Shown: piece by piece, positions 1 to 60,734 of the stretch
Numbering within the stretch: position 1 is the stretch's first letter
Layout of the letters: each line of letters starts with the position of its first letter
Source: Saccharothrix sp. NRRL B-16348
Lineage (GTDB): Bacteria > Actinomycetota > Actinomycetes > Mycobacteriales > Pseudonocardiaceae
Length of the DNA: 60,734 bases
Assembly: GCF_001280085.1 (NCBI RefSeq)
Contig: NZ_LGED01000218.1
Location: forward strand, 1 to 60,734
Direction: 5' to 3'
Notes under the pieces: generated by a model
Databases searched by the model: none
The model's input: only the letters and a program-made list of their open reading frames with translations
Told to the model about the DNA's origin: nothing
Position numbers and translations under genes: made by a program

Positions 1-918
1 GGGGCGGTTGAGGTAGTGGTGGGTGGGGTGGTGGGTTGGGATCAGGTGTGGCCTTGGGCGGGTGGTGGCTTGGGTGGAGGCGCGGAGTAGGTCTTGGGCC
101 ACTGAGGTCGGGGATTGGCGCAGGCGGGTCGGGGTGGGGTGCAGGACGGTGGCGCCGGCGGCTTTCAGCAGGTCCGCGTTGGAGGTTTGGGTGTTGAACT
201 GCCAGGCCAGGGCGCGGTCGTTCCACCAGGCGTCGGCGATGCCCAGGGGGCGGCCTTCCGCGGTGGTCAGGTGGACGCCCCAGGCCGGTGGTGGCAGTGG
301 CAGGTCGTCCAGGACCGCCCTGGCCCAGGCCTGTGGGACCGAGCGGACGCCGTCGGCCAGTTCGGAGAGGACTTGCCTGGCCGGCTCCGACGACCGCGCC
401 AGGCCCGGCCGGAGGTCGGCGACCGGGACCCCGCCGTGGCGCACGACCTCGGTCAGCACGGCTCGGATGTCGTCACGTTGGCGCAGCGCCTTCGCGGTGT
501 CGACGGCGGCTCTGGCCAGCGGCGCCGTCAGGAAGCCCCGGCGCAGGACCGGGTCCGGTAAACGGCGGACCCGGGTGATGTGGACCTTCGCGGCCGGTTC
601 GAGGGCGCGGTTGACGAGGATCTGGACCGGGCCGGTGGCGGGTAGGGCACGAAGGCCGTGCAGTTGCAGCGCGTCCACGCCGGTGAGCAGGGTCTGCGGG
701 CCGCCGTAGCGGAGGGCCGCACGGACCAGTTGCGCACGCGTGGGCGGTGTTGGGGCCAGCAGCAGGATTCCCGGCAGGACGTGCTGCCACGGGCCGTGCG
801 GGCGGCAGCGGACGGCCAGCTCCCCGCTCGGCAGACCGAGGCCCAGGAGTTCCGACGCGGTGGCGACGCGCTGGGGGAAGAGGCCGCCCAGGGCGTTCAG
901 GTCGATGGTGGTGCGCAT
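1..918 (-). CDS. AbiEi-like antitoxin-domain protein, 3' end cut by window edge
   Basis: The 306 codons visible run off the left edge without a stop. The protein starts MRTTIDLNALGG and reads as a winged-helix region (residues 1-50) followed by the AbiEi-type region found in many actinobacterial proteins annotated as type IV toxin-antitoxin AbiEi-domain proteins. Family members usually end in an endonuclease-like fold with a block resembling DAWW...LAWEID. Here the block reads DAWWNDRALAWQFN, so the usual acidic residue is Gln. That could mean a dead nuclease fold; this is inference. The family often occurs without an AbiEii toxin partner, and none is visible here. ATG at 918 is the first start in the open frame. 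Two DnaA-box-like sequences lie upstream. Confidence 0.7.
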   Translation of the reverse strand, partial: MRTTIDLNALGGLFPQRVATASELLGLGLPSGELAVRCRPHGPWQHVLPGILLLAPTPPTRAQLVRAALRYGGPQTLLTGVDALQLHGLRALPATGPVQILVNRALEPAAKVHITRVRRLPDPVLRRGFLTAPLARAAVDTAKALRQRDDIRAVLTEVVRHGGVPVADLRPGLARSSEPARQVLSELADGVRSVPQAWARAVLDDLPLPPPAWGVHLTTAEGRPLGIADAWWNDRALAWQFNTQTSNADLLKAAGATVLHPTPTRLRQSPTSVAQDLLRASTQATTRPRPHLIPTHHPTHHYLNRP

Positions 919-969
919 GTGTCCACCATCGGCCGCGTGGGTGGGGGCGTCGATGGGGAGATCGCGAAC

Positions 970-997
970 TGTGGACAACTCGGTGGGCTGTGGACAA
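970..997 (-). promoter_or_regulatory. Pair of DnaA-box-like sequences
   Basis: TGTGGACAA occurs at 970-978 and 989-997 inside a direct repeat (CTGTGGACAACTCGG at 969 and 988, 19-base period). Its complement TTGTCCACA is the actinobacterial DnaA-box consensus. The pair sits 50-80 bases upstream of the AbiEi-like start. Binding is not shown. Confidence 0.45.
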
Positions 998-1052
998 CTC
1001 GGGGACCGCTCAAGGTCAGTCCGAGGGCAATCCGGGGCAATCCAGACGAAAG

Positions 1053-1090
1053 GAGGCCTTCCGCAGACCCGACCGTCTGCGGAAGGCCTC
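1053..1090 (-). terminator. Hairpin terminator behind the small membrane protein gene
   Basis: Perfect 16-base arms GAGGCCTTCCGCAGAC (1053-1068) and its complement (1075-1090) enclose a 6-base loop. On the minus strand the hairpin is followed by TTTCGT, and it lies 40 bases past the stop at 1130. The symmetry could also stop plus-strand transcription. Confidence 0.75.
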
Positions 1091-1129
1091 AGCGAACGGC
1101 AGCCACCCCTCGTTGGCCACCGCGTGGTC

Positions 1130-1387
1130 TCAAAGGCGGACGAGGTCCTCGTGGATCTCCACGTCCAGCTCGCGGCGGACGGAGCGGACCTCGCGCCAGG
1201 CGTCGTACACGGCGACCAGGCCGCCCGCCAGCACGAACGAGACGGCGAGCGCGACCACACCGTCGACATCGGACTTGAAGACGACCACCACGGCCGCCCA
1301 CGCCATGACGGCGGTGAAGACGAGAGTGCTCGCGAGGCGTTCGGTGAACCGCCGGCGGGACCTGGCAGGCTCCTCGATGTGGTTCAT
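1130..1387 (-). CDS. Small two-helix membrane protein, unknown function
   Basis: An 85-residue protein starting MNHIEEPARS. A basic N-terminus is followed by hydrophobic segments at about 19-36 and 43-62, then a charged cytoplasmic tail (WREVRSVRRELDVEIHEDLVRL region). The start at 1387 is preferred over an in-frame one at 1462 because AGGGGGAG lies 5 bases upstream. It resembles 2TM-domain small proteins but I do not recognise a family. It lies downstream of the Crp/Fnr gene in the same direction and ends in a strong hairpin. Confidence 0.7.
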   Translation of the reverse strand: MNHIEEPARSRRRFTERLASTLVFTAVMAWAAVVVVFKSDVDGVVALAVSFVLAGGLVAVYDAWREVRSVRRELDVEIHEDLVRL

Positions 1388-1471
1388 GACTCCCCCTCTG
1401 AACTCGGCTGATGACTCATTTCTAGGAGTTCCGGCGCCTGAGTTCTGCGTCAGATGACGCACAAGGGGAAA

Positions 1472-2113
1472 TCAGTTGGTGAAGTCGTAGAGCCTGCTCA
1501 CCTGGTGGATGTCGATCTTCCGCCGGCCAGTGCTGATGATGCCCTCCTCGCGCAGTCCGCGCAGCACCCGCACGAGCGACTCCCGTGACGTGCCCGCGAT
1601 GCCCGCGAGGTCCTCCTGGCTCAACGCGATCGCGCCCTGGTCGGCGATCCCGCGCTCCAACGCCATGTCGATGAGCACGGCGGCGACCCGTTGCGTGGCC
1701 GTGCCGCTGATCTGCACGCGCTGCCGGTCCGTGTCACGTTGCCGCGCCACCACGACGGTCAGCACGGACCACGCGATGCGCGGGTGCCGCTGGCACAGGC
1801 CCGCGAACGAACCGGCCGACAGCACCAGCGCCCGCACCGCGCCCAAAGCCCGCACGGTCGCCGAACGCGGCCGGCCGTCCACCGCCGAACGCTCGCCGAC
1901 GATGTCACCCGCCCCGCGCACGGCCAGCACCTTCTCGCTGCCGTTCGCGGTGGTCGCGGTCACCCGCAGCAGACCTCGGCGCACGACCAGCACGTGCCGC
2001 GTCACCTCGCCCTCGTGGCAGATCACCGAGCCGGACGGGTAGTCGCGCTCGACACCCGTCGCCACGAGCACCTCGTGCTCGGAGGGTGTGAGCAGACCCC
2101 AGAACCGATCCAC
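1472..2113 (-). CDS. Crp/Fnr family transcriptional regulator
   Basis: 213 residues. The N-terminal half is a cyclic-nucleotide-binding-type beta-barrel (roughly 10-120, with the GDIVGERSAVDG segment). A dimer helix follows, then a C-terminal winged helix (about 145-205) whose recognition region reads LSQEDLAGIAGTSRESLVRVL. The barrel lacks the Cys cluster of Fnr proteins, so it is not an Fe-S oxygen sensor. The barrel motif is GERSAVDGRPRSATV, close to the phosphate-binding cassette of CRP, so nucleotide binding is possible but unproven. GTG start with GGGGGC upstream. It may control the small membrane protein just downstream. Confidence 0.88.
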   Translation of the reverse strand: MDRFWGLLTPSEHEVLVATGVERDYPSGSVICHEGEVTRHVLVVRRGLLRVTATTANGSEKVLAVRGAGDIVGERSAVDGRPRSATVRALGAVRALVLSAGSFAGLCQRHPRIAWSVLTVVVARQRDTDRQRVQISGTATQRVAAVLIDMALERGIADQGAIALSQEDLAGIAGTSRESLVRVLRGLREEGIISTGRRKIDIHQVSRLYDFTN

Positions 2114-2211
2114 GCCCCCACTGTGCCGCGTGATCGACGCGCGGGCCCCCGATCAGGCCCCCGGACCACCCGAACGGCTCGATCAGCGGGGTCGGGAAGC
2201 CGAACGCACGA

Positions 2212-3495
2212 TCAGTTCCCGCGGTCCGGTTTGGGCTCGTCGAGGCCCGACCGGGTCGGTCCCTGCCGCAGCAGCGAGGCCGGGCGGATCGCCGCCCTGC
2301 CGAACTTCGACCGCGCCTGGTCGGCGGCCTGCTCCGCCTCGCGCCAGCCGCGCTCGGGCGCGTCGAACATCAGCTGCTCGCCGTCGTCGCCCTCGACCAG
2401 CTGCTCGATCCGCACCCCGATCAACCGCACCGCGCCCGGCGGCACCTGCTCGTCCAGCAGGGTCGACGCGGTCTTGTAGACCTCCTGCGTCACGTCCGTC
2501 GCCACTCGCAGCGTCTTCGACCGGGTGATCGTGGTGAAGTCGGAGAACCGCACCTTGATCGACACCGTGCGCCCGCGCAGCCCGCGCGCCCGCAACGTCG
2601 CCGTCGAGCGCTCCGACAGCCTCAGCAGCTCTCGGCGCAGCAGCTCCCGGTCGAAGTGGTCGACCTCGAAGGTCTCCTCCGCGCCGATCGACTTCTCCCG
2701 AGTGGACGGCACCACCGGCCGGTCGTCGTGCCCCTGCGCCAACGCGTGCAGGTGCTCGGCCAGTGCCACGCCGATCAGCCTGCGCAGGCGCGGCAACGGC
2801 GTCGCGGCCACGTCCGCCACCGTCTCCAGCCCCACCCGGTCCAGGTTCTCGGCCGTGCGCTGACCCACGCCCCACAGCGCCGACACCGGCAACGGGTGCA
2901 GGAACGACAGCACCTGGTCCCGCGGCACGACCATGAACCCGTCCGGCTTGCACATCCCGGACGCGAGCTTGGCCAGGAACTTCGTCGGGGCCACGCCCAC
3001 CGAGCAGGTGATCCCGTGCGCCTGCTCCACCTGCTCCCGGATCAGCTTCGCGATCTGCGCCGGGCTGGACCGCAGCCGCTTCAGCGCCCCGCTCACGTCG
3101 AGGAACGCCTCGTCCAGGCTCAGCGGCTCCACCAGCGGCGTGATGTCGCGGAAGATCGACATCACCCCGCGCGAGACCTCCTGGTACCGGGCGAAGTTCG
3201 GCATCACGAACACCGCGTGCGGCGCCAGCCTGCGGGCGTGCGAGGTCGGCATGGCGGACCGCACGCCGAACTCGCGGGCGATGTAGTTCGCCGACGCGAC
3301 CACGCCCCGGTTCGCCGTGCCGCCCACGACCACGGGTTTGCGCGCCAGCTCCGGCCGGTCGCGGATCTCGACCGACGCGTAGAAGGCGTCCATGTCGACG
3401 TGCAGCATCGAGCAGCCGGTGTCGTCCGGCCAGACGTCGCCGCGGGCGAGGAAGCGATCGACCAGACCGCGCGGCAGGTTCGCGCTGCGGCCCAC
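2212..3495 (-). CDS. dinB: DNA polymerase IV (Y-family)
   Basis: 427 residues from a GTG at 3495 with a GGACGGGGG ribosome-binding site. The open frame continues far upstream, but that part overlaps the amidohydrolase gene and is not coding. The palm carries MLHVDMDAFYASVE (first catalytic Asp) and SLDEAFLDVS (second catalytic Asp-Glu), followed by the helix-hairpin-helix thumb (ALWGVGQRTAENL) and the little-finger domain. Length is slightly above the usual 350-400. It performs translesion synthesis. There is no clear LexA box in the 38 bases upstream, and transcription may run through from the amidohydrolase gene. Confidence 0.95.
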   Translation of the reverse strand: MGRSANLPRGLVDRFLARGDVWPDDTGCSMLHVDMDAFYASVEIRDRPELARKPVVVGGTANRGVVASANYIAREFGVRSAMPTSHARRLAPHAVFVMPNFARYQEVSRGVMSIFRDITPLVEPLSLDEAFLDVSGALKRLRSSPAQIAKLIREQVEQAHGITCSVGVAPTKFLAKLASGMCKPDGFMVVPRDQVLSFLHPLPVSALWGVGQRTAENLDRVGLETVADVAATPLPRLRRLIGVALAEHLHALAQGHDDRPVVPSTREKSIGAEETFEVDHFDRELLRRELLRLSERSTATLRARGLRGRTVSIKVRFSDFTTITRSKTLRVATDVTQEVYKTASTLLDEQVPPGAVRLIGVRIEQLVEGDDGEQLMFDAPERGWREAEQAADQARSKFGRAAIRPASLLRQGPTRSGLDEPKPDRGN

Positions 3496-3533
3496 GACCA
3501 CCCCCGTCCAGAACCGAACACCCGTTCGAGACT

Positions 3534-4634
3534 CTACTCGAGGCGGTAGGCCCGGTGCGCGTTCTCCCACCCGATCAGGTGGGCGATCCGTTCCGCGTCC
3601 GCCAAGGCGAAAGCATGCTCCCGCAGGCCCGCCGTGAGGAAGTCCGACAACGCGCGGCGGAAGAACAACGCGCCCAGGTAGTACAGCTCGCCGAGCGCGA
3701 ACGCGTCGGTGGAGAACAGGAACTTCCCGAACGGCACGATCTCCAACGCCTCCGCCAGCACCCGGCTCGCCCGGTGCGCCACCGCGTGCGTGGCCAGGCC
3801 GACGTCCACGAACACGTGCGGGAACACCTGCGCGAGGTACCCGGCGGTGCGGTGGAACGGGTAGTTGTGCAGCAGCATGATCGGCACGCCGAGCGGCGCC
3901 GTGGCCCGCAGCAGGTCCGTGAGCAGCGACGGGTCGCTCTTGTGCAGCGAGAGGTCCGCGTCCCCGTAGCCGACGTGGAACTGCACGGGCAGCCCGCGGT
4001 CGAGCGCCTCCCACACCAGGAACCGGCTGATCACCTCGTCCGCGCACCGCGTCGAGCCGGACCGGAGCCACCGGTCGGCCGCCGCCACCACCTCGGCGTC
4101 CGCGGGCCGGGCCGGGTCCAGGTCGAGCCCGACGCGGTAGGCCGCGATCGACTTCGCCGCGACCGCCGACGACGAGTCCAGCGCGTCCCGCACCCGCGCG
4201 GGGAATGCCGAGGCGCCCTCGGACACGACGTCCTCCGCCACCCGCTCCAGCCGCAGCACGCGATGTTCACGCGATCCGGTGAACACGGCGGGCCCCACGA
4301 AGCCCTCCGGCCACGTGCCGTCGTCCACCAGGAACGTCGAGATCTCCGCCGCCGACACCAACGCCCGGTTCACCTCGGCCGCGCCGAGCGACCGCCGCCG
4401 CGCCAGGTACTCGTCGGGGGGCGCGAGCACCGGCAGATCCAGCAAAGGCGCACACCAGCGCCGCACCGCGAGCCCCAGCGACGAGTCGAACAAGGACGTG
4501 CCCAACGGCGACGCGGACTCGGCCTCGGTCAGGTTCGCCTCGAAGCCACCCCGGTCCAGGTCGACGCCGAGCACCCCGTGGCAGTGGTGGTCCACGAGGC
4601 GCAACGACGCCACGCACGGCAGCAGTTGGTCCAC
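3534..4634 (-). CDS. Amidohydrolase-2 family protein (FluG N-terminal-domain-like)
   Basis: 366 residues. The metal-site motif of a TIM-barrel amidohydrolase is visible: LVDHHCHGVLG near the N-terminus (HxH), VQFHVGYGDADL, LLHNYPFHR, and LFSTDAFALGELYY with the late Asp. It is divergent from a glutamine-synthetase-like gene 36 bases away. Fungal FluG fuses these same two domains, so the pair probably acts in one pathway on a gamma-glutamyl compound. The substrate is unknown. The GTG start at 4634 has no Shine-Dalgarno sequence but sits 7 bases after TACTGT, which predicts a leaderless mRNA. dinB follows after 38 bases. Confidence 0.85.
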   Translation of the reverse strand: MDQLLPCVASLRLVDHHCHGVLGVDLDRGGFEANLTEAESASPLGTSLFDSSLGLAVRRWCAPLLDLPVLAPPDEYLARRRSLGAAEVNRALVSAAEISTFLVDDGTWPEGFVGPAVFTGSREHRVLRLERVAEDVVSEGASAFPARVRDALDSSSAVAAKSIAAYRVGLDLDPARPADAEVVAAADRWLRSGSTRCADEVISRFLVWEALDRGLPVQFHVGYGDADLSLHKSDPSLLTDLLRATAPLGVPIMLLHNYPFHRTAGYLAQVFPHVFVDVGLATHAVAHRASRVLAEALEIVPFGKFLFSTDAFALGELYYLGALFFRRALSDFLTAGLREHAFALADAERIAHLIGWENAHRAYRLE

Positions 4635-4641
4635 TTGTTGA

Positions 4642-4647
4642 ACAGTA
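4642..4647 (-). promoter_or_regulatory. -10 box (TACTGT) for leaderless amidohydrolase mRNA
   Basis: TACTGT on the minus strand, then 7 bases, then the GTG at 4634. It lies within the 36-base divergent gap, so it must overlap the promoter of the glutamine-synthetase-like gene. Confidence 0.55.
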
Positions 4648-4670
4648 GTGACCTGGTGTAACCACGCACG

Positions 4671-6002
4671 ATGGACACAGCGGAGCGGGAGCACCGACGT
4701 GCGCTGGCGGCCGACCTGGTGGACGACCTGCTGGAGCAGGACGTCGTGGCGGTCGCGCTGACGTGGGTCGACCACAGCGGCATCACGAGGGTGAAGTCCG
4801 TGCCGCTCGCGGGCCTGCCCAGGGCCGCCGCGGACGGGGTGGGCGCGTCGCCGGTGTTCGACGTGTTCCTGCTGGACGACACGATCATCACCGGGCGGCA
4901 CGCGGGCGGCCCGGTCGGCGACCTGCGGCTGCGGCCCGACCTGGACCGGCTCACCGTGCTGGCGGGCCAGCCGGGCTGGGCGTGGGCCCCGGCCGACCGG
5001 TTCGACCAGCAGGGCGAGCCGCACCCGCAGGACGAACGGGGCCTGGCCCGGGCGGTGGCCGACCGGCTCACCGTGCACGGCTACGAGGTCCAGGCCGGTT
5101 TCGAGGTGGAGTGGGTCGTCGGGCAGGGCGACACCGACGAGTTCCGGCCCGCCGCCACCGGGCCCGCCTACGGCCACGCCCGCCAGGTGGAGCTGTCGGA
5201 CTACGCCGCGGACCTGCTGTCGGCGTTGGCCGAGCAGGACGTCGAGGTGCTCCAGTTCCACCCCGAGTACGCGCCGGGGCAGTTCGAGTTGTCCACCACG
5301 CCCGAGGACCCGGTGCACGCGGCGGACACGTCGGTGCTCGTGCGGGAGACGATCCGGGCCATCACGCTGCGGCACGGCATGCGCGCGTCGTTCTCGCCGA
5401 AGGTCGTCGCCGACGGCGTCGGCAACGGCGGCCACCTGCACCTGAGCCTGTGGCGCGACGGCCGCAGCCTGTTCGAGGACGGCGACAGCTGGTTCGGCCT
5501 GACCGACGACGCCGACGCGTTCGCCGCGGGCGTGCTGCGCCGGCTGCCCGCGCTGTGCGCGATCGGCGCGCCGTCGGTGGCCAGCTACCTGCGGCTGGTG
5601 CCGCAGCACTGGGCGGGCCCGTTCGCCGTGTGGGGACTGGAGAACCGGGAGGCGGCGCTGCGCCTGGTCGCGGGTCGCGACCTGGAGGTCAAGTGCTACG
5701 ACCTGTCGGCGAACCCGTACCTCGTCGTGGCGGCCACGATGGCGGCGGGCCTGGCCGGGATCGTGGAGCAGGCGAGGCTGCCCGAGCCGGTCGGTGTCGA
5801 CCCGGTCGCCCTCCCCGAGGTCGAGCGCCTGCCGACGTGCCTGGAGGACGCCGTGGTGGCGTTCGAGGCGGACGAGGCGCTGACCGAGGCGTTCGGCGCG
5901 GAGTTCGCGGCGACGATCGCCGACGTGCGGCGCGGCGAGATCGCCCGGTTCGCCGACTGCTCACCGGAGGAGATCGCCGCGCTGACCCGCTGGCGGCACT
6001 GA
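4671..6002 (+). CDS. Glutamine synthetase family protein (type I-like, FluG C-terminal-like)
   Basis: 443 residues. It has a short beta-grasp region (1-110; VALTWVDHSGITRVKSVPL) and a catalytic domain with FEVEWVV, QFHPEYAPGQFELS, NGGHLHLSLW (ATP/metal site) and the ENREAALRLV segment. It lacks the adenylylation-loop signature of housekeeping GlnA, and the pairing with an amidohydrolase argues for a gamma-glutamyl ligase acting on an amine other than ammonia. This is inference. ATG at 4671 lacks a clear ribosome-binding site. The stop lies 6 bases before the stop of a convergent sigma-factor gene. Confidence 0.87.
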   Translation: MDTAEREHRRALAADLVDDLLEQDVVAVALTWVDHSGITRVKSVPLAGLPRAAADGVGASPVFDVFLLDDTIITGRHAGGPVGDLRLRPDLDRLTVLAGQPGWAWAPADRFDQQGEPHPQDERGLARAVADRLTVHGYEVQAGFEVEWVVGQGDTDEFRPAATGPAYGHARQVELSDYAADLLSALAEQDVEVLQFHPEYAPGQFELSTTPEDPVHAADTSVLVRETIRAITLRHGMRASFSPKVVADGVGNGGHLHLSLWRDGRSLFEDGDSWFGLTDDADAFAAGVLRRLPALCAIGAPSVASYLRLVPQHWAGPFAVWGLENREAALRLVAGRDLEVKCYDLSANPYLVVAATMAAGLAGIVEQARLPEPVGVDPVALPEVERLPTCLEDAVVAFEADEALTEAFGAEFAATIADVRRGEIARFADCSPEEIAALTRWRH

Positions 6003-6008
6003 GCGCCG

Positions 6009-6620
6009 TCAAACGCCCTGCTGAGCCTCGTCCAACGCCTTGCGCAGCCGGGTGAGGGCCCGGTGCTGGGCCACCCGCACGGCGCCGGGCGTCGAGCCGA
6101 CCACCGCCGCGGTCTCCTCGGCGGACATGCCGAGGACGACGCGCAGCACCAGGATCTCCCGCTGCCGGTCCGGCAGGACGCCGAGCAGCTGACCCATCCG
6201 CTCGGACAGCTCGCCCTGCAACGCCCGCTGCTCGGGCCCCGGTTCGGCGCCCGCGCTGTCCGGCAGCTCCGGCACGGACTCGGCGCGGTTGCGGGCCGAC
6301 GCACGGTGCGCGTCGGCCACCTTGTGCGCCGCGATCCCGTACACGAACGCCATGAACGGCCGGCCCTGCTCGCGGTAGTTGGGCAGCGCCTTGAGCACGG
6401 CGAGGCAGACCTCCTGGGCCACGTCCTCCGCCGACGCCGACGACCGCTGCCCGTGCCCGACCCTGGCCCGGCAGTACTTCACGACCACGGGCCTGATCTC
6501 GGCCAGCAACGCGTCGACCGCCCGCCGCTCACCCCGGACCGCACCTTCGACGTACGCCTCCAGTCCCCCCTCCACACGTGCCGGCGATGAGGACGGGGCG
6601 TCCTCGCACTGCACGGACAT
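6009..6620 (-). CDS. SigD/ShbA-type sigma-70 family factor, copy 1
   Basis: 203 residues starting MSVQCEDAP, chosen because GGGGAGG lies 7 bases before this ATG. Region 2 (about 30-115) contains AEDVAQEVCLAVLKALPNY and GRPFMAFVYGIAAHKVADAHR. Region 4 (about 145-195) contains LPDRQREILVLRVVLGMSAEETA and the helix-turn-helix GSTPGAVRVAQHRALTRLR. There is no region 1 or 3, so it is a small group 4-like factor, closest in my memory to mycobacterial SigD and Streptomyces ShbA. No anti-sigma gene is adjacent. A close paralogue lies just upstream. Confidence 0.9.
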   Translation of the reverse strand: MSVQCEDAPSSSPARVEGGLEAYVEGAVRGERRAVDALLAEIRPVVVKYCRARVGHGQRSSASAEDVAQEVCLAVLKALPNYREQGRPFMAFVYGIAAHKVADAHRASARNRAESVPELPDSAGAEPGPEQRALQGELSERMGQLLGVLPDRQREILVLRVVLGMSAEETAAVVGSTPGAVRVAQHRALTRLRKALDEAQQGV

Positions 6621-6829
6621 CAACGACCTCCCCGCGTTACCACGAAGTACCGGCACAACCGACAGACCAACCGCCACTGCTGCCATCGCGAGCTCCTCGG
6701 CGTCCGCGCGCTGGACGCCCTCGGGGGCACATGCGAACGCGACGCCGGTCGCACACGGGGATGACGCGACTCACACGAAGTTACCCCGAATGGCCGCGTT
6801 TAGACCCCGATCGGACGAGCGGTAGGCCG

Positions 6830-7420
6830 TTATCGGATGCGGTGCGTGACCACGGAGCGCTCGATCTCCTTGCGGAGCCGGGTCAGCGCCCGGTGCTGCG
6901 CGACCCGGACCGCGCCGGGCGTGGCGTCCACGGCGTCGGCGGTCTGATCGGCCGTGAGCCCGACCACCACCCGCAGCACCAGGATCTCCCGCTGCTTGTC
7001 CGGCAGCAGGCGCAGCAGCTCGCCGATCCGCTGCGACAGCTCCACCCGCAACGCCGACTGCTCGGGGCCCACGTGATCGTCGTCCGGCGCGTCGGGCAGC
7101 TCCGGCACCGGCTCGGCCCGGTTGCGCAACGCCGCGCGGTGCGCGTCCGCGACCTTGTGCGCCGCGATCCCGTACACGAACGCCAGGAACGGCCGACCGT
7201 GGTCCTTGTACGTCGGCAACGCCGTCAACAGCGCCAGGCACACTTCCTGCGCCACGTCGTCGGCCGACGTGGACGACCGCTCCTGGCTGCCGACGCGGGC
7301 GCGGCAGTAGCGCACCACCAGCGGGCGGACGGCGGCCAGCAGCGACGCGACCGCCCGGCGGTCGCCGGCGACGGCGGCGCGCACCTCGTCTTCCAAGTCC
7401 TCGGGCGCGGGCGCGGCCAT
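6830..7420 (-). CDS. SigD/ShbA-type sigma-70 family factor, copy 2
   Basis: 196 residues, colinear with the factor at 6009-6620 and sharing long identical stretches (SADDVAQEVCLA, AFVYGIAAHKVADAHR, KQREILVLRVV, PGAVRVAQHRALTRLRK). The two differ mainly in the N-terminus and in the linker between regions 2 and 4. They lie in tandem with a 209-base gap, so each may have its own promoter. ShbA controls the principal sigma factor gene in Streptomyces (established). Whether either copy here does so is inference. Confidence 0.9.
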   Translation of the reverse strand: MAAPAPEDLEDEVRAAVAGDRRAVASLLAAVRPLVVRYCRARVGSQERSSTSADDVAQEVCLALLTALPTYKDHGRPFLAFVYGIAAHKVADAHRAALRNRAEPVPELPDAPDDDHVGPEQSALRVELSQRIGELLRLLPDKQREILVLRVVVGLTADQTADAVDATPGAVRVAQHRALTRLRKEIERSVVTHRIR

Positions 7421-7499
7421 CAGCCGGCCCAGGCTAAGTGCGGGTCTCCCATGGCGGGTCCTCTGCGGGTAGGCGGCGGAGGACTCCGTTCTACCGCAC

Positions 7500-8222
7500 T
7501 CAGGCCGGCTTTCGGCCCAGGACGTGCAACCGGGCGGCCACGTCCCGCAGCGGCGGACGGGTCGACGCGGCCAGTTCCAGCTCCGCCAACGCCTCCGCGG
7601 CGCCCGGGTTGGCCTCCAGCACGGCGCCCGGCACCAGGTCCGACACCACGCCGTGGCCCTGGACCAGCTCCACCTTCAGCCCCGCGGCCACCACCAGCGC
7701 CTCCAGCCCGGCCACGTCGAACCGGCGCAGCAGCGGGTCGCGGGTGCCGACGAGCTGACCGGCCTCGTCGTCCAGCAGCCGCCGCGCGTCGACCAGCCGG
7801 CCGGCGATGGCCCGGTGCAGCACGGCCGCGTACCGGTTCGCCACCAGCAACGACACCGCGCCGCCCGGGGTCGCGGCGGCGGCCAGCGCGGCCAGCGCGG
7901 CACCCACGTCGTCGACGACCTCCAACAGCCCGTGCGCCAGCACCAGGTCCGCCGAGGCGTCCCGGTCCAACGCGTCGGTGTCGCCCTGAACAGCGGTGAT
8001 CCGGTCCAGGACGCCCTCGTCGGCGGCACGGCGGTGCAACGTCGCCAGCGCGTCGGGGCTCGGGTCGACCACGGTCACCGTGCACCCGGCCACGGCCAGC
8101 GGCACGGCCCACACGCCGCTGCCACCGCCGACGTCGAGCACCCGCGGCGGTTCACCGCCCCGGCGGTCCCGCGCGGCGGTCAGCTCGGCGTCGAGCACCC
8201 TGTGTACGGCGTCCGGTCGCAT
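7500..8222 (-). CDS. SAM-dependent class I methyltransferase
   Basis: 240 residues. SAM motif I reads VLDVGGGSGVWAVPLA near residue 30, motif II follows with VVDPSPDALATL, and post-motif acidic and DLVLAHGLLEVV segments fit a methyltransferase-11/25 domain. The rest is alpha-helical with no extra domain. It is divergent from the ParA-like gene (34 bases between starts), a pairing that suggests co-regulation. The substrate is unknown; the fold is certain, the target is not. Confidence 0.88.
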   Translation of the reverse strand: MRPDAVHRVLDAELTAARDRRGGEPPRVLDVGGGSGVWAVPLAVAGCTVTVVDPSPDALATLHRRAADEGVLDRITAVQGDTDALDRDASADLVLAHGLLEVVDDVGAALAALAAAATPGGAVSLLVANRYAAVLHRAIAGRLVDARRLLDDEAGQLVGTRDPLLRRFDVAGLEALVVAAGLKVELVQGHGVVSDLVPGAVLEANPGAAEALAELELAASTRPPLRDVAARLHVLGRKPA

Positions 8223-8243
8223 GGACGTAGAGCGTAAGGGCCG

Positions 8244-8249
8244 TAGGCT
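8244..8249 (+). promoter_or_regulatory. -10 box (TAGGCT) for leaderless parA-like mRNA
   Basis: TAGGCT, then 7 bases, then GTG at 8257. No Shine-Dalgarno sequence is present. Confidence 0.6.
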
Positions 8250-8256
8250 GCACTAC

Positions 8257-9093
8257 GTGCATACGGTGGCGGTGCTCAGCCTCAAGGGTGGCGTTGGGAA
8301 GACGACGGTCGCGCTCGGTCTCGCGTCGGCGGCGCTGCGGCGTGGCGTCCGCACGCTGGTCATCGACCTCGATCCACAGTGCAACGCCACCTCGACGCTG
8401 GAACCGGACGACACCGAGGCCAGCATCTACGACGTCCTGCAGGACCCGAGCCGCGACACGCTGGACAACGCGATCGCGCCCAGCGCGTGGGGCGACGGCG
8501 TCGACGTGCTGGCCGGTTCGGAGGACGCGGAGTCGCTGAACCACCCGGACCCTGGCGAGACGCGGCTCGGCAGGCTGCGTGAGGCGTTGCGGCTGTTGCA
8601 GGACGACGAGGACCCCTACCAGCTGGTGCTGCTGGACTGCCCGCCGTCGCTGGGTCAGCTGACCCGGTCGGCGCTGGTCGCGGCGGACCGGGCGCTGCTG
8701 GTGACGGAGCCGACGATGTTCGCGGTGGCGGGCGTGCAGCGGGCGTTCGAGGCGGTGCAGGCCGAGCGGGAGCACAACGAGCACCTGCAGCCGCTGGGCG
8801 TGGTGGTGAACCGCGTGCGGCCGAGGTCGCACGAGCACCAGTTCCGCATCGACGAGCTGCGCGACATCTTCGGGCCGCTGGTGATGCCGGTGGCGCTGCC
8901 GGACCGGCTCGCGGTGCAGCAGGCGCAGGGCGCGTGCATGCCGATCCACGAGTGGGGCACGCCGGGCGCGCGCGAGGTGGCGCTGGCGTTCAACCTGCTG
9001 CTGGCGCGGGTGCTGCGGATCAGCCGGAGCAGACGCAGGGCCGTGCACCACGACTTCGACGACGAGGAGATCGAGGAAGCGGTGGACGCATGA
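8257..9093 (+). CDS. ParA/MinD-like ATPase
   Basis: 278 residues. The N-terminus MHTVAVLSLKGGVGKTT carries the deviant Walker A motif, DLDPQCNATSTL the A' motif, and LLDCPPSLGQLTRSAL the Walker B region. No ParB gene is adjacent, so this is probably an orphan ParA that positions a protein complex or polar cargo rather than the chromosome (Streptomyces has an orphan ParJ of this kind). The C-terminal tail is acidic (DFDDEEIEEAVDA). The open frame reaches back to 7996 but overlaps the methyltransferase; GTG at 8257 fits the family start. LysE overlaps by 4 bases. Confidence 0.9.
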   Translation: MHTVAVLSLKGGVGKTTVALGLASAALRRGVRTLVIDLDPQCNATSTLEPDDTEASIYDVLQDPSRDTLDNAIAPSAWGDGVDVLAGSEDAESLNHPDPGETRLGRLREALRLLQDDEDPYQLVLLDCPPSLGQLTRSALVAADRALLVTEPTMFAVAGVQRAFEAVQAEREHNEHLQPLGVVVNRVRPRSHEHQFRIDELRDIFGPLVMPVALPDRLAVQQAQGACMPIHEWGTPGAREVALAFNLLLARVLRISRSRRRAVHHDFDDEEIEEAVDA

Positions 9094-9722
9094 GCACGCC
9101 CGCCCTCCTGGCGTTCACGGTCGCCGCCGTCCTGCTCACGATCACGCCCGGCCTGGACACCATGATGCTGCTGCGCATGGTGCTCGGCGGCGGGCGCAAG
9201 GCCGGTCTGGTCGGCGGGTTCGGCACCACGCTCGGCTGCCTGGTGTGGGGCGCGGCGAGCATCGCCGGGCTGACCGCCCTGCTGGTCGCGTCTCAATTCG
9301 CCTACGACGTGGTGCGCTACGCGGGCGCGGCGTACCTGCTGTGGCTCGGCGGTTCGGCGCTGTGGAAGTCGTGGCGCGGCACGTTCGACCGGCCGTCCGA
9401 CGTGCTCGCGATCACGCCCGCGCAGGCGTTGCGGACCGGGTTCACCACGAACCTGCTCAACCCCAAGATCGGCGTGTTCTACCTGAGCCTGCTCCCCCAG
9501 TTCCTGCCGTCCGACCAGGCGTCGGCCGGGTGGGGCGCGCTGCTGGTCGGCGTGCACGTGGCGATCGGCCAGGTGTGGCAGCTCGTCGTGGTGTGGCTCG
9601 CCGGGCGGGCAGTGGCCGTGCTGACCAGGCCCGCGGTGCGGCGGTGGACCGAGCGGCTGACCGCGTCCGTGCTGGTCGGGTTCGGCCTGAAGGTGGCTTT
9701 CGACAGCGGTGCCCGAGGGTGA
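9090..9722 (+). CDS. LysE family amino-acid/metabolite exporter
   Basis: 210 residues with about six membrane segments typical of LysE/RhtB proteins, the ITPGLDTMMLLR motif in the first loop, and the conserved TGFTTNLLNPKIGVFYLSLLPQF region at 115-140. It exports an amino acid or related molecule; the substrate cannot be told. The ATG overlaps the parA-like stop (ATGA), so translation is probably coupled. Its 3' end overlaps nei2 by 14 bases. Confidence 0.9.
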   Translation: MSTPALLAFTVAAVLLTITPGLDTMMLLRMVLGGGRKAGLVGGFGTTLGCLVWGAASIAGLTALLVASQFAYDVVRYAGAAYLLWLGGSALWKSWRGTFDRPSDVLAITPAQALRTGFTTNLLNPKIGVFYLSLLPQFLPSDQASAGWGALLVGVHVAIGQVWQLVVVWLAGRAVAVLTRPAVRRWTERLTASVLVGFGLKVAFDSGARG

Positions 9723-10503
9723 CACGGTCTTCCTGGCCGGGCACCGCCTGAACGAGGCGCTGGCCGGCCGCCGGCTCCTGCGCGGCGAGCTCCGCCACCC
9801 GAGGTGGGCCACCGCCGACCTGAGCGGGCGGGACGTGCTCGAGGTGCGTTCGGTGGGCAAGCACCTGTTCACCCGGTTCTCCGGCGACCTGAGCCTGCAC
9901 AGCCACTTCCGGATGGACGGCGCCTGGCACCTCTACCGGCCGGGCGAGCGCTGGCGGCGTCCCGGCCACCAGGTGCGGGCGTTGCTGGAGGTGCCGGACC
10001 GGGTCGCGGTGGGGTTCGCGCTGCACGACCTGGAACTGCTGCCGACCGACCAGGAGTCGCGGCTGGTCGGCCACCTGGGGCCGGACCTGCTGGGCGACTG
10101 GGACGACGGACGGGCGGCCGAGGCGGTCGCCAGGCTCGTCGCGGACCCGGACCGCGAGATCGGGCTCGCCCTGCTCGACCAGCGGGTGGTGGCGGGCGTG
10201 GGGAACCTCTACAAGGCCGAGGTGTGCTTCCTGCTCGGCGTCTCGCCGTGGAGCCCGGTGTCGGCGGTGGACCCGGCGGAGGCGGTGCGACTGGCGCGCA
10301 AGCTGCTGCTGGCCAACGCGTGGCGGCCGGAGCAGAACACGACCGGCCTGATGGGGCGCGGGCGGCAGCACTGGGTGTTCGAGCGGGGCGGCAAGCCGTG
10401 CCTGCGCTGCGGGACCGGTGTGCGCGTCGGCGGGCAGGGCGCGGGTGTGCTGGAGCGTCCCGCGTACTGGTGCCCGCGCTGCCAGCCTGGGCCGATCGCT
10501 TAG
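9709..10503 (+). CDS. nei2: Fpg/Nei family DNA glycosylase (Nei2-like)
   Basis: 264 residues. The mature N-terminus MPEGDTV supplies the catalytic Pro2 and Glu3. The middle holds [11 protein letters not shown] and the helix-two-turn-helix [14 protein letters not shown]. The C-terminus carries a zinc finger of two CxxC pairs (CLRCG and WCPRC). It excises oxidised pyrimidines and nicks abasic sites. The pattern matches mycobacterial Nei2 better than MutM, which begins MPELPEVE. The GTG start lies inside lysE. Its TAG stop is part of the pyrD -10 box. Confidence 0.92.
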
Positions 10504-10506
10504 GGT
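10501..10506 (+). promoter_or_regulatory. -10 box (TAGGGT) for leaderless pyrD; contains the nei2 stop codon
   Basis: TAGGGT with TAG as the nei2 stop, 7 bases, then GTG at 10514. Confidence 0.6.
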
Positions 10507-10513
10507 TACCGCC

Positions 10514-11536
10514 GTGGTCTACAAGAGCGTGGTGCGCAAGGCGTTGTTCCGGATGCACGGCGGGGACGCGGAGCGGGTCCACGAGACCACCCTCGGCGTG
10601 CTGGCGGCGCTGAGCCCGGCGGCGAAGCTCGTGCGGCGCAAGCCCGCCGCGCCGCGCACCGTCTTCGGCGTGCGGTTCCCCAACCCGGTCGGCCTGGCCG
10701 CCGGACTGGACAAGAACGGCCGGGCGCTGCCCGCGTGGGGCGCGCTCGGGTTCGGGTTCGTCGAGGTCGGCACGGTGACGCGGCACGCGCAGCCGGGCAA
10801 CCCGAAGCCGCGCCTGTTCCGGCTGCGCGACAGCGAGGCGATCATCAACCGGATGGGCTTCAACAACGACGGCGCGCTGGAGCTGGCCAACCGGCTCGAC
10901 CGCCTCGGCCCGCTGTCCGTGCCGCTGGGCATCAGCCTGGGCAAGTCCAAGGTCACGCCGGTCGAGGACGCCGTGGAGGACTACCGGACGTCCCTGCGGG
11001 CGCTCTACCGGCACGGCGACTACTTCGCGATCAACATCAGCTCGCCCAACACGCCGGGCCTGCGCAGCCTGCAGGACCGCGGTGCGCTGACCGAGCTGCT
11101 GTCCGCGCTCGACGCCACCGCCCACGACCTGGCCGGCTCGAAGCCGCGCAAGCCGATCCTGGTCAAGATCGCGCCGGACCTGACCGACTCCGCGATCGCC
11201 GAGCTGCTGGAGGTCTGCGCCGCGCACGGGATCAGCGGCCTGATCGCGACCAACACCACGTTGTCGCGCGAGGGCCTGGCACCCGGCGACCGGCACCTGG
11301 CGCACGAGGCGGGCGGGCTGAGCGGCAGGCCGTTGGCCGAACGGGCCCGCGAGGTCGTGCGGTTCGTCAGCCGGGAGACCGACGGCAAGCTGCCGATCAT
11401 CGGCGTCGGCGGCATCGCGAGCCCGGACGACGCGAAGCGGATGCTGGACGCGGGCGCGAGCCTGATCCAGCTCTACACCGCGTTCATCTACGAGGGCCCC
11501 GGGTTGGTGCACCGCATCAACCGCGCGCTGCGCTGA
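10514..11536 (+). CDS. pyrD: Dihydroorotate dehydrogenase, class 2 (quinone)
   Basis: 340 residues. It oxidises dihydroorotate to orotate in pyrimidine synthesis and is membrane-associated through an N-terminal helix ([20 protein letters not shown]). FMN-site motifs visible are [34 protein letters not shown] (with the class 2 catalytic Ser), TNTT and GVGGI. The GTG at 10514 fits the family N-terminus, has no Shine-Dalgarno sequence and sits 7 bases after a -10 box. It faces a nucleobase permease, which makes functional sense for pyrimidine supply. Confidence 0.96.
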
Positions 11537-11562
11537 CTTGCCGCTGCCCCGCAGACCGGTCG

Positions 11563-12807
11563 CTAGGTCTTCCGGGCGGTGCGCAGCCAGCGCAGGACCG
11601 GGTGCAGGATCACCACGAGCAGCGAGCCCCAGACCAGGCCGCCGAGTTCCATGTCGCCCAGCTCCAACGTCAGGTCGCCGACCCCGGCGACCAGGGCCGC
11701 GCCGCCGACCAGCGCGTTGCCCGGGTTGGTCAGGTCGACCCGGTTGTCCATCCACACCCGCACGCCGACCAGGCTGATCAGGCCGAGCAGCACCAGTGTC
11801 GCCCCGCCCACCACGCCCGCCGGGATGGTCGACAGCACGGCGGTGATCTTCGGCGAGAACGCCATCAGCACCGCGGCCACCCCCGTCACCGCGTAGGCGG
11901 CGGTCGAGAAGACCTTGGTCACGCCCATCACGCCGATGTTCTCGGAGTACGTGGTGGTGCCCGAACCGCCGCCGACACCGGCCAGCGCGGTGGACACGCC
12001 GTTGGCGATGATCGAGTCGCCGACGTTGCCGTCGAGGTTGCGGCCGGTCAGCGCGCCGATCGCCTTGACGTGGCCGACGTTCTCCGCGACCAGCACGATC
12101 ACCACCGGCAGCACGAGCAGGGTCACCGTCGGCCGCAGCTCCGGCGCGTGGAACTCGGGCAGCCCGATCCAGGCCGCCCGACTCACCGCGGCCGTGTCGA
12201 CCAGGCCGAGCCAGAAGCCGAGCGCCCACCCGACGACCACGCCGATGAGCACGGAGAAGCGGAACGACGTGCCGCGGCCGAGCACGCCGCACAGCAGGAT
12301 GATGCCCATCGTGACCACGGCGGGCAGCGGCTGCTGGGCGAACGAGTCGGTGGCCCGGTGCGACAGGTTGAGCCCGATCAGCACGACCACCGCGCCGGTC
12401 ACCACGGGCGGCATCACGGCTTCCAGCAGCCGCACGCCGAGCGCCTTCACCGCGACCCCGATGATGATCACCAGCAGGCCGGCCGCGAGCACGCCGCCGA
12501 GCTGCGCGGCGATGCCCTCGTCGCGGGCGGCGGACAGCGGGGCGATGAACGCGAACGACGCGCCGAGGTAGCTGGGCACGCGGTTGCGGGTAATCAGCAG
12601 GAACAGCAGCGTGCCGACGCCGGAGAACAGCAGGGTGGTGCTGACCGGAAGACCGGTGGTGGCGGGGACGAGGATCGTGGCGCCTGCCATCGCGACCAGG
12701 TGCTGGACGCCGAAACCGATGGTGCGCGGCCAGCTCAGCCGCTCCTGCGGCGCGACGGCGTCACCATCGATGGGGCGGCCATCGCCGCGCACGGTCCACA
12801 ACGCCAC
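11563..12807 (-). CDS. NCS2 family nucleobase permease (uracil/xanthine type)
   Basis: 414 residues with about 14 hydrophobic segments. The NCS2 signature regions are clear: QHLVAMAGATILVP in TM1, GLNLSHRATD, VAENVGHVKAIGALTGRNL in TM8, and GGGSGTTTYSENIGVMGVTKV, which forms the substrate-binding loop of TM10. It is a proton- or sodium-coupled importer of uracil or another base. The GTG start has GGGGAGG 7 bases upstream. It converges on pyrD with a 26-base gap. Uracil is the likeliest substrate given that neighbour, but xanthine is not excluded. Confidence 0.9.
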   Translation of the reverse strand: MALWTVRGDGRPIDGDAVAPQERLSWPRTIGFGVQHLVAMAGATILVPATTGLPVSTTLLFSGVGTLLFLLITRNRVPSYLGASFAFIAPLSAARDEGIAAQLGGVLAAGLLVIIIGVAVKALGVRLLEAVMPPVVTGAVVVLIGLNLSHRATDSFAQQPLPAVVTMGIILLCGVLGRGTSFRFSVLIGVVVGWALGFWLGLVDTAAVSRAAWIGLPEFHAPELRPTVTLLVLPVVIVLVAENVGHVKAIGALTGRNLDGNVGDSIIANGVSTALAGVGGGSGTTTYSENIGVMGVTKVFSTAAYAVTGVAAVLMAFSPKITAVLSTIPAGVVGGATLVLLGLISLVGVRVWMDNRVDLTNPGNALVGGAALVAGVGDLTLELGDMELGGLVWGSLLVVILHPVLRWLRTARKT

Positions 12808-13026
12808 TCAATGACCTCCCCGGCGACCAGGACGGACCACGCTGTCCGACCCAGGGATCCTGCCACGCCAAGTAGTGGCTGCGGCTATATAACGGTCTGA
12901 TAATCACACGATCGCAGCAGCGTACGCCACCGAGGACGTGAGGTCAGCCCAACTCCGCTACGCAACGTGACGTAATCGCGGTTCGTGCAGATGGCCGTGC
13001 GGCCGGTGTGGAGATCCGCGCCGTGC

Positions 13027-13806
13027 TCAGCGCGACAGCTCGCGCAACGCCGAGGCGAGGCCCGCCAGGTGGTCCGTCGCGTCGCCCAGCACCTGCCGGG
13101 GGTCGGAGGCGGTGCTCTCGGCGAGCACCCGACCGGCCGCGGCGACCAGGCCGCAGTAGCCGTCCACACCCTCGTCCAGCTGGGTCCGCAGTCTTCGCAC
13201 CCCTTCGACCAGCGGCGCGCGGTCCAGCGGCGGGGCGGTGTCCCGCGCCCGTTCCACGGCCTGCAGCTGGCGGGAGACGGCCCGGATCGCGGACGCGGCC
13301 TCGGCGCCGGTGGCGCGGGCCTGCTCGACCGAGTCGGTGGGGATCGACGTCAACGCCGCCGAGTCGAGCTGGCGCAGCAGCTCCCGCAGCGTGTCCTGGG
13401 CGTCTTCCAGCCGTTCCATCGGCTGACGTGCCGCCGAGGACCGGGCGGGCAGCGGCTCGGGCGCCGGCGCGGCCTCCAGCTGCCGGCGCTCGGCGTCGAT
13501 GCCCCTCATCTTCAAGTTCGTGCGCACGGCCAGCACGGACGTGCCGGCGAACCCGAGGGCCGCCACCACGCCGGGCGCCGTGCCTAGCGCGCCCACCAGC
13601 GTGAGCGTGCCGACCACCGCGAGCAGGGCCAGCACGATCAGCCAGAAGGTGAGCACGCGGCTCGATCGGCGGTACCGCCGATCGAGCTTCGCGCGCGGGT
13701 CGTTCCAGGCGGCGTACCGCCGTTTCACCTGGTCCGCGATCTGCCCTTGGAGCTGGCTGCCGATGACCTGGGCGATCTCGCCGGCCACCTTCCGCCGGGG
13801 TTCCAT
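13027..13806 (-). CDS. pspM: PspM-like envelope-stress membrane protein
   Basis: 259 residues from ATG 13806, 17 bases after the pspA stop. Two adjacent hydrophobic segments (about 50-72 and 76-95) are followed by a long helical cytoplasmic part. Position and layout match PspM (Rv2743c), which recruits PspA to the membrane in mycobacteria. There is no PspN-like gene beyond it. The ORF extends to 13926, but that part overlaps pspA. Confidence 0.82.
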   Translation of the reverse strand: MEPRRKVAGEIAQVIGSQLQGQIADQVKRRYAAWNDPRAKLDRRYRRSSRVLTFWLIVLALLAVVGTLTLVGALGTAPGVVAALGFAGTSVLAVRTNLKMRGIDAERRQLEAAPAPEPLPARSSAARQPMERLEDAQDTLRELLRQLDSAALTSIPTDSVEQARATGAEAASAIRAVSRQLQAVERARDTAPPLDRAPLVEGVRRLRTQLDEGVDGYCGLVAAAGRVLAESTASDPRQVLGDATDHLAGLASALRELSR

Positions 13807-13822
13807 CGCGGACACCACCCTC

Positions 13823-14686
13823 TCAGCCCTGGCTCGCCGGCGGGTTCTGCTGGATCTGCTGGGTCGGCTGCGCCTGGGTCTGCTGCACCCGCTGCTGGAT
13901 CTCCTGCTGGATGCTGGCGGCGGCACTGGCGGGCTGACCGCTCGTCACCTCGCCGGCGACCTTGCCGCCCGCCATCGACGCCCGGATCTGCTCCAGTCGG
14001 GAGTGGCCCGCCATCTCGGTGGTCGACTGCTGGACCTCCAGCATCCGGCCCTGCACCGAGTTCTGCGCCAGCTCCGCGGAACCGAGCGCGGTGGTGTACC
14101 GCTTCTCGATCTTGTCGCGGACCTCCTCCAGCGACGGCGTGTTGCCCGGCGCGGCCAGCTCGGTCATCTGGCGCAGCGAGTGGGAGACCTGCTCCTGCAT
14201 CTTCGCCTGCTCCAGCTGGCTGAGCAGCTTCGTGCGCTCCGCGAGCTTGGTCTGCAGGACCATCGCGTTGCGCTCGACCGCCTGCTTCGCCTGCGTCGCC
14301 GCCTGCAACGCCTGGTCGTGCAGCGTCTTCAGGTCCTCGATGCTCTGCTCAGCCGTCACCAGCTGGGTGGCGAAGCCCTGCGCGGCGGTCTCGAACTGCG
14401 TCGCGCGCGGCTCGTCACCCTTCGCCCTGGCCTCGTCGGCGAGCACGAGCGCCTGGCGTGCGGATGCCTGGAGCTTCTCCACCTCGCCGAGCTGGCGGTT
14501 GAGCTTCATCTCGAGCTGGCGCTGGTTGCCGATCACCGCGGCGGCCTGCTGGGACAGCGCCTGGTGCTGCCGCTGCGCCTCCTCGATGGCCTGCTGGATC
14601 TGCACCTTCGGGTCGGCGTGCTCGTCGATCTTGGACGAAAAAGCCGCCATGAAGTACTTCCATGCCTTCACGAAAGGGTTGGCCAT
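13823..14686 (-). CDS. pspA: PspA/IM30 family envelope-stress effector
   Basis: 287 residues starting [27 protein letters not shown], the amphipathic helix and first coiled coil of PspA. Long coiled coils follow to about 225, then a Gln-rich tail (about 240-285) absent from E. coli PspA. It assembles on damaged membrane and restrains its own activators. AGGAG lies directly before the ATG. An ECF-type promoter lies 50-75 bases upstream. The cluster order clgR-pspA-pspM is that of M. tuberculosis. Confidence 0.93.
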
Positions 14687-14735
14687 CTCCTACGCCTGCC
14701 TTCTCCGCACTTCCCTGGCTCGCGCTCGTGATTGG

Positions 14736-14762
14736 CAACGACCCGGTGCCGGTGTTGGTTCC
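14736..14762 (-). promoter_or_regulatory. ECF (SigE-type) promoter of pspA
   Basis: On the minus strand GGAACC, 16 bases, CGTTG. This matches the mycobacterial/corynebacterial SigE consensus. The predicted start point is about 40-45 bases before the pspA ATG. Confidence 0.6.
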
Positions 14763-14924
14763 ATCGTGTCAGTTGTCCCGCGCTGCTTCCACCGACCTGG
14801 GGAGATATCCGGGATCACCCTGAGTCACCCCCAGACTTTCGTCGGCATGGTCATCCTGCCCGCCCGCCCTCCGGGCGACGCGCCGACCCCGTGCGGGGTT
14901 GCCAACTCGTTGCCAAGCGCCGAA

Positions 14925-14951
14925 AGCCGAGCCGGTCGGACCGGCTCGGCT
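14925..14951 (-). terminator. Hairpin behind clgR
   Basis: AGCCGAGCCGGTC and its complement flank one base, with TTTCGG following on the minus strand. It lies 20 bases past the clgR stop and would separate clgR from pspA, unlike the mycobacterial co-transcribed operon. Confidence 0.65.
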
Positions 14952-14971
14952 CTGGCACGTGTCAGCTGGGG

Positions 14972-15397
14972 TTACGCCGCCACCACCGCGTTGCGCGGTT
15001 TGCTGATGGAAGTGGACAGCCGGTGCGTCAGCACGGGCTGCAACCGCAGGTCGGACAAGTCGTTGCCGATCACCGCGGGCACCATCGTGCCGCCCTCCAG
15101 ACCCGCCGACGCGGACGCGGGCGCCCGTTCGGTGAGCTCGGCCGGGGTCGGCACGGGACGCTGGACGGCGCCGATGTCCGAGGCGACCAGGTGCAGCAGC
15201 TCCGACAAGGGCAGGTCCAACGCTTCGCAGATCGCGGCCAACAGCTCGCTGGACGCCTCCTTGCGGCCACGCTCCACCTCGGAGAGGTACCCCAGGCTGA
15301 CGCGGGCGGTCCTGGAGACCTCGCGCAGCGTGCGGCGTTGGGTGGTGCGGGCATGGCGGAGCCGATCACCGATCGCCTCGCGTAGCAGCACGGTCAT
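14972..15397 (-). CDS. clgR: ClgR, XRE-family activator of Clp protease and stress genes
   Basis: 141 residues. The helix-turn-helix spans about 8-62 ([39 protein letters not shown] region), a classic Cro/C1 domain with the [11 protein letters not shown] recognition helix. The C-terminus ends VVAA; in Streptomyces a terminal Ala-Ala marks ClgR for ClpP degradation (established). ATG 15397 is chosen for AAGGAGG 7-8 bases upstream. A ClgR-type operator lies 76 bases upstream. Confidence 0.92.
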
Positions 15398-15472
15398 CGC
15401 GCGCCTCCTTCCGGCCGGCCGTGCCACCACGTTACCGACCCGTCCCGTCGACGGGCAGTGACTTCCCGACAC

Positions 15473-15489
15473 GTCCGCCAAGGGCGAAC
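15473..15489. promoter_or_regulatory. ClgR box upstream of clgR
   Basis: GTCCGC, 5 bases, GCGAAC: one mismatch from the GTTCGC-N5-GCGAAC operator described for Streptomyces ClgR. The position suggests autoregulation. Confidence 0.55.
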
Positions 15490-15553
15490 GAGTGAACTCA
15501 TCGGTAAGTTCCCGCGTGCGTGTCCGGGTGTGACCGGGAACGCGCAGCTCACG

Positions 15554-16027
15554 TCACTCGACGGGGATCTTGAGGTGGTCGCGCAGGAGGTTCAGCGCCG
15601 CCGTTGTCGAACTCTTGCGCACTTCGTCACGACCACCACCGAGAGTGAGCGATCGGACGGACGTTCCGGACGGACCGGACAAACCGATGTGGACGGTGCC
15701 CGGTCCGACGCCGTCCTGGGGGTCGGGGCCGGCCACACCGGTCAGCCCGAGACCCCACGTCGCGCCGCAGCGCTCGCGTGCGCCCTCGGCGAGCTGCCGG
15801 GCCACCTCGGGGTGCACGGCGCCGTGTTCGGCCAGCAGCGTGGCGTCCACGCCCGCGAGCGTGTGCTTGAGGTCCGTCGCGTAGACCACGAGCCCGCCGC
15901 GCACCACGGCGCTGGAGCCGGGCACGGAGGTCAGCTCGGCCGTCACCAGGCCCGCGGTCAGCGATTCGGCGGCGGCGACCGTCTCGCCGCGCTCCTTCAG
16001 GACCCGGACGACGTCGGCGGCGCTCAC
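15554..16027 (-). CDS. pncC: CinA C-terminal family nicotinamide-nucleotide amidohydrolase
   Basis: 157 residues, only the C-terminal domain of CinA. Motifs are ETVAAAESLTAGLVTAEL (active-site Ser in the ESxTxG position), GGLVVYATDLKHTLAGV and GLGLTGVAGPDPQDGVGPGTVHIG. It deamidates NMN in the pyridine nucleotide salvage route. GTG at 16027 overlaps the pgsA stop (GTGA), giving coupled translation of rimO-pgsA-pncC. Length is normal for stand-alone PncC. Confidence 0.92.
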   Translation of the reverse strand: MSAADVVRVLKERGETVAAAESLTAGLVTAELTSVPGSSAVVRGGLVVYATDLKHTLAGVDATLLAEHGAVHPEVARQLAEGARERCGATWGLGLTGVAGPDPQDGVGPGTVHIGLSGPSGTSVRSLTLGGGRDEVRKSSTTAALNLLRDHLKIPVE

Positions 16028-16608
16028 GCCCCGGCCACCGCCCGCTTGCCCCTGGCCCGCAGCCGGAACGCGCGGATGACGTAGTCGACGCCCGTGACGA
16101 CGGTCAGCACCACGGCCGCGCCCATCGTGGTCACCGACACCGCGTCCAGCCAGCTCGGCAGCGGCAGCACGTACAGGCCGATGGCGACGATCTGCACGAG
16201 CGTCTTGACCTTGCCGCCGCGGCTGGCCGGGATCACGCCGTGCCGGATGACCCAGAAGCGCAGCAGCGTCACGCCCAGCTCGCGGACCGCGATGACGATC
16301 GTCACCCACCACGGCAGCTCGCCGAGCAGGCTCAGGCCCACCAGCGCGGCGCCGGTCAGCGCCTTGTCCGCGATCGGGTCGGCGATCTTGCCGAAGTCGG
16401 TGATCAGGCCGTGCTTGCGGGCCAGGTTGCCGTCCACGTGGTCGGTGACCGACGCCACGGCGAACACCCCGAACGCGGCCAGCCGCCACCACGGCTGGTG
16501 ACCGTCCTCGGCGAACAGCAGGTAGAGGAACACCGGCACGAGCACCAGCCGGGACATCGTCAGCACGTTGGCGATGTTCAGCACCGGCACGCGCGCGGGT
16601 TCGGTCAC
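16024..16608 (-). CDS. pgsA: CDP-alcohol phosphatidyltransferase (PgsA)
   Basis: 194 residues with 5-6 membrane helices. The family motif D-x2-DG-x2-AR-x8-G-x3-D-x3-D is complete in the stretch starting DHVDGNLAR. It most likely makes phosphatidylglycerol phosphate from CDP-diacylglycerol and glycerol-3-phosphate. The equivalent mycobacterial locus holds pgsA3. The GTG start overlaps the rimO stop by 4 bases, and the gene ends overlapping pncC. Confidence 0.92.
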
Positions 16609-18014
16609 CTCGGGAGCACCTCGATGGCGGAGACGACCAGGTCGACACCCTCGGACTCGTCGACCCGGCAGCGCACCAGGTCGCCGACCTTCAGGCCGTC
16701 GGCGTTCGTGATGACGCACTCGCCGTCGACCTCGGGCGCCTGGTGGGCGGCGCGGCCGACGCAGTCGTTGTCGTCGTCCTCCTCGGTCTCCACCAGGACG
16801 ACGACCTCGTCGCCGACGCGGTCCTCGGCGCGCTGGGACGTGAGCTCCTCGACCAGGTTGGAGATGCGGGCGACGCGCTCGGCGATGGTGTCGGCGTCCA
16901 GCTTGTCCGGCAGGCCCTCGGCCTCGGTGCCGTCCTCGTCGGAGTAGCCGAACACGCCCACCGCGTCCAGCCGGGCGGCGGTGAGGAAGCGCTCCAGCTC
17001 GGCCACGTCGTCCTCGGTCTCGCCGGGGAAGCCGACGATGACGTTGCTGCGGATGCCCGCACGCGGCGCGAGGGAGCGGATCTGCTCGACCAGGCCGAGG
17101 AACGACTCGGTGGAGCCGAACCGGCGCATCCGGCGCAGCACGGGCTCGCTGGAGTGCTGGAAGGACATGTCGAAGTAGTCGGCCACGCCGTCGGTCGTGG
17201 CGATGGCCTTGACCAGCGTGGGCTTGGTCTCGGCGGGCTGCAGGTAGGACACGCGGACGCGGTCGATGCCGGGCACCTTCGCGAGCCGCTGCAGGAGCAG
17301 TTCGAGGCCGCCCAGCTCGCGGGGCAGGTCCTTGGCGTAGGAAGTCGAGTTCTCGGAGACCAGGAACACCTCGCGGACGCCCTGCTCGGCCAGCCACATC
17401 GCCTCGGCCACCACCTCGTCCGGGTGGCGGGACACGAACGCGCCGCGGAACGACGGGATCGCGCAGAACGAGCAGCGGCGGTCGCAGCCGGAGGCGATCT
17501 TCAGCGGCGCCACGGGCGTGTCGGCGAGGCGGGTGCGGAGCACGCGCGGCCCCCAGCCGTGCCCCGGGACCTGCACCTCTTCGGCCGCCTTCGGCCGCTG
17601 CACGGGCGTGAGCGGCAGGAGCGTGCGCCGGTCGACCGGCTTGTGCGACTCGATGCTCTGACCGGCCAGGACGTCGTCCAGCCGGTCGGCGAGGTCGGTG
17701 TAGTGGTCGAACCCGAGCACGGCGTTCGCCTCGGGCAGGCTGTCGGCCAGCTCGGCGCCGTAGCGCTCGGCCATGCACCCGACCGCGACCACCTTCGCGC
17801 CGCTGTCGGCGGCGGCGAGGAGGGTGTCCACGGAGTCCTTCTTGGCGGACTCCACGAAGCCGCACGTGTTGACCACGACCACGTCGGCTTCGTCGTCGAC
17901 CAGCTCCCAGCCGCCGGCGGTGAGGCGGCCGGCGAGTTCTTCAGAGTCGACTTCGTTGCGGGCGCACCCGAGGGTCAGCATGGCGACGCGCTTGGACGTG
18001 GTGGGGGAAGACAC
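16605..18014 (-). CDS. rimO: Ribosomal protein S12 methylthiotransferase
   Basis: 469 residues. An N-terminal UPF0004 domain ([27 protein letters not shown], with three cluster cysteines), a radical-SAM domain ([18 protein letters not shown], CxxxCxxC) and a C-terminal TRAM domain (about 400-465) are all present. It adds a methylthio group to Asp of ribosomal protein S12. The specific RimO rather than MiaB identity follows from the N-terminal LGCARN motif. The start is leaderless: GTG at 18014 sits 7 bases after TACGCT. Confidence 0.96.
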
Positions 18015-18021
18015 GGTGCTC

Positions 18022-18027
18022 AGCGTA
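18022..18027 (-). promoter_or_regulatory. -10 box (TACGCT) for leaderless rimO operon
   Basis: TACGCT on the minus strand, 7 bases, then the rimO GTG. Confidence 0.6.
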
Positions 18028-18057
18028 ACCGGCGCCCGCCCCCTCCCCGTCCAGCGC

Positions 18058-18261
18058 TCAACTCCACCGCCCGTCGAGCCGGCGGCCCTTGGTATTCCAG
18101 GTAGTCACTCTGCGCACCCTGGTCTTCTCGCCGCGGCGCACGTGGCGCCTCACTTCGAGCCGGAGCCTCGCGATCCGCTGAACATCGGGCACGGGCGGCC
18201 CGCACTCCCGAGTGCACAGTGGAATTCCGCCGAGCAACTGTCCGCATCCCATTGCGAACAT
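18058..18261 (-). CDS. Possible small Cys-containing basic protein, doubtful
   Basis: A 67-residue frame from ATG 18261 within a 636-base gap. Four Cys lie in the first third (pattern C-x9-C-x3-C among them) and the rest is Arg-rich, ending [15 protein letters not shown]. The last 40 codons have strongly G/C-rich third positions; the first 25 do not. There is no ribosome-binding site or clear -10 box, and I do not recognise the protein. It may be the end of a decayed gene. Confidence 0.25.
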
Positions 18262-18638
18262 GACGTTCACGGGCGGTGGCGTCCGGTGGGTCGTCACGAT
18301 GCGGGTGACCGATCGGTCGGACCTGTTCACCGACTCCTCCGCCGCTGACCTGCGACAAGAACCAGGCGATGAACACCAGGGGCAGGTCGACCAGGACGTC
18401 GGCGAGCGGGGCCGCGACTGCGCACGGAGACGCACACCTTGCGTGTTAATGCGGAGGCCTGGTCACCGCGCGACGTGTTCTCGGCCATTCGAGGATGCTT
18501 TCCGCAATGCGGGGCGGGCTGTCGAGCGCATTACCGATTCCCCCGATCGGGTGGCGTTCGATCCTGGTCCCCAGCGTTGCCCCACGCCGCGCGCCAGTCG
18601 GGGGCCGGGGTGCGGCAGGTGGTCCTTCGCACAGGGCA
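18262..18638. other. Gap without a supported gene
   Basis: Frames here are broken or have poor codon use. A minus-strand stretch around 18330-18420 would encode a hydrophobic segment (VLVDLPLVFIAWFLSQ) without a usable start. It could be a relic of a membrane protein. The base composition is less GC-rich than its neighbours. Confidence 0.4.
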
Positions 18639-18644
18639 TACGTT
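18639..18644 (+). promoter_or_regulatory. -10 box (TACGTT) for leaderless argA
   Basis: TACGTT, 6 bases, then the GTG at 18651. Confidence 0.55.
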
Positions 18645-18650
18645 TGCACC

Positions 18651-19151
18651 GTGAACGACTCGATCAACGTGCGTCGCGCCCGCACCGGCGACGTTCGGGC
18701 GATGAAGGCCCTCATCGACGCTTACGCCGGCAAGGTGCTGCTGGCCAAGCCGCTCGTCACGCTGTTCGAGGACATCCAGGAGTTCTGGGTCGCCGAAGAG
18801 GACGGCGTGGTGCTCGGGTGCGGGGCGTTGCACGTGCTGTGGGAGGACCTGGCCGAGATCCGGTCGGTCGCCGTGTCGCCCGCAGCGCTGGGGCGGGGCA
18901 TCGGGCACCGGATCGTGCACCGGTTGATCGAGATCGCGCGCGAGCTGCAGTTGGAGCGGTTGTTCGTGTTGACCTTCGAGACCGACTTCTTCGGCAAGCA
19001 CGGGTTCGTGGAGATCGACGGCACGCCCGTCTCCCCCGAGGTGTACGAGGAGATCATGAGGTCGGCCGACGAGGGCGTGGCGGAGTTCCTCGACCTCTCG
19101 TACGTGAAGCCGAACACGCTCGGCAACTCGCGCATGCTGCTGCACCTGTAA
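18651..19151 (+). CDS. argA: Amino-acid N-acetyltransferase (ArgA, Rv2747 type)
   Basis: 166 residues, a single GNAT domain. The acetyl-CoA loop is in VSPAALGRGIGHRIVHRL. The ends VRRARTGDV and EFLDLSYVKPNTLGNSRMLL are almost identical, from memory, to M. tuberculosis ArgA, which acetylates L-glutamate (or glutamine) for arginine synthesis without an amino-acid-kinase domain. Neighbours pgsA and ftsK match the mycobacterial locus. It ends at a 12-base-arm inverted repeat. Confidence 0.93.
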   Translation: MNDSINVRRARTGDVRAMKALIDAYAGKVLLAKPLVTLFEDIQEFWVAEEDGVVLGCGALHVLWEDLAEIRSVAVSPAALGRGIGHRIVHRLIEIARELQLERLFVLTFETDFFGKHGFVEIDGTPVSPEVYEEIMRSADEGVAEFLDLSYVKPNTLGNSRMLLHL

Positions 19152-19176
19152 CTCTTCGAGTGTTCACTCGAAGAGT
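19151..19176. promoter_or_regulatory. Perfect inverted repeat between argA and the MerR gene
   Basis: Arms ACTCTTCGAGTG and CACTCGAAGAGT flank TT. It begins on the last base of the argA stop and ends 2 bases before TTGACT (19178-19183), a likely -35 box for the MerR gene. It could be an operator or an argA terminator. Confidence 0.6.
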
Positions 19177-19214
19177 CTTGACTTCACGAACGTCGACGCA
19201 CCAAGATCGGTGAC

Positions 19215-20066
19215 GTGGAGCAGTTGACGGTCGACGAGCTGGCGGTGCGGGTCGGGCTGCCCGGCAGCACCATCCGCATGTACCAGACGAAGGGCGTCCT
19301 GCACCCTCCCCGCAGGCAGGGCCGCGTCGCCTACTACGACGCCTCCCACCTGGAACGCCTCACGCTCGTCCAACGCCTGCAGTCCCGCGGCTTCTCCCTG
19401 CCCGCCATCGCCGAGCTGGTGAAGGCGCGCGAGAAGGGCGAGAGCGTCGCGGCGGTGCTGGGGGTCGGCGAGGCGGAAGGCCCCGACGACTGGGTCCGGA
19501 TCAAGGTCCGCGACATCAGCCGCCTGGTCCCGCTGGGCGACATCCGGCCGCGCGTCCTGCGCCGCGCCGTGCAGCTCGGCCTGGTCCGCTGGCGCCACGG
19601 GTGGCCGCACGTCCGCCGCTGGGCGCTGGAGGCGGGCAACCGGCTCGCCGCGCTGACCGTCCCGAGCGAGGACGTGCTGGACAAGTTCGCGAACCTGCGC
19701 ACGGCCACCGACGGCATCGCGGCCGACTTCGTGGAGGTCTTCGAACGCCGGCTGTGGCCGCAGCTCGCGGACAACGCGGACCAGGAGGACCAGCTCGACC
19801 GGATGCGCGCGTTGCTCGTGGAGCTGACCTACACCGCCGAGACGGTGGTCATCGGCACGCTGCGCGAGTCCATCCGCGAGGCCGCCGAGCAGTTCGCCCG
19901 CCGCCACCAACTGCTGCCGAGCGACGATTTCCAGCCCGCCTGGGTCGAGGAACCGGTGCCCATCGCGGAACGTCTCATCGAGACCGATGAGGACGAGGTC
20001 CCCGACGAGCCGACGATCCGGCGGTTCCTCGACCGGGGCGACGACCACGACGAGCCGGGCAGATGA
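19215..20066 (+). CDS. MerR family transcriptional regulator
   Basis: 283 residues. The winged helix-turn-helix (about 4-70: LTVDELAVRVGLPGSTIRMYQTKGVLHPP) and the RVAYYDASHLERLTLVQRLQSRGFSL segment are classic MerR. The long C-terminal domain (90-283) has no metal-binding Cys pattern and ends in an acidic tail, so it is not a metal sensor. The ligand is unknown. It heads an operon with two small proteins whose starts overlap the preceding stops. Confidence 0.9.
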   Translation: MEQLTVDELAVRVGLPGSTIRMYQTKGVLHPPRRQGRVAYYDASHLERLTLVQRLQSRGFSLPAIAELVKAREKGESVAAVLGVGEAEGPDDWVRIKVRDISRLVPLGDIRPRVLRRAVQLGLVRWRHGWPHVRRWALEAGNRLAALTVPSEDVLDKFANLRTATDGIAADFVEVFERRLWPQLADNADQEDQLDRMRALLVELTYTAETVVIGTLRESIREAAEQFARRHQLLPSDDFQPAWVEEPVPIAERLIETDEDEVPDEPTIRRFLDRGDDHDEPGR

Positions 20067-20374
20067 CCGCGCTCGCGGACCTCGCCCGTGTCCTCTCCGA
20101 TGTGCCCAGCGGCGGAGCGCGGGCGCCGGTCGGGGTGTTCGAGCCGGTGCGGAGGGGTTCGGCTCGCCCTCTCGACCCGGAACGGCCCACCGCGCCGTTC
20201 CACGCGCACCCGCGGCCGCTGGGCGTGCCGGACCCGGTGGGCTTGCCCGCGCCGGACGTGCCGCCGCGAATCGGCGTCCGCGTGACCGGTGCGGGGCCCG
20301 CCGGGCTCGGCAGGGGTTTGATGGTGGACGAGCAGCCGACACATCCCTGCTGCACACGGAGGGGGGCGACGTGA
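20063..20374 (+). CDS. Small Pro/Arg-rich protein, unknown function
   Basis: 103 residues starting MTALADLARVL. After a short helix the protein is rich in Pro, Arg and Gly with no predicted domain, and the end holds a CC pair. The ATG overlaps the MerR stop (ATGA) and its own stop overlaps the next start (GTGA), which supports it being translated. It is not recognised. A spurious frame is still possible because the composition is biased. Confidence 0.55.
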   Translation: MTALADLARVLSDVPSGGARAPVGVFEPVRRGSARPLDPERPTAPFHAHPRPLGVPDPVGLPAPDVPPRIGVRVTGAGPAGLGRGLMVDEQPTHPCCTRRGAT

Positions 20375-20628
20375 TCGCACTGATCGGCGCGTTGGTGGGT
20401 CTGCGCGCGGGCTACCGGTACGACCGCTCGATCGGCAGGCACCCGTTGCGGTCGGGGGTGAAGCGGCTGGCGTTCTGGGTGCTGCTGTTCGTCGCCGAGT
20501 GCCTGGTGGTGCCGCCGGTGGTGGCCGCGGTGGGTCCGGTGGTGTGGCTGGTGGCGTTCGGCTACGTCATGGCGGTCGGCCTGGCCGGGCCTTGGGTGGC
20601 GGAGTACTACCGCCGGCGGGCGACGTGA
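20371..20628 (+). CDS. Small membrane protein, unknown function
   Basis: 85 residues. A glycine-rich start (MIALIGALVGLRAGYRYDRSIG) is followed by two hydrophobic helices at about 32-50 and 53-73 and the end WVAEYYRRRAT. GGAGGGGGG lies 4 bases before the GTG at 20371. It overlaps the previous stop by 4 bases. The MerR operon may control this membrane protein. Confidence 0.7.
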   Translation: MIALIGALVGLRAGYRYDRSIGRHPLRSGVKRLAFWVLLFVAECLVVPPVVAAVGPVVWLVAFGYVMAVGLAGPWVAEYYRRRAT

Positions 20629-21018
20629 TCGTGCCGGGCTCCGGCCCGACGGCCCGCACCCGTTGCGGCTGCGCGAAGTAACGGCTGCGGCCGCGGTCGC
20701 GTGGTAGCAACCGGTGTTGCCCCGGTGAGGGCAGGGCGGTGGGCTGTTCGCTCCTGTCCGAAGTGGACGGCACGGGCCGGCAAGTCTGCCTCCGAGTGGC
20801 CCAACGCCGGCTCGGCGGGGCGCTGCCGCGAGGTGCGGCGGACGTCGATGTGTTGGCGTTGCCGGGATCGCGCGGTCAGCCGGTCCGCGTCGCGTCGGTG
20901 ATCGCGTGCGGTCCAACGTTCACCCGTCGTTGCCGCGGTATGAGCCGATCGGGGCTGTTGTTCGTTGATCTCCGACCGGTAAGAACCCCTCAAGCCCGAA
21001 AACCGAGGGGAAGAAACA
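20629..21018. other. Intergenic region before phospholipase gene
   Basis: No credible gene. The last 60 bases look like a promoter and leader for the secreted phospholipase: TTGTTC near 20957, GGTAAGAA near 20980, and GAGGGGAAG before the start at 21019. Confidence 0.5.
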
Positions 21019-21456
21019 GTGCTCGCGAAATCCCTGCGCAATGCTTTCACCGTCGTGCTCGCCTCGCTCGCCCTGCTGGTCGGCGTCGGCACCGGTGTCG
21101 GCCAGGCGGCCATCAACGCGCCCGCCGTCACCGACGACTACCTCTTCAGCAAGTCCCTGTCGCAGTTCAGCTCGCTGCGCGCGCAGCGGCCGTACAGCGA
21201 CCAGCTCGACTGGTCGTCGGACGGCTGTTCGTGGTCGCCGGACAACCCGTTCGGGTTCAAGTTCCTGCCGGCCTGCCACCGGCACGACTTCGGCTACCGC
21301 AACTACAAGCGGCAGGGGCGGTTCAACGAGACGACCCGGCTGAGGATCGACAACAACTTCAAGTCCGACCTGTACCACCAGTGCGCGGGCAACTGGTCCT
21401 GCAACCGCACGGCGGACCTGTACTACAAGGCCGTGCGCGAGTTCGGCGCGAGCTGA
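21019..21456 (+). CDS. Secreted prokaryotic phospholipase A2
   Basis: 145 residues. A signal peptide (about 1-30, ending VGQA) precedes a small domain with CHRHDFGYRN (residues 86-95), whose His89-Asp90 is the catalytic pair of bacterial PLA2. Four Cys (70, 86, 122, 128) can form the two disulfides known in Streptomyces violaceoruber PLA2. It hydrolyses the sn-2 ester of phospholipids outside the cell. GTG start with GAGGGGAAG upstream; a strong terminator follows. Confidence 0.92.
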   Translation: MLAKSLRNAFTVVLASLALLVGVGTGVGQAAINAPAVTDDYLFSKSLSQFSSLRAQRPYSDQLDWSSDGCSWSPDNPFGFKFLPACHRHDFGYRNYKRQGRFNETTRLRIDNNFKSDLYHQCAGNWSCNRTADLYYKAVREFGAS

Positions 21457-21484
21457 CCCTTCACTTCGCTTCGAACCACGCTCC

Positions 21485-21520
21485 GCAGGGGTCCCCGCCA
21501 AGGGGACCCCTGCTTTTATT
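21485..21520 (+). terminator. Rho-independent terminator of the phospholipase gene
   Basis: GCAGGGGTCCCC and its complement around GCCAA, followed by TTTTATT. It is one of the few T-tract terminators in the window. Confidence 0.92.
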
Positions 21521-21572
21521 CTGCCGGCTGGGTACGACAATTCCGGTCGGCGGTGGTGGGGCTGTGGATAAC

Positions 21573-22259
21573 TCAGGTGGTGATGGAGAAGTTGTTCGAC
21601 ATGAAGTCCATGCCGCCCGACGCCGACGTGATCTCGAACCCGAACTGCACGTCGCCGACGGTGACGTCGCCGTACCAGCCGCGCGACCCGATCCACTTCA
21701 GCACCGCCAGCAGGTCGACCGTGCCGGCGTTGGTGTTGCTCGTGCGGATGAACGAGAACACCTCGTTGGCGCCGTTGGAGCCCCGGTACACGTCCCAGGT
21801 GTGGCCGCCGACGGACACCGTGGTCTGCCGGGACCCGATCGGCCCGACCGCGCCCTGCTTGTTCATCCAGATCATGATCTCGTAGGTGTGGTTGTTCGCC
21901 CAGATGTCATAGGTCGTGGCGTAGGCGCCCGCACCGGGCCGCGACACGTTGAACGAACTGGAAAGCCTGCCCAGCGAGCTGAGCCTCTGGTTGACCATCT
22001 TCGCCGAGTGCGGGTACGACTTGATGCCGCCGGTATTCGGGTGGTTCGCCCACACACCCCAGTTGCTGTAGGAGTTCGCCCAGATCGTCTGCGGCCCGAC
22101 ACCGGAGCCCCAGACGTTGTTGCGCACGGTGTACCCGCTGTTGGACCACGTGCCCCACTTGTCATTGGACGACCAGGTCGCGGCCTCCGCGACACCGGTC
22201 GCACCGAACAAGGCTCCCACCAACGCGACCGCGACCGCGGCCGAACGAATCCTGATCAT
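21573..22259 (-). CDS. Secreted glycoside hydrolase family 12 beta-glucanase
   Basis: 228 residues. A signal peptide ends near AEAA (27). The GH12 jelly roll is complete: YEIMIWMNKQG carries the nucleophile Glu127 and FGFEITSASGGMDF the acid/base Glu209. There is no cellulose-binding module or linker, so it is a single-domain endoglucanase or xyloglucanase. A perfect 12-base inverted repeat lies 39 bases upstream of the start. It converges on the phospholipase gene and may be co-expressed as a secreted degradative set. Confidence 0.93.
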   Translation of the reverse strand: MIRIRSAAVAVALVGALFGATGVAEAATWSSNDKWGTWSNSGYTVRNNVWGSGVGPQTIWANSYSNWGVWANHPNTGGIKSYPHSAKMVNQRLSSLGRLSSSFNVSRPGAGAYATTYDIWANNHTYEIMIWMNKQGAVGPIGSRQTTVSVGGHTWDVYRGSNGANEVFSFIRTSNTNAGTVDLLAVLKWIGSRGWYGDVTVGDVQFGFEITSASGGMDFMSNNFSITT

Positions 22260-22297
22260 GACGCTTCTTCCCGGGCAACGTCGCCCAAGTCGTCCTA

Positions 22298-22325
22298 CCT
22301 TTCGTCGAATCGCTTCGACGAAAGG
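22298..22325. promoter_or_regulatory. Perfect inverted repeat in the GH12 leader
   Basis: Arms CCTTTCGTCGAA and TTCGACGAAAGG flank TCGC. It is not the CebR box (TGGGAGCGCTCCCA). It may be a LacI-type operator or a leader hairpin. Confidence 0.55.
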
Positions 22326-22541
22326 GTGTGGAATGCTGTTGTCACGACGGCGTAGGAGAAACTATTACACGCCAATGCGCCTCGGGGTCAACGCCCCCGA
22401 CACGCGTCGGCCTAATGAGACAGGCAATTCGCGGGACGAAACCCTGGAATTCGATCGATTCGACCGCCGTGTTCGACAGCGCATTCGACTTACCGCGCCA
22501 CCACCGGAAGGCGATCCGACGAAGGCAGGCCGGCCGAAAGG

Positions 22542-24995
22542 TCAGTCGTCGTCCCCGTCGTCACCCGGACCGGAACCACCGCGGATCAGGTAGACGAGCG
22601 AGTCCAGCTCGTCCGGCTTGATCAGGACCTCGCGCGCCTTCGAGCCCTCCGACGGCCCGACGACACCGCGCGTCTCCAGCAGGTCCATCAACCGGCCCGC
22701 CTTGGCGAAACCGACCCGCAGCTTGCGCTGCAGCATCGACGTCGAGCCGAACTGCGACGTGACGATCAGCTCGGCCGCCTGGATCAGCAGCTCCAGGTCG
22801 TCGCCGATATCGGCGTCGATCTCCTTCTTCTCGCCGGCCTTCGCCGCCGTCACGCCGTCGGTGTACTCCGGCTGCGCCTGGTCCTTGGTGAAGTTGACGA
22901 TCTCGGAGATCTCGTCGTCCCCGACGTACGCGCCCTGCACGCGCACCGGCTTCGAGGCGCCCATCGGCAGGTACAGGCCGTCGCCCATGCCGATCAGCTT
23001 CTCCGCGCCCGGCTGGTCCAGGATGACCCGCGAGTCGGTCAACGACGACGTGGCGAACGCCAGCCGCGACGGCACGTTCGTCTTGATCAGGCCGGTGACC
23101 ACGTCCACCGACGGCCGCTGCGTCGCCAGCACCAGGTGGATGCCCGCCGCACGCGCCTTCTGCGTGATCCGGACGATCGCGTCCTCGACGTCGCGCGGCG
23201 CCGTCATCATCAGGTCGGCCAGCTCGTCCACGATCGCCATGATGTACGGGTACGGCCGGTAGACGCGCTCGCTGCCCGGCGGCGCGGAGATCTCGCCCGA
23301 CTTGACCTTCCGGTTGAAGTCGTCGATGTGCCGCACCCGGTTGACCTGCATGTCCTGGTAGCGCTGCTCCATCTCCTCGACCAGCCAGGCCAGCGCGGCG
23401 GCGGCCTTCTTCGGCTGGGTGATGATGGGCGTGATCAGGTGCGGGATGCCCTCGTACGGCGTCAGCTCGACCATCTTCGGGTCGATCAGGATCATCCGGA
23501 CCTCGTCCGGGGTGGCGCGCGCCAGCAACGACACCAGCATCGAGTTCACGAAGCTCGACTTGCCGGACCCCGTCGAGCCCGCGACCAGCAGGTGCGGCAT
23601 CTTGGTCAGGTTCGCGGTGACGAAGTGGCCTTCGATGTCCTTGCCCAGCCCGATGACCATCGGGTGGTTGTCCTTGACCGTGGACGGCGAGCGCAGCACG
23701 TCGCCCAGCCGCACCATCTCGCGGTCGCTGTTGGGCACCTCGATGCCGACCGCGGACTTGCCGGGGATCGGCGCCAGCAGCCGCACGTTGTCGGTGGCGA
23801 CCGCGTACGCGATGTTCTTGGTCAGCGCGGTGATCTTCTCGACCTTCACGCCCGGCCCCAGCTCCACCTCGTACCGGGTGACGGTCGGGCCGCGGGTGAA
23901 GCCGGTGACCTGCGCGTCGATGGAGAACTGGTCGAGCACGCCGGAGATGGCCTCGATCATCAGGTCGTTGGCCTTGCTGCGGGCCTTGGGCGCGTCGCCG
24001 TCCTTGAGGATGGTCGGCGGCGGCAGCCGGTAGTCGCCCTCGACCGCGCGCACGGCGATCGCGGCGGGTTTCGGGGTCTCCGGGGTCGCCTTCGGCTTGG
24101 GCGCGGGCTTGGCCGCCGGCGGCGGTGGCGGCTCTTCGTCCAGCGGCAGTTCGGGCTGCTCGTCGGGGACGGCGACGGCCTGGCGACGGCTGCGGGACGG
24201 GCGGCGCAGCTTGGCGGGCTTCTCCTCCGGCTCGGGCTCGGCCTCCGCCTCCTCGGCGCCGAAACCGTCGAGCTGGTCGGGCTTGCGGTGCAGGAGGCCG
24301 CCGAGCTTGGCGGGCACCTCGCGGATCGGCAGGTGCACGAGCAGCAGCACGCCGTAGGCGAAGATCAGCACGAGCAGCGGACCGGCGACCCACGACGTGA
24401 GGCCCTGGGCGAGGAAGCCGCCGGAGAGGTAGCCCAGCGCGCCACCGGCGTCACGGCGGGCGAGCGGGTCCATCGGCAGGCCGCCGGCGAGGTGGAACAT
24501 GCCGAGGAACCCGACCGCGACCAGGATCGAGCCGATCACCAGGCGTGGCCGTGCCTCGGGGTTCGGGTCGGTGCGCATGAGCGTCACGCCGATCGCCAGC
24601 AGCACCACGGGGAAGATCACGGCCGGGCCGCCCACGGAGCTGCGCACGGCCACGTCGACCCACTGGCCGACCGGTCCGCCCGCCTGCCACCACACGCCCG
24701 CGGCGGTGATCACGGCCACCGCGATGAGCACCAGCGCCAACCCGTCACGGCGGTGCGCGGGGTCGAGCTCCTTGGTGCGACCGACCGCGCGGACCACCGA
24801 GCCGACGCCGCGGCCGAGCAGGCCCCAGACCTTGCCGACGGAGCCGGAGGACTTCTTCGCCGGCGCGCGCTTGGCGGGTGCGCGCTTCGAGGCCGGTCGG
24901 GAGCCGCCGGAACGGGACGCGCTCGCACGGGCCTTCGACCCGGAGCCGGTGCTGCGGGTCGTGCCCTTGCGCGAGGTTCCAGTTCGGCCGGCCAT
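22542..24995 (-). CDS. ftsK: DNA translocase FtsK/SpoIIIE
   Basis: 817 residues. A Lys/Ser/Arg-rich N-terminus is followed by four membrane helices (about 75-205), a Pro/Glu linker, and the motor. Walker A is AGSTGSGKSSFVNSML, Walker B VDELADLMM. The C-terminal gamma winged helix (SQFGSTSMLQRKLRVGFAKAGRLMDLL) reads KOPS-type sequences. It pumps chromosomal DNA through the closing septum. The open frame runs up to 26063, but ATG 24995 is supported by TACCGT 7 bases upstream and the family N-terminus. Confidence 0.95.
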   Translation of the reverse strand: MAGRTGTSRKGTTRSTGSGSKARASASRSGGSRPASKRAPAKRAPAKKSSGSVGKVWGLLGRGVGSVVRAVGRTKELDPAHRRDGLALVLIAVAVITAAGVWWQAGGPVGQWVDVAVRSSVGGPAVIFPVVLLAIGVTLMRTDPNPEARPRLVIGSILVAVGFLGMFHLAGGLPMDPLARRDAGGALGYLSGGFLAQGLTSWVAGPLLVLIFAYGVLLLVHLPIREVPAKLGGLLHRKPDQLDGFGAEEAEAEPEPEEKPAKLRRPSRSRRQAVAVPDEQPELPLDEEPPPPPAAKPAPKPKATPETPKPAAIAVRAVEGDYRLPPPTILKDGDAPKARSKANDLMIEAISGVLDQFSIDAQVTGFTRGPTVTRYEVELGPGVKVEKITALTKNIAYAVATDNVRLLAPIPGKSAVGIEVPNSDREMVRLGDVLRSPSTVKDNHPMVIGLGKDIEGHFVTANLTKMPHLLVAGSTGSGKSSFVNSMLVSLLARATPDEVRMILIDPKMVELTPYEGIPHLITPIITQPKKAAAALAWLVEEMEQRYQDMQVNRVRHIDDFNRKVKSGEISAPPGSERVYRPYPYIMAIVDELADLMMTAPRDVEDAIVRITQKARAAGIHLVLATQRPSVDVVTGLIKTNVPSRLAFATSSLTDSRVILDQPGAEKLIGMGDGLYLPMGASKPVRVQGAYVGDDEISEIVNFTKDQAQPEYTDGVTAAKAGEKKEIDADIGDDLELLIQAAELIVTSQFGSTSMLQRKLRVGFAKAGRLMDLLETRGVVGPSEGSKAREVLIKPDELDSLVYLIRGGSGPGDDGDDD

Positions 24996-25002
24996 GGTGT
25001 AT

Positions 25003-25008
25003 ACGGTA
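25003..25008 (-). promoter_or_regulatory. -10 box (TACCGT) for leaderless ftsK
   Basis: TACCGT on the minus strand, 7 bases, then ATG. Confidence 0.6.
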
Positions 25009-25111
25009 GTCCCTCTGGCCCCAGCTGCCCCAACGTTCACGGCGGACGTGACGTGCGCTGCTCGACACCCATCGTTGCCGGATCCCGGTGCGCCGACACC
25101 TCGACACGCCG

Positions 25112-25117
25112 TAGCCT
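25112..25117 (+). promoter_or_regulatory. -10 box (TAGCCT) for leaderless acyltransferase gene
   Basis: TAGCCT, 7 bases, then the GTG at 25125. Both divergent genes (ftsK and this one) look leaderless. Confidence 0.6.
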
Positions 25118-25124
25118 GCCCGTC

Positions 25125-25904
25125 GTGTCCACACCACTGCTGTGGCGCGTGCTGACCGCAGTCGACCAAGGGGTCGTCGGTCTCAGCGGACGACTCGAAG
25201 TCACCGGCGACATCCCGGCGGACCTCAGGGGACGTCCCCTGCTGCTCGCGTCCAACCACATCGGCAACCTCGACCCGTTCGTGCTCATCGCGGCGTGCCG
25301 CCGGATCGGTGTCGCGCCGCGGTTCCTGCTCGCGGGCGGGTTGCTCGACGCACCGGTCCTCGGGCCGCTGCTGAAGGCGTCCGGCCACTTGCGGGTCGAC
25401 CGCGCGGCGGCGGACGTCGGCGACGCCTACCACCGCACCGTCGAGGCGTTGCGACGTGGCGGCGACCCGATCGCCATGTACCCGGAGGGCCGGATCAGCC
25501 TCGACCCGGGGCTGTGGCCGGAGCGGGGCAAGACGGGTGCGGCGAGGCTCGCGCTCAGCGGCGGCATCCCGGTCGTGCCGGTGAGCCAGTGGGGCGCGCA
25601 CGAGGCCGTGTACTGGGGCAACACCCACGTCGGCGGGTGGGCCGACGCCAAGCCGTACCTCACGTCCTACGTGCGCGGGCTGCGGAACCGGCCGACGTTC
25701 AAGGTGCACTTCGGCAAGCCGGTGGACCTGTCCGGGCTGGAGGACGGCAAGCCGGGCGACGCGCGGCGGGCGCACGAGCGGATCATGCGCGCGATCACGG
25801 CGGGCCTGGTGCCGTTGCGGCCGGACGAGCCGGGTCTGCCGAAGTTCCATGACCCGACGCGGCCGACGACGGGCAAGAGCCCGTGGCGACCGGAGCAGGA
25901 CTGA
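25125..25904 (+). CDS. PlsC-like 1-acylglycerol-3-phosphate acyltransferase
   Basis: 259 residues. Block I is NHIGNLDPF (the NHx4D catalytic pair) and block III YPEGRISLDP. Block IV follows as GIPVVPVSQWG. It lacks a strong N-terminal membrane helix. It probably transfers acyl groups to lysophosphatidate or another lipid acceptor at the inner membrane face. A longer open frame begins far upstream but is antisense to ftsK. An imperfect hairpin follows the stop (25907-25948). Confidence 0.9.
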   Translation: MSTPLLWRVLTAVDQGVVGLSGRLEVTGDIPADLRGRPLLLASNHIGNLDPFVLIAACRRIGVAPRFLLAGGLLDAPVLGPLLKASGHLRVDRAAADVGDAYHRTVEALRRGGDPIAMYPEGRISLDPGLWPERGKTGAARLALSGGIPVVPVSQWGAHEAVYWGNTHVGGWADAKPYLTSYVRGLRNRPTFKVHFGKPVDLSGLEDGKPGDARRAHERIMRAITAGLVPLRPDEPGLPKFHDPTRPTTGKSPWRPEQD

Positions 25905-25906
25905 GC

Positions 25907-25948
25907 GCGACGCGATGACCGGAAGAGGCCAGGCTTCCGTCGCGACGC
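25907..25948 (+). terminator. Imperfect hairpin after the acyltransferase gene
   Basis: CGGAAG/CTTCCG around 8 bases, extended by GCGACGCGA against TCGCGACGC (one mismatch and 4 unpaired bases). There is no T-tract. Confidence 0.4.
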
Positions 25949-26010
25949 CGTGATCCGCGCAACCTGGTTCGGGGTGGGCGACCGGCCCGCCCGGAACAGG
26001 AGGAACGCGG

Positions 26011-26073
26011 ATGACGAACAAGGACTGGACGGCCCGCGGCAAGAACTGGGCCGTGCGCAACAAGAGCTGGTGA
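26011..26073 (+). CDS. 20-residue Trp/Lys heptad-repeat peptide, not recognised
   Basis: The product is MTNKDWTARGKNWAVRNKSW. AGGAGG lies 7 bases before the ATG, and all 19 sense codons after ATG end in G or C. The peptide is three copies of a heptad [NG]-K-[DNS]-W-x-x-R, the last cut after W, with a net positive charge. There is no signal peptide and no partner gene on the same strand downstream. It lies at the broken end of an MFS pseudogene. I cannot name it. Possibilities are a regulatory or membrane-active peptide, or a modified-peptide precursor. Confidence 0.6.
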   Translation: MTNKDWTARGKNWAVRNKSW

Positions 26074-26074
26074 G

Positions 26075-26508
26075 TTGAGGAAAGCGCACAGCACCAGCGG
26101 AATCCCCGCGCAGACCGCGAGCACGCCGACGAGCCGGGCGCGGTGGGACGCGGGCACGAACCGGACGAACAGCCAGGCGCCGAGCACGCTGCCGAGCGGA
26201 TCGGCCGCCATGAGCACGCCCACCACCGCCGGTCCCGCGCCGAGTTGGTCGGCGTACGGGGCGGCGAGCGCTTCGGGCACGACGTACCAGCCGACCAGCC
26301 ACGCCAGCAGCACCAGCACGCGCCGCCGGGGATCGCCGGCGATCGACCTGACCACCCTCAACGCGTACACCGCCGCCGCCCACAGCGCCGACTCCGTGCG
26401 CCCGTACACCAGGACCGCCAACGCGACCCTGGCCAGCTGGTCGCCCAGCACGGACAGCACTTCCGCCACCCACAGGAACCGGAACTCGCGCACGCGGAAC
26501 GGGTTCAC
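26075..26508 (-). pseudogene. MFS transporter remnant with internal and C-terminal loss
   Basis: The frame starts like a normal MFS protein (MNPFRVREFRFLWVAEVLSVLGDQLARV, TM1-2) and jumps after ALWAAAVYALRVV straight to a TM7-like region (GDPRRRVLVLLAWLVGWYVVP). It runs to about TM9-10 (GIPLVLCAFLNSPALV) and then becomes unrelated sequence antisense to the acyltransferase gene. About four to five helices in the middle and the last two to three are missing. The reading frame is kept across the internal junction. Confidence 0.7.
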
Positions 26509-26565
26509 CGGTCCATCGTGTCGACGGCCCGCCGCGAAGACGGTCGGCTGTCCGCTAGCTGCCGG

Positions 26566-29159
<2,594 letters not shown>

Positions 29160-29179
29160 TCACCCTCGGCAAGCTGCGA

Positions 29180-29800
29180 CTACATGCTCCGGTCGAGGCC
29201 GCGCACCAGCCGCACGGCGTCGTCCGCGCCGTCGTACTCGACGCGTGCGGCGGCCCGGCCGAACACGTGCACCAGCAGTTCCGAGACCTGCCCGGTCAGC
29301 ACGACGGGGTTCGCGCCACGCTTGGCGACGACCACCTCGCCGTCCGGGCGGCGCAGCACCACCCCGACCGGGCTCTTGCGGTACATCAGCCGGGCGGCCG
29401 GCGCGAGCCGCCGCCACAGCACCGCGTCTCGTACCGGATCGGGTGAACGCGGCTCCCAGTCGTCCCGCGCCCGGCGCACGTCCTCGTGGTGCACGAAGTA
29501 CTCGACGGAGTTCACCAGCTCGTCGACGAGCGCGTACGGCGAGAACCGGGGCGGGCCGACGCGGACCAGCCCGACCAGCTCGTCCCACGGCCTGGCCGCG
29601 TAGGCGTCCTGGACGCGCTGCGCGTGCCCGGCCAGCGGCTTGAGCAGGATGCCCGCCGCCGCGTCCGGGCGGCGTTCCCGCAGCACGAGGTGGGCGGCGA
29701 GGTCGCGGGTGCGCCACGGGTCGCACAACGTGGGCGCGTCCGGCCCCACCTCGGCGAACAGCTCGGTCAGCAGCCTGCGTTCGTCCTGCGCGACGCCCAT
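29180..29800 (-). CDS. TIGR03085-type metal-binding protein (DinB-like fold)
   Basis: 206 residues. The N-terminal helical bundle has the pattern of maleylpyruvate-isomerase/DinB-like thiol S-transferases (LCDPWRTRDLAAHLVLRERRPD and YFVHHEDVRRA, with His residues placed to bind a metal). The C-terminus holds VVLTGQVSELLVHVFGR, as in TIGR03085 proteins of actinobacteria. The function is unknown; a mycothiol-dependent reaction is a guess from the superfamily. ATG at 29800 follows TAGCGT by 6 bases. Confidence 0.85.
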   Translation of the reverse strand: MGVAQDERRLLTELFAEVGPDAPTLCDPWRTRDLAAHLVLRERRPDAAAGILLKPLAGHAQRVQDAYAARPWDELVGLVRVGPPRFSPYALVDELVNSVEYFVHHEDVRRARDDWEPRSPDPVRDAVLWRRLAPAARLMYRKSPVGVVLRRPDGEVVVAKRGANPVVLTGQVSELLVHVFGRAAARVEYDGADDAVRLVRGLDRSM

Positions 29801-29809
29801 GGGCCCACG

Positions 29810-31273
<1,464 letters not shown>

Positions 31274-31334
31274 TCCTCGAAACCCGCGGACCGGGCGGAA
31301 CGCTACTTCAGACCACGTGTCGCCCGATCCGGTT

Positions 31335-31724
31335 TCACGGTTTCGTGACTTCGTGCCCGGACGACCGCAGCGCCTGCACGGCGCGGGCCAGGTCGCCCGA
31401 CTTCACCAGCAGGTGGTCGGTGTCGTAGGTGGACAGCGCGAACAGGCTCACGCCCGCCGCGGCCAGTTCACCCGACAAGGCGGCCATGATGCCGGTGAGG
31501 GTGAACTCCAGCGGACCGCGCACGGTCAGCAACCGCCAGCCCGGCTGCGCGGTGCCCGCCTCCGGCGCGTGCTCGACCGGGCACACGATCGACAGCTCGT
31601 CGGGAGTCCTGGTCACCGAGACCAGGCCGGGCGCGTCGAGCAGCCCGGCCGGGACCGGCGCGTCGGCGGGCAGCCGCGCGACCGTGTACTCGCCCGGCCG
31701 GACGTCGACGATCAGCCGCTTCAC
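31335..31724 (-). CDS. ACT-domain protein
   Basis: 129 residues, two ACT-like halves as in CASTOR-type amino-acid sensors. The second half (LEFTLTGIMAALSGELAAAGVSLFALSTYDTDHLLV region) is the clear ACT fold. It may bind an amino acid. GTG start 7 bases after the thyX stop, so the two are probably one transcript. Confidence 0.82.
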   Translation of the reverse strand: MKRLIVDVRPGEYTVARLPADAPVPAGLLDAPGLVSVTRTPDELSIVCPVEHAPEAGTAQPGWRLLTVRGPLEFTLTGIMAALSGELAAAGVSLFALSTYDTDHLLVKSGDLARAVQALRSSGHEVTKP

Positions 31725-31731
31725 CGGGCCG

Positions 31732-32484
31732 TCAGCCTTCGGTGACCAGCGGGCTGGAGGCGACCTCGGTGCCGTCGGCCAGGGTGGAGATGGTGAAGTC
31801 GGCGAACACGTTGGCCGCCGCCTTCTGCAGCTGGCGCAGGCACTCCACGGCCAGCGCGCGGATCTCCACGTCGGCGTGCTCGGTGGCGCGCATCGCGATG
31901 AAGTGCCGCCACGCGCGGTAGTTGCCGGTCACCACGATGCGGGTCTCGGTGGCGTTGGGCAGGATCGCCCGGGCCGCCTGACGGGCCTGCTTGCGGCGCA
32001 GGGTGGCGCTCGGCACGTCGGAGAACTTCTCCTCCAGGCCCTTCAGCAGCTCGGTGTAGGCCTCGACGCTGGCCTGCGCGGCGGCCAGGAACTTCTCGTG
32101 CAGCTCCGGGTCGTTCGCGATGACGTCCGGCTCGACCATGGCGGCGTTGCGCTCGGGCACGTACCGCTGGGACAGCTGCGAGTACGAGAAGTGGCGGTGC
32201 CGGATCAGCTCGTGGGTGAGCGAGCGGGAGATGCCGGTCAGGTAGAAGCTGACCGAGCCGTGCTCCAGGACGGACAGGTGGCCGACCTCGATGATGTGCT
32301 TGATGTAGCCCACGTTCGTGGCGGTGGCCGGGTTCGGCTTGGTCCACGACTGGTAGCAGGCGCGGCCGGCGAACTCCGCCAGCGCCTCGCCGCCGTCGGC
32401 GTCGGTGGACCACGGGACGCCGTCCGGGGGGAAGAACTCCGTCTTCGCGATCAACTGCACCTTCGGCGCCACCGTCTCAGCCAT
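31732..32484 (-). CDS. thyX: Flavin-dependent thymidylate synthase
   Basis: 250 residues. The ThyX motif is [14 protein letters not shown] (RHRx7S pattern). FAD- and dUMP-binding residues follow in [17 protein letters not shown] and the late NYRAWRHF segment. It makes dTMP with FAD, NADPH and methylene-THF. The start is leaderless: ATG 7 bases after TAGGGT. Confidence 0.96.
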
Positions 32485-32491
32485 GGCTCGA

Positions 32492-32497
32492 ACCCTA
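32492..32497 (-). promoter_or_regulatory. -10 box (TAGGGT) for leaderless thyX
   Basis: TAGGGT on the minus strand, 7 bases, then ATG 32484. Confidence 0.6.
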
Positions 32498-32619
32498 ACC
32501 GAAGCCGTTCCCGCCGCCGCTCGACGCCGGCGCTCGGCCACCGCCGTTCGGCCGACAGGGCCGCGTCCGTTCGCGCCGCGCACCGTGCCGTCATGAACGA
32601 CATCACCAGCTTCCTTGAC

Positions 32620-32650
32620 TGATGTCAGGTTTGACGTCATGGTGGTGTCA
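32620..32650 (+). promoter_or_regulatory. Three tandem TGRYGTCA-type sites over the RHH gene start
   Basis: TGATGTCA (32620), TGACGTCA (32632, a perfect palindrome) and TGGTGTCA (32643) lie 12 and 11 bases apart, one helical turn each. The last overlaps the start codon at 32650. This is the expected layout for cooperative autorepression by a ribbon-helix-helix protein. Confidence 0.55.
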
Positions 32651-33177
32651 TGGATCTGTCGCCGTACATCGCAGCGCTGCGCGAGGACCTCGCGACGGCC
32701 GCGTCCGCCGGGGACGACAACACCCGGCGCACCGCGGCCCTGCTGTCCGCAGCTTTGGAGCCCGCCGCGCGGCTCGCGCTCATGAACGCACTGTCCGACC
32801 TGGCCGCGGAGGTCACCGCGGCCCTCGACGGCCCCGTCGTCGACGTGCGGTTGGACGGACGGGACGTGCAGGTGGTCGTCACCGGCACGGCCGCTCGGGA
32901 AGAACACGAACCCGAGCCGCAGGAAGTTCCCCGGCCCTCCGCCGGTGACGCCACGCGCGTCACCCTGCGGCTGCTGGACGAGCTGAAGTCGAAGGCCGAG
33001 CAGGCGGCCGCGGCCCAGGGGATGTCGCTGAACACGTTCGTCGCGCAGGCCGTGCAGGGCGCGGTCGGCGGTCGGCGCGGTGGTGGCGGTGGCCACAAGC
33101 ACTGGGGGCCGCCGAAGGACCAGTCGGGCGGCGAATCGTCGTCGTCCTCCCGCGTCCGCGGCTGGGTGCAGGGCTGA
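32650..33177 (+). CDS. Ribbon-helix-helix (HicB/Arc-like) protein
   Basis: 175 residues. A helical N-terminal half (1-60) and a short beta region precede a C-terminal RHH fold at about 100-135 ([30 protein letters not shown]). A flexible Gly/Ser-rich tail follows. It is annotated in relatives as a HicB-type antitoxin, but no HicA toxin is next to it. It is followed after 9 bases by a DUF4097 protein, a pairing common in actinobacteria. No ribosome-binding site precedes the ATG. Confidence 0.8.
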
Positions 33178-33186
33178 GGGGGGATC

Positions 33187-34074
33187 ATGGAATCGGATGT
33201 CGTGCGTCAGCAGAGCTTCGAGGTCGACGGAGCCGTGGAGGTCGACGTGGCGCTGCTCTCCGGCCGGGTGCGGGTGCACCTGGTCGACGAGCCGGGCGTG
33301 CACGTCGAGGTCAAGCACGACCCGTCGCCGGGCGAGTCGTGGGCGGCGGGCCTGTCCGGCCTGCTGAGCTGGGTGAACGACCAGTTCGGCAAGGGCGGCG
33401 GGCAGCCGGCCGGGCCGGCGGAGGCGGTGCGGGACGCCCGGCTGGAGCTGTCCGGCGGGCGGCTGAAGGTGCACTCGTCCAAGGCGCTCCCGCTGCGTGC
33501 CGTGCCGTTGAGCGTGACGGTCCGGGCGCCCGCCGGCTCCCACGTGATCACCAAGGCGGGCTCGGCGGACGTGACCGTGACCGGCGCGGCGGGTCGGCTG
33601 GACGTCCACACCGGCACCGGTGACGTGACCGCGGATCGCGCGGACGCGTCGTCGCAGGTCAACTCGGGTTCGGGCAAGCTGCGGCTCGGGCCGATGCTCG
33701 GCGGGCTGCGGGCGAAGACCGGCAGCGGCGACATCGAGGTGTCGTCGGTCGGCGGGAACACCGTGATCTACACGGGCACCGGCGACGTGTGGCTCGGCGC
33801 CGTGCAGAACGACGTGCAGGTGCGGACGGGCGGCGGTGACGTCACCATCGCCGACGCCGCGGCAGGCAGGATCCAGCTCGGCACCGGCTCGGGCGACGTC
33901 CGCGTCGGCGTGCGGCCCGGTGTGGCGGCGCAGGTCGACCTGGTCTCCAACTCGGGCTCGGCGCGCAGCGACCTGGACGTCTCCGACACGCCGCCGGAGG
34001 ACGAGCCCGCCCTGTTCATCACCGGCCGGACCGGCAGCGGCTCCGCCCTGGTGACCACGGCGACCACCGCCTGA
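33187..34074 (+). CDS. DUF4097 beta-repeat protein
   Basis: 295 residues of repeated short beta strands with the recurring pattern TGSGDV/TGTGDVT/TGGGDV (six or more copies between 150 and 265). This is typical of the DUF4097 adhesin-like beta-helix. There is no signal peptide or membrane segment, so it is probably cytoplasmic here. The function is unknown. GAGGGGGG precedes the ATG. It is probably one operon with the RHH gene. Confidence 0.87.
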
Positions 34075-34091
34075 CCGTCACGCTCGGACCA

Positions 34092-34130
34092 AGCCGCGGC
34101 GTGCGCACCCCCGATGCGCGCGCCGCGGTT
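34092..34130. terminator. Shared hairpin between convergent genes
   Basis: A 16-base GC-rich stem with two wobble pairs and a 7-base loop, placed between the DUF4097 stop and the TetR stop. Confidence 0.6.
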
Positions 34131-34133
34131 CTC

Positions 34134-34721
34134 CTACGGGCGGGCCCGGAGTCCCGCCACCAAGAGTGACACCACCGCCTCGAAGCTCGCGTCGATGTCC
34201 GGCGTCGACCACAGGGGCGCGTGGACCGGGTCGTGGAACCGGGCGGTGGCGGCCAGGACGGCCTCGGCCGCGCCTGCCGGGTCGTCGGTGGCGAACTCGC
34301 CGGACGCCACGCCGTCCTCGACGATCCGGGTCAGGTCCTCGACCAGCGTCGCCACGTGGGCGTCCACCACGGCGCTGTTCTCGGTCACCAGCACCGAGTA
34401 CGTGGCGAACAGCTCCGGGTCGTCCAGCGCCTTCACGCGCTTGGACTCAAAGAGCGCCGCCAGCCAGTCGCGCAGGCGTTGCGGCGCGGGCGTGTCGGCG
34501 GTGGCGAGGTCGGTCAAGCCCGAGTGGGCGCGGGCGAGCCACCGCTGCGTGACCGCCTCGCGCAGGGCCGCTTTGGTCGGGAAGTGGCGGTAGACGCTGC
34601 CGTGGCTCACGCCCAGGGCGCGGGCCACGTCCACCACGGTCGCCTTGGCGGGGCCGTAGCGGCGGAGGACGTCCTCCGTGGTGCTGAGGATGACCTCAGC
34701 GGTCAGTGCGCCTTCCGCCAC
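34134..34721 (-). CDS. TetR/AcrR family regulator
   Basis: 195 residues. N-terminal helix-turn-helix at about 25-50 (ATVVDVARALGVSHGSVYRHFPTKAAL), then an all-helical ligand domain of the TetR_C_7-like type. It is GTG-started with GGGAGC upstream. It lies 69 bases downstream of an aldo/keto reductase gene in the same direction, whose expression it may control. The effector is unknown. Confidence 0.92.
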   Translation of the reverse strand: MAEGALTAEVILSTTEDVLRRYGPAKATVVDVARALGVSHGSVYRHFPTKAALREAVTQRWLARAHSGLTDLATADTPAPQRLRDWLAALFESKRVKALDDPELFATYSVLVTENSAVVDAHVATLVEDLTRIVEDGVASGEFATDDPAGAAEAVLAATARFHDPVHAPLWSTPDIDASFEAVVSLLVAGLRARP

Positions 34722-34790
34722 GTGGTGCTCCCTGGTGTCGCCGGCTGATCCGTCAATTGTGCGCGTGCCGGCCGGCGACGCCGACCGCGG

Positions 34791-35804
34791 TCAGCGCTCG
34801 CTGTCCAGGTGCTCCATCAGGACGGGCGCGTAACGCTCGCCCGCCGCGGCGTCGGCCGGGACCGCGGCCTCGATCCGGGACAGGTCGGCCTCGGTCAGCG
34901 TCACGTCCAGCGCGCCGAGGGCCTCGGTCAGCCGGTCGCGGCGGCGGGCGCCCACCAGCGGGACGATGTCCTCGCCCTGAGCCAGCACCCAGGCGATCGC
35001 CAGCTGGGCGACCGTCGTGCCCTTCTCGGCGGCCACCGCGCGCAGCGCCTCGACCAGCGACAGGTTGTGGTCGAGGTTGTCGCCCTGGAAGCGCGGCGAG
35101 ATGGCGCGGAAGTCGTTGGTCTCCCGCGACGCCGTCCAGTGGCCCGAGATCAGGCCGCGCGACAGCACGCCGTACGCGGTGATGCCGATGCCCAGCTCGC
35201 GGGCGGTGGGCAGGACCTCACGCTCGATGCCCCGGGAGATCAGCGAGTACTCGATCTGGAGGTCGACGATCGGGTGGACCGCGTTGGCCCGGCGCAGCGT
35301 GTCCGCGCCCACCTCGGACAGGCCGATGTGGCGGACGCGGCCCTTCTCGACCTCCTCCTTGATCGCGCCGACCGTCTCCTCGATCGGGACGGCCGGGTCG
35401 AGCCGGGCCGGGCGGTAGACGTCGACGTGGTCCGTGCCGAGCCGGCGCAGCGTGTAGGCGAGGAAGTTGCGCACCGCCTCGGGCCTGGCGTCGTTGCCGT
35501 GCCAGCCGCCGTCCGCGTCGCGCAGCGCGCCGAACTTGACGCTGATCGCCACGTCGTCGCGGTTGCGGTCGCGCAGTGCCTGCCGGATCAGCAGCTCGTT
35601 GTGGCCCATGCCGTAGAAGTCGCCGGTGTCGAGCAGCGTCACGCCCGCGTCGACGGCGGCGTGGATGGTGGCCACGCTCTCCGCCTCGTCGGCCGGGCCG
35701 TACAGGTCGGACATGCCCATGCAGCCGAGGCCGAGCGCGGACACCTCGGGACCGGTCGCGCCCAAGACCCGACGACGGGTCACGCGGTGGGTGGAGTTCG
35801 TCAT
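34791..35804 (-). CDS. Aldo/keto reductase
   Basis: 337 residues, a TIM barrel of the AKR superfamily (AKR13-like). Catalytic Asp and Tyr are in LLDTGDFYGMGHNE and the Lys in ISVKFGALRD. The usual catalytic His is replaced in VDVYRPARLDP, as in many members of this subgroup. The C-terminal NADPH site is VPLVGARRRDRLTEALG. Physiological substrate unknown. A 12-base inverted repeat sits 18 bases upstream of its start. Confidence 0.92.
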   Translation of the reverse strand: MTNSTHRVTRRRVLGATGPEVSALGLGCMGMSDLYGPADEAESVATIHAAVDAGVTLLDTGDFYGMGHNELLIRQALRDRNRDDVAISVKFGALRDADGGWHGNDARPEAVRNFLAYTLRRLGTDHVDVYRPARLDPAVPIEETVGAIKEEVEKGRVRHIGLSEVGADTLRRANAVHPIVDLQIEYSLISRGIEREVLPTARELGIGITAYGVLSRGLISGHWTASRETNDFRAISPRFQGDNLDHNLSLVEALRAVAAEKGTTVAQLAIAWVLAQGEDIVPLVGARRRDRLTEALGALDVTLTEADLSRIEAAVPADAAAGERYAPVLMEHLDSER

Positions 35805-35821
35805 GACTCCACTATGGGACT

Positions 35822-35853
35822 TGGGCTGACAGATTTCAACTTCTGTCAGCCCA
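35822..35853. promoter_or_regulatory. Inverted repeat upstream of the aldo/keto reductase gene
   Basis: TGGGCTGACAGA and TCTGTCAGCCCA flank 8 bases. It lies between the stop of the glycosylase gene (35868) and the reductase start. It fits an operator for the nearby TetR or a terminator without T-tract. Confidence 0.5.
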
Positions 35854-35867
35854 TCAGGTGGTGGACA

Positions 35868-37088
35868 TCACCGCACCACCGCCTTCAGCACCCCGGCGAG
35901 GTCGCCCTTGAGCACGACCTCCACGTCGTCCAGCTCCAGCCAGTCCGCCATGTGCCGCAGCTCGGCGGCCAGCTCCACCGCGACCCGGCCCACGTCCGCG
36001 CCCGGCTCGGCGTACGCCGCCTGCACCCGCAGCACGCCCGCCGCCCGGTCCGCCTTCAGGTCGACCCGCCCCACCAGCTCGCCGTCGAGCAGGAACGGGA
36101 ACACGTAGTAGCCGTGCACCCGCTTCGGCGCGGGCACGTAGATCTCGATCCGGTAGAAGAAGTCGAAGATCCGCTCGGTCCTGGCCCGCTCCCAGATCAA
36201 CGGGTCGAACGGGCACAGCAACGCCCGCCCGGTGATCCGCCGCGGCACGCGCGCCTCGACGTGCCGGTACGCGGGCACGCCCCAGCCCTGCACCTCGACC
36301 GGCTCCAGCACCCCCGCCTCGACCAGCTCCGCCACGGCCTGCCGGCTGCGCGCGGGCTGCAGGCGGTAGTAGTCGCGCAGATCCGGCTCCGTCGCCACGC
36401 CCAACGCCGTCGCCGCACGCGTCACCAGCTCCCGCGCGCCCTCCTCCGCCGAAATCGACAACCGCCGCGCCAACGCCTCCGGCGGCAGCACGCGTTCGCT
36501 CAGGTCGTACAGCCGCTCGAAGCCGCGCCGCGACCCGGTCGTCAGCACGCCCTCGCCGAACAGGTGCTCGCACACCTTCTTGACCTCGGACCAGTTCCAG
36601 CCCCAGTGGTCCTTGGCCCGCGGCCCGCCACCCGCCAGCGCCTTCTCGATCGCACCCGCGCCGATCGGCCCCAGCTCCTTCACCGCCGCCAGGATGTCGT
36701 CCACGAGCTGCGGCGAGCGCTCGGCGACCGCCGCGTAGTTCTTCCACCAGCCGGCGCGCTTGGCCCCGGAGTGCAGCAACGGCCAGTCCTCCACCGGCAC
36801 CAGGCTCGCCTCGTGCGCCCAGTACTCCACCAGCAGCCGCGGCTTGCGGGCGCTGTGCGACCACGCCGCGTCGTCCACCAAGGACGGCGCGTAGGAGCCG
36901 AGCCTGCTGAACAACGGCATGTAGTGCGCGCGGACGGCCACGTTCACCGAGTCCAGCTGCAACAACCGGATGTGGGACAGCACCTTCTGCAGGTGCCGCC
37001 GGGTGGGTGCGGAGGCGGGCCGCGGTTCGGCGAAACCCTGGGCGCCGAGCGCGATGCGACGGGCGACGTCAGCGTTCATCTTCTGCAC
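35868..37088 (-). CDS. AlkX/YcaQ-type winged-helix DNA glycosylase (HTH_42)
   Basis: 406 residues. The family core has three winged-helix domains. The active-site stretch reads LLQLDSVNVAVRAHYMPLF, i.e. the QxD motif of YcaQ/AlkX rather than the QxQ of AlkZ. Later motifs include EYWAHEASLVP and CPFDPLIWERARTERIFDF. Relatives unhook DNA interstrand crosslinks made by nitrogen mustards or natural alkylators. The exact start is uncertain: GTG 37088 or ATG 37079, both inside the EamA gene end. Confidence 0.87.
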   Translation of the reverse strand: MQKMNADVARRIALGAQGFAEPRPASAPTRRHLQKVLSHIRLLQLDSVNVAVRAHYMPLFSRLGSYAPSLVDDAAWSHSARKPRLLVEYWAHEASLVPVEDWPLLHSGAKRAGWWKNYAAVAERSPQLVDDILAAVKELGPIGAGAIEKALAGGGPRAKDHWGWNWSEVKKVCEHLFGEGVLTTGSRRGFERLYDLSERVLPPEALARRLSISAEEGARELVTRAATALGVATEPDLRDYYRLQPARSRQAVAELVEAGVLEPVEVQGWGVPAYRHVEARVPRRITGRALLCPFDPLIWERARTERIFDFFYRIEIYVPAPKRVHGYYVFPFLLDGELVGRVDLKADRAAGVLRVQAAYAEPGADVGRVAVELAAELRHMADWLELDDVEVVLKGDLAGVLKAVVR

Positions 37089-37965
37089 GGCTGGATACTC
37101 CCACCGGGGTACGACGTTTCCGCTCGGCCCGGACCACCAGCACCACGGCCGCGACCACCAGCAGCCCGCCGAGCAGCTGGAACACCCCGAACCGCTCGTC
37201 GGCCAGCCACACCCCGAGCACCACGGCGATCACCGGGTTCACGTACGCGTAGGTCGCCACCGTCGACACCGGCAGCTGCCCCAGCACGTACACGTACGAG
37301 CTGAACGCCAGCAGCGACCCGAACACCACCAGGTAGCCCCACGCCACCCACGACGACGTGGTGATCGCGTCGAACGACACCCGCTCCCCCGCGACCAGCC
37401 CCACCACCGTCAACGCCGCCCCACCGGCCAGCATCTCCACCGCCGACAACGCGAACGGGTTCGCCGGCGTGTCCAGCCGACTGCTCAGGAACGACCCCAG
37501 CGCCCACCCGAACGCCGCCAGCAGCACCACCCACGGCCCCCACCACGACGACTCGCCCATGTCGTCCAACAACAACACGGCCAACCCCACCAGCCCGATG
37601 GCCACGCCCGCGTACGTCACGCCGTGCGGCCGTTCACCGGCGAACCGCCGCATCAGCACCACGTACAGCGGCACGGACGCCACCAGCAGCGCCGCCAACC
37701 CGGACGCCACCGACTGCTCGGCCAGCACCACGAGCCCGTTGCCCCACGCGGGCAGCAGCAGGCCGAGCACCACCGCCGAGCCGAACTGCCGCCGCGTCAT
37801 CCGCAGCCCGCCGCGCCACGCCACCACCGCCGCCAGCACCGCGCCGGCGAGGAGGAACCGCGTGCCGCCCGACAACAGCGGCGGCATCGACTCGATGGTG
37901 AACCTGATGGCCAGGTAGGTCGAACCCCAGACCACGTACACGACGCCCAACGCTGCCCAACGCAC
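37069..37965 (-). CDS. EamA/DMT-family transporter
   Basis: 298 residues with ten membrane helices in two EamA repeats (WGSTYLAIRF at the first, WALGSFLSSRL at the second). It probably exports a metabolite; the family does not allow a substrate guess. Its end overlaps the start of the glycosylase gene by about 20 bases, so the two are translated together. GTG start. Confidence 0.9.
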   Translation of the reverse strand: MRWAALGVVYVVWGSTYLAIRFTIESMPPLLSGGTRFLLAGAVLAAVVAWRGGLRMTRRQFGSAVVLGLLLPAWGNGLVVLAEQSVASGLAALLVASVPLYVVLMRRFAGERPHGVTYAGVAIGLVGLAVLLLDDMGESSWWGPWVVLLAAFGWALGSFLSSRLDTPANPFALSAVEMLAGGAALTVVGLVAGERVSFDAITTSSWVAWGYLVVFGSLLAFSSYVYVLGQLPVSTVATYAYVNPVIAVVLGVWLADERFGVFQLLGGLLVVAAVVLVVRAERKRRTPVGVSSRAEDER

Positions 37966-38096
37966 GTCACCGACGCTTTCACGCCGGCACGGGCGGAATC
38001 ACGCGGATTTCCGCCACGGAGCCGTGACATCGGACTCCTTCGACACCGCGCGCCGCCCGCCGACCCGCCTCCGCACCGGGCCGGTCGGGCGGCGGA

Positions 38097-38102
38097 TAGG
38101 GT
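38097..38102 (+). promoter_or_regulatory. -10 box (TAGGGT) for leaderless GNAT gene
   Basis: TAGGGT, 6 bases, then ATG 38109. Confidence 0.55.
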
Positions 38103-38108
38103 GCCGGC

Positions 38109-38660
38109 ATGGCCGACGCCACCGTGCGCACCGCGCAGCCCGACGACGTGGCGGAGATCGCCCGCATCCACCGAGACACCTGGCGCACCGCCTACCGCGA
38201 CATCGTGCCCGCCGAGGTACTGGAGGCGATCGACGTCGAGCAGACCGCGCCCGCGTGGGCCGAGGCGGTCGGGCACGGTCAGGTGTTCGTCGCCATCGAG
38301 GGCACGTGGACGGTCGGCTTCTGCGTCGCCGGGTTGGCGCCCGAAGAAGAAGTGGCGCACGCGGACGGCTCGCTGCCCGAGGACGCGGCGACGACGGCAC
38401 TGGTGAGCGTGCTCGTGGAACCGCGCTGGGGACGGCGTGGCCACGGCGGCCGACTGCTCGCCACCGCCGCCTCCCACCTGCGCGAAGCCGGCGCCACGAG
38501 AGGTGTCGCGTGGGTGCCGGAAGCGGACAAGGCGTCGATCGGCTTCTACGGCAAAGCGGAGTGGGACGCCGACGGCACGGTCCGCACCCTGGACGCCGGC
38601 GGGCGGCCGTTGCGCGAAATAAGGGTTACCGGGGGGTTGTCCCTACTGCTCGAGCCGTGA
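38109..38660 (+). CDS. GNAT family N-acetyltransferase
   Basis: 183 residues, a single GNAT fold. The acetyl-CoA loop is VEPRWGRRGHGGRLL and the last motif ADKASIGFYGKAEW. The N-terminus starts TVRTAQPDDVAEIARIH. Its substrate is unknown. A 21-base gap separates it from the next gene, which has its own leaderless promoter. Confidence 0.88.
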   Translation: MADATVRTAQPDDVAEIARIHRDTWRTAYRDIVPAEVLEAIDVEQTAPAWAEAVGHGQVFVAIEGTWTVGFCVAGLAPEEEVAHADGSLPEDAATTALVSVLVEPRWGRRGHGGRLLATAASHLREAGATRGVAWVPEADKASIGFYGKAEWDADGTVRTLDAGGRPLREIRVTGGLSLLLEP

Positions 38661-38669
38661 CGGCACGGG

Positions 38670-38675
38670 TAGCCT
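38670..38675 (+). promoter_or_regulatory. -10 box (TAGCCT) for leaderless membrane protein gene
   Basis: TAGCCT, 6 bases, then GTG 38682. Confidence 0.5.
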
Positions 38676-38681
38676 CGCCCA

Positions 38682-39182
38682 GTGCTCGGGTGGTTGTGCC
38701 TCACGTTCAGCGTCGCCTTCGGCTCCGCGCTGATACCCCTCATCAGCATCGAGATCTTCGTCATCGGACTGGTCACCCAGCAACCGGGCATCTCGTGGTG
38801 GTGGATCGGGATCGCGGTCGCCGTGGGCCAGGTGCTGGGCAAGATGTTCTACTTCCTGGCCGCGCGCGGGACGTTGCACCTGCCCGCGTTCCTGAAGCGC
38901 AAGGAGAAGCCGGCCAAGCCGCTGTCGCCGTGGCGGCTGAAGTGGAAGGCCAGGCTGGAGTGGGTGCGCGTGCGCTGCCACCGGCACCCGCACTGGATGT
39001 TCGGCACGCACGCGGTCAGCTCCGTGGTCGGCCTGCCGCCGTTCATGTTCACCACCGTGCTGGCGGGCCTGGCGGGCATGTCGTCCTGGCTGTTCATCTC
39101 CACCAGCGTGGCCGGCCGGTTCGCCCGGTTCAGCGTGCTCGCCGCCTCGCCTGCCGCGGTGGCTGGCTGGTGGGTGCACTGA
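38682..39182 (+). CDS. Small VTT/YqaA-like membrane protein
   Basis: 166 residues with three to four hydrophobic segments. The regions GSALIPLISIEIFVIG and GQVLGKMFYFLAARG, and VVGLPPFMFTTVLAGLAGM near the end, recall SNARE-associated/YqaA (VTT) proteins that scramble or move lipids. The assignment is by pattern only. The gene's last 53 bases overlap the convergent gene at 39130-39507. Confidence 0.7.
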   Translation: MLGWLCLTFSVAFGSALIPLISIEIFVIGLVTQQPGISWWWIGIAVAVGQVLGKMFYFLAARGTLHLPAFLKRKEKPAKPLSPWRLKWKARLEWVRVRCHRHPHWMFGTHAVSSVVGLPPFMFTTVLAGLAGMSSWLFISTSVAGRFARFSVLAASPAAVAGWWVH

Positions 39183-39507
39183 CGGTGCGCTGGTGGCGCA
39201 CCAGGCGCTGCTCGGGCAGCGTCAGCCCGTAGTGGTCGTGCAGCTCGGCCTGCTCGGCTTCCGACAGGTCGCGGTCGCCGACCTTCGGCGCGTCCTCCAC
39301 CTCGCGCTTGTCGACCGGCACCACGAGCCTGCGCTCGCGCACCTGGGCGCCGCGGATCGGCACCAGCGTCGTGCCGCCGTCGCTGCGCACGGAAGCCCAC
39401 AGCGGACGGCCACCGGCCAGCCACAGCGCCGCGACCGGTCCGATGGGCCTGCCGTGCCGATCCAGCACGTCACACTCGTAGAGGCGGTCCACCGCTGCGC
39501 GATCCAT
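39130..39507 (-). CDS. PRC-barrel-like protein, unknown function
   Basis: 125 residues from ATG 39507 (starting MDRAAVDRLYECDVLD). The first 90 residues look like a PRC-barrel beta domain (DRHGRPIGPVAALWLAGGRP). The C-terminus is basic and lies opposite the end of the previous gene. AGAGG precedes the ATG closely. The function is unknown. Confidence 0.65.
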   Translation of the reverse strand: MDRAAVDRLYECDVLDRHGRPIGPVAALWLAGGRPLWASVRSDGGTTLVPIRGAQVRERRLVVPVDKREVEDAPKVGDRDLSEAEQAELHDHYGLTLPEQRLVRHQRTVSAPTSQPPRQARRRAR

Positions 39508-39567
39508 GCCTCTTCGGCTACCCCGTCGTTCGGGCGAGCGCACGGTGAACCACCCGGTCGTGTGACC

Positions 39568-40341
39568 CTAGGGTCGCTCGTCGGTGCGTTCGCCCACCCG
39601 TCCGAGGTGACGCCGCACCACGAGCAGGACGGCGAGGCCCACGGCCGCCACGAGCAGGCTGATGACCAGGCCCAGGCGCAGCGCGTCCACCCCGCTGTCC
39701 GGGCTCACGTCCGCGGACAGCACGACCGCGGGTTTCCGCGACGCGGTCGGCCAGGGGAACGTGCCGGAAGCCGCTGAGGGCTCCGACGCGGCGGTAGTGG
39801 CCGACGACGAGGCCGAGGACGCCGTCGTGGTCGTGGTGGTGGTCGTCGTCGTGGTCGTGGCGGAAGGTTCGGTCGTCGGCGTGGACGTGGGCGCCGGCGC
39901 GCCCGTCGTGGTTTCGGCGGTCACCACCGAGCCCGTGCACGGCACGCCGTCCACGGCGAACGACGTCGGCGCGGGGTTGCTGCCCGACCAGGTGCCGTTG
40001 AAGCCGACCGACACCGACCCGCCCGTGCGCACCGAGCCGTTGTGGGAGGCGTTCTCCACCCGCACGGCGCTCCCGGACTGGCTGAACACGCCGTTCCACG
40101 TCTCGGAGGTGATCCGCTGCCCGGCGGTGAACGCCCACTCCAAGGTCCAGCCCGACAGCGGGTCGCCGAGGTTCGTCAGGGTGACGCGCGCGCCGAACCC
40201 GCTCCGCCACTCGTTGGTGATCTCGTAGTCGACGGCGCAGCCGACCGCGGCGCCCGCCGTGGCCGTCGGGGTGACGAGACCGACCGCGACCAGGGCCGCG
40301 GCGACGGCGAGAGCCGCCCGGACGATCCGAGCGAAGGGCAT
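39568..40341 (-). CDS. Membrane-anchored CBM2 cellulose-binding protein
   Basis: 257 residues. A signal peptide (1-32), a CBM2 domain (about 33-137; one Cys near each end as in CBM2, and aromatic residues in NEWRSGF, SGWTLEWAF and ETWNGVF), a Thr/Ser/Pro linker with a run of 12 Thr, and a C-terminal membrane helix (about 223-245) with a basic tail. No catalytic domain. It should hold cellulose or chitin-like polymer on the cell surface. GGGAG lies before ATG 40341. Confidence 0.88.
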   Translation of the reverse strand: MPFARIVRAALAVAAALVAVGLVTPTATAGAAVGCAVDYEITNEWRSGFGARVTLTNLGDPLSGWTLEWAFTAGQRITSETWNGVFSQSGSAVRVENASHNGSVRTGGSVSVGFNGTWSGSNPAPTSFAVDGVPCTGSVVTAETTTGAPAPTSTPTTEPSATTTTTTTTTTTTASSASSSATTAASEPSAASGTFPWPTASRKPAVVLSADVSPDSGVDALRLGLVISLLVAAVGLAVLLVVRRHLGRVGERTDERP

Positions 40342-40398
40342 GGGCACTCCCGGGGGACGCGGCGGTTCGCCTGATTCTTCCCCAGGAGGTCGGCGTGG

Positions 40399-40485
40399 CT
40401 AGCCGAGCATGAGCGCAACGGCCACGGCGGTGGCGATGACCAGGCACGCGAAGGTCAGCCGCAGCTTCTCACAGGTCTCACCCAC
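40399..40485 (-). CDS. 28-residue single-helix membrane peptide
   Basis: The reading is a polar start (MGETCEKLRLT) and one hydrophobic helix (FACLVIATAVAVALMLG). The GTG at 40485 is preceded by TACCGT at 7 bases, with TTGGAT 17 bases before that: a complete promoter for a leaderless mRNA. It is too short to recognise and could be a membrane-inserted regulator. Confidence 0.5.
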   Translation of the reverse strand: MGETCEKLRLTFACLVIATAVAVALMLG

Positions 40486-40492
40486 GTCACCC

Positions 40493-40498
40493 ACGGTA
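40493..40498 (-). promoter_or_regulatory. -10 box (TACCGT) for the 28-residue peptide gene
   Basis: TTGGAT, 17 bases, TACCGT, 7 bases, GTG. Confidence 0.5.
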
Positions 40499-40567
40499 AC
40501 GACGTTCACCGCAAGATCCAAGGCAAGGGAACGTGAAGACCGGATGAACGCGCTTACCAGGGTCGAA

Positions 40568-41023
40568 CTACGCCCGATTCGTCGGCAGCGAGAAGAGGTC
40601 GATCGCGGTCCGCATCGTCTCGCGGGCCCGACCGCGGTCACCGGCCAGGTCGTAGGCCTGGGCCAGCAGGAACCACGCCCGCCAGTCCTCCGGCCGCGCC
40701 TCGACGTCGACCCGGCGCTCCTCGAACCAGGCGTCGGCCGCCTCCCGGTCCACCCGCCCGGACGGGCGGCGCGGCAACTCGGACGTGTCGAGGAGCGCGC
40801 CCTCGGCGTCGAGCTGCCGCGCCATCCGCTCGGTGGTGAAGCCGAACCTGAGGTTCGTCCACGCGATCCACGCGCCGATGAGCGGCAGCACGAGCACGCC
40901 GACACCGAGGCCGATGCCGACCGGGTCGCCGGTGCCCAGCAGCACCACGGCCCGGCCGCCGAGCAGCACGAAGTACACCGCCAGCGCGGCGGTGATCAGG
41001 AACGCGACGGTGCGGGTCTTCAT
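40568..41023 (-). CDS. Membrane protein with TPR-like C-terminus (Rv2772c-like)
   Basis: 151 residues. Two membrane helices (about 7-25 and 34-55) are followed by a cytoplasmic part with one TPR-like pair (WRAWFLLAQAYDLAGDRGRARETMRTAI). It lies 7 bases behind dapB, as does Rv2772c in M. tuberculosis. The function is unknown. Confidence 0.75.
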   Translation of the reverse strand: MKTRTVAFLITAALAVYFVLLGGRAVVLLGTGDPVGIGLGVGVLVLPLIGAWIAWTNLRFGFTTERMARQLDAEGALLDTSELPRRPSGRVDREAADAWFEERRVDVEARPEDWRAWFLLAQAYDLAGDRGRARETMRTAIDLFSLPTNRA

Positions 41024-41030
41024 GAGCTGG

Positions 41031-43188
<2,158 letters not shown>

Positions 43189-43192
<4 letters not shown>

Positions 43193-45432
43193 TGCGCGTT
43201 GGCCTCGGCCTCGGCGGGTGCGGCGTCCGTGGCGGGGTTGTCGGCGGCCGGGGCCGCGTCCGCGTCCTCGTTCACCAGCACCAGGCTGATCTTGCCGCGC
43301 TGGTCGATGTCCGCGATCTCGACGCGGAGCTTGTCGCCGACGTTGACGACGTCCTCGACCTTGTTGATGCGCTTGCCGTTGCCCAGCTTGGAGATGTGGA
43401 TCAGGCCGTCCTTGCCCGGGAGCAGGGACACGAACGCGCCGAACGCCGCGGTCTTCACCACGGTGCCCAGGAAGCGCTCGCCCACCTTCGGCAGCTGCGG
43501 GTTCGCGATCGCGTTGATCATGCCGATCGCGGCCTCGGCGGACGGGCCGTCCGCCGCGCCGACGTAGATCGTGCCGTCGTCCTCGATGGAGATGTCGGCG
43601 CCGGTCTGCTCGGTGATCGAGTTGATCATCTTGCCCTTCGGGCCGATGACCTCGCCGATCTTGTCGGTCGGGATCTTGACCGACGTCACGCGCGGCGCGA
43701 ACGGGCTCATCTCGTCCGGGCTGTCGATGGCCTCGGCCATGACCTCCAGGATGGTCAGGCGCGCGTCGCGGGCCTGGCCGAGAGCCGCGCCGAGCACCTC
43801 GGACGGGATGCCGTCCAGCTTGGTGTCCAGCTGCAGCGCGGTGACGAACTCCTTGGTGCCGGCGACCTTGAAGTCCATGTCGCCGAACGCGTCCTCGGCG
43901 CCGAGGATGTCGGTCAGCGCGACGTACTCCGTCTTGCCGTCGACCTCGTCGGACACCAGGCCCATGGCGATGCCCGAGACCGGCGCCTTCAGCGGCACGC
44001 CGGCGTTGAGCAGCGACATCGTGGACGCGCAGACCGAGCCCATGGACGTCGAGCCGTTGGAGCTCAACGCCTCGGAGACCTGGCGGATCGCGTAGGGGAA
44101 CTCCTCGCGCTTGGGCAGCACGGGCATCAGCGCCCGCTCGGCCAGCGCGCCGTGGCCGATCTCGCGGCGCTTGGGCGAACCCACGCGACCGGTCTCACCG
44201 GTGGAGAACGGCGGGAAGTTGTAGTGGTGCAGGTAGCGCTTGTGCGTCTCCGGGGCCAGCGAGTCGATCTGCTGCTCCATGCGCAGCATGTTCAGCGTGG
44301 TGACACCCAGGATCTGGGTCTCGCCGCGCTCGAACAGCGCCGAGCCGTGCGCCCGCGGGATCAGCTCGACCTCGGCCGACAGCGACCGGATCTCGGTGAG
44401 GCCGCGGCCGTCGATGCGCACCTTGTCGCGCAGGATGCGCTGGCGCACGAGCTTCTTGGTCAGCGAGCGGAACGCCGCGCCGACCTCCTTCTCGCGACCC
44501 TCGAACTGCTCGGCCAGCTTCTCCAGCACCGACGCCTTGATCTCGTCGATGCGGGACTCGCGCTCCTGCTTGCCGGCGATGGTCATCGCCTGCGACAGCT
44601 CGCCGGAACCGGCCTGCTCGACGGCCTCGAAGGCGTCGGGCTGGTAGGCCGGGTAGGTCGGGAACTCGCCGGTGGCCTTCGCCGCGACCTGCGCCAGCTG
44701 GGCCTGCGCGTCGCACAGCGCCTTGATGAACGGCTTGGACGCCTCGAGACCGGCGGCCACGACCTCTTCGGTCGGCGCCTGCGCGCCCTCGCCGATCAGG
44801 TCGATGACGTTGTCGGTGGCCTCGGCCTCGACCATCATGATCGCGACGTCGTCACCGACGACGCGGCCGGCGACGACCATGTCGAACACGGCCTTCTCCA
44901 GCTGCTCGTGGGTCGGGAACGCCACCCACTGGCCCTCGATCAGCGCCACCCGGACGCCACCGATGGGGCCCGAGAACGGCAGACCCGCGAGCTGCGTGGA
45001 CGCCGACGCGGCGTTGATCGCCACGACGTCGTACAGGTCGGCCGGGTTCAGGCTCATCACCGTGATGACGACCTGGATCTCGTTGCGCAGACCGTCCACG
45101 AAGGACGGGCGCAGCGGCCGGTCGATGAGGCGACAGGTCAGGATCGCGTCGGTCGACGGGCGGCCTTCGCGGCGGAAGAACGAGCCGGGGATCCGGCCTG
45201 CCGCGTACATGCGCTCCTCGACGTCCACCGTGAGGGGGAAGAAGTCGAAGTGCTCCTTGGGGTGCTTCGACGCCGTCGTCGCCGACAGCAGCATCGTCTC
45301 GTCGTCCAGGTAGGCGACGACCGAGCCCGCCGCCTGGCGGGCCAGGCGACCGGTTTCGAAGCGGATGGTGCGCGTGCCGAACCGACCGTTGTCGATCACA
45401 GCTGAAGTCTCGTGGACCTCGATGTCCGTCAT
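43189..45432 (-). CDS. pnp: Polyribonucleotide nucleotidyltransferase (PNPase)
   Basis: 747 residues. Two RNase PH domains are separated by a helical linker, then KH ([19 protein letters not shown]) and S1 ([25 protein letters not shown]). The tail is Ala/acid-rich ([18 protein letters not shown]). It degrades RNA from 3' ends by phosphorolysis. In actinobacteria it is also the GpsI form. ATG 45432 chosen for GAGGAG 7 bases upstream. Two hairpins lie between rpsO and pnp. Confidence 0.97.
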
Positions 45433-45514
45433 ATGGGTACTCCTCGTCATGCGGGTCACAGCGCGCTCAGGGCGCGGGATCGCGGTTCGGACGAGGCCGG
45501 TCTTCGATCGAAGT

Positions 45515-45538
45515 CCCCTGGGTTTCCTCTACCAGGGG
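45515..45538 (-). other. Leader hairpin of pnp
   Basis: CCCCTGG/CCAGGGG with a 10-base loop, 80-105 bases before the pnp start. It may take part in RNA processing of the rpsO-pnp transcript. Confidence 0.35.
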
Positions 45539-45612
45539 GCCACTACCGAGGACCGGCGAACTGTCGTCCCGGGCGCCGCGCGTGCTTCCCTCGTCTTTGT
45601 TGTCGAATTGCA

Positions 45613-45649
45613 CCGAGGGGGAGTGACCTTGGTGGTCACTCCCCCTCGG
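45613..45649 (-). terminator. rpsO-pnp intergenic hairpin
   Basis: 16-base perfect arms (CCGAGGGGGAGTGACC and complement) around 5 bases, starting 7 bases past the rpsO stop. There is no T-tract. Either a terminator or an RNase III site as in E. coli rpsO-pnp. Confidence 0.8.
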
Positions 45650-45655
45650 CAGGTC

Positions 45656-45925
45656 TCACCTGCGCAGGCCGAGCCGCCCGATGAGGGCGCGGTAGCGCTG
45701 GATGTCCACCTTCTGGAGGTAGTTCAGCAGCCGCCGGCGGCGGCCGACCAGCAGGAGCAGGCCACGACGCGAGTGGTGGTCGTGCTTGTGCTTCTTCAGG
45801 TGCTCCGTCAGGTCGGCGATGCGCTTGCTCAGCAGCGCGACCTGGGCCTCGGCCGAACCCGTGTCCGTGTCGTGGACGCCGTACTCGGTGAGGATGGTCT
45901 TCTTCTGCTCGGTGGTCAGTGCCAC
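45656..45925 (-). CDS. rpsO: 30S ribosomal protein S15
   Basis: 89 residues, full length. The conserved [19 protein letters not shown] and [29 protein letters not shown] regions are present. GTG start with AAGGAG 10 bases upstream; an in-frame ATG at 45997 is rejected because it adds a non-conserved 24 residues. It binds 16S rRNA early in assembly. Confidence 0.98.
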
Positions 45926-46045
45926 GTGCGTGTTACTCCTTGTACTGGTGAGTGCCGTGCGGCCCCGGTGAGCGGGGTAGTCGGTACTGGCCGCCACGGA
46001 CCGCAGCCAGACCCAAATGTCGAGGTTACCAGCAGTGCCGACGCG

Positions 46046-46498
46046 CTACGCGTTTGACGTGCTCAAGGGCACTCGCTCGAGCACCGTGTAGCCCTCGGCC
46101 GGGCGGCTGCGCACCAGGGCCACTTCGGTGGCCGTCCACTCACGACCGGTGAACTCCACGTGCGGCAGCACGGCGCCGCGGGCCACGGTGACGTGCGGCC
46201 GCCAGTCCGGTGGCACGTCGGCCGCCTCGCCCAGCTCGGCCAGCGCGCCGTCCACGCCGATCCACAGCACCTGGCGGAACGTGCCGCTGCCGCGCAGCCG
46301 CAGCACGGGCGCGGTCACGCGGTCCAGGCCGGCGAGCTGCCCGGCGGGCTCGGCCTCGCCGAAGAACCGGACGGTGACGTGCCAGCGGGCGGGGTGCTGC
46401 CAGCGCAGCCGGGGGTACGCCGCGCGGAACGGGCGGAGGGCGTCGTGCAGCTCTTCGACGACGTCGTCGGGCGGGAAGATGGCGGAGAAGAGGCTCAC
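46046..46498 (-). CDS. 2H phosphoesterase (RNA 2',3'-cyclic phosphodiesterase-like)
   Basis: 150 residues with the two catalytic HxT motifs WHVTVRFFG and RPHVTVARG. It is shorter than typical ThpR/LigT but has both strands. It opens cyclic phosphates of RNA or another nucleotide. GTG start 8 bases after the preceding HTH gene's stop. Confidence 0.85.
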   Translation of the reverse strand: MSLFSAIFPPDDVVEELHDALRPFRAAYPRLRWQHPARWHVTVRFFGEAEPAGQLAGLDRVTAPVLRLRGSGTFRQVLWIGVDGALAELGEAADVPPDWRPHVTVARGAVLPHVEFTGREWTATEVALVRSRPAEGYTVLERVPLSTSNA

Positions 46499-46506
46499 GG
46501 GGTGGG

Positions 46507-46995
46507 TCAGGCGTCGCGGACCTTGCCCGCGCGGCGCAGCAGCTCCGCCAGGGCCGGGAAGTCGTCGCCCAGCACGTCGGCGGCCTGCGACAGCTCGCGG
46601 CGGTCGGCCAGGCGACGCAGGAACGGGAACACCACGGTCTCGTCGTCGCCGCTGCCGTTCACCGGCAGTGAGTCGCGGCTCACGGTCGGCTTCGACTGGC
46701 GGACGTCCTCCAGCGCGCGCTGCAACGCGTCGGGCGAACCGGACGCCACGTCGGGGGTGAGGACCTTGCGCTCCAGCATGATCATCCGGGCCAGCACGGA
46801 CGGGTTGCCGATCTTGGCCCGCCGTCCGCTCATGACCTGGCTCAACATCGGCGCGCTGATGCCGAGCACGTCCGCGAGCTGGGCCTGGGAAACGCTGAAC
46901 GCGACCACGAGCCGGCGCACCCGGTCGCCCAAGGGTTCCCCGTACCACTCCCGCTGCAACGCGAGATTGCGCTGGACGATCTTGTGGTCCTCCAC
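46507..46995 (-). CDS. Helix-turn-helix regulator
   Basis: 162 residues starting MEDHKIVQRNLALQ. The HTH spans about 30-65 (VSQAQLADVLGISAPMLSQVMSGRRAKIG). The C-terminus (90-162) is helical without a known domain. The GTG at 46995 is supported by GGGGAGAGG upstream; the longer frame to 47118 would overlap ribF. Function unknown. Confidence 0.8.
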   Translation of the reverse strand: MEDHKIVQRNLALQREWYGEPLGDRVRRLVVAFSVSQAQLADVLGISAPMLSQVMSGRRAKIGNPSVLARMIMLERKVLTPDVASGSPDALQRALEDVRQSKPTVSRDSLPVNGSGDDETVVFPFLRRLADRRELSQAADVLGDDFPALAELLRRAGKVRDA

Positions 46996-47086
46996 CTTCG
47001 CCTCTCCCCTGACCGACGGACGTGACAGGCATCTTGCCAGGTCGTCACGTGTCACACGGCCGGTTCCACCCACCTGGTTCAACCGG

Positions 47087-48028
47087 TCAGGCGTCACCGG
47101 GACCGGGCAGGAGGTCACGCGTCGTGGCCACGTCGCGGTGCATCTGCTCCAGCAGCGACTCGACGCTGTCGAACTTCTCCATGTCCCGCAGCCGGTCCAC
47201 GAAGTCCAGCGCCACCCGCTGGCCGTAGAAGTCCTCGTCCACGTCGAGCACGAACGCCTCCACCCGCCGTTCCCGGCCGGAGAACGTCGGGTTGGTGCCC
47301 ACGCTCACCGCGGCCTTGAGGCGGCGGCCCGAGCCGTGCACGAACCAGCACGCGTACACGCCGTCCGCGGGCACGGCGGCGAACCGCGTGGTCGACAGGT
47401 TCGCCGTGGGGAAGCCGAGTTCCTTGCCGCGGCCGTCGCCGCGCACCACGATGCCCTCCAGCCGGTGCGGCCGGCCGAGCGCCTGCGCCGCGGCGGCCAC
47501 GTCGCCCGCGTCGATGCACGCCCGGATGTAGGTCGACGAGTACGTGACGCCGTCGTCGGTCACCAGATCCGCCCCCTCGGTCACGAAACCGAACCGCTTG
47601 CCCAGCGCGCGCAGCAACTCCACGTTGCCCGCCGCCTTGTGGCCGAACGTGAAGTTCTCCCCCACCACCACGGCCGCCACGTGCAGCCGGTCCACCAGCA
47701 CCTCGTGCGCGAACTCGTCCGCGGGCGTGCGCGCCACCTCGGCGGTGAACGGGATCACGCAGAACACGTCGACGCCCAGGCCCTCGACCAGTTCGGCACG
47801 CCGCCGCAGGCTGGTCAGCTGGGCCGGGTGGCTGCCCGGCCGGACGACTTCGGACGGGTGCGGGTCGAACGTGATCAGGACGCTCGGCACGCCCCTGTCC
47901 GCGGCCAACCCGACCGCGCGGGCGATGAGCGCCTGGTGCCCGCGGTGGACACCGTCGAACACGCCGATGGTCACCACGCAGCGGCCCCAGCCGCCCGGCA
48001 GGTGGTCGAGCCCTCTCCAGCGTTGCAC
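47087..48028 (-). CDS. ribF: Bifunctional riboflavin kinase/FAD synthetase
   Basis: 313 residues. The adenylyltransferase half holds GVFDGVHRGHQALI and the kinase half RGDGRGKELGFPTANL and GVYACWF. It converts riboflavin to FMN and FAD. It is leaderless: GTG 7 bases after TAGGCT. No RFN riboswitch is seen in the 47 bases before the start. Confidence 0.96.
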   Translation of the reverse strand: MQRWRGLDHLPGGWGRCVVTIGVFDGVHRGHQALIARAVGLAADRGVPSVLITFDPHPSEVVRPGSHPAQLTSLRRRAELVEGLGVDVFCVIPFTAEVARTPADEFAHEVLVDRLHVAAVVVGENFTFGHKAAGNVELLRALGKRFGFVTEGADLVTDDGVTYSSTYIRACIDAGDVAAAAQALGRPHRLEGIVVRGDGRGKELGFPTANLSTTRFAAVPADGVYACWFVHGSGRRLKAAVSVGTNPTFSGRERRVEAFVLDVDEDFYGQRVALDFVDRLRDMEKFDSVESLLEQMHRDVATTRDLLPGPGDA

Positions 48029-48035
48029 GCGGGCA

Positions 48036-48041
48036 AGCCTA
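48036..48041 (-). promoter_or_regulatory. -10 box (TAGGCT) for leaderless ribF
   Basis: TAGGCT on the minus strand, 7 bases, then the ribF GTG. Confidence 0.6.
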
Positions 48042-48075
48042 GGGGGTCGACCGCGGCGTGCCGTCCGAGGTCGGG

Positions 48076-48483
48076 CTAGTCGTGACGGACGTCGCGGCCG
48101 GCCTGGTAGACGGTGCCGCCGTCGCGCGCCACGGCGGTCTGGTTGACGGTGGTCGGCGAGTTGACCGTGACCGAGCCGAGGTTGCCCGCCTGCACCACAC
48201 CACCGGTCACGGTGCCGCTGATGCTGTTGTGCACGTTCGTCACGGGCGCCCGCGGCTCGGGCTCGGCGGCCGGTTCGGCAGCGGTCGGCTCGGCGGCGGC
48301 CGGTCCGGTCTGCGGTGGGGGCGATGACTGCACGCGCAGGGCGATGACCACGCCCAACGCGGTGAGCAGCACGACCGTCACCCACGCCCACGGGTTCGCG
48401 CGGCCGTCGGTGGCGAGGTTGATCGCCACCCCCGTGGCCGACGTCACCACACCGGCCGCGGCCGGCCACACCCATCTCGACAT
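48076..48483 (-). CDS. Membrane protein with C-terminal RHIM/BASS-like amyloid motifs
   Basis: 135 residues from ATG 48483 (7 bases after TACCGT; leaderless). Two membrane helices (about 4-23 and 33-52), a Pro/Ala/Glu spacer (54-80), then a C-terminal part with two short repeats. The first, HNSISGTVTGGVVQAGN (85-101), has the N-x-G-x-V-x-G-x-VVQAG pattern of bacterial amyloid signalling sequences related to RHIM. The second reads GTVYQAGRDV (123-132). Such motifs normally end STAND or effector proteins and pass a signal by templated amyloid formation. No effector or NLR gene is adjacent. Confidence 0.7.
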   Translation of the reverse strand: MSRWVWPAAAGVVTSATGVAINLATDGRANPWAWVTVVLLTALGVVIALRVQSSPPPQTGPAAAEPTAAEPAAEPEPRAPVTNVHNSISGTVTGGVVQAGNLGSVTVNSPTTVNQTAVARDGGTVYQAGRDVRHD

Positions 48484-48490
48484 GCCTTCC

Positions 48491-48496
48491 ACGGTA
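48491..48496 (-). promoter_or_regulatory. -10 box (TACCGT) of the amyloid-motif gene
   Basis: TACCGT on the minus strand, 7 bases, ATG 48483. The box sits just past the truB stop at 48501. Confidence 0.55.
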
Positions 48497-48500
48497 AGCC

Positions 48501-49403
48501 CTATCCGATCGGCGTGAGTACCACCAACGGTTTGGCGATCGGTCCCTCGTCCTTCGCCAGCGCCACCACGTGCCCGTCCGGGCCGAAAACGCCGTACGTG
48601 CCGTCCAGCCCGCCGGCGGCCAGGCGCTGGCCGTGCGAGAGGGCCACCGCCTCGCGCGGCGCGATCTCACGGCGGGGGAAGGCGGTGGACACGGCGGCGT
48701 CCAGGTCCAGGGACAGGCCCGGCGCGCTCTCCAACTGCTCCAGCGTCTTGGCCACGCGCAGGTCGAACGGGCCGACGCGGGTGCGGCGCAGGGCCGCCAG
48801 GTGGCCGCCGACGCCGAGGTCCGCGCCGAGGTCACGGGCCAGCGCGCGCACGTAGGTCCCGGACGAGCACTCCACCATCACGTCCAGCTCGGTGACGCCC
48901 TCGCCCTCGCGGCGGATCGACAGCACGTCGAAGCGGTGCACGGTCACCGGGCGGGCCGGGATCTCCACGGCCTCGCCGGCGCGGACCCGCGCGTAGGCGC
49001 GCTTGCCGTCGATCTTCACCGCGCTCACCGCGCTGGGCACCTGGTCGATCGCGCCGGTCAGCTTCGCCACACCGGCCCGGATCGCGTCCTCGTCCACTTC
49101 GGACGCGTCGGCCGTGGACAGCACCTCGCCCTCGGCGTCGTCGGTCGTGGTGGACGAGCCGAGGCGGATCGTCGACAGGTACGCCTTGCTGTCCAGCGCC
49201 AGGTGGCCGAGCAGCTTGGTGGCCCGCTCGATGCCGAGCACGAGCACGCCGGTCGCCATCGGGTCGAGCGTGCCCGCGTGCCCGACCTTGCGGGTGCCGA
49301 GGATGCGGCGGACCTTCGCCACCACGTCGTGGGAGGTCATGCCGTCGGGCTTGTCGATGACGACGAGGCCGGGCGGGACAGGAGGACGAGAAGATGCGGA
49401 CAC
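48501..49403 (-). CDS. truB: tRNA pseudouridine(55) synthase
   Basis: 300 residues. The catalytic Asp lies in GHAGTLDPMATGVL. KPDGMTSHDVV, SSGTYVRALARDLG and the PUA-like C-terminus are complete. It makes pseudouridine at U55 of tRNA. GTG 49403 lies 8 bases after TAGGAT, whose TAG ends the upstream MFS gene. The open frame reaching 50708 is not coding beyond this start. Confidence 0.96.
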   Translation of the reverse strand: MSASSRPPVPPGLVVIDKPDGMTSHDVVAKVRRILGTRKVGHAGTLDPMATGVLVLGIERATKLLGHLALDSKAYLSTIRLGSSTTTDDAEGEVLSTADASEVDEDAIRAGVAKLTGAIDQVPSAVSAVKIDGKRAYARVRAGEAVEIPARPVTVHRFDVLSIRREGEGVTELDVMVECSSGTYVRALARDLGADLGVGGHLAALRRTRVGPFDLRVAKTLEQLESAPGLSLDLDAAVSTAFPRREIAPREAVALSHGQRLAAGGLDGTYGVFGPDGHVVALAKDEGPIAKPLVVLTPIG

Positions 49404-49411
49404 GGACGAGG

Positions 49412-49417
49412 ATCCTA
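49412..49417 (-). promoter_or_regulatory. -10 box (TAGGAT) of truB containing the MFS stop codon
   Basis: TAGGAT with TAG as the MFS stop, 8 bases before the truB GTG. Confidence 0.5.
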
Positions 49418-50737
49418 GGCCTCGACGAGCACGTCCCACCGACGGCGGCGCAACTGCACGGGCACGGACTCGCCGCGGTCCTCGGCGGCGAACACCGCGG
49501 CCCGCGCCCGGCGCCACCACACCACCGTGCGCCACAAGCCCACCACCAGCACCGCCACCACGGACAGGAACGCGATCCGGTACGCCTGCGGCGCGGAGAG
49601 CGCGGGCTCGACCACGTCCAGCAGCACGCCGACGGCCAGGGCGGTGAACGTGATCGCGGCGAACCCGCCGACGTTGGCCACGCCGGTCGCCGTGCTCACC
49701 CGGTGCATCGGGTTGTAGTCGCGCACCAACGCGAACGCCACGCCGGAGACGGGGCCGCCCACCGCCAGCACGGCGAACAGCAGGTACAGCGCCGGCGTCG
49801 GCAGCACGCCGCCCGGCCAGCCGAGCAGCACCGCCCAGGACAGCACGGCCGCGGCCAGGTAGGTGCCGACGATCGGCATCCGCCACTCCGGCCTGCTGCC
49901 GATCACCGTGCCCATCACGGGCCCGGTCACGATCCCCACCAGCACCAGCGTGCTCAGCACCGCCGACGCCGTCGGCCGCGACAGGCCCTGCGCCTCGACC
50001 AGGTACGGGAAGCCCCACAGCAGGCCGAGCACCGCGGGCGCGGACATCGACGCGAAGTGCACCCAGAACCCGAGCCGGGTGCTCGGCTCGCGCCACGCCT
50101 CCTTCACCTTCGCGCCCACCGCGCGCAACGGCACCGGCTCGACCACCGGCTGCGGCACGCCGTGCGGCACCTCGCGCACGCGCCACGCGACCACCGCCGC
50201 GTACGACGCCGTGGCGAGGCCGGCGGCCAGGAACGTCACCGTCCAGCCCGCGCCGTCCAGCAGCAGGGTCAGCGGCACGGTGGCGACCAGGTTGCCCGCG
50301 CCGCCCAGCGCCGCGGACAGGGTCATGACCAGGGTGAACCGGCGTGGCGGGAAGTGGGCGGCGGCCAGGCGCAGCACGCTGACCCACGTCACGGCGTCGC
50401 CGACGCCGAGCACCGCGCGGGCGGCCAGGCCGACCGGGTAGGACTCGGCGATCGCGAACAGGGTCTGGCCGACGCCCATGAGCAGGGCGGCGGCGGTCAG
50501 CACGCGGCGCGGGCCGAAGCGGTCCACCAGCAGGCCGGTGGGGATCTGCATCAGCGCGTAGAGGCCGATCTGCAGGACGGTGAACGTGCCGAGCGCGGCG
50601 GGTCCGACGGCGAAGCGCTCGCTCGCCTCCAGGCCGGCGACGCCGAGGGAGGTCCGGTGGAACAGGGCGGCCATGTAGACGAGGACGGCGGTTGACCAGA
50701 TCAGCCACGCTTGTTTCGTGGCACGATCGACCGGCAA
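49415..50737 (-). CDS. MFS transporter
   Basis: 440 residues with 12 membrane helices. The loop 2-3 motif is LLVDRFGPRRVLT. There is no substrate hint; YjjL/nitrate-like (anion:cation symporter) and drug exporters are both possible. The start is TTG 50737 with GGAG upstream. Its TAG stop forms the truB promoter. Confidence 0.9.
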   Translation of the reverse strand: MPVDRATKQAWLIWSTAVLVYMAALFHRTSLGVAGLEASERFAVGPAALGTFTVLQIGLYALMQIPTGLLVDRFGPRRVLTAAALLMGVGQTLFAIAESYPVGLAARAVLGVGDAVTWVSVLRLAAAHFPPRRFTLVMTLSAALGGAGNLVATVPLTLLLDGAGWTVTFLAAGLATASYAAVVAWRVREVPHGVPQPVVEPVPLRAVGAKVKEAWREPSTRLGFWVHFASMSAPAVLGLLWGFPYLVEAQGLSRPTASAVLSTLVLVGIVTGPVMGTVIGSRPEWRMPIVGTYLAAAVLSWAVLLGWPGGVLPTPALYLLFAVLAVGGPVSGVAFALVRDYNPMHRVSTATGVANVGGFAAITFTALAVGVLLDVVEPALSAPQAYRIAFLSVVAVLVVGLWRTVVWWRRARAAVFAAEDRGESVPVQLRRRRWDVLVEA

Positions 50738-50846
50738 GGCGGATCTCCTAGGGCTTCTGCGGCGGCACTCCCAGTATCGAGAAACAGTTGCCTACTGTTA
50801 ACGATTCCTGAGGGTGCCGAACACCACATCACGCCTGGTCACCGGC

Positions 50847-52148
50847 TCACCACGTAGTGCCGACGCGCGCCCACTTCCCCGATTTCGTTCGGATCAGCAC
50901 GAGCGCCAGCCGCAGTGCCATGAACGCCGACAGGCCGCTCCAGATCCCGATCAAGCCCCAGCCGAACGCGTGGGACGCCCACACCAGCGGCAGGAAGCCC
51001 AGCGCCGCCGAGGCCAGCGTCGCGGTCCGCAGGAACGCCGCGTCGCCCGCCCCGAGCAGCACGCCGTCCAGCGCGAACACCACCCCGGCGATCGGCTGCA
51101 GGGCCACGAAGAACCACCAGGCGTGCGGTATCTCGTCCAGCACGGCCCGGTCGCTGGTGAACACCATCGGCAGCGGGCCGGACAGCGCCGCGAACACGAC
51201 GCCGAGCAGCACGCCGAACCACAGCCCGTACCCGGTCACCTGCCAGGCGAACCGGCGGGCCTGCTCACGGCGTTCCGCGCCGAGCGCCGCGCCGACGATC
51301 GACTGCGCGGCGATCGCCAACGAGTCCAGCACGAGCGCGAGGAACGTCCACAGCTGCAGCACGACCTGGTGCGCGCCGACCGCGCCGACCGACGTGCGCG
51401 CGGCCACCGCCGCGGCGGACAGGAAGCACGCCTGGAACGCGAGGCTGCGCAGCACCAGGTCCCGGCCGAGGCCCAGTTGGGCCCGCATGCGGCGCCGGTC
51501 GGGCCGCAGGCTCACCCGTTCCGAGCGCAGCGCCCGGAAGAACAGCCCGGCGGAGAGCGCCTGCGCGACCACGTTCGCGATGGCCGAGCCCTCCAGGCCC
51601 CAGCCCGCGCCGTGCACCAGGACCGGACACAGCACGGCCGAGATGCCGTTGCCGACCAGCACGTACCGCAGCGGGCGGCGGGTGTCCTGCACGCCGCGCA
51701 TCCAGCCGTTGCCGGCCATCGTGACCAGCACGAACGGTGCGCCGAACAACGCGATCCGCAGCCACGCGACGGCGTTGTCCGCGACCTCGCCGCCACCGCC
51801 GAGCAGGCGTGCGGCGGGACCGGCCAGCAGCTGCCCGAGCAGGATCACCACCGCGCCGACGGCCAGCGCGAGCCACGTCGCCTGCACGCCCTCCTCGACC
51901 GCTTCGGGCCGCCGTCCCGCGCCGAACAGCCGTGCGGTGCGCGCCGTCGTGCCGTAGGAGAGGAACGTCAACTGGGTCGCGACCTGCGTGAACAGCACGC
52001 CGCCCACCGCGAGCCCGGCCAGCGGCAGTGCGCCGAGGTGCCCCACGACCGCCGTGTCCACCAGCACGTACAGCGGCTCGGCCGCCAACACCACCAGCGC
52101 GGGCGCGGCCAACCCGACCACCCGCCGCGCCGGAACCCGCTCCTCCAC
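50847..52148 (-). CDS. dinF: MATE family efflux transporter (DinF-type)
   Basis: 433 residues with 12 membrane helices, two MATE repeats (EPLYVLVDTAVVGHLG in the first, SLAIAAQSIVGAALG in the second). It exports organic cations or similar drugs with Na+ or H+. Position next to the nrnA-rbfA block matches mycobacterial dinF (Rv2836c). GTG start with GAGGGG upstream. A cluster of palindromic repeats lies upstream. Confidence 0.92.
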   Translation of the reverse strand: MEERVPARRVVGLAAPALVVLAAEPLYVLVDTAVVGHLGALPLAGLAVGGVLFTQVATQLTFLSYGTTARTARLFGAGRRPEAVEEGVQATWLALAVGAVVILLGQLLAGPAARLLGGGGEVADNAVAWLRIALFGAPFVLVTMAGNGWMRGVQDTRRPLRYVLVGNGISAVLCPVLVHGAGWGLEGSAIANVVAQALSAGLFFRALRSERVSLRPDRRRMRAQLGLGRDLVLRSLAFQACFLSAAAVAARTSVGAVGAHQVVLQLWTFLALVLDSLAIAAQSIVGAALGAERREQARRFAWQVTGYGLWFGVLLGVVFAALSGPLPMVFTSDRAVLDEIPHAWWFFVALQPIAGVVFALDGVLLGAGDAAFLRTATLASAALGFLPLVWASHAFGWGLIGIWSGLSAFMALRLALVLIRTKSGKWARVGTTW

Positions 52149-52180
52149 CCGATCCCCTCAATGCACGACACACGCACGCC

Positions 52181-52278
52181 GAACGTAGGACTCTCGCGCG
52201 AGTCCTACGTTCGCGTCGCGCGAGTCCTACGTTCAGAACGCGCGTGTCCTACGTTCAGAACACCTGAATTCAACGCTC
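52181..52278. repeat. Palindrome plus 22-base-periodic GAGTCCTACGTTC repeats
   Basis: GAACGTAGGACTC (52181) faces GAGTCCTACGTTC (52200) with a 6-base loop: a perfect 13-base-arm palindrome. The same 13-mer recurs at 52222 and, with one change, at 52244; a degenerate copy (GAATTCAACGCTC) starts at 52266. The period is exactly 22 bases. It lies between nrnA and dinF. Confidence 0.8.
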
Positions 52279-53317
52279 AGGACGTCGTGGTCACCGTCTC
52301 CAGGGCGGCACGCAGGTTCGCCAGCACCTCGTCGGCCGGGCCGGAGGCGGTGAAACCCGCGGCCAGCCGGTGGCCGCCACCGCCGAGCAGCTGCGCCACC
52401 TCGCGCACGTCCACCGCGCTCACCGCGCGCAACGACACCGACCACGACGACGGCCGCAGCTCCTTCAGCACCGCCGCCACCTCGGCCTCGGCCGTGGTGC
52501 GCACCAGGTCGACCACGCTCTCGACCTCCTCGGGCCGCAGCCCGGCGGCGTCCTCCAACGTCACGACGGCGTGCACGAACCCCAGCCCGCCCGCGGCGTC
52601 ACGCTCCAGGCGCGCCCGGCTCAGCACCTTCGCCAACATCCCCAGGTACCCGAACGGGTGAGAGTCCATCAGCGGCCGGGCCACGGCCTCGGCGTCCACC
52701 CCGGCCGCGAGCAGCCGGGCCGCCACCTCGTGCGTCGTCGCCGACGCGTGCCGGAACGACCGCGTGTCCGTCACCAGACCCGCGTAGACGCACCGGGCCA
52801 CCGGTTCGTCCAGCTCCACGCCCAGCTCGTCCAGCAGCCGCAGCACCACGAGCGCGGTCGCCTCGGCCCGGTCGTCCACCACGTTCACGTGCCCGAACCC
52901 GGGGTTCGACACGTGGTGGTCCAGCACCACCACCACACCGGCGGTGGACACCCGATCGGCCAACGGTCCGAGCCGCCCGACACTGCCCGTGTCCAACGCG
53001 ACCAGCACGGGCGGCGCGGCGGGCACCTCCGAAGCGGGCACCAGCAGCCCCGCCACGTCCAGCCCCCGCAACGTCTCCGGCACCTCGTCCGGCGCGCCGA
53101 ACGACACCCGGACGGCCACCCCGCGGCGGTGCAGGGCCAGGCCCAGCGCCAACGCGCTGCCCAACGCGTCCGCGTCGGGGTTCACGTGCGCCAGCAGCGT
53201 CACGTCGGTGGCGGCGGACAGGACACGAGCGGCCTCGGCGAGGCCCGCGCTCAGGTCGTCGGACACGCGGAGGCCGTCGGACGCGCTCGGGTCGTTCAAG
53301 CTCGGATCGTTGTGCAC
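52277..53317 (-). CDS. nrnA: DHH-family oligoribonuclease/pAp phosphatase
   Basis: 346 residues. The DHH domain has HVNPDADALGSALAL and LDHHVSN, and the DHHA1 domain ends with GGGGHRLAAGF. It removes nano-RNAs and dephosphorylates pAp, also cyclic dinucleotide products in mycobacteria (Rv2837c). GTG 53317 is leaderless, 7 bases after TAGCGT, and the TAG is the rbfA stop. Confidence 0.95.
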   Translation of the reverse strand: MHNDPSLNDPSASDGLRVSDDLSAGLAEAARVLSAATDVTLLAHVNPDADALGSALALGLALHRRGVAVRVSFGAPDEVPETLRGLDVAGLLVPASEVPAAPPVLVALDTGSVGRLGPLADRVSTAGVVVVLDHHVSNPGFGHVNVVDDRAEATALVVLRLLDELGVELDEPVARCVYAGLVTDTRSFRHASATTHEVAARLLAAGVDAEAVARPLMDSHPFGYLGMLAKVLSRARLERDAAGGLGFVHAVVTLEDAAGLRPEEVESVVDLVRTTAEAEVAAVLKELRPSSWSVSLRAVSAVDVREVAQLLGGGGHRLAAGFTASGPADEVLANLRAALETVTTTS

Positions 53318-53324
53318 GGCGAGA

Positions 53325-53330
53325 ACGCTA
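53325..53330 (-). promoter_or_regulatory. -10 box (TAGCGT) of nrnA containing the rbfA stop codon
   Basis: TAGCGT with TAG ending rbfA, 7 bases, then GTG 53317. Confidence 0.6.
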
Positions 53331-53777
53331 GTCGGCGTCCTCGGCCTCGCGCGGAGGCTTGTACGGGTCGGGCTCGCCCGCGGGCTCGGCGCCGTGCGCG
53401 ATGCGCGCCACCTCGGCGTCCAGCTCCCGCGCCTTGGCCAGCAGCTCGTCCATCCGACGCGCCTCGGCGGGCACGGTGTCGGTGACGAACGACAGGGTCG
53501 GCGTGAACCGGACACCGGTCTGCTGGCCGACCATGGTGCGCAGCACGCCCTTGGCCTTCTCCAGCGCCGCCGCGGCACCCGCGAGGTCCGGCTCGGAGTC
53601 CAGCTTCTCGCCGAGCACGGTGTAGTAGATCGTCGCGTCGTGCAGGTCGCCGGTCACCCTCGTGTCCGTGATGGTGACGCGGGCCAGCCGCGGGTCCTTC
53701 ACCTCGTGCTCCAACGCGGAAGCCACGATCTGCGAGATCCGCTTGGCCAGCTTGCGAGCCCGTGCCTGGTCGGCCAC
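53328..53777 (-). CDS. rbfA: Ribosome-binding factor A
   Basis: 149 residues, one KH-like domain with [34 protein letters not shown] at the start and [10 protein letters not shown] at the core. The C-terminus is acidic. It matures the 30S subunit. It lies in the ylxP-rbfA-nrnA order of other Gram-positives. Confidence 0.96.
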
Positions 53778-53826
53778 GGCGCTCCCCTCCTGTCGTTGCG
53801 ATTCGTCGCCTGCTCGGCGACGCCTG

Positions 53827-54123
53827 CTAGTCGTCCTCCGGCCCGACCAACCTGTGGCGGGCGGAGAGAAGTTCCAATTCGGGCCGTCCGGCCACCAGCC
53901 GCTCGCAGGCGGCCATCACGTCCCTCACATGCTCGGCGTCGGCGGCGACGGCCGCCACTCCGATCAGGGCACGCCGGTGCAGGTCCAGGTGGCCCGCCTC
54001 GGCGACCGACACCTCGAACCTGCGGCGCAGCTCGGCCACGATGGGCTTGACCACGGACCGCTTCTGCTTCAACGAGTGCACGTCGCCGAGCAGCACGTCC
54101 AACTCAAGGGCACCGACGTACAC
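53827..54123 (-). CDS. ylxP: DUF503 family protein (YlxP)
   Basis: 98 residues, the usual length. It begins [28 protein letters not shown], the clear DUF503 motif. It lies between infB and rbfA as in Bacillus. Its role in translation is unknown. GTG start. Confidence 0.93.
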
Positions 54124-54147
54124 AGATGATCACCAGGGGATGTCCAG

Positions 54148-54183
54148 AGGTGCGGGGCCGCCGGTCACGACGGCCCCGCACCT
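54148..54183 (-). terminator. Hairpin behind infB
   Basis: AGGTGCGGGGCCG and its complement around 10 bases. It starts 13 bases past the infB stop, without T-tract. It may reduce read-through into ylxP. Confidence 0.65.
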
Positions 54184-54195
54184 GGATGAAGACGA

Positions 54196-57100
54196 TCAGG
54201 CGCGCGGCTTCTCGCGCATCTCGAACGTCTCGATGATGTCGCCGACCTTCAGGTCGCTGTAGTTGCCGAGCGTCAGACCGCACTCGAAGCCCTCGCGGAC
54301 CTCGGTCGCGTCGTCCTTGAACCGGCGCAGCGAGCTGATCGGCAGGTTCTCCTGCACGACGTTGTTGTCGCGCAGCAGGCGGGCCCGGGCGTTGCGCCGG
54401 ATCTCGCCCGACATCACGAGGCAACCCGCGATCGTGCCGACCTTGGAGGACTTGAAGACCTCGCGGACCTCCGCGCGGCCCAGCTGGACCTCTTCGTACT
54501 CCGGCTTGAGCATGCCCTTCAGGGCCTGCTCGATCTCGTCGATCGCCTGGTAGATCACCGTGTAGTAGCGGACGTCCACGCCCTCGCGGTTCGCGAGTTC
54601 GGTGGCCTTGCCCTCGGCCCGGACGTTGAAGCCCAGGACGATGGCGTTACCCGCGACGGCGAGGTTGATGTCGCCTTCGGTGATGCCACCGACACCGCGG
54701 TGGATGACCCGCAGCTCGACGTCGTCGCCGACCTCGATCTTCATGAGCGCGTCCTCGAGGGCCTCGACGGTACCCGAGTTGTCACCCTTGATGATCAAGG
54801 TGAGGGCGCTGGTCTCCTTCAGCGCGGCGTCCAGGTCCTCCAGGCTGACGCGCTTGCGCTTCGCGGCGTTCATCGCGTTGCGGTTGCGGGCCTGGCGGCG
54901 CTCGGCGATCTGCCGGGCCACCCGGTCCTCCTCGACCACGAGGAACGTGTCGCCCGCGCCGGGCACCGAGGTGAGGCCGATGACCTGCACCGGACGCGAC
55001 GGCGTCGCCACCGTGACGTCCGCGCCGTGCTCGTCGACCATCCGGCGCACGCGACCGTAGGCGGCGCCCGCCACGATCGAGTCACCCACGCGGAGCGAAC
55101 CGCGCTGCACCAGCACCGTGGCCACCGGACCGCGACCGCGGTCCAGGTGCGCCTCGATGGCGACGCCCTGCGCCTCCATCTCCGGGTTGGCCCGCAGGTC
55201 GAGCGACGCGTCGGCGGTCAGCAGGATCGCTTCCAGCAGGCCGTCGATGTTGATGCCCTGCTTCGCCGAGATGTCGACGAACATGGTCTCGCCGCCATAC
55301 TCCTCGGCGACCAGCCCGTACTCGGTGAGCTGCTGGCGGATCTTGGCGGGGTTGGCCCCCTCCTTGTCGATCTTGTTCACCGCGACCACGATCGGCGCGT
55401 TGGCCGCCTGGGCGTGGTTGATCGCCTCCACCGTCTGCGGCATCACGCCGTCGTCGGCCGCCACCACGATGACCGCGATGTCGGTCGAGTTCGCACCACG
55501 CGCACGCATGGCGGTGAACGCCTCGTGACCCGGGGTGTCGATGAACGTGATCAGGCGCTCGTTGCCCTCGAGCTCCGTGTTCACCTGGTAGGCGCCGATG
55601 TGCTGGGTGATGCCACCCGCCTCGCCCTCGGCCACCTTCGCGGTGCGGATGGTGTCCAACAGGCGCGTCTTGCCGTGGTCGACGTGACCCATGACGGTCA
55701 CGACCGGCGGACGGATCTGGAGGTCCTCCTCGCCGCCGGCGTCGTCGCCGTAGGTGATGTCGAACGTCTCCAGCAGCTCGCGGTCCTCCTCCTCGGGGGA
55801 CACGACCTGCACGTTGTAGTTCATCTCGGAGCCGAGCAGCTCCAGGATCTCGTCGGAGACGGACTGCGTCGCGGTGACCATCTCACCGAGGTGGAACAAC
55901 ACCTGCACCAGCGAAGCCGGGTTGGCGTTGATCTTGTCGGCGAAGTCGGTCAGCGAGGCGCCACGCGGCAGGCGGATCGACTCGCCGTTGCCCTTGGGCA
56001 GGCGGACGCCACCGACCGACGGCGCCTGCATGTTGTCCATGTACTCCTGGCGCTTCTGGCGCTTCGACTTGCGGCCACGACGCGCCGGACCACCGGGACG
56101 GCCGAAGGCGCCCGCGGCGCCGCCGCGTCCACCGGGACCGCCACCACCGGGACGACCGCGGAAACCGCCGCCACCACCGGCCGGTGCGCCACCGCCACCG
56201 CCGCCACCGCCGCCGGGGCGGAAGCCACCGCCGCCGCCACCGCCGCCACCAGGGCGGAAGCCGCCACCGGCGCCGCCACCGCCACCACCGGGACGGAAGC
56301 CGCCACCGGCGCCACCGCCGCCACCGGGACGACCGCCGCCGCCACCAGGACCGCGGCCACCGCCGCCGCCACCGGGACCGCCGGGGCCACGACCGCCACC
56401 GCCACCGCCGCCACCGGGGCGGGGCGCGGGACGACCGGGCATCATGCCCGGGTTCGGCCGAGGCGGCATGTTGCCGGGGTTGGGCCGGGGACCGCCGGGA
56501 CCGCCACCGGAGCCACCCGGACGGGGGCCGGCCGGACGCGAGTCACCGGGCTTGGGACCGGCCGGACGCTCGCCGCCACCCGGCGTGGCCGGGCGCGGTG
56601 CCTGCGGACGCGGCGCCGGAGCGCCACCGCCCACGCCGAACGGGTTGTTGCCCGGACGCGGGGGCCGCGGGCCGGCGGGCTTGGGAGCCTGCGGACGCGG
56701 CGGGACCACGGACGGGGTGTTCTGCGCCGCGGCGGGCTGCTGCTGCGGCGCACGGGGGCCGGGACGAGGGCCGGGGCCACTGGTCCGCGGCGCCTGCTGA
56801 GGCGCCTGGGGCTGCTGCGGCTGCTGCACGGGTGCGGCGGCCGGCTGCTGCTTCGGCGGCTGGACGGGCGTCGGAGCCGCGGCGGCGGCCGGGGCCGGGG
56901 CCTCGGGCTGCGCGGCGGGTGCGGCCGGAGCCGCGGGCGCCGGAGCGGCGGGTTTGGCCACCGGCTTGGGCGCCATCGGCTTGGGACCGGGCACCGGACG
57001 CGGACCCGGCTTGCCGGCGGTCGCCGGCGGGCGCGGAGTCGTCTCGCTCTTGGTCTCGCCCGAGGCCGCGCTCGTCGGCGCGGGCTTCGGCGGCGCCGGG

Positions 57101-57291
57101 CGGGCGCCTGCGGGCTTGGGCTTGGACTCGCCCTTGGCGTAGGCGTCACGGAGCCGTCGGGCCACCGGGGCCTCGACGGTGCTGGACGCGGACTTCACGT
57201 ACTCGCCCTGGTCGGCGAGCTTCGTGAGTAGTTCTTTACTCGTGACTCCGAGCTCTTTGGCGAGCTCGTGCACGCGGGCCTTACCTGCCAC
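54196..57291 (-). CDS. infB: Translation initiation factor IF-2
   Basis: 1031 residues. The N-terminal domain is [21 protein letters not shown] 300-residue Pro/Ala then Gly/Arg-rich linker follows (about 55-400), and the G domain carries [14 protein letters not shown] (G1), [15 protein letters not shown] (G3) and AVNKIDKEG (G4). The domains binding initiator tRNA are at the C-terminus. The GTG start has AGAGGAG. The linker contains repeated FRPGGGGGG units; this length is normal for actinobacteria, but the repeats make it unstable and variable. Confidence 0.97.
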
Positions 57292-57379
57292 TGCACTCCT
57301 CTGTGAGGGAGGCCGGCGGGCAAGTCCCGTCGACCTCGTCTTAACGTCGCGCGTTCATGTCTTCAGCTTCACGGCTGAC

Positions 57380-57724
57380 TCATGACGGGTCGACCTGCTT
57401 CCTTGCTTCCTGCTGGTCACGGGGCGATCCCGCGACCTCCTGCCCACACTGCTCGAGATGACCGCGCACGCGTTCCACGTCGAGCGGACCCTGGACCCTG
57501 AAGGCCCTGGGGAACGCCCGTCGCTTCTCGGCGTTGCGGAGGCAGTCCGGATCGGGGTGCAGCCATGCTCCCCTACCGGGCAACCGTCGACGTGTGTCCG
57601 GGACCACAGTCCCGTCCACGACCACCACGCGCAGCAGCTCGGAGGGCAACGTCCGAGCGCGGCATCCGATGCACGTACGAACCGGGCCGATGTGCGTGAG
57701 ATCCGATCCCCGACGTTGAACCAC
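57380..57724 (-). CDS. ylxR: YlxR family RNA-binding protein
   Basis: 114 residues. CIGCRARTLPSELLRVV and GRGAWLHPDPDCLRNAEKRRAF are the DUF448 motifs. It lies between nusA and infB, as in most bacteria. In Bacillus and Clostridium the homologue is a nucleoid or RNA-binding factor. Start GTG at 57724 with the best match to the family N-terminus; the preceding TAGACT at 5 bases could be a -10 box. Confidence 0.92.
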   Translation of the reverse strand: MVQRRGSDLTHIGPVRTCIGCRARTLPSELLRVVVVDGTVVPDTRRRLPGRGAWLHPDPDCLRNAEKRRAFPRAFRVQGPLDVERVRGHLEQCGQEVAGSPRDQQEARKQVDPS

Positions 57725-57746
57725 TGAGAAGTCTATCCCCTGTTGC

Positions 57747-58769
57747 CTATTCAGCCGAACCGGATGCCGATGCGCCCGCCGGAGCGGACCCGCCGGCCTC
57801 CGCATCACTGCGGATGTCGATGCGCCAGCCGGTGAGCCGGGCGGCCAACCGGGCGTTCTGACCCTCCTTGCCGATGGCGAGGGAGAGCTGGAAGTCCGGG
57901 ACCACGACCCGTGCCGTCTTGGCGCGCTCGTCGAGCACCCGCACAGACACAACCTTCGCCGGTGACAAGGCATTCCCGACGAACGTCGCGGGGTCGTCGG
58001 AGTGGTCGATGATGTCGATCTTCTCGCCGGCCAGCTCGCTCATGACGTTGCGCACCCGGGCGCCCATCGGCCCGATGCACGCGCCCTTGGCGTTGACGCC
58101 GGGGACGGTGGTGCGGACCGCGATCTTCGAACGGTGACCTGCCTCACGTGCCACCGCGGGGATCTCCACGGTGCCGTCGGCGATCTCGGGCACTTCGAGC
58201 GCGAACAGCCTGCGCACCAGGTTCGGGTGCGTGCGCGAGAGCGTGATCTGCGGACCGCGCGAGCCGCGGGACACGCCCACGACGTAGCACTTGAGCCGCG
58301 AGCCGTGCTCGTAGGACTCGCCGGGCACCTGCTCGGCGGGCGGCAGCACGCCCTCGGTGTCCCCTATCTGGACGACGACCATGCCGCGGGCGTTGGCGCG
58401 GGCGTCGCGCTGCACGACACCGGCGATGATCTCGCCCTCCTTGGCGGAGAACTCGCCGAACGTGCGCTCGTGCTCGGCGTCGCGCAGGCGCTGGAGGATG
58501 ACCTGGCGCGCGGTGGTGGCGGCGATGCGGCCGAACCCCTCCGGGGTGTCGTCCCACTCCTCGGCCACGGTGCCGTCCGGGTTCAGCTCCTGCGCGAGCA
58601 CCCGCACCACGCCGGTCTTGCGGTCGATCTCGACGCGGGAGTGCGAGTGGTGGCCCTCGGTGTGCTTGTAAGCGGTCAGCAGGGCCGTCTCGATGGCTTC
58701 GAGAACGGTGTCGAAGGGGATGTCCTTGTCCCGTTCGATCGCCCTGAGAGCGGCGATGTCGACGTTCAC
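57747..58769 (-). CDS. nusA: Transcription termination/antitermination factor NusA
   Basis: 340 residues. The N-terminal domain starts [34 protein letters not shown], then S1, KH1 and KH2 ([41 protein letters not shown]). It has no C-terminal acidic repeats, as in other actinobacteria. GTG overlaps the rimP stop (GTGA). Confidence 0.97.
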
Positions 58770-59308
58770 TCCGACTCCTCCTTCAGGTGCTTGCCTTCGA
58801 GGAGCGCGAGCTCTTCGACCGGCGGCTGCTTGAACTCGACTTCGACGACGGCGCGCTCGATCGTCTTGTACTCGACGCGGCGCAGCTCGCCCTTGACCAG
58901 CAGCACGACGCCGGTGTCGTCGGCGTCGCCGACCCGGCCGAAGAACTCGACCGGTTCCGGCTCCTTCGCCAACGCCTGCGGCTTGACCTTCACCAGGCGC
59001 AGCCGGCTGCGCTTCCAGTGGCGAGGCTTGGTGAGCGGGCGGTCCGCGCCGGGCGAGGTGACCTCGAGCGTGTACGGCCCGGCGATCAGGTGCTCGTGCG
59101 CGTCGAGGGCGGCGGACACGGCGCGACTGGCCTGCGCCACCTCGTCCAGCCCGATCCCCTCGTCGCCGTCCACGACCACCTTGACCAGCCTGCGACGCCC
59201 AGCCTGGTTCACGTCGAGCAGTTCGAGGTCGAAGCCGATCGCCTCGACCGCTTCCCGCACGACGGGTGCTAGCTGCGCGGCGAGTTCTCCGCGCGGCGGG
59301 CTGGACAC
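58766..59308 (-). CDS. rimP: Ribosome maturation factor RimP
   Basis: 180 residues. The two RimP domains show [36 protein letters not shown] and [20 protein letters not shown]. It acts in 30S maturation. GTG 59308. It is the first gene of the rimP-nusA-ylxR-infB block. The frame upstream (to 59998) is antisense to a lipoprotein gene. Confidence 0.96.
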
Positions 59309-59479
59309 GTGGTGACTCCAAGTTCTCTTCGAGTGCAGAGGGCACGGCAACCCCGGCCGACGCTGCACTTCGCCGGCCGTGGTCGCCCAGACTATCTCGT
59401 TCGGCGGGCTCCCACGTGCCACGCGGCGATCGCGCCGTACCGGTGGGGCGGGTGGGTGGCTCTGGCAGGATCGGAACAC

Positions 59480-60061
59480 GTGATCGGGAGAACGGCGTTG
59501 GGCGGGAGCGTGGTGGTCGGCGGGCGTGCGGCGGTCGGGCGTGCGGCGGTTGGGCGTGCGGCGGTTGGGCGTGCGGCGGTTGGGCGTACGGCGGTCGGCG
59601 CGAGTGCGGTGGTTGGCGGGAGTGCGGTGGTTGGCAGGCGCGCGGTGCTGTTGGCGGCGGCCACGGCGCCGTTGGCAGTCGCGTGCACCACACCTCCTCC
59701 CCCGGTGCCGCCGCCGGACCCGCTGGCGGAGTTGGTGAAGGTGGCGCGGGCGGATGCCGCGCTCGCGACGGCTGTCGGTGCGCCCGAGACGGCTGCGGCG
59801 CGGACCGAGCACGCGGTGCGGTTGCAGGCGGAGGTGGATCGGGCGACGCCGCGGGTGCCGGGGGCGTCTGCGTCGGCCTCGGCGTCTGCTTCGGCGTCGG
59901 TGGTGCCGCCGGTTGGGGCGACGCGGGAGGCGTTGGTGCCGGCGTTGCAGGCGGCGCAGAAGCAGGCGGGTGAGTTGGTGGCGACGGTGGAGTCGCACCG
60001 GGTGGGGTTGGTCGCCTCGGTGGCGGCTGGGTGCGCGAGTTTGGTGGAGGCGTTGTCGTGA
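59480..60061 (+). CDS. Ala-rich lipoprotein-like protein (Rv2843-type)
   Basis: The longest start GTG 59480 gives 193 residues. The first 50 are a tandem repeat of AVGRA. An alternative start at GTG 59627 gives [20 protein letters not shown], a typical Tat/lipoprotein signal with Cys after residue 19, and a 144-residue protein. The mature part is Ala-rich and helical ([38 protein letters not shown]). It pairs with the ferritin-like gene by a GTGA overlap, as in Rv2843-Rv2844. Confidence 0.75.
59520..59600 (+). repeat. 15-base tandem repeat in the lipoprotein N-terminus/leader
   Basis: Unit GGGCGTGCGGCGGTT, about five copies, with near-identical flanking units. It encodes repeats of VGRAA when read in the lipoprotein frame. 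Confidence 0.75.
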
Positions 60062-60543
60062 AGGTGCAGGCTGGGGTGAGGGGGCGGGCTGGGGTGAGGG
60101 TCCAGGCGGCCAGTGTGGAAGCGGTGCAGGGGGCGTTGGCGGCGGAGCACGCGGCGGTGTGGACGTATGGGCTGGTCAGCGCGTTTATCGCGGTGCCGCA
60201 GCAGTCGGCGGCGGTGGCGGATGGCGCGAACGCCCACCGGGCGCGGCGGGATGTGACGGAGCGGTGGTTGCGTGACGCCGGCGCCACGCCCATTCCCCCG
60301 GCGGCGGCGTACCTGCCGCCTCAGCCGGTCGACAGCGCGGCGTCGGCCATCGCGGCGTTGGTCACGGTGGAGACGGATGCGTGCATGGCTTGGCGTGGGG
60401 TGTTGGAGCGGACTGAGGATGGGGAGTTGAGGAAGTCGGCGTTGGACGCGTTGACGGTGTCGGCGGTTCGGGCGACGCGGTGGCGCAAGGTGGCGGGGTT
60501 GACGCCGACGTCGATCGTGTTCCCTGGGGCGGGGGTTGGGTGA
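60058..60543 (+). CDS. Ferritin-like domain protein (DUF4439, Rv2844-type)
   Basis: 161 residues. The helical fold begins at [20 protein letters not shown] and ends near [15 protein letters not shown]. This is DUF4439, a small ferritin-like domain. Metal residues of a full ferritin are only partly kept, so iron storage is unlikely. The GTG overlaps the lipoprotein stop by 4 bases. Confidence 0.8.
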
Positions 60544-60734
60544 GGTTGTGGGTAAGAGAGCTCCGCTCCCTCATTTAAGAGCTTAAAAGCATGTCCTCGC
60601 CGGACGGGCAGATCAGCAGGATGAGTCCAACTGCCCGGTTAAGCGCCGGGGCCGTTGTGGTGCGGGTTTCGTGTCATCCCACCGACCTCCCTCCGGGCTA
60701 CCACACGTATCAAGGGGGCGGCTAACAGTGGAAG
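60544..60734. other. Structured region at the right edge
   Basis: Holds an AT-rich palindrome (TTTAAG-AG-CTTAAA at 60574-60587) and a CGGGCAG/CTGCCCG stem (60605-60637), possibly the terminator of the ferritin-like operon. On the plus strand AAGGGGG precedes a GTG at 60728, which may begin a gene outside the window. Confidence 0.4.
60639..60677 (-). CDS. Possible 12-residue leader-like peptide
   Basis: The reading is MTRNPHHNGPGA from ATG 60677, with GGGAGG 8 bases upstream. The stop lies 1 base before a hairpin (60605-60637). No minus-strand gene follows in the window, so a leader role cannot be checked. Weakly supported. Confidence 0.2.
   Translation of the reverse strand: MTRNPHHNGPGA

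Follow-up and report, generated by a model that had tools for sequence, protein, structure and literature searches.

The core of the RHIM is a short hydrophobic-Gln-x-Gly pattern. RHIM, PP, and the bacterial motif BASS3 are related, according to the excerpts on which we draw (PMC7889193, PMC12261475, PMC7885112). Motifs BASS1 to BASS10 are known from NLR/Bell two-gene clusters (PMC7889193, PMC8086366, PMC9815663, PMC12261475), and the excerpted accounts describe bacterial amyloid NLR signaling as a matter of such clusters, each with one sensor and one effector. Another relevant group is that of the effector-associated domains (EADs): in the sections of the papers used here, matching adaptors occur on core and stand-alone components, and cNMP cyclases are among the attached domains (PMC7159879, PMC8195603).

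Here, we consider a predicted membrane protein of the soil bacterium Saccharothrix sp. NRRL B-16348, which we call the hub, encoded within a window (the whole stretch of DNA analyzed) of 60,734 nucleotides. Like the BASS systems in the excerpted accounts, the arrangement involves a short motif with a Gly- and Gln-containing core, placed on STAND/NLR N-termini and on membrane-type effector C-termini in a filamentous actinobacterium. Unlike the NLR/Bell clusters of those accounts, the hub is unlinked to STAND genes and is fixed between truB and ribF. It carries two different motifs, has a short hairpin instead of a Bell domain, and is accompanied by a cyclase-like partner. Specifically, the N-terminal helical domain of Bell effectors was not found in the AlphaFold2 model of the hub, which shows a hairpin of two helices (about 47 residues) followed by a tail without structure. 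With the RHIM and PP proteins of animal and fungal cell death, the hub shares a hydrophobic-Gln-x-Gly core, an unstructured part, and a proposed role in joining different proteins. Unlike them, it possesses no kinase or HeLo-type domain, and its likeness is one of core pattern, with no profile match. The logic of matching adaptors is common to the hub and the EAD systems, and one remote homolog of the cyclase-like partner (P0179) has an effector-associated domain 2 fused to it (Pfam EAD2, E 2.1e-21). However, EADs, as the excerpts present them, are folded domains, whereas the hub adaptors are short tail motifs, with two adaptor types on one protein. We found no account of such a two-motif membrane protein in the open-licence PubMed Central literature.

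A conserved gene between truB and ribF

The hub gene and its surroundings comprise the following features:

48076..48483, minus strand: gene for the 135-residue, two-motif predicted membrane protein; start codon (ATG) at 48483 and stop codon at 48078-48076; 64 homologs at E ≤ 1
48331..48471, minus strand: predicted two-helix membrane hairpin, residues 5-51 (AlphaFold2 helices, conservation in alignment A1, dN/dS 0.41)
48241..48330, minus strand: variable Pro/Ala/Glu linker, residues 52-81 (mean identity 0.28 over residues 53-81 in 17 orthologs)
48172..48234, minus strand: motif 1, VHNSISGTVTGGVVQAGNLGS, residues 84-104 (profile A2 against the own genome, reversed control, ORF positions)
48088..48147, minus strand: motif 2, VNQTAVARDGGTVYQAGRDV, residues 113-132 (profile A3 against the own genome and the genus, reversed control; also on the cyclase-like protein in 20/20 genomes)
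48491..48496, minus strand: TACCGT box, its end 7 nt from the ATG; probably the -10 element of a promoter for a leaderless transcript (TAC(C/G)GT in 24/24 distinct upstream sequences; function putative)
48501..49364, minus strand: truB, start approximate, directly upstream (in 13/13 close named loci)
47087..47977, minus strand: ribF, start approximate, directly downstream (in 12/13 close named loci; the 13th contig ends first)

An earlier note, made from the letters of this DNA, had described a gene for two membrane helices and a Pro/Ala/Glu spacer lying beside ribF and truB. That description holds. The gene is present on the minus strand, and the tail peptides quoted in the note lie at residues 85-101 and 122-131. 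The truB stop codon is 17 nt from the ATG, with ribF next on the same strand. AlphaFold2 places helices at residues 5-26 and 31-51 (block pLDDT 73-87), ahead of the variable linker, and gives the tail no structure; over the whole model, mean pLDDT is 66.4 and pTM 0.31. The hairpin's insertion in the membrane and its topology are predicted. Homologs number at least 93 at E ≤ 0.01 when an alignment is used (among the best 7994 candidates scored). In an alignment of 31 of the 64 homologs found at E ≤ 1, the hairpin is conserved, the linker is variable, and both tail motifs are conserved, with G94, Q98, and R130 invariant. No family in Pfam, NCBIfam, or PADLOC passes for the hub protein, and PDB sequence searches gave nothing usable.

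Gene order is equally stable. Genes for MATE, MFS, and truB precede the hub gene on the same strand in all 13 close named loci (Saccharothrix, Umezawaea), and ribF, xre, rpsO, and pnp follow it in 12 of them, the contig of the 13th ending first. The profile of alignment A1 finds the hub protein in 22 of 25 genomes of the genus (E ≤ 5.3e-23), and the fetched flanks place truB upstream in all 22, at a distance of about 0.56 kb in G110, 0.88 kb in G139, and less in the others. Three genomes (G021, G059, G129) have truB and ribF without a recognizable hub copy; in the slots read in G023, G043, G076, and G099, ribF comes straight after truB. At the Saccharothrix luteola locus (L065, about 6411-8268), 1.86 kb separate the hub gene from ribF and contain an ORF that we read as transposase-like. 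A second ORF with the same hairpin (L060, G000:C257:26196-26318, plus strand; profile E 7.9e-9) has no in-frame tail motif and may be a truncated copy or a hairpin-only relative. Remote relatives (P0087-P0095) keep the hairpin (NLATEW..NPWAW) and have other tails, for example NSTIHGPNFQVGRDVSI, or none such.

The earlier note had also given the gene a leaderless promoter of its own. A hexamer TAC(C/G)GT ends 5-10 nt before the ATG in all 24 distinct upstream sequences that remained from 38 loci once repeats and pattern misses were dropped, and the window background is 0.058 such hexamers per kb. Judged by these upstream sequences, a leaderless start at 48483 gains support; on the other side, a generic sigma-70 scan upstream of the hub gene found no promoter. 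The truB stop and the ATG are separated by 13 to 101 nt at 12 of the 13 named loci (at the remaining one, the match starts within the gene). Because TAC(C/G)GT is retained in four named loci with truB gaps of 48-101 nt, the idea that hub expression simply depends on truB read-through is weakened. Read-through may contribute to hub transcription.

Two tail motifs and their carriers

The note had treated the tail motifs as one kind, which the profiles contradict: scored against each other's profile they reach 4.8 and -2.9 bits, versus 52.9 and 68.0 bits with their own, and on these scores they are two different motifs. Its label of RHIM/BASS-like fared better for the layout, which is of the NLR-associated kind, than for strict family. 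A published BASS3 peptide (n = 1; excerpted from PMC8086366) scores 3.9 and -1.7 bits with the motif-1 and motif-2 profiles, and neither Pfam, NCBIfam, nor PADLOC gives a match. After these low scores for one peptide we dropped the plain BASS3 label, and, at the level of sequence, strict BASS3/RHIM membership is not supported.

Both motifs recur elsewhere in the genome. The motif-1 profile, built from 22 tails, gives 30 matches at E ≤ 10, of which 29 lie outside the hub gene (best outside E 2.4e-10). A P-loop follows motif 1 by 65-133 residues in 16 of the 29, and a possible start codon stands ≤16 residues before the motif in 15 of those 16, although such codons are frequent in this DNA. Pfam identifies a 17th motif-1 STAND protein (L028), and at E ≤ 0.005 STAND proteins make up nine of 11 matches. 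The remaining 12 of the 29 comprise a Bell-like C-terminus (L021, 40.7 bits), other ORFs, and probable chance matches at high E. The motif-2 profile, from 20 tails, gives 10 matches, nine outside the hub gene (best E 7.6e-7): four P-loop ORFs (L050, L052, L054, L055), the C-terminus of a cyclase-like protein (L051), a Bell-like C-terminus (L053), and three others. "Bell-like" is our own label, based on size, position, and a hydrophobic helix. Profiles of the reversed motifs produced five matches each in the same genome, the best at E 0.788 (motif 1) and 0.118 (motif 2); thus, motif sharing exceeds chance. Among 20 STAND candidates scanned (16 with motif 1, four with motif 2; L039 was left out), 15 pass a curated cut-off, as NB-ARC (12), NACHT (2), or NPHP3_N (1), while L020, L034, and L055 have sub-threshold NTPase matches and L031 and L036 have none.

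A common motif at STAND/NLR N-termini and effector-like C-termini, the general mark of NLR-associated amyloid motifs, is therefore present. The motif-bearing STAND genes of this genome are unlinked to the hub gene. No STAND gene occurs among the ORFs around the hub gene within the window, and the adjacency or clustering of NLR and effector genes known from NLR-associated amyloid systems was not found at the hub locus; likewise, no P-loop ORF accompanies the Bell-like gene within a 10 kb stretch. The cyclase-like protein does not have motif 2 to itself, since a Bell-like C-terminus and the N-termini of four STAND proteins also carry it. The note had supposed that the hub sits in the membrane and receives a signal that arises elsewhere, and had named, as evidence against itself, a genome with no matching tail on any other protein. 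Matching motifs do occur on other proteins, so that outcome did not arise, and the core of the idea is supported by the many unlinked STAND proteins whose N-termini bear related motifs.

Three weak motif-1 matches (L040, L045, L047; E 0.33, 2.1, 3.6) sit near ORF starts, with hydrophobic stretches after them; possibly, these are membrane proteins with motif 1 at the opposite end.

Across the genus, motif 1 is found in all 25 genomes at E ≤ 0.01. The hub-less genomes G021, G059, and G129 have 2, 2, and 4 matches, and the other genus genomes 2 to 14, the hub's own included where it passes. Proteins with motif 1 are thus independent of the hub.

The two motifs also evolve differently. We started from 25 slot proteins, left out that of G133 (24), extracted 19 by pattern, and retained 17 orthologs after dropping two with a degenerate motif 2. 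Pooled dN/dS in these is 0.27 for motif 2, 0.41 for the hairpin, 0.62 for motif 1, 0.74 for the linker, and 0.85 for the spacer. In six close genomes, the values are 0.17 (motif 2), 0.24 (hairpin), 1.33 (motif 1), 0.43 (linker), and 0.36 (spacer). The numbers are small, and the contrast between regions, not the absolute values, is the result. By these codon comparisons, motif 2 is under strong purifying selection and motif 1 evolves faster, which is the pattern expected if one set of partners is fixed and the other changes. The value of 1.33 for motif 1 in the six close genomes could instead reflect weak constraint.

A cyclase-like protein that ends in motif 2

The earlier note had called the hub an orphan, but an unlinked protein, class-III-cyclase-like and with motif 2 at its end, co-occurs with it. 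Specifically, motif 2 is present in 20 of the 25 genus genomes at E ≤ 0.01, and in all 20 a second carrier is the ortholog of this one protein, 62-91% identical to the own copy. The orthologs are 265-299 residues long as called and have a tail like SVNQNAVATGGSTVIQAGRDA plus a further conserved end. The structure model is confident over residues 1-195 (block pLDDT 82-98) and poor in the tail. In the PDB, 148 chains match at E ≤ 0.001, and the best 50 of the 148 are all adenylyl or guanylyl cyclases (best E 1.7e-8), from which a class III nucleotide cyclase fold is predicted; Pfam and PADLOC give no match above cut-off for the protein.

Class III cyclases have a signature of two metal-binding Asp residues and a transition-state Asn and Arg. 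Among 50 aligned rows, D12 is conserved in 47 (the other three are gaps), D56 in 49, and R124 in 49, and Val occupies the likely Asn position in 46. We take D12 and D56 to be the metal-binding residues and the mostly-Val position to be that of the transition-state Asn. With the likely transition-state Asn replaced by Val in 46 of 50 rows, cyclase activity is doubtful. PMC7159879 describes cNMP cyclase domains as frequent in the conflict systems of bacteria, several of them being inactive.

In the own genome, the hub and cyclase-like genes are on different contigs (C217 and C1). Upstream of the cyclase-like genes, GAAAGG is conserved; of the 22 starts listed, 20 have it or GAGAGG, and the two from Umezawaea have GGAGGT. 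These regions differ from that of the hub gene, and a promoter common to both was therefore dropped. Most of the 22 listed starts (L177-L196, L227, L232) have a box like CCACAGTGACTCTGC about 40-70 nt ahead. The own cyclase-like gene (L189 2214-3089, on G000:C1) lies just upstream of a STAND gene with N-terminal motif 1. A fixed NLR-cyclase operon was considered and dropped: on the downstream side, which was the side searched, a motif-1 STAND ORF directly follows in three of 20 genomes (G000, G088, G136).

The co-occurrence comparison took 80 of 140 genomes. The 196-residue cyclase-like core, searched without its tail, matches in 54 of the 80 at 1e-5. At ≥69% identity it is found in 23, namely the 20 plus G022, G060, and G089, with the next best at 50%, and these 23 coincide exactly with the genomes in which the slot protein bears motif 2. 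In G124 and G130, the slot protein and its hairpin are retained, motif 2 is degenerate, and the cyclase-like ortholog is absent. A further 52 genomes show weaker hub-profile matches in 13 cases (E 4.1e-18 to 9.0e-4) and none in 39. Three g43 genomes have a non-syntenic hub homolog (41-45% identity) without a cyclase-like ortholog, two of them with a divergent second motif. On a truB tree of 31 rows, the 23-genome group needs two changes. G124 and G130 form one clade nested inside the group (99/98), and G021, G059, and G129 form another (99/94). As read from this tree, the co-occurrence of motif 2 and the cyclase-like protein rests on two evolutionary events, and the informative one took place in the ancestor of G124 and G130, in which motif 2 decayed and the cyclase-like gene was lost jointly.

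How the hub may act

Our proposal is that the hub is a two-motif receiver, anchored in the membrane and acting in trans, which links NLR-like sensors to a single dedicated partner, the cyclase-like protein, through amyloid-type templating, and we give it slightly less than an even chance. The notion is that an active STAND sensor would template motif 1 of the hub by an amyloid-type contact. The hub tails, which presumably face the cytosol, would assemble and, through motif 2, bring the cyclase-like partner to the membrane and perhaps activate it. Motif 1 would thereby face a changing set of sensors and motif 2 a fixed partner, and the outcome may be defense or cell death. We regard this proposal as the best explanation of the ORF and its conservation, the motif sharing with its controls, the gene position, the co-occurrence, and the rate contrast, taken with a predicted membrane hairpin and a predicted cyclase fold. 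Counted against it are the presence of motif 2 on other proteins, a co-occurrence of two changes, the g43 exceptions, the poor BASS3 score, the lack of a shared promoter, and the doubtful cyclase activity; the persistence of motif-1 proteins in hub-less genomes reduces our confidence a little. A bacterial necrosome-like hub, in which one membrane protein, passed on vertically, uses two different amyloid motifs to connect a whole repertoire of scattered NLR-like sensors in trans to one cyclase that makes a second messenger, is a reading that we consider doubtful.

The main rival to the receiver is a hub that is itself the executor. As a Bell-like membrane effector, its hairpin would cluster and disturb the membrane after a STAND protein has templated the tail, and the cyclase-like protein would be a parallel, hub-independent effector using motif 2. 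Both motifs do occur on STAND N-termini, a membrane-active effector with a C-terminal motif is the arrangement described in the excerpted account (PMC7889193), and Allokutzneria and Actinoalloteichus have remote hairpin homologs that bear one tail motif only (L077, L078). However, such a role leaves the decay of motif 2 in the cyclase-losing clade unexplained, and the hairpin, at about 47 residues, includes no Bell-like domain. Moreover, no P-loop ORF of more than 250 residues was seen near the remote hairpins (14 loci, six with 6 kb flanks and eight with 1.5 kb) or at one partner locus. We judge an executor role unlikely.

Less probable still is that the tail motifs are short beta-forming or simple oligomerization tags, which would cluster proteins at the membrane without templated amyloid signaling. 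The failure of every curated amyloid or RHIM family to pass, the low bit scores of the published BASS3 peptide, and the structureless tail in the AlphaFold2 model all fit mere tags, but the placement on STAND N-termini and effector-like C-termini is that described for amyloid signaling motifs in the parts of PMC7889193 and PMC12261475 used here.

Finally, we consider it very unlikely that motif 2 and the cyclase-like gene co-occur by a coincidence of phylogeny between functionally unrelated proteins, as the two changes on the truB tree and the g43 homologs might suggest, given that the genes are on separate contigs and that in G124 and G130 the part that decayed is the motif held in common with the lost gene while the hairpin stays.

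If the receiver proposal is true, a conserved, unlinked, two-motif protein would be a case of many-to-one wiring in which a membrane hub is shared, and NLR-like sensors would be tied to an output that is cyclase-like. Two features make the idea directly testable: the fixed position behind truB and a natural case in which motif 2 and the cyclase-like gene were lost together.
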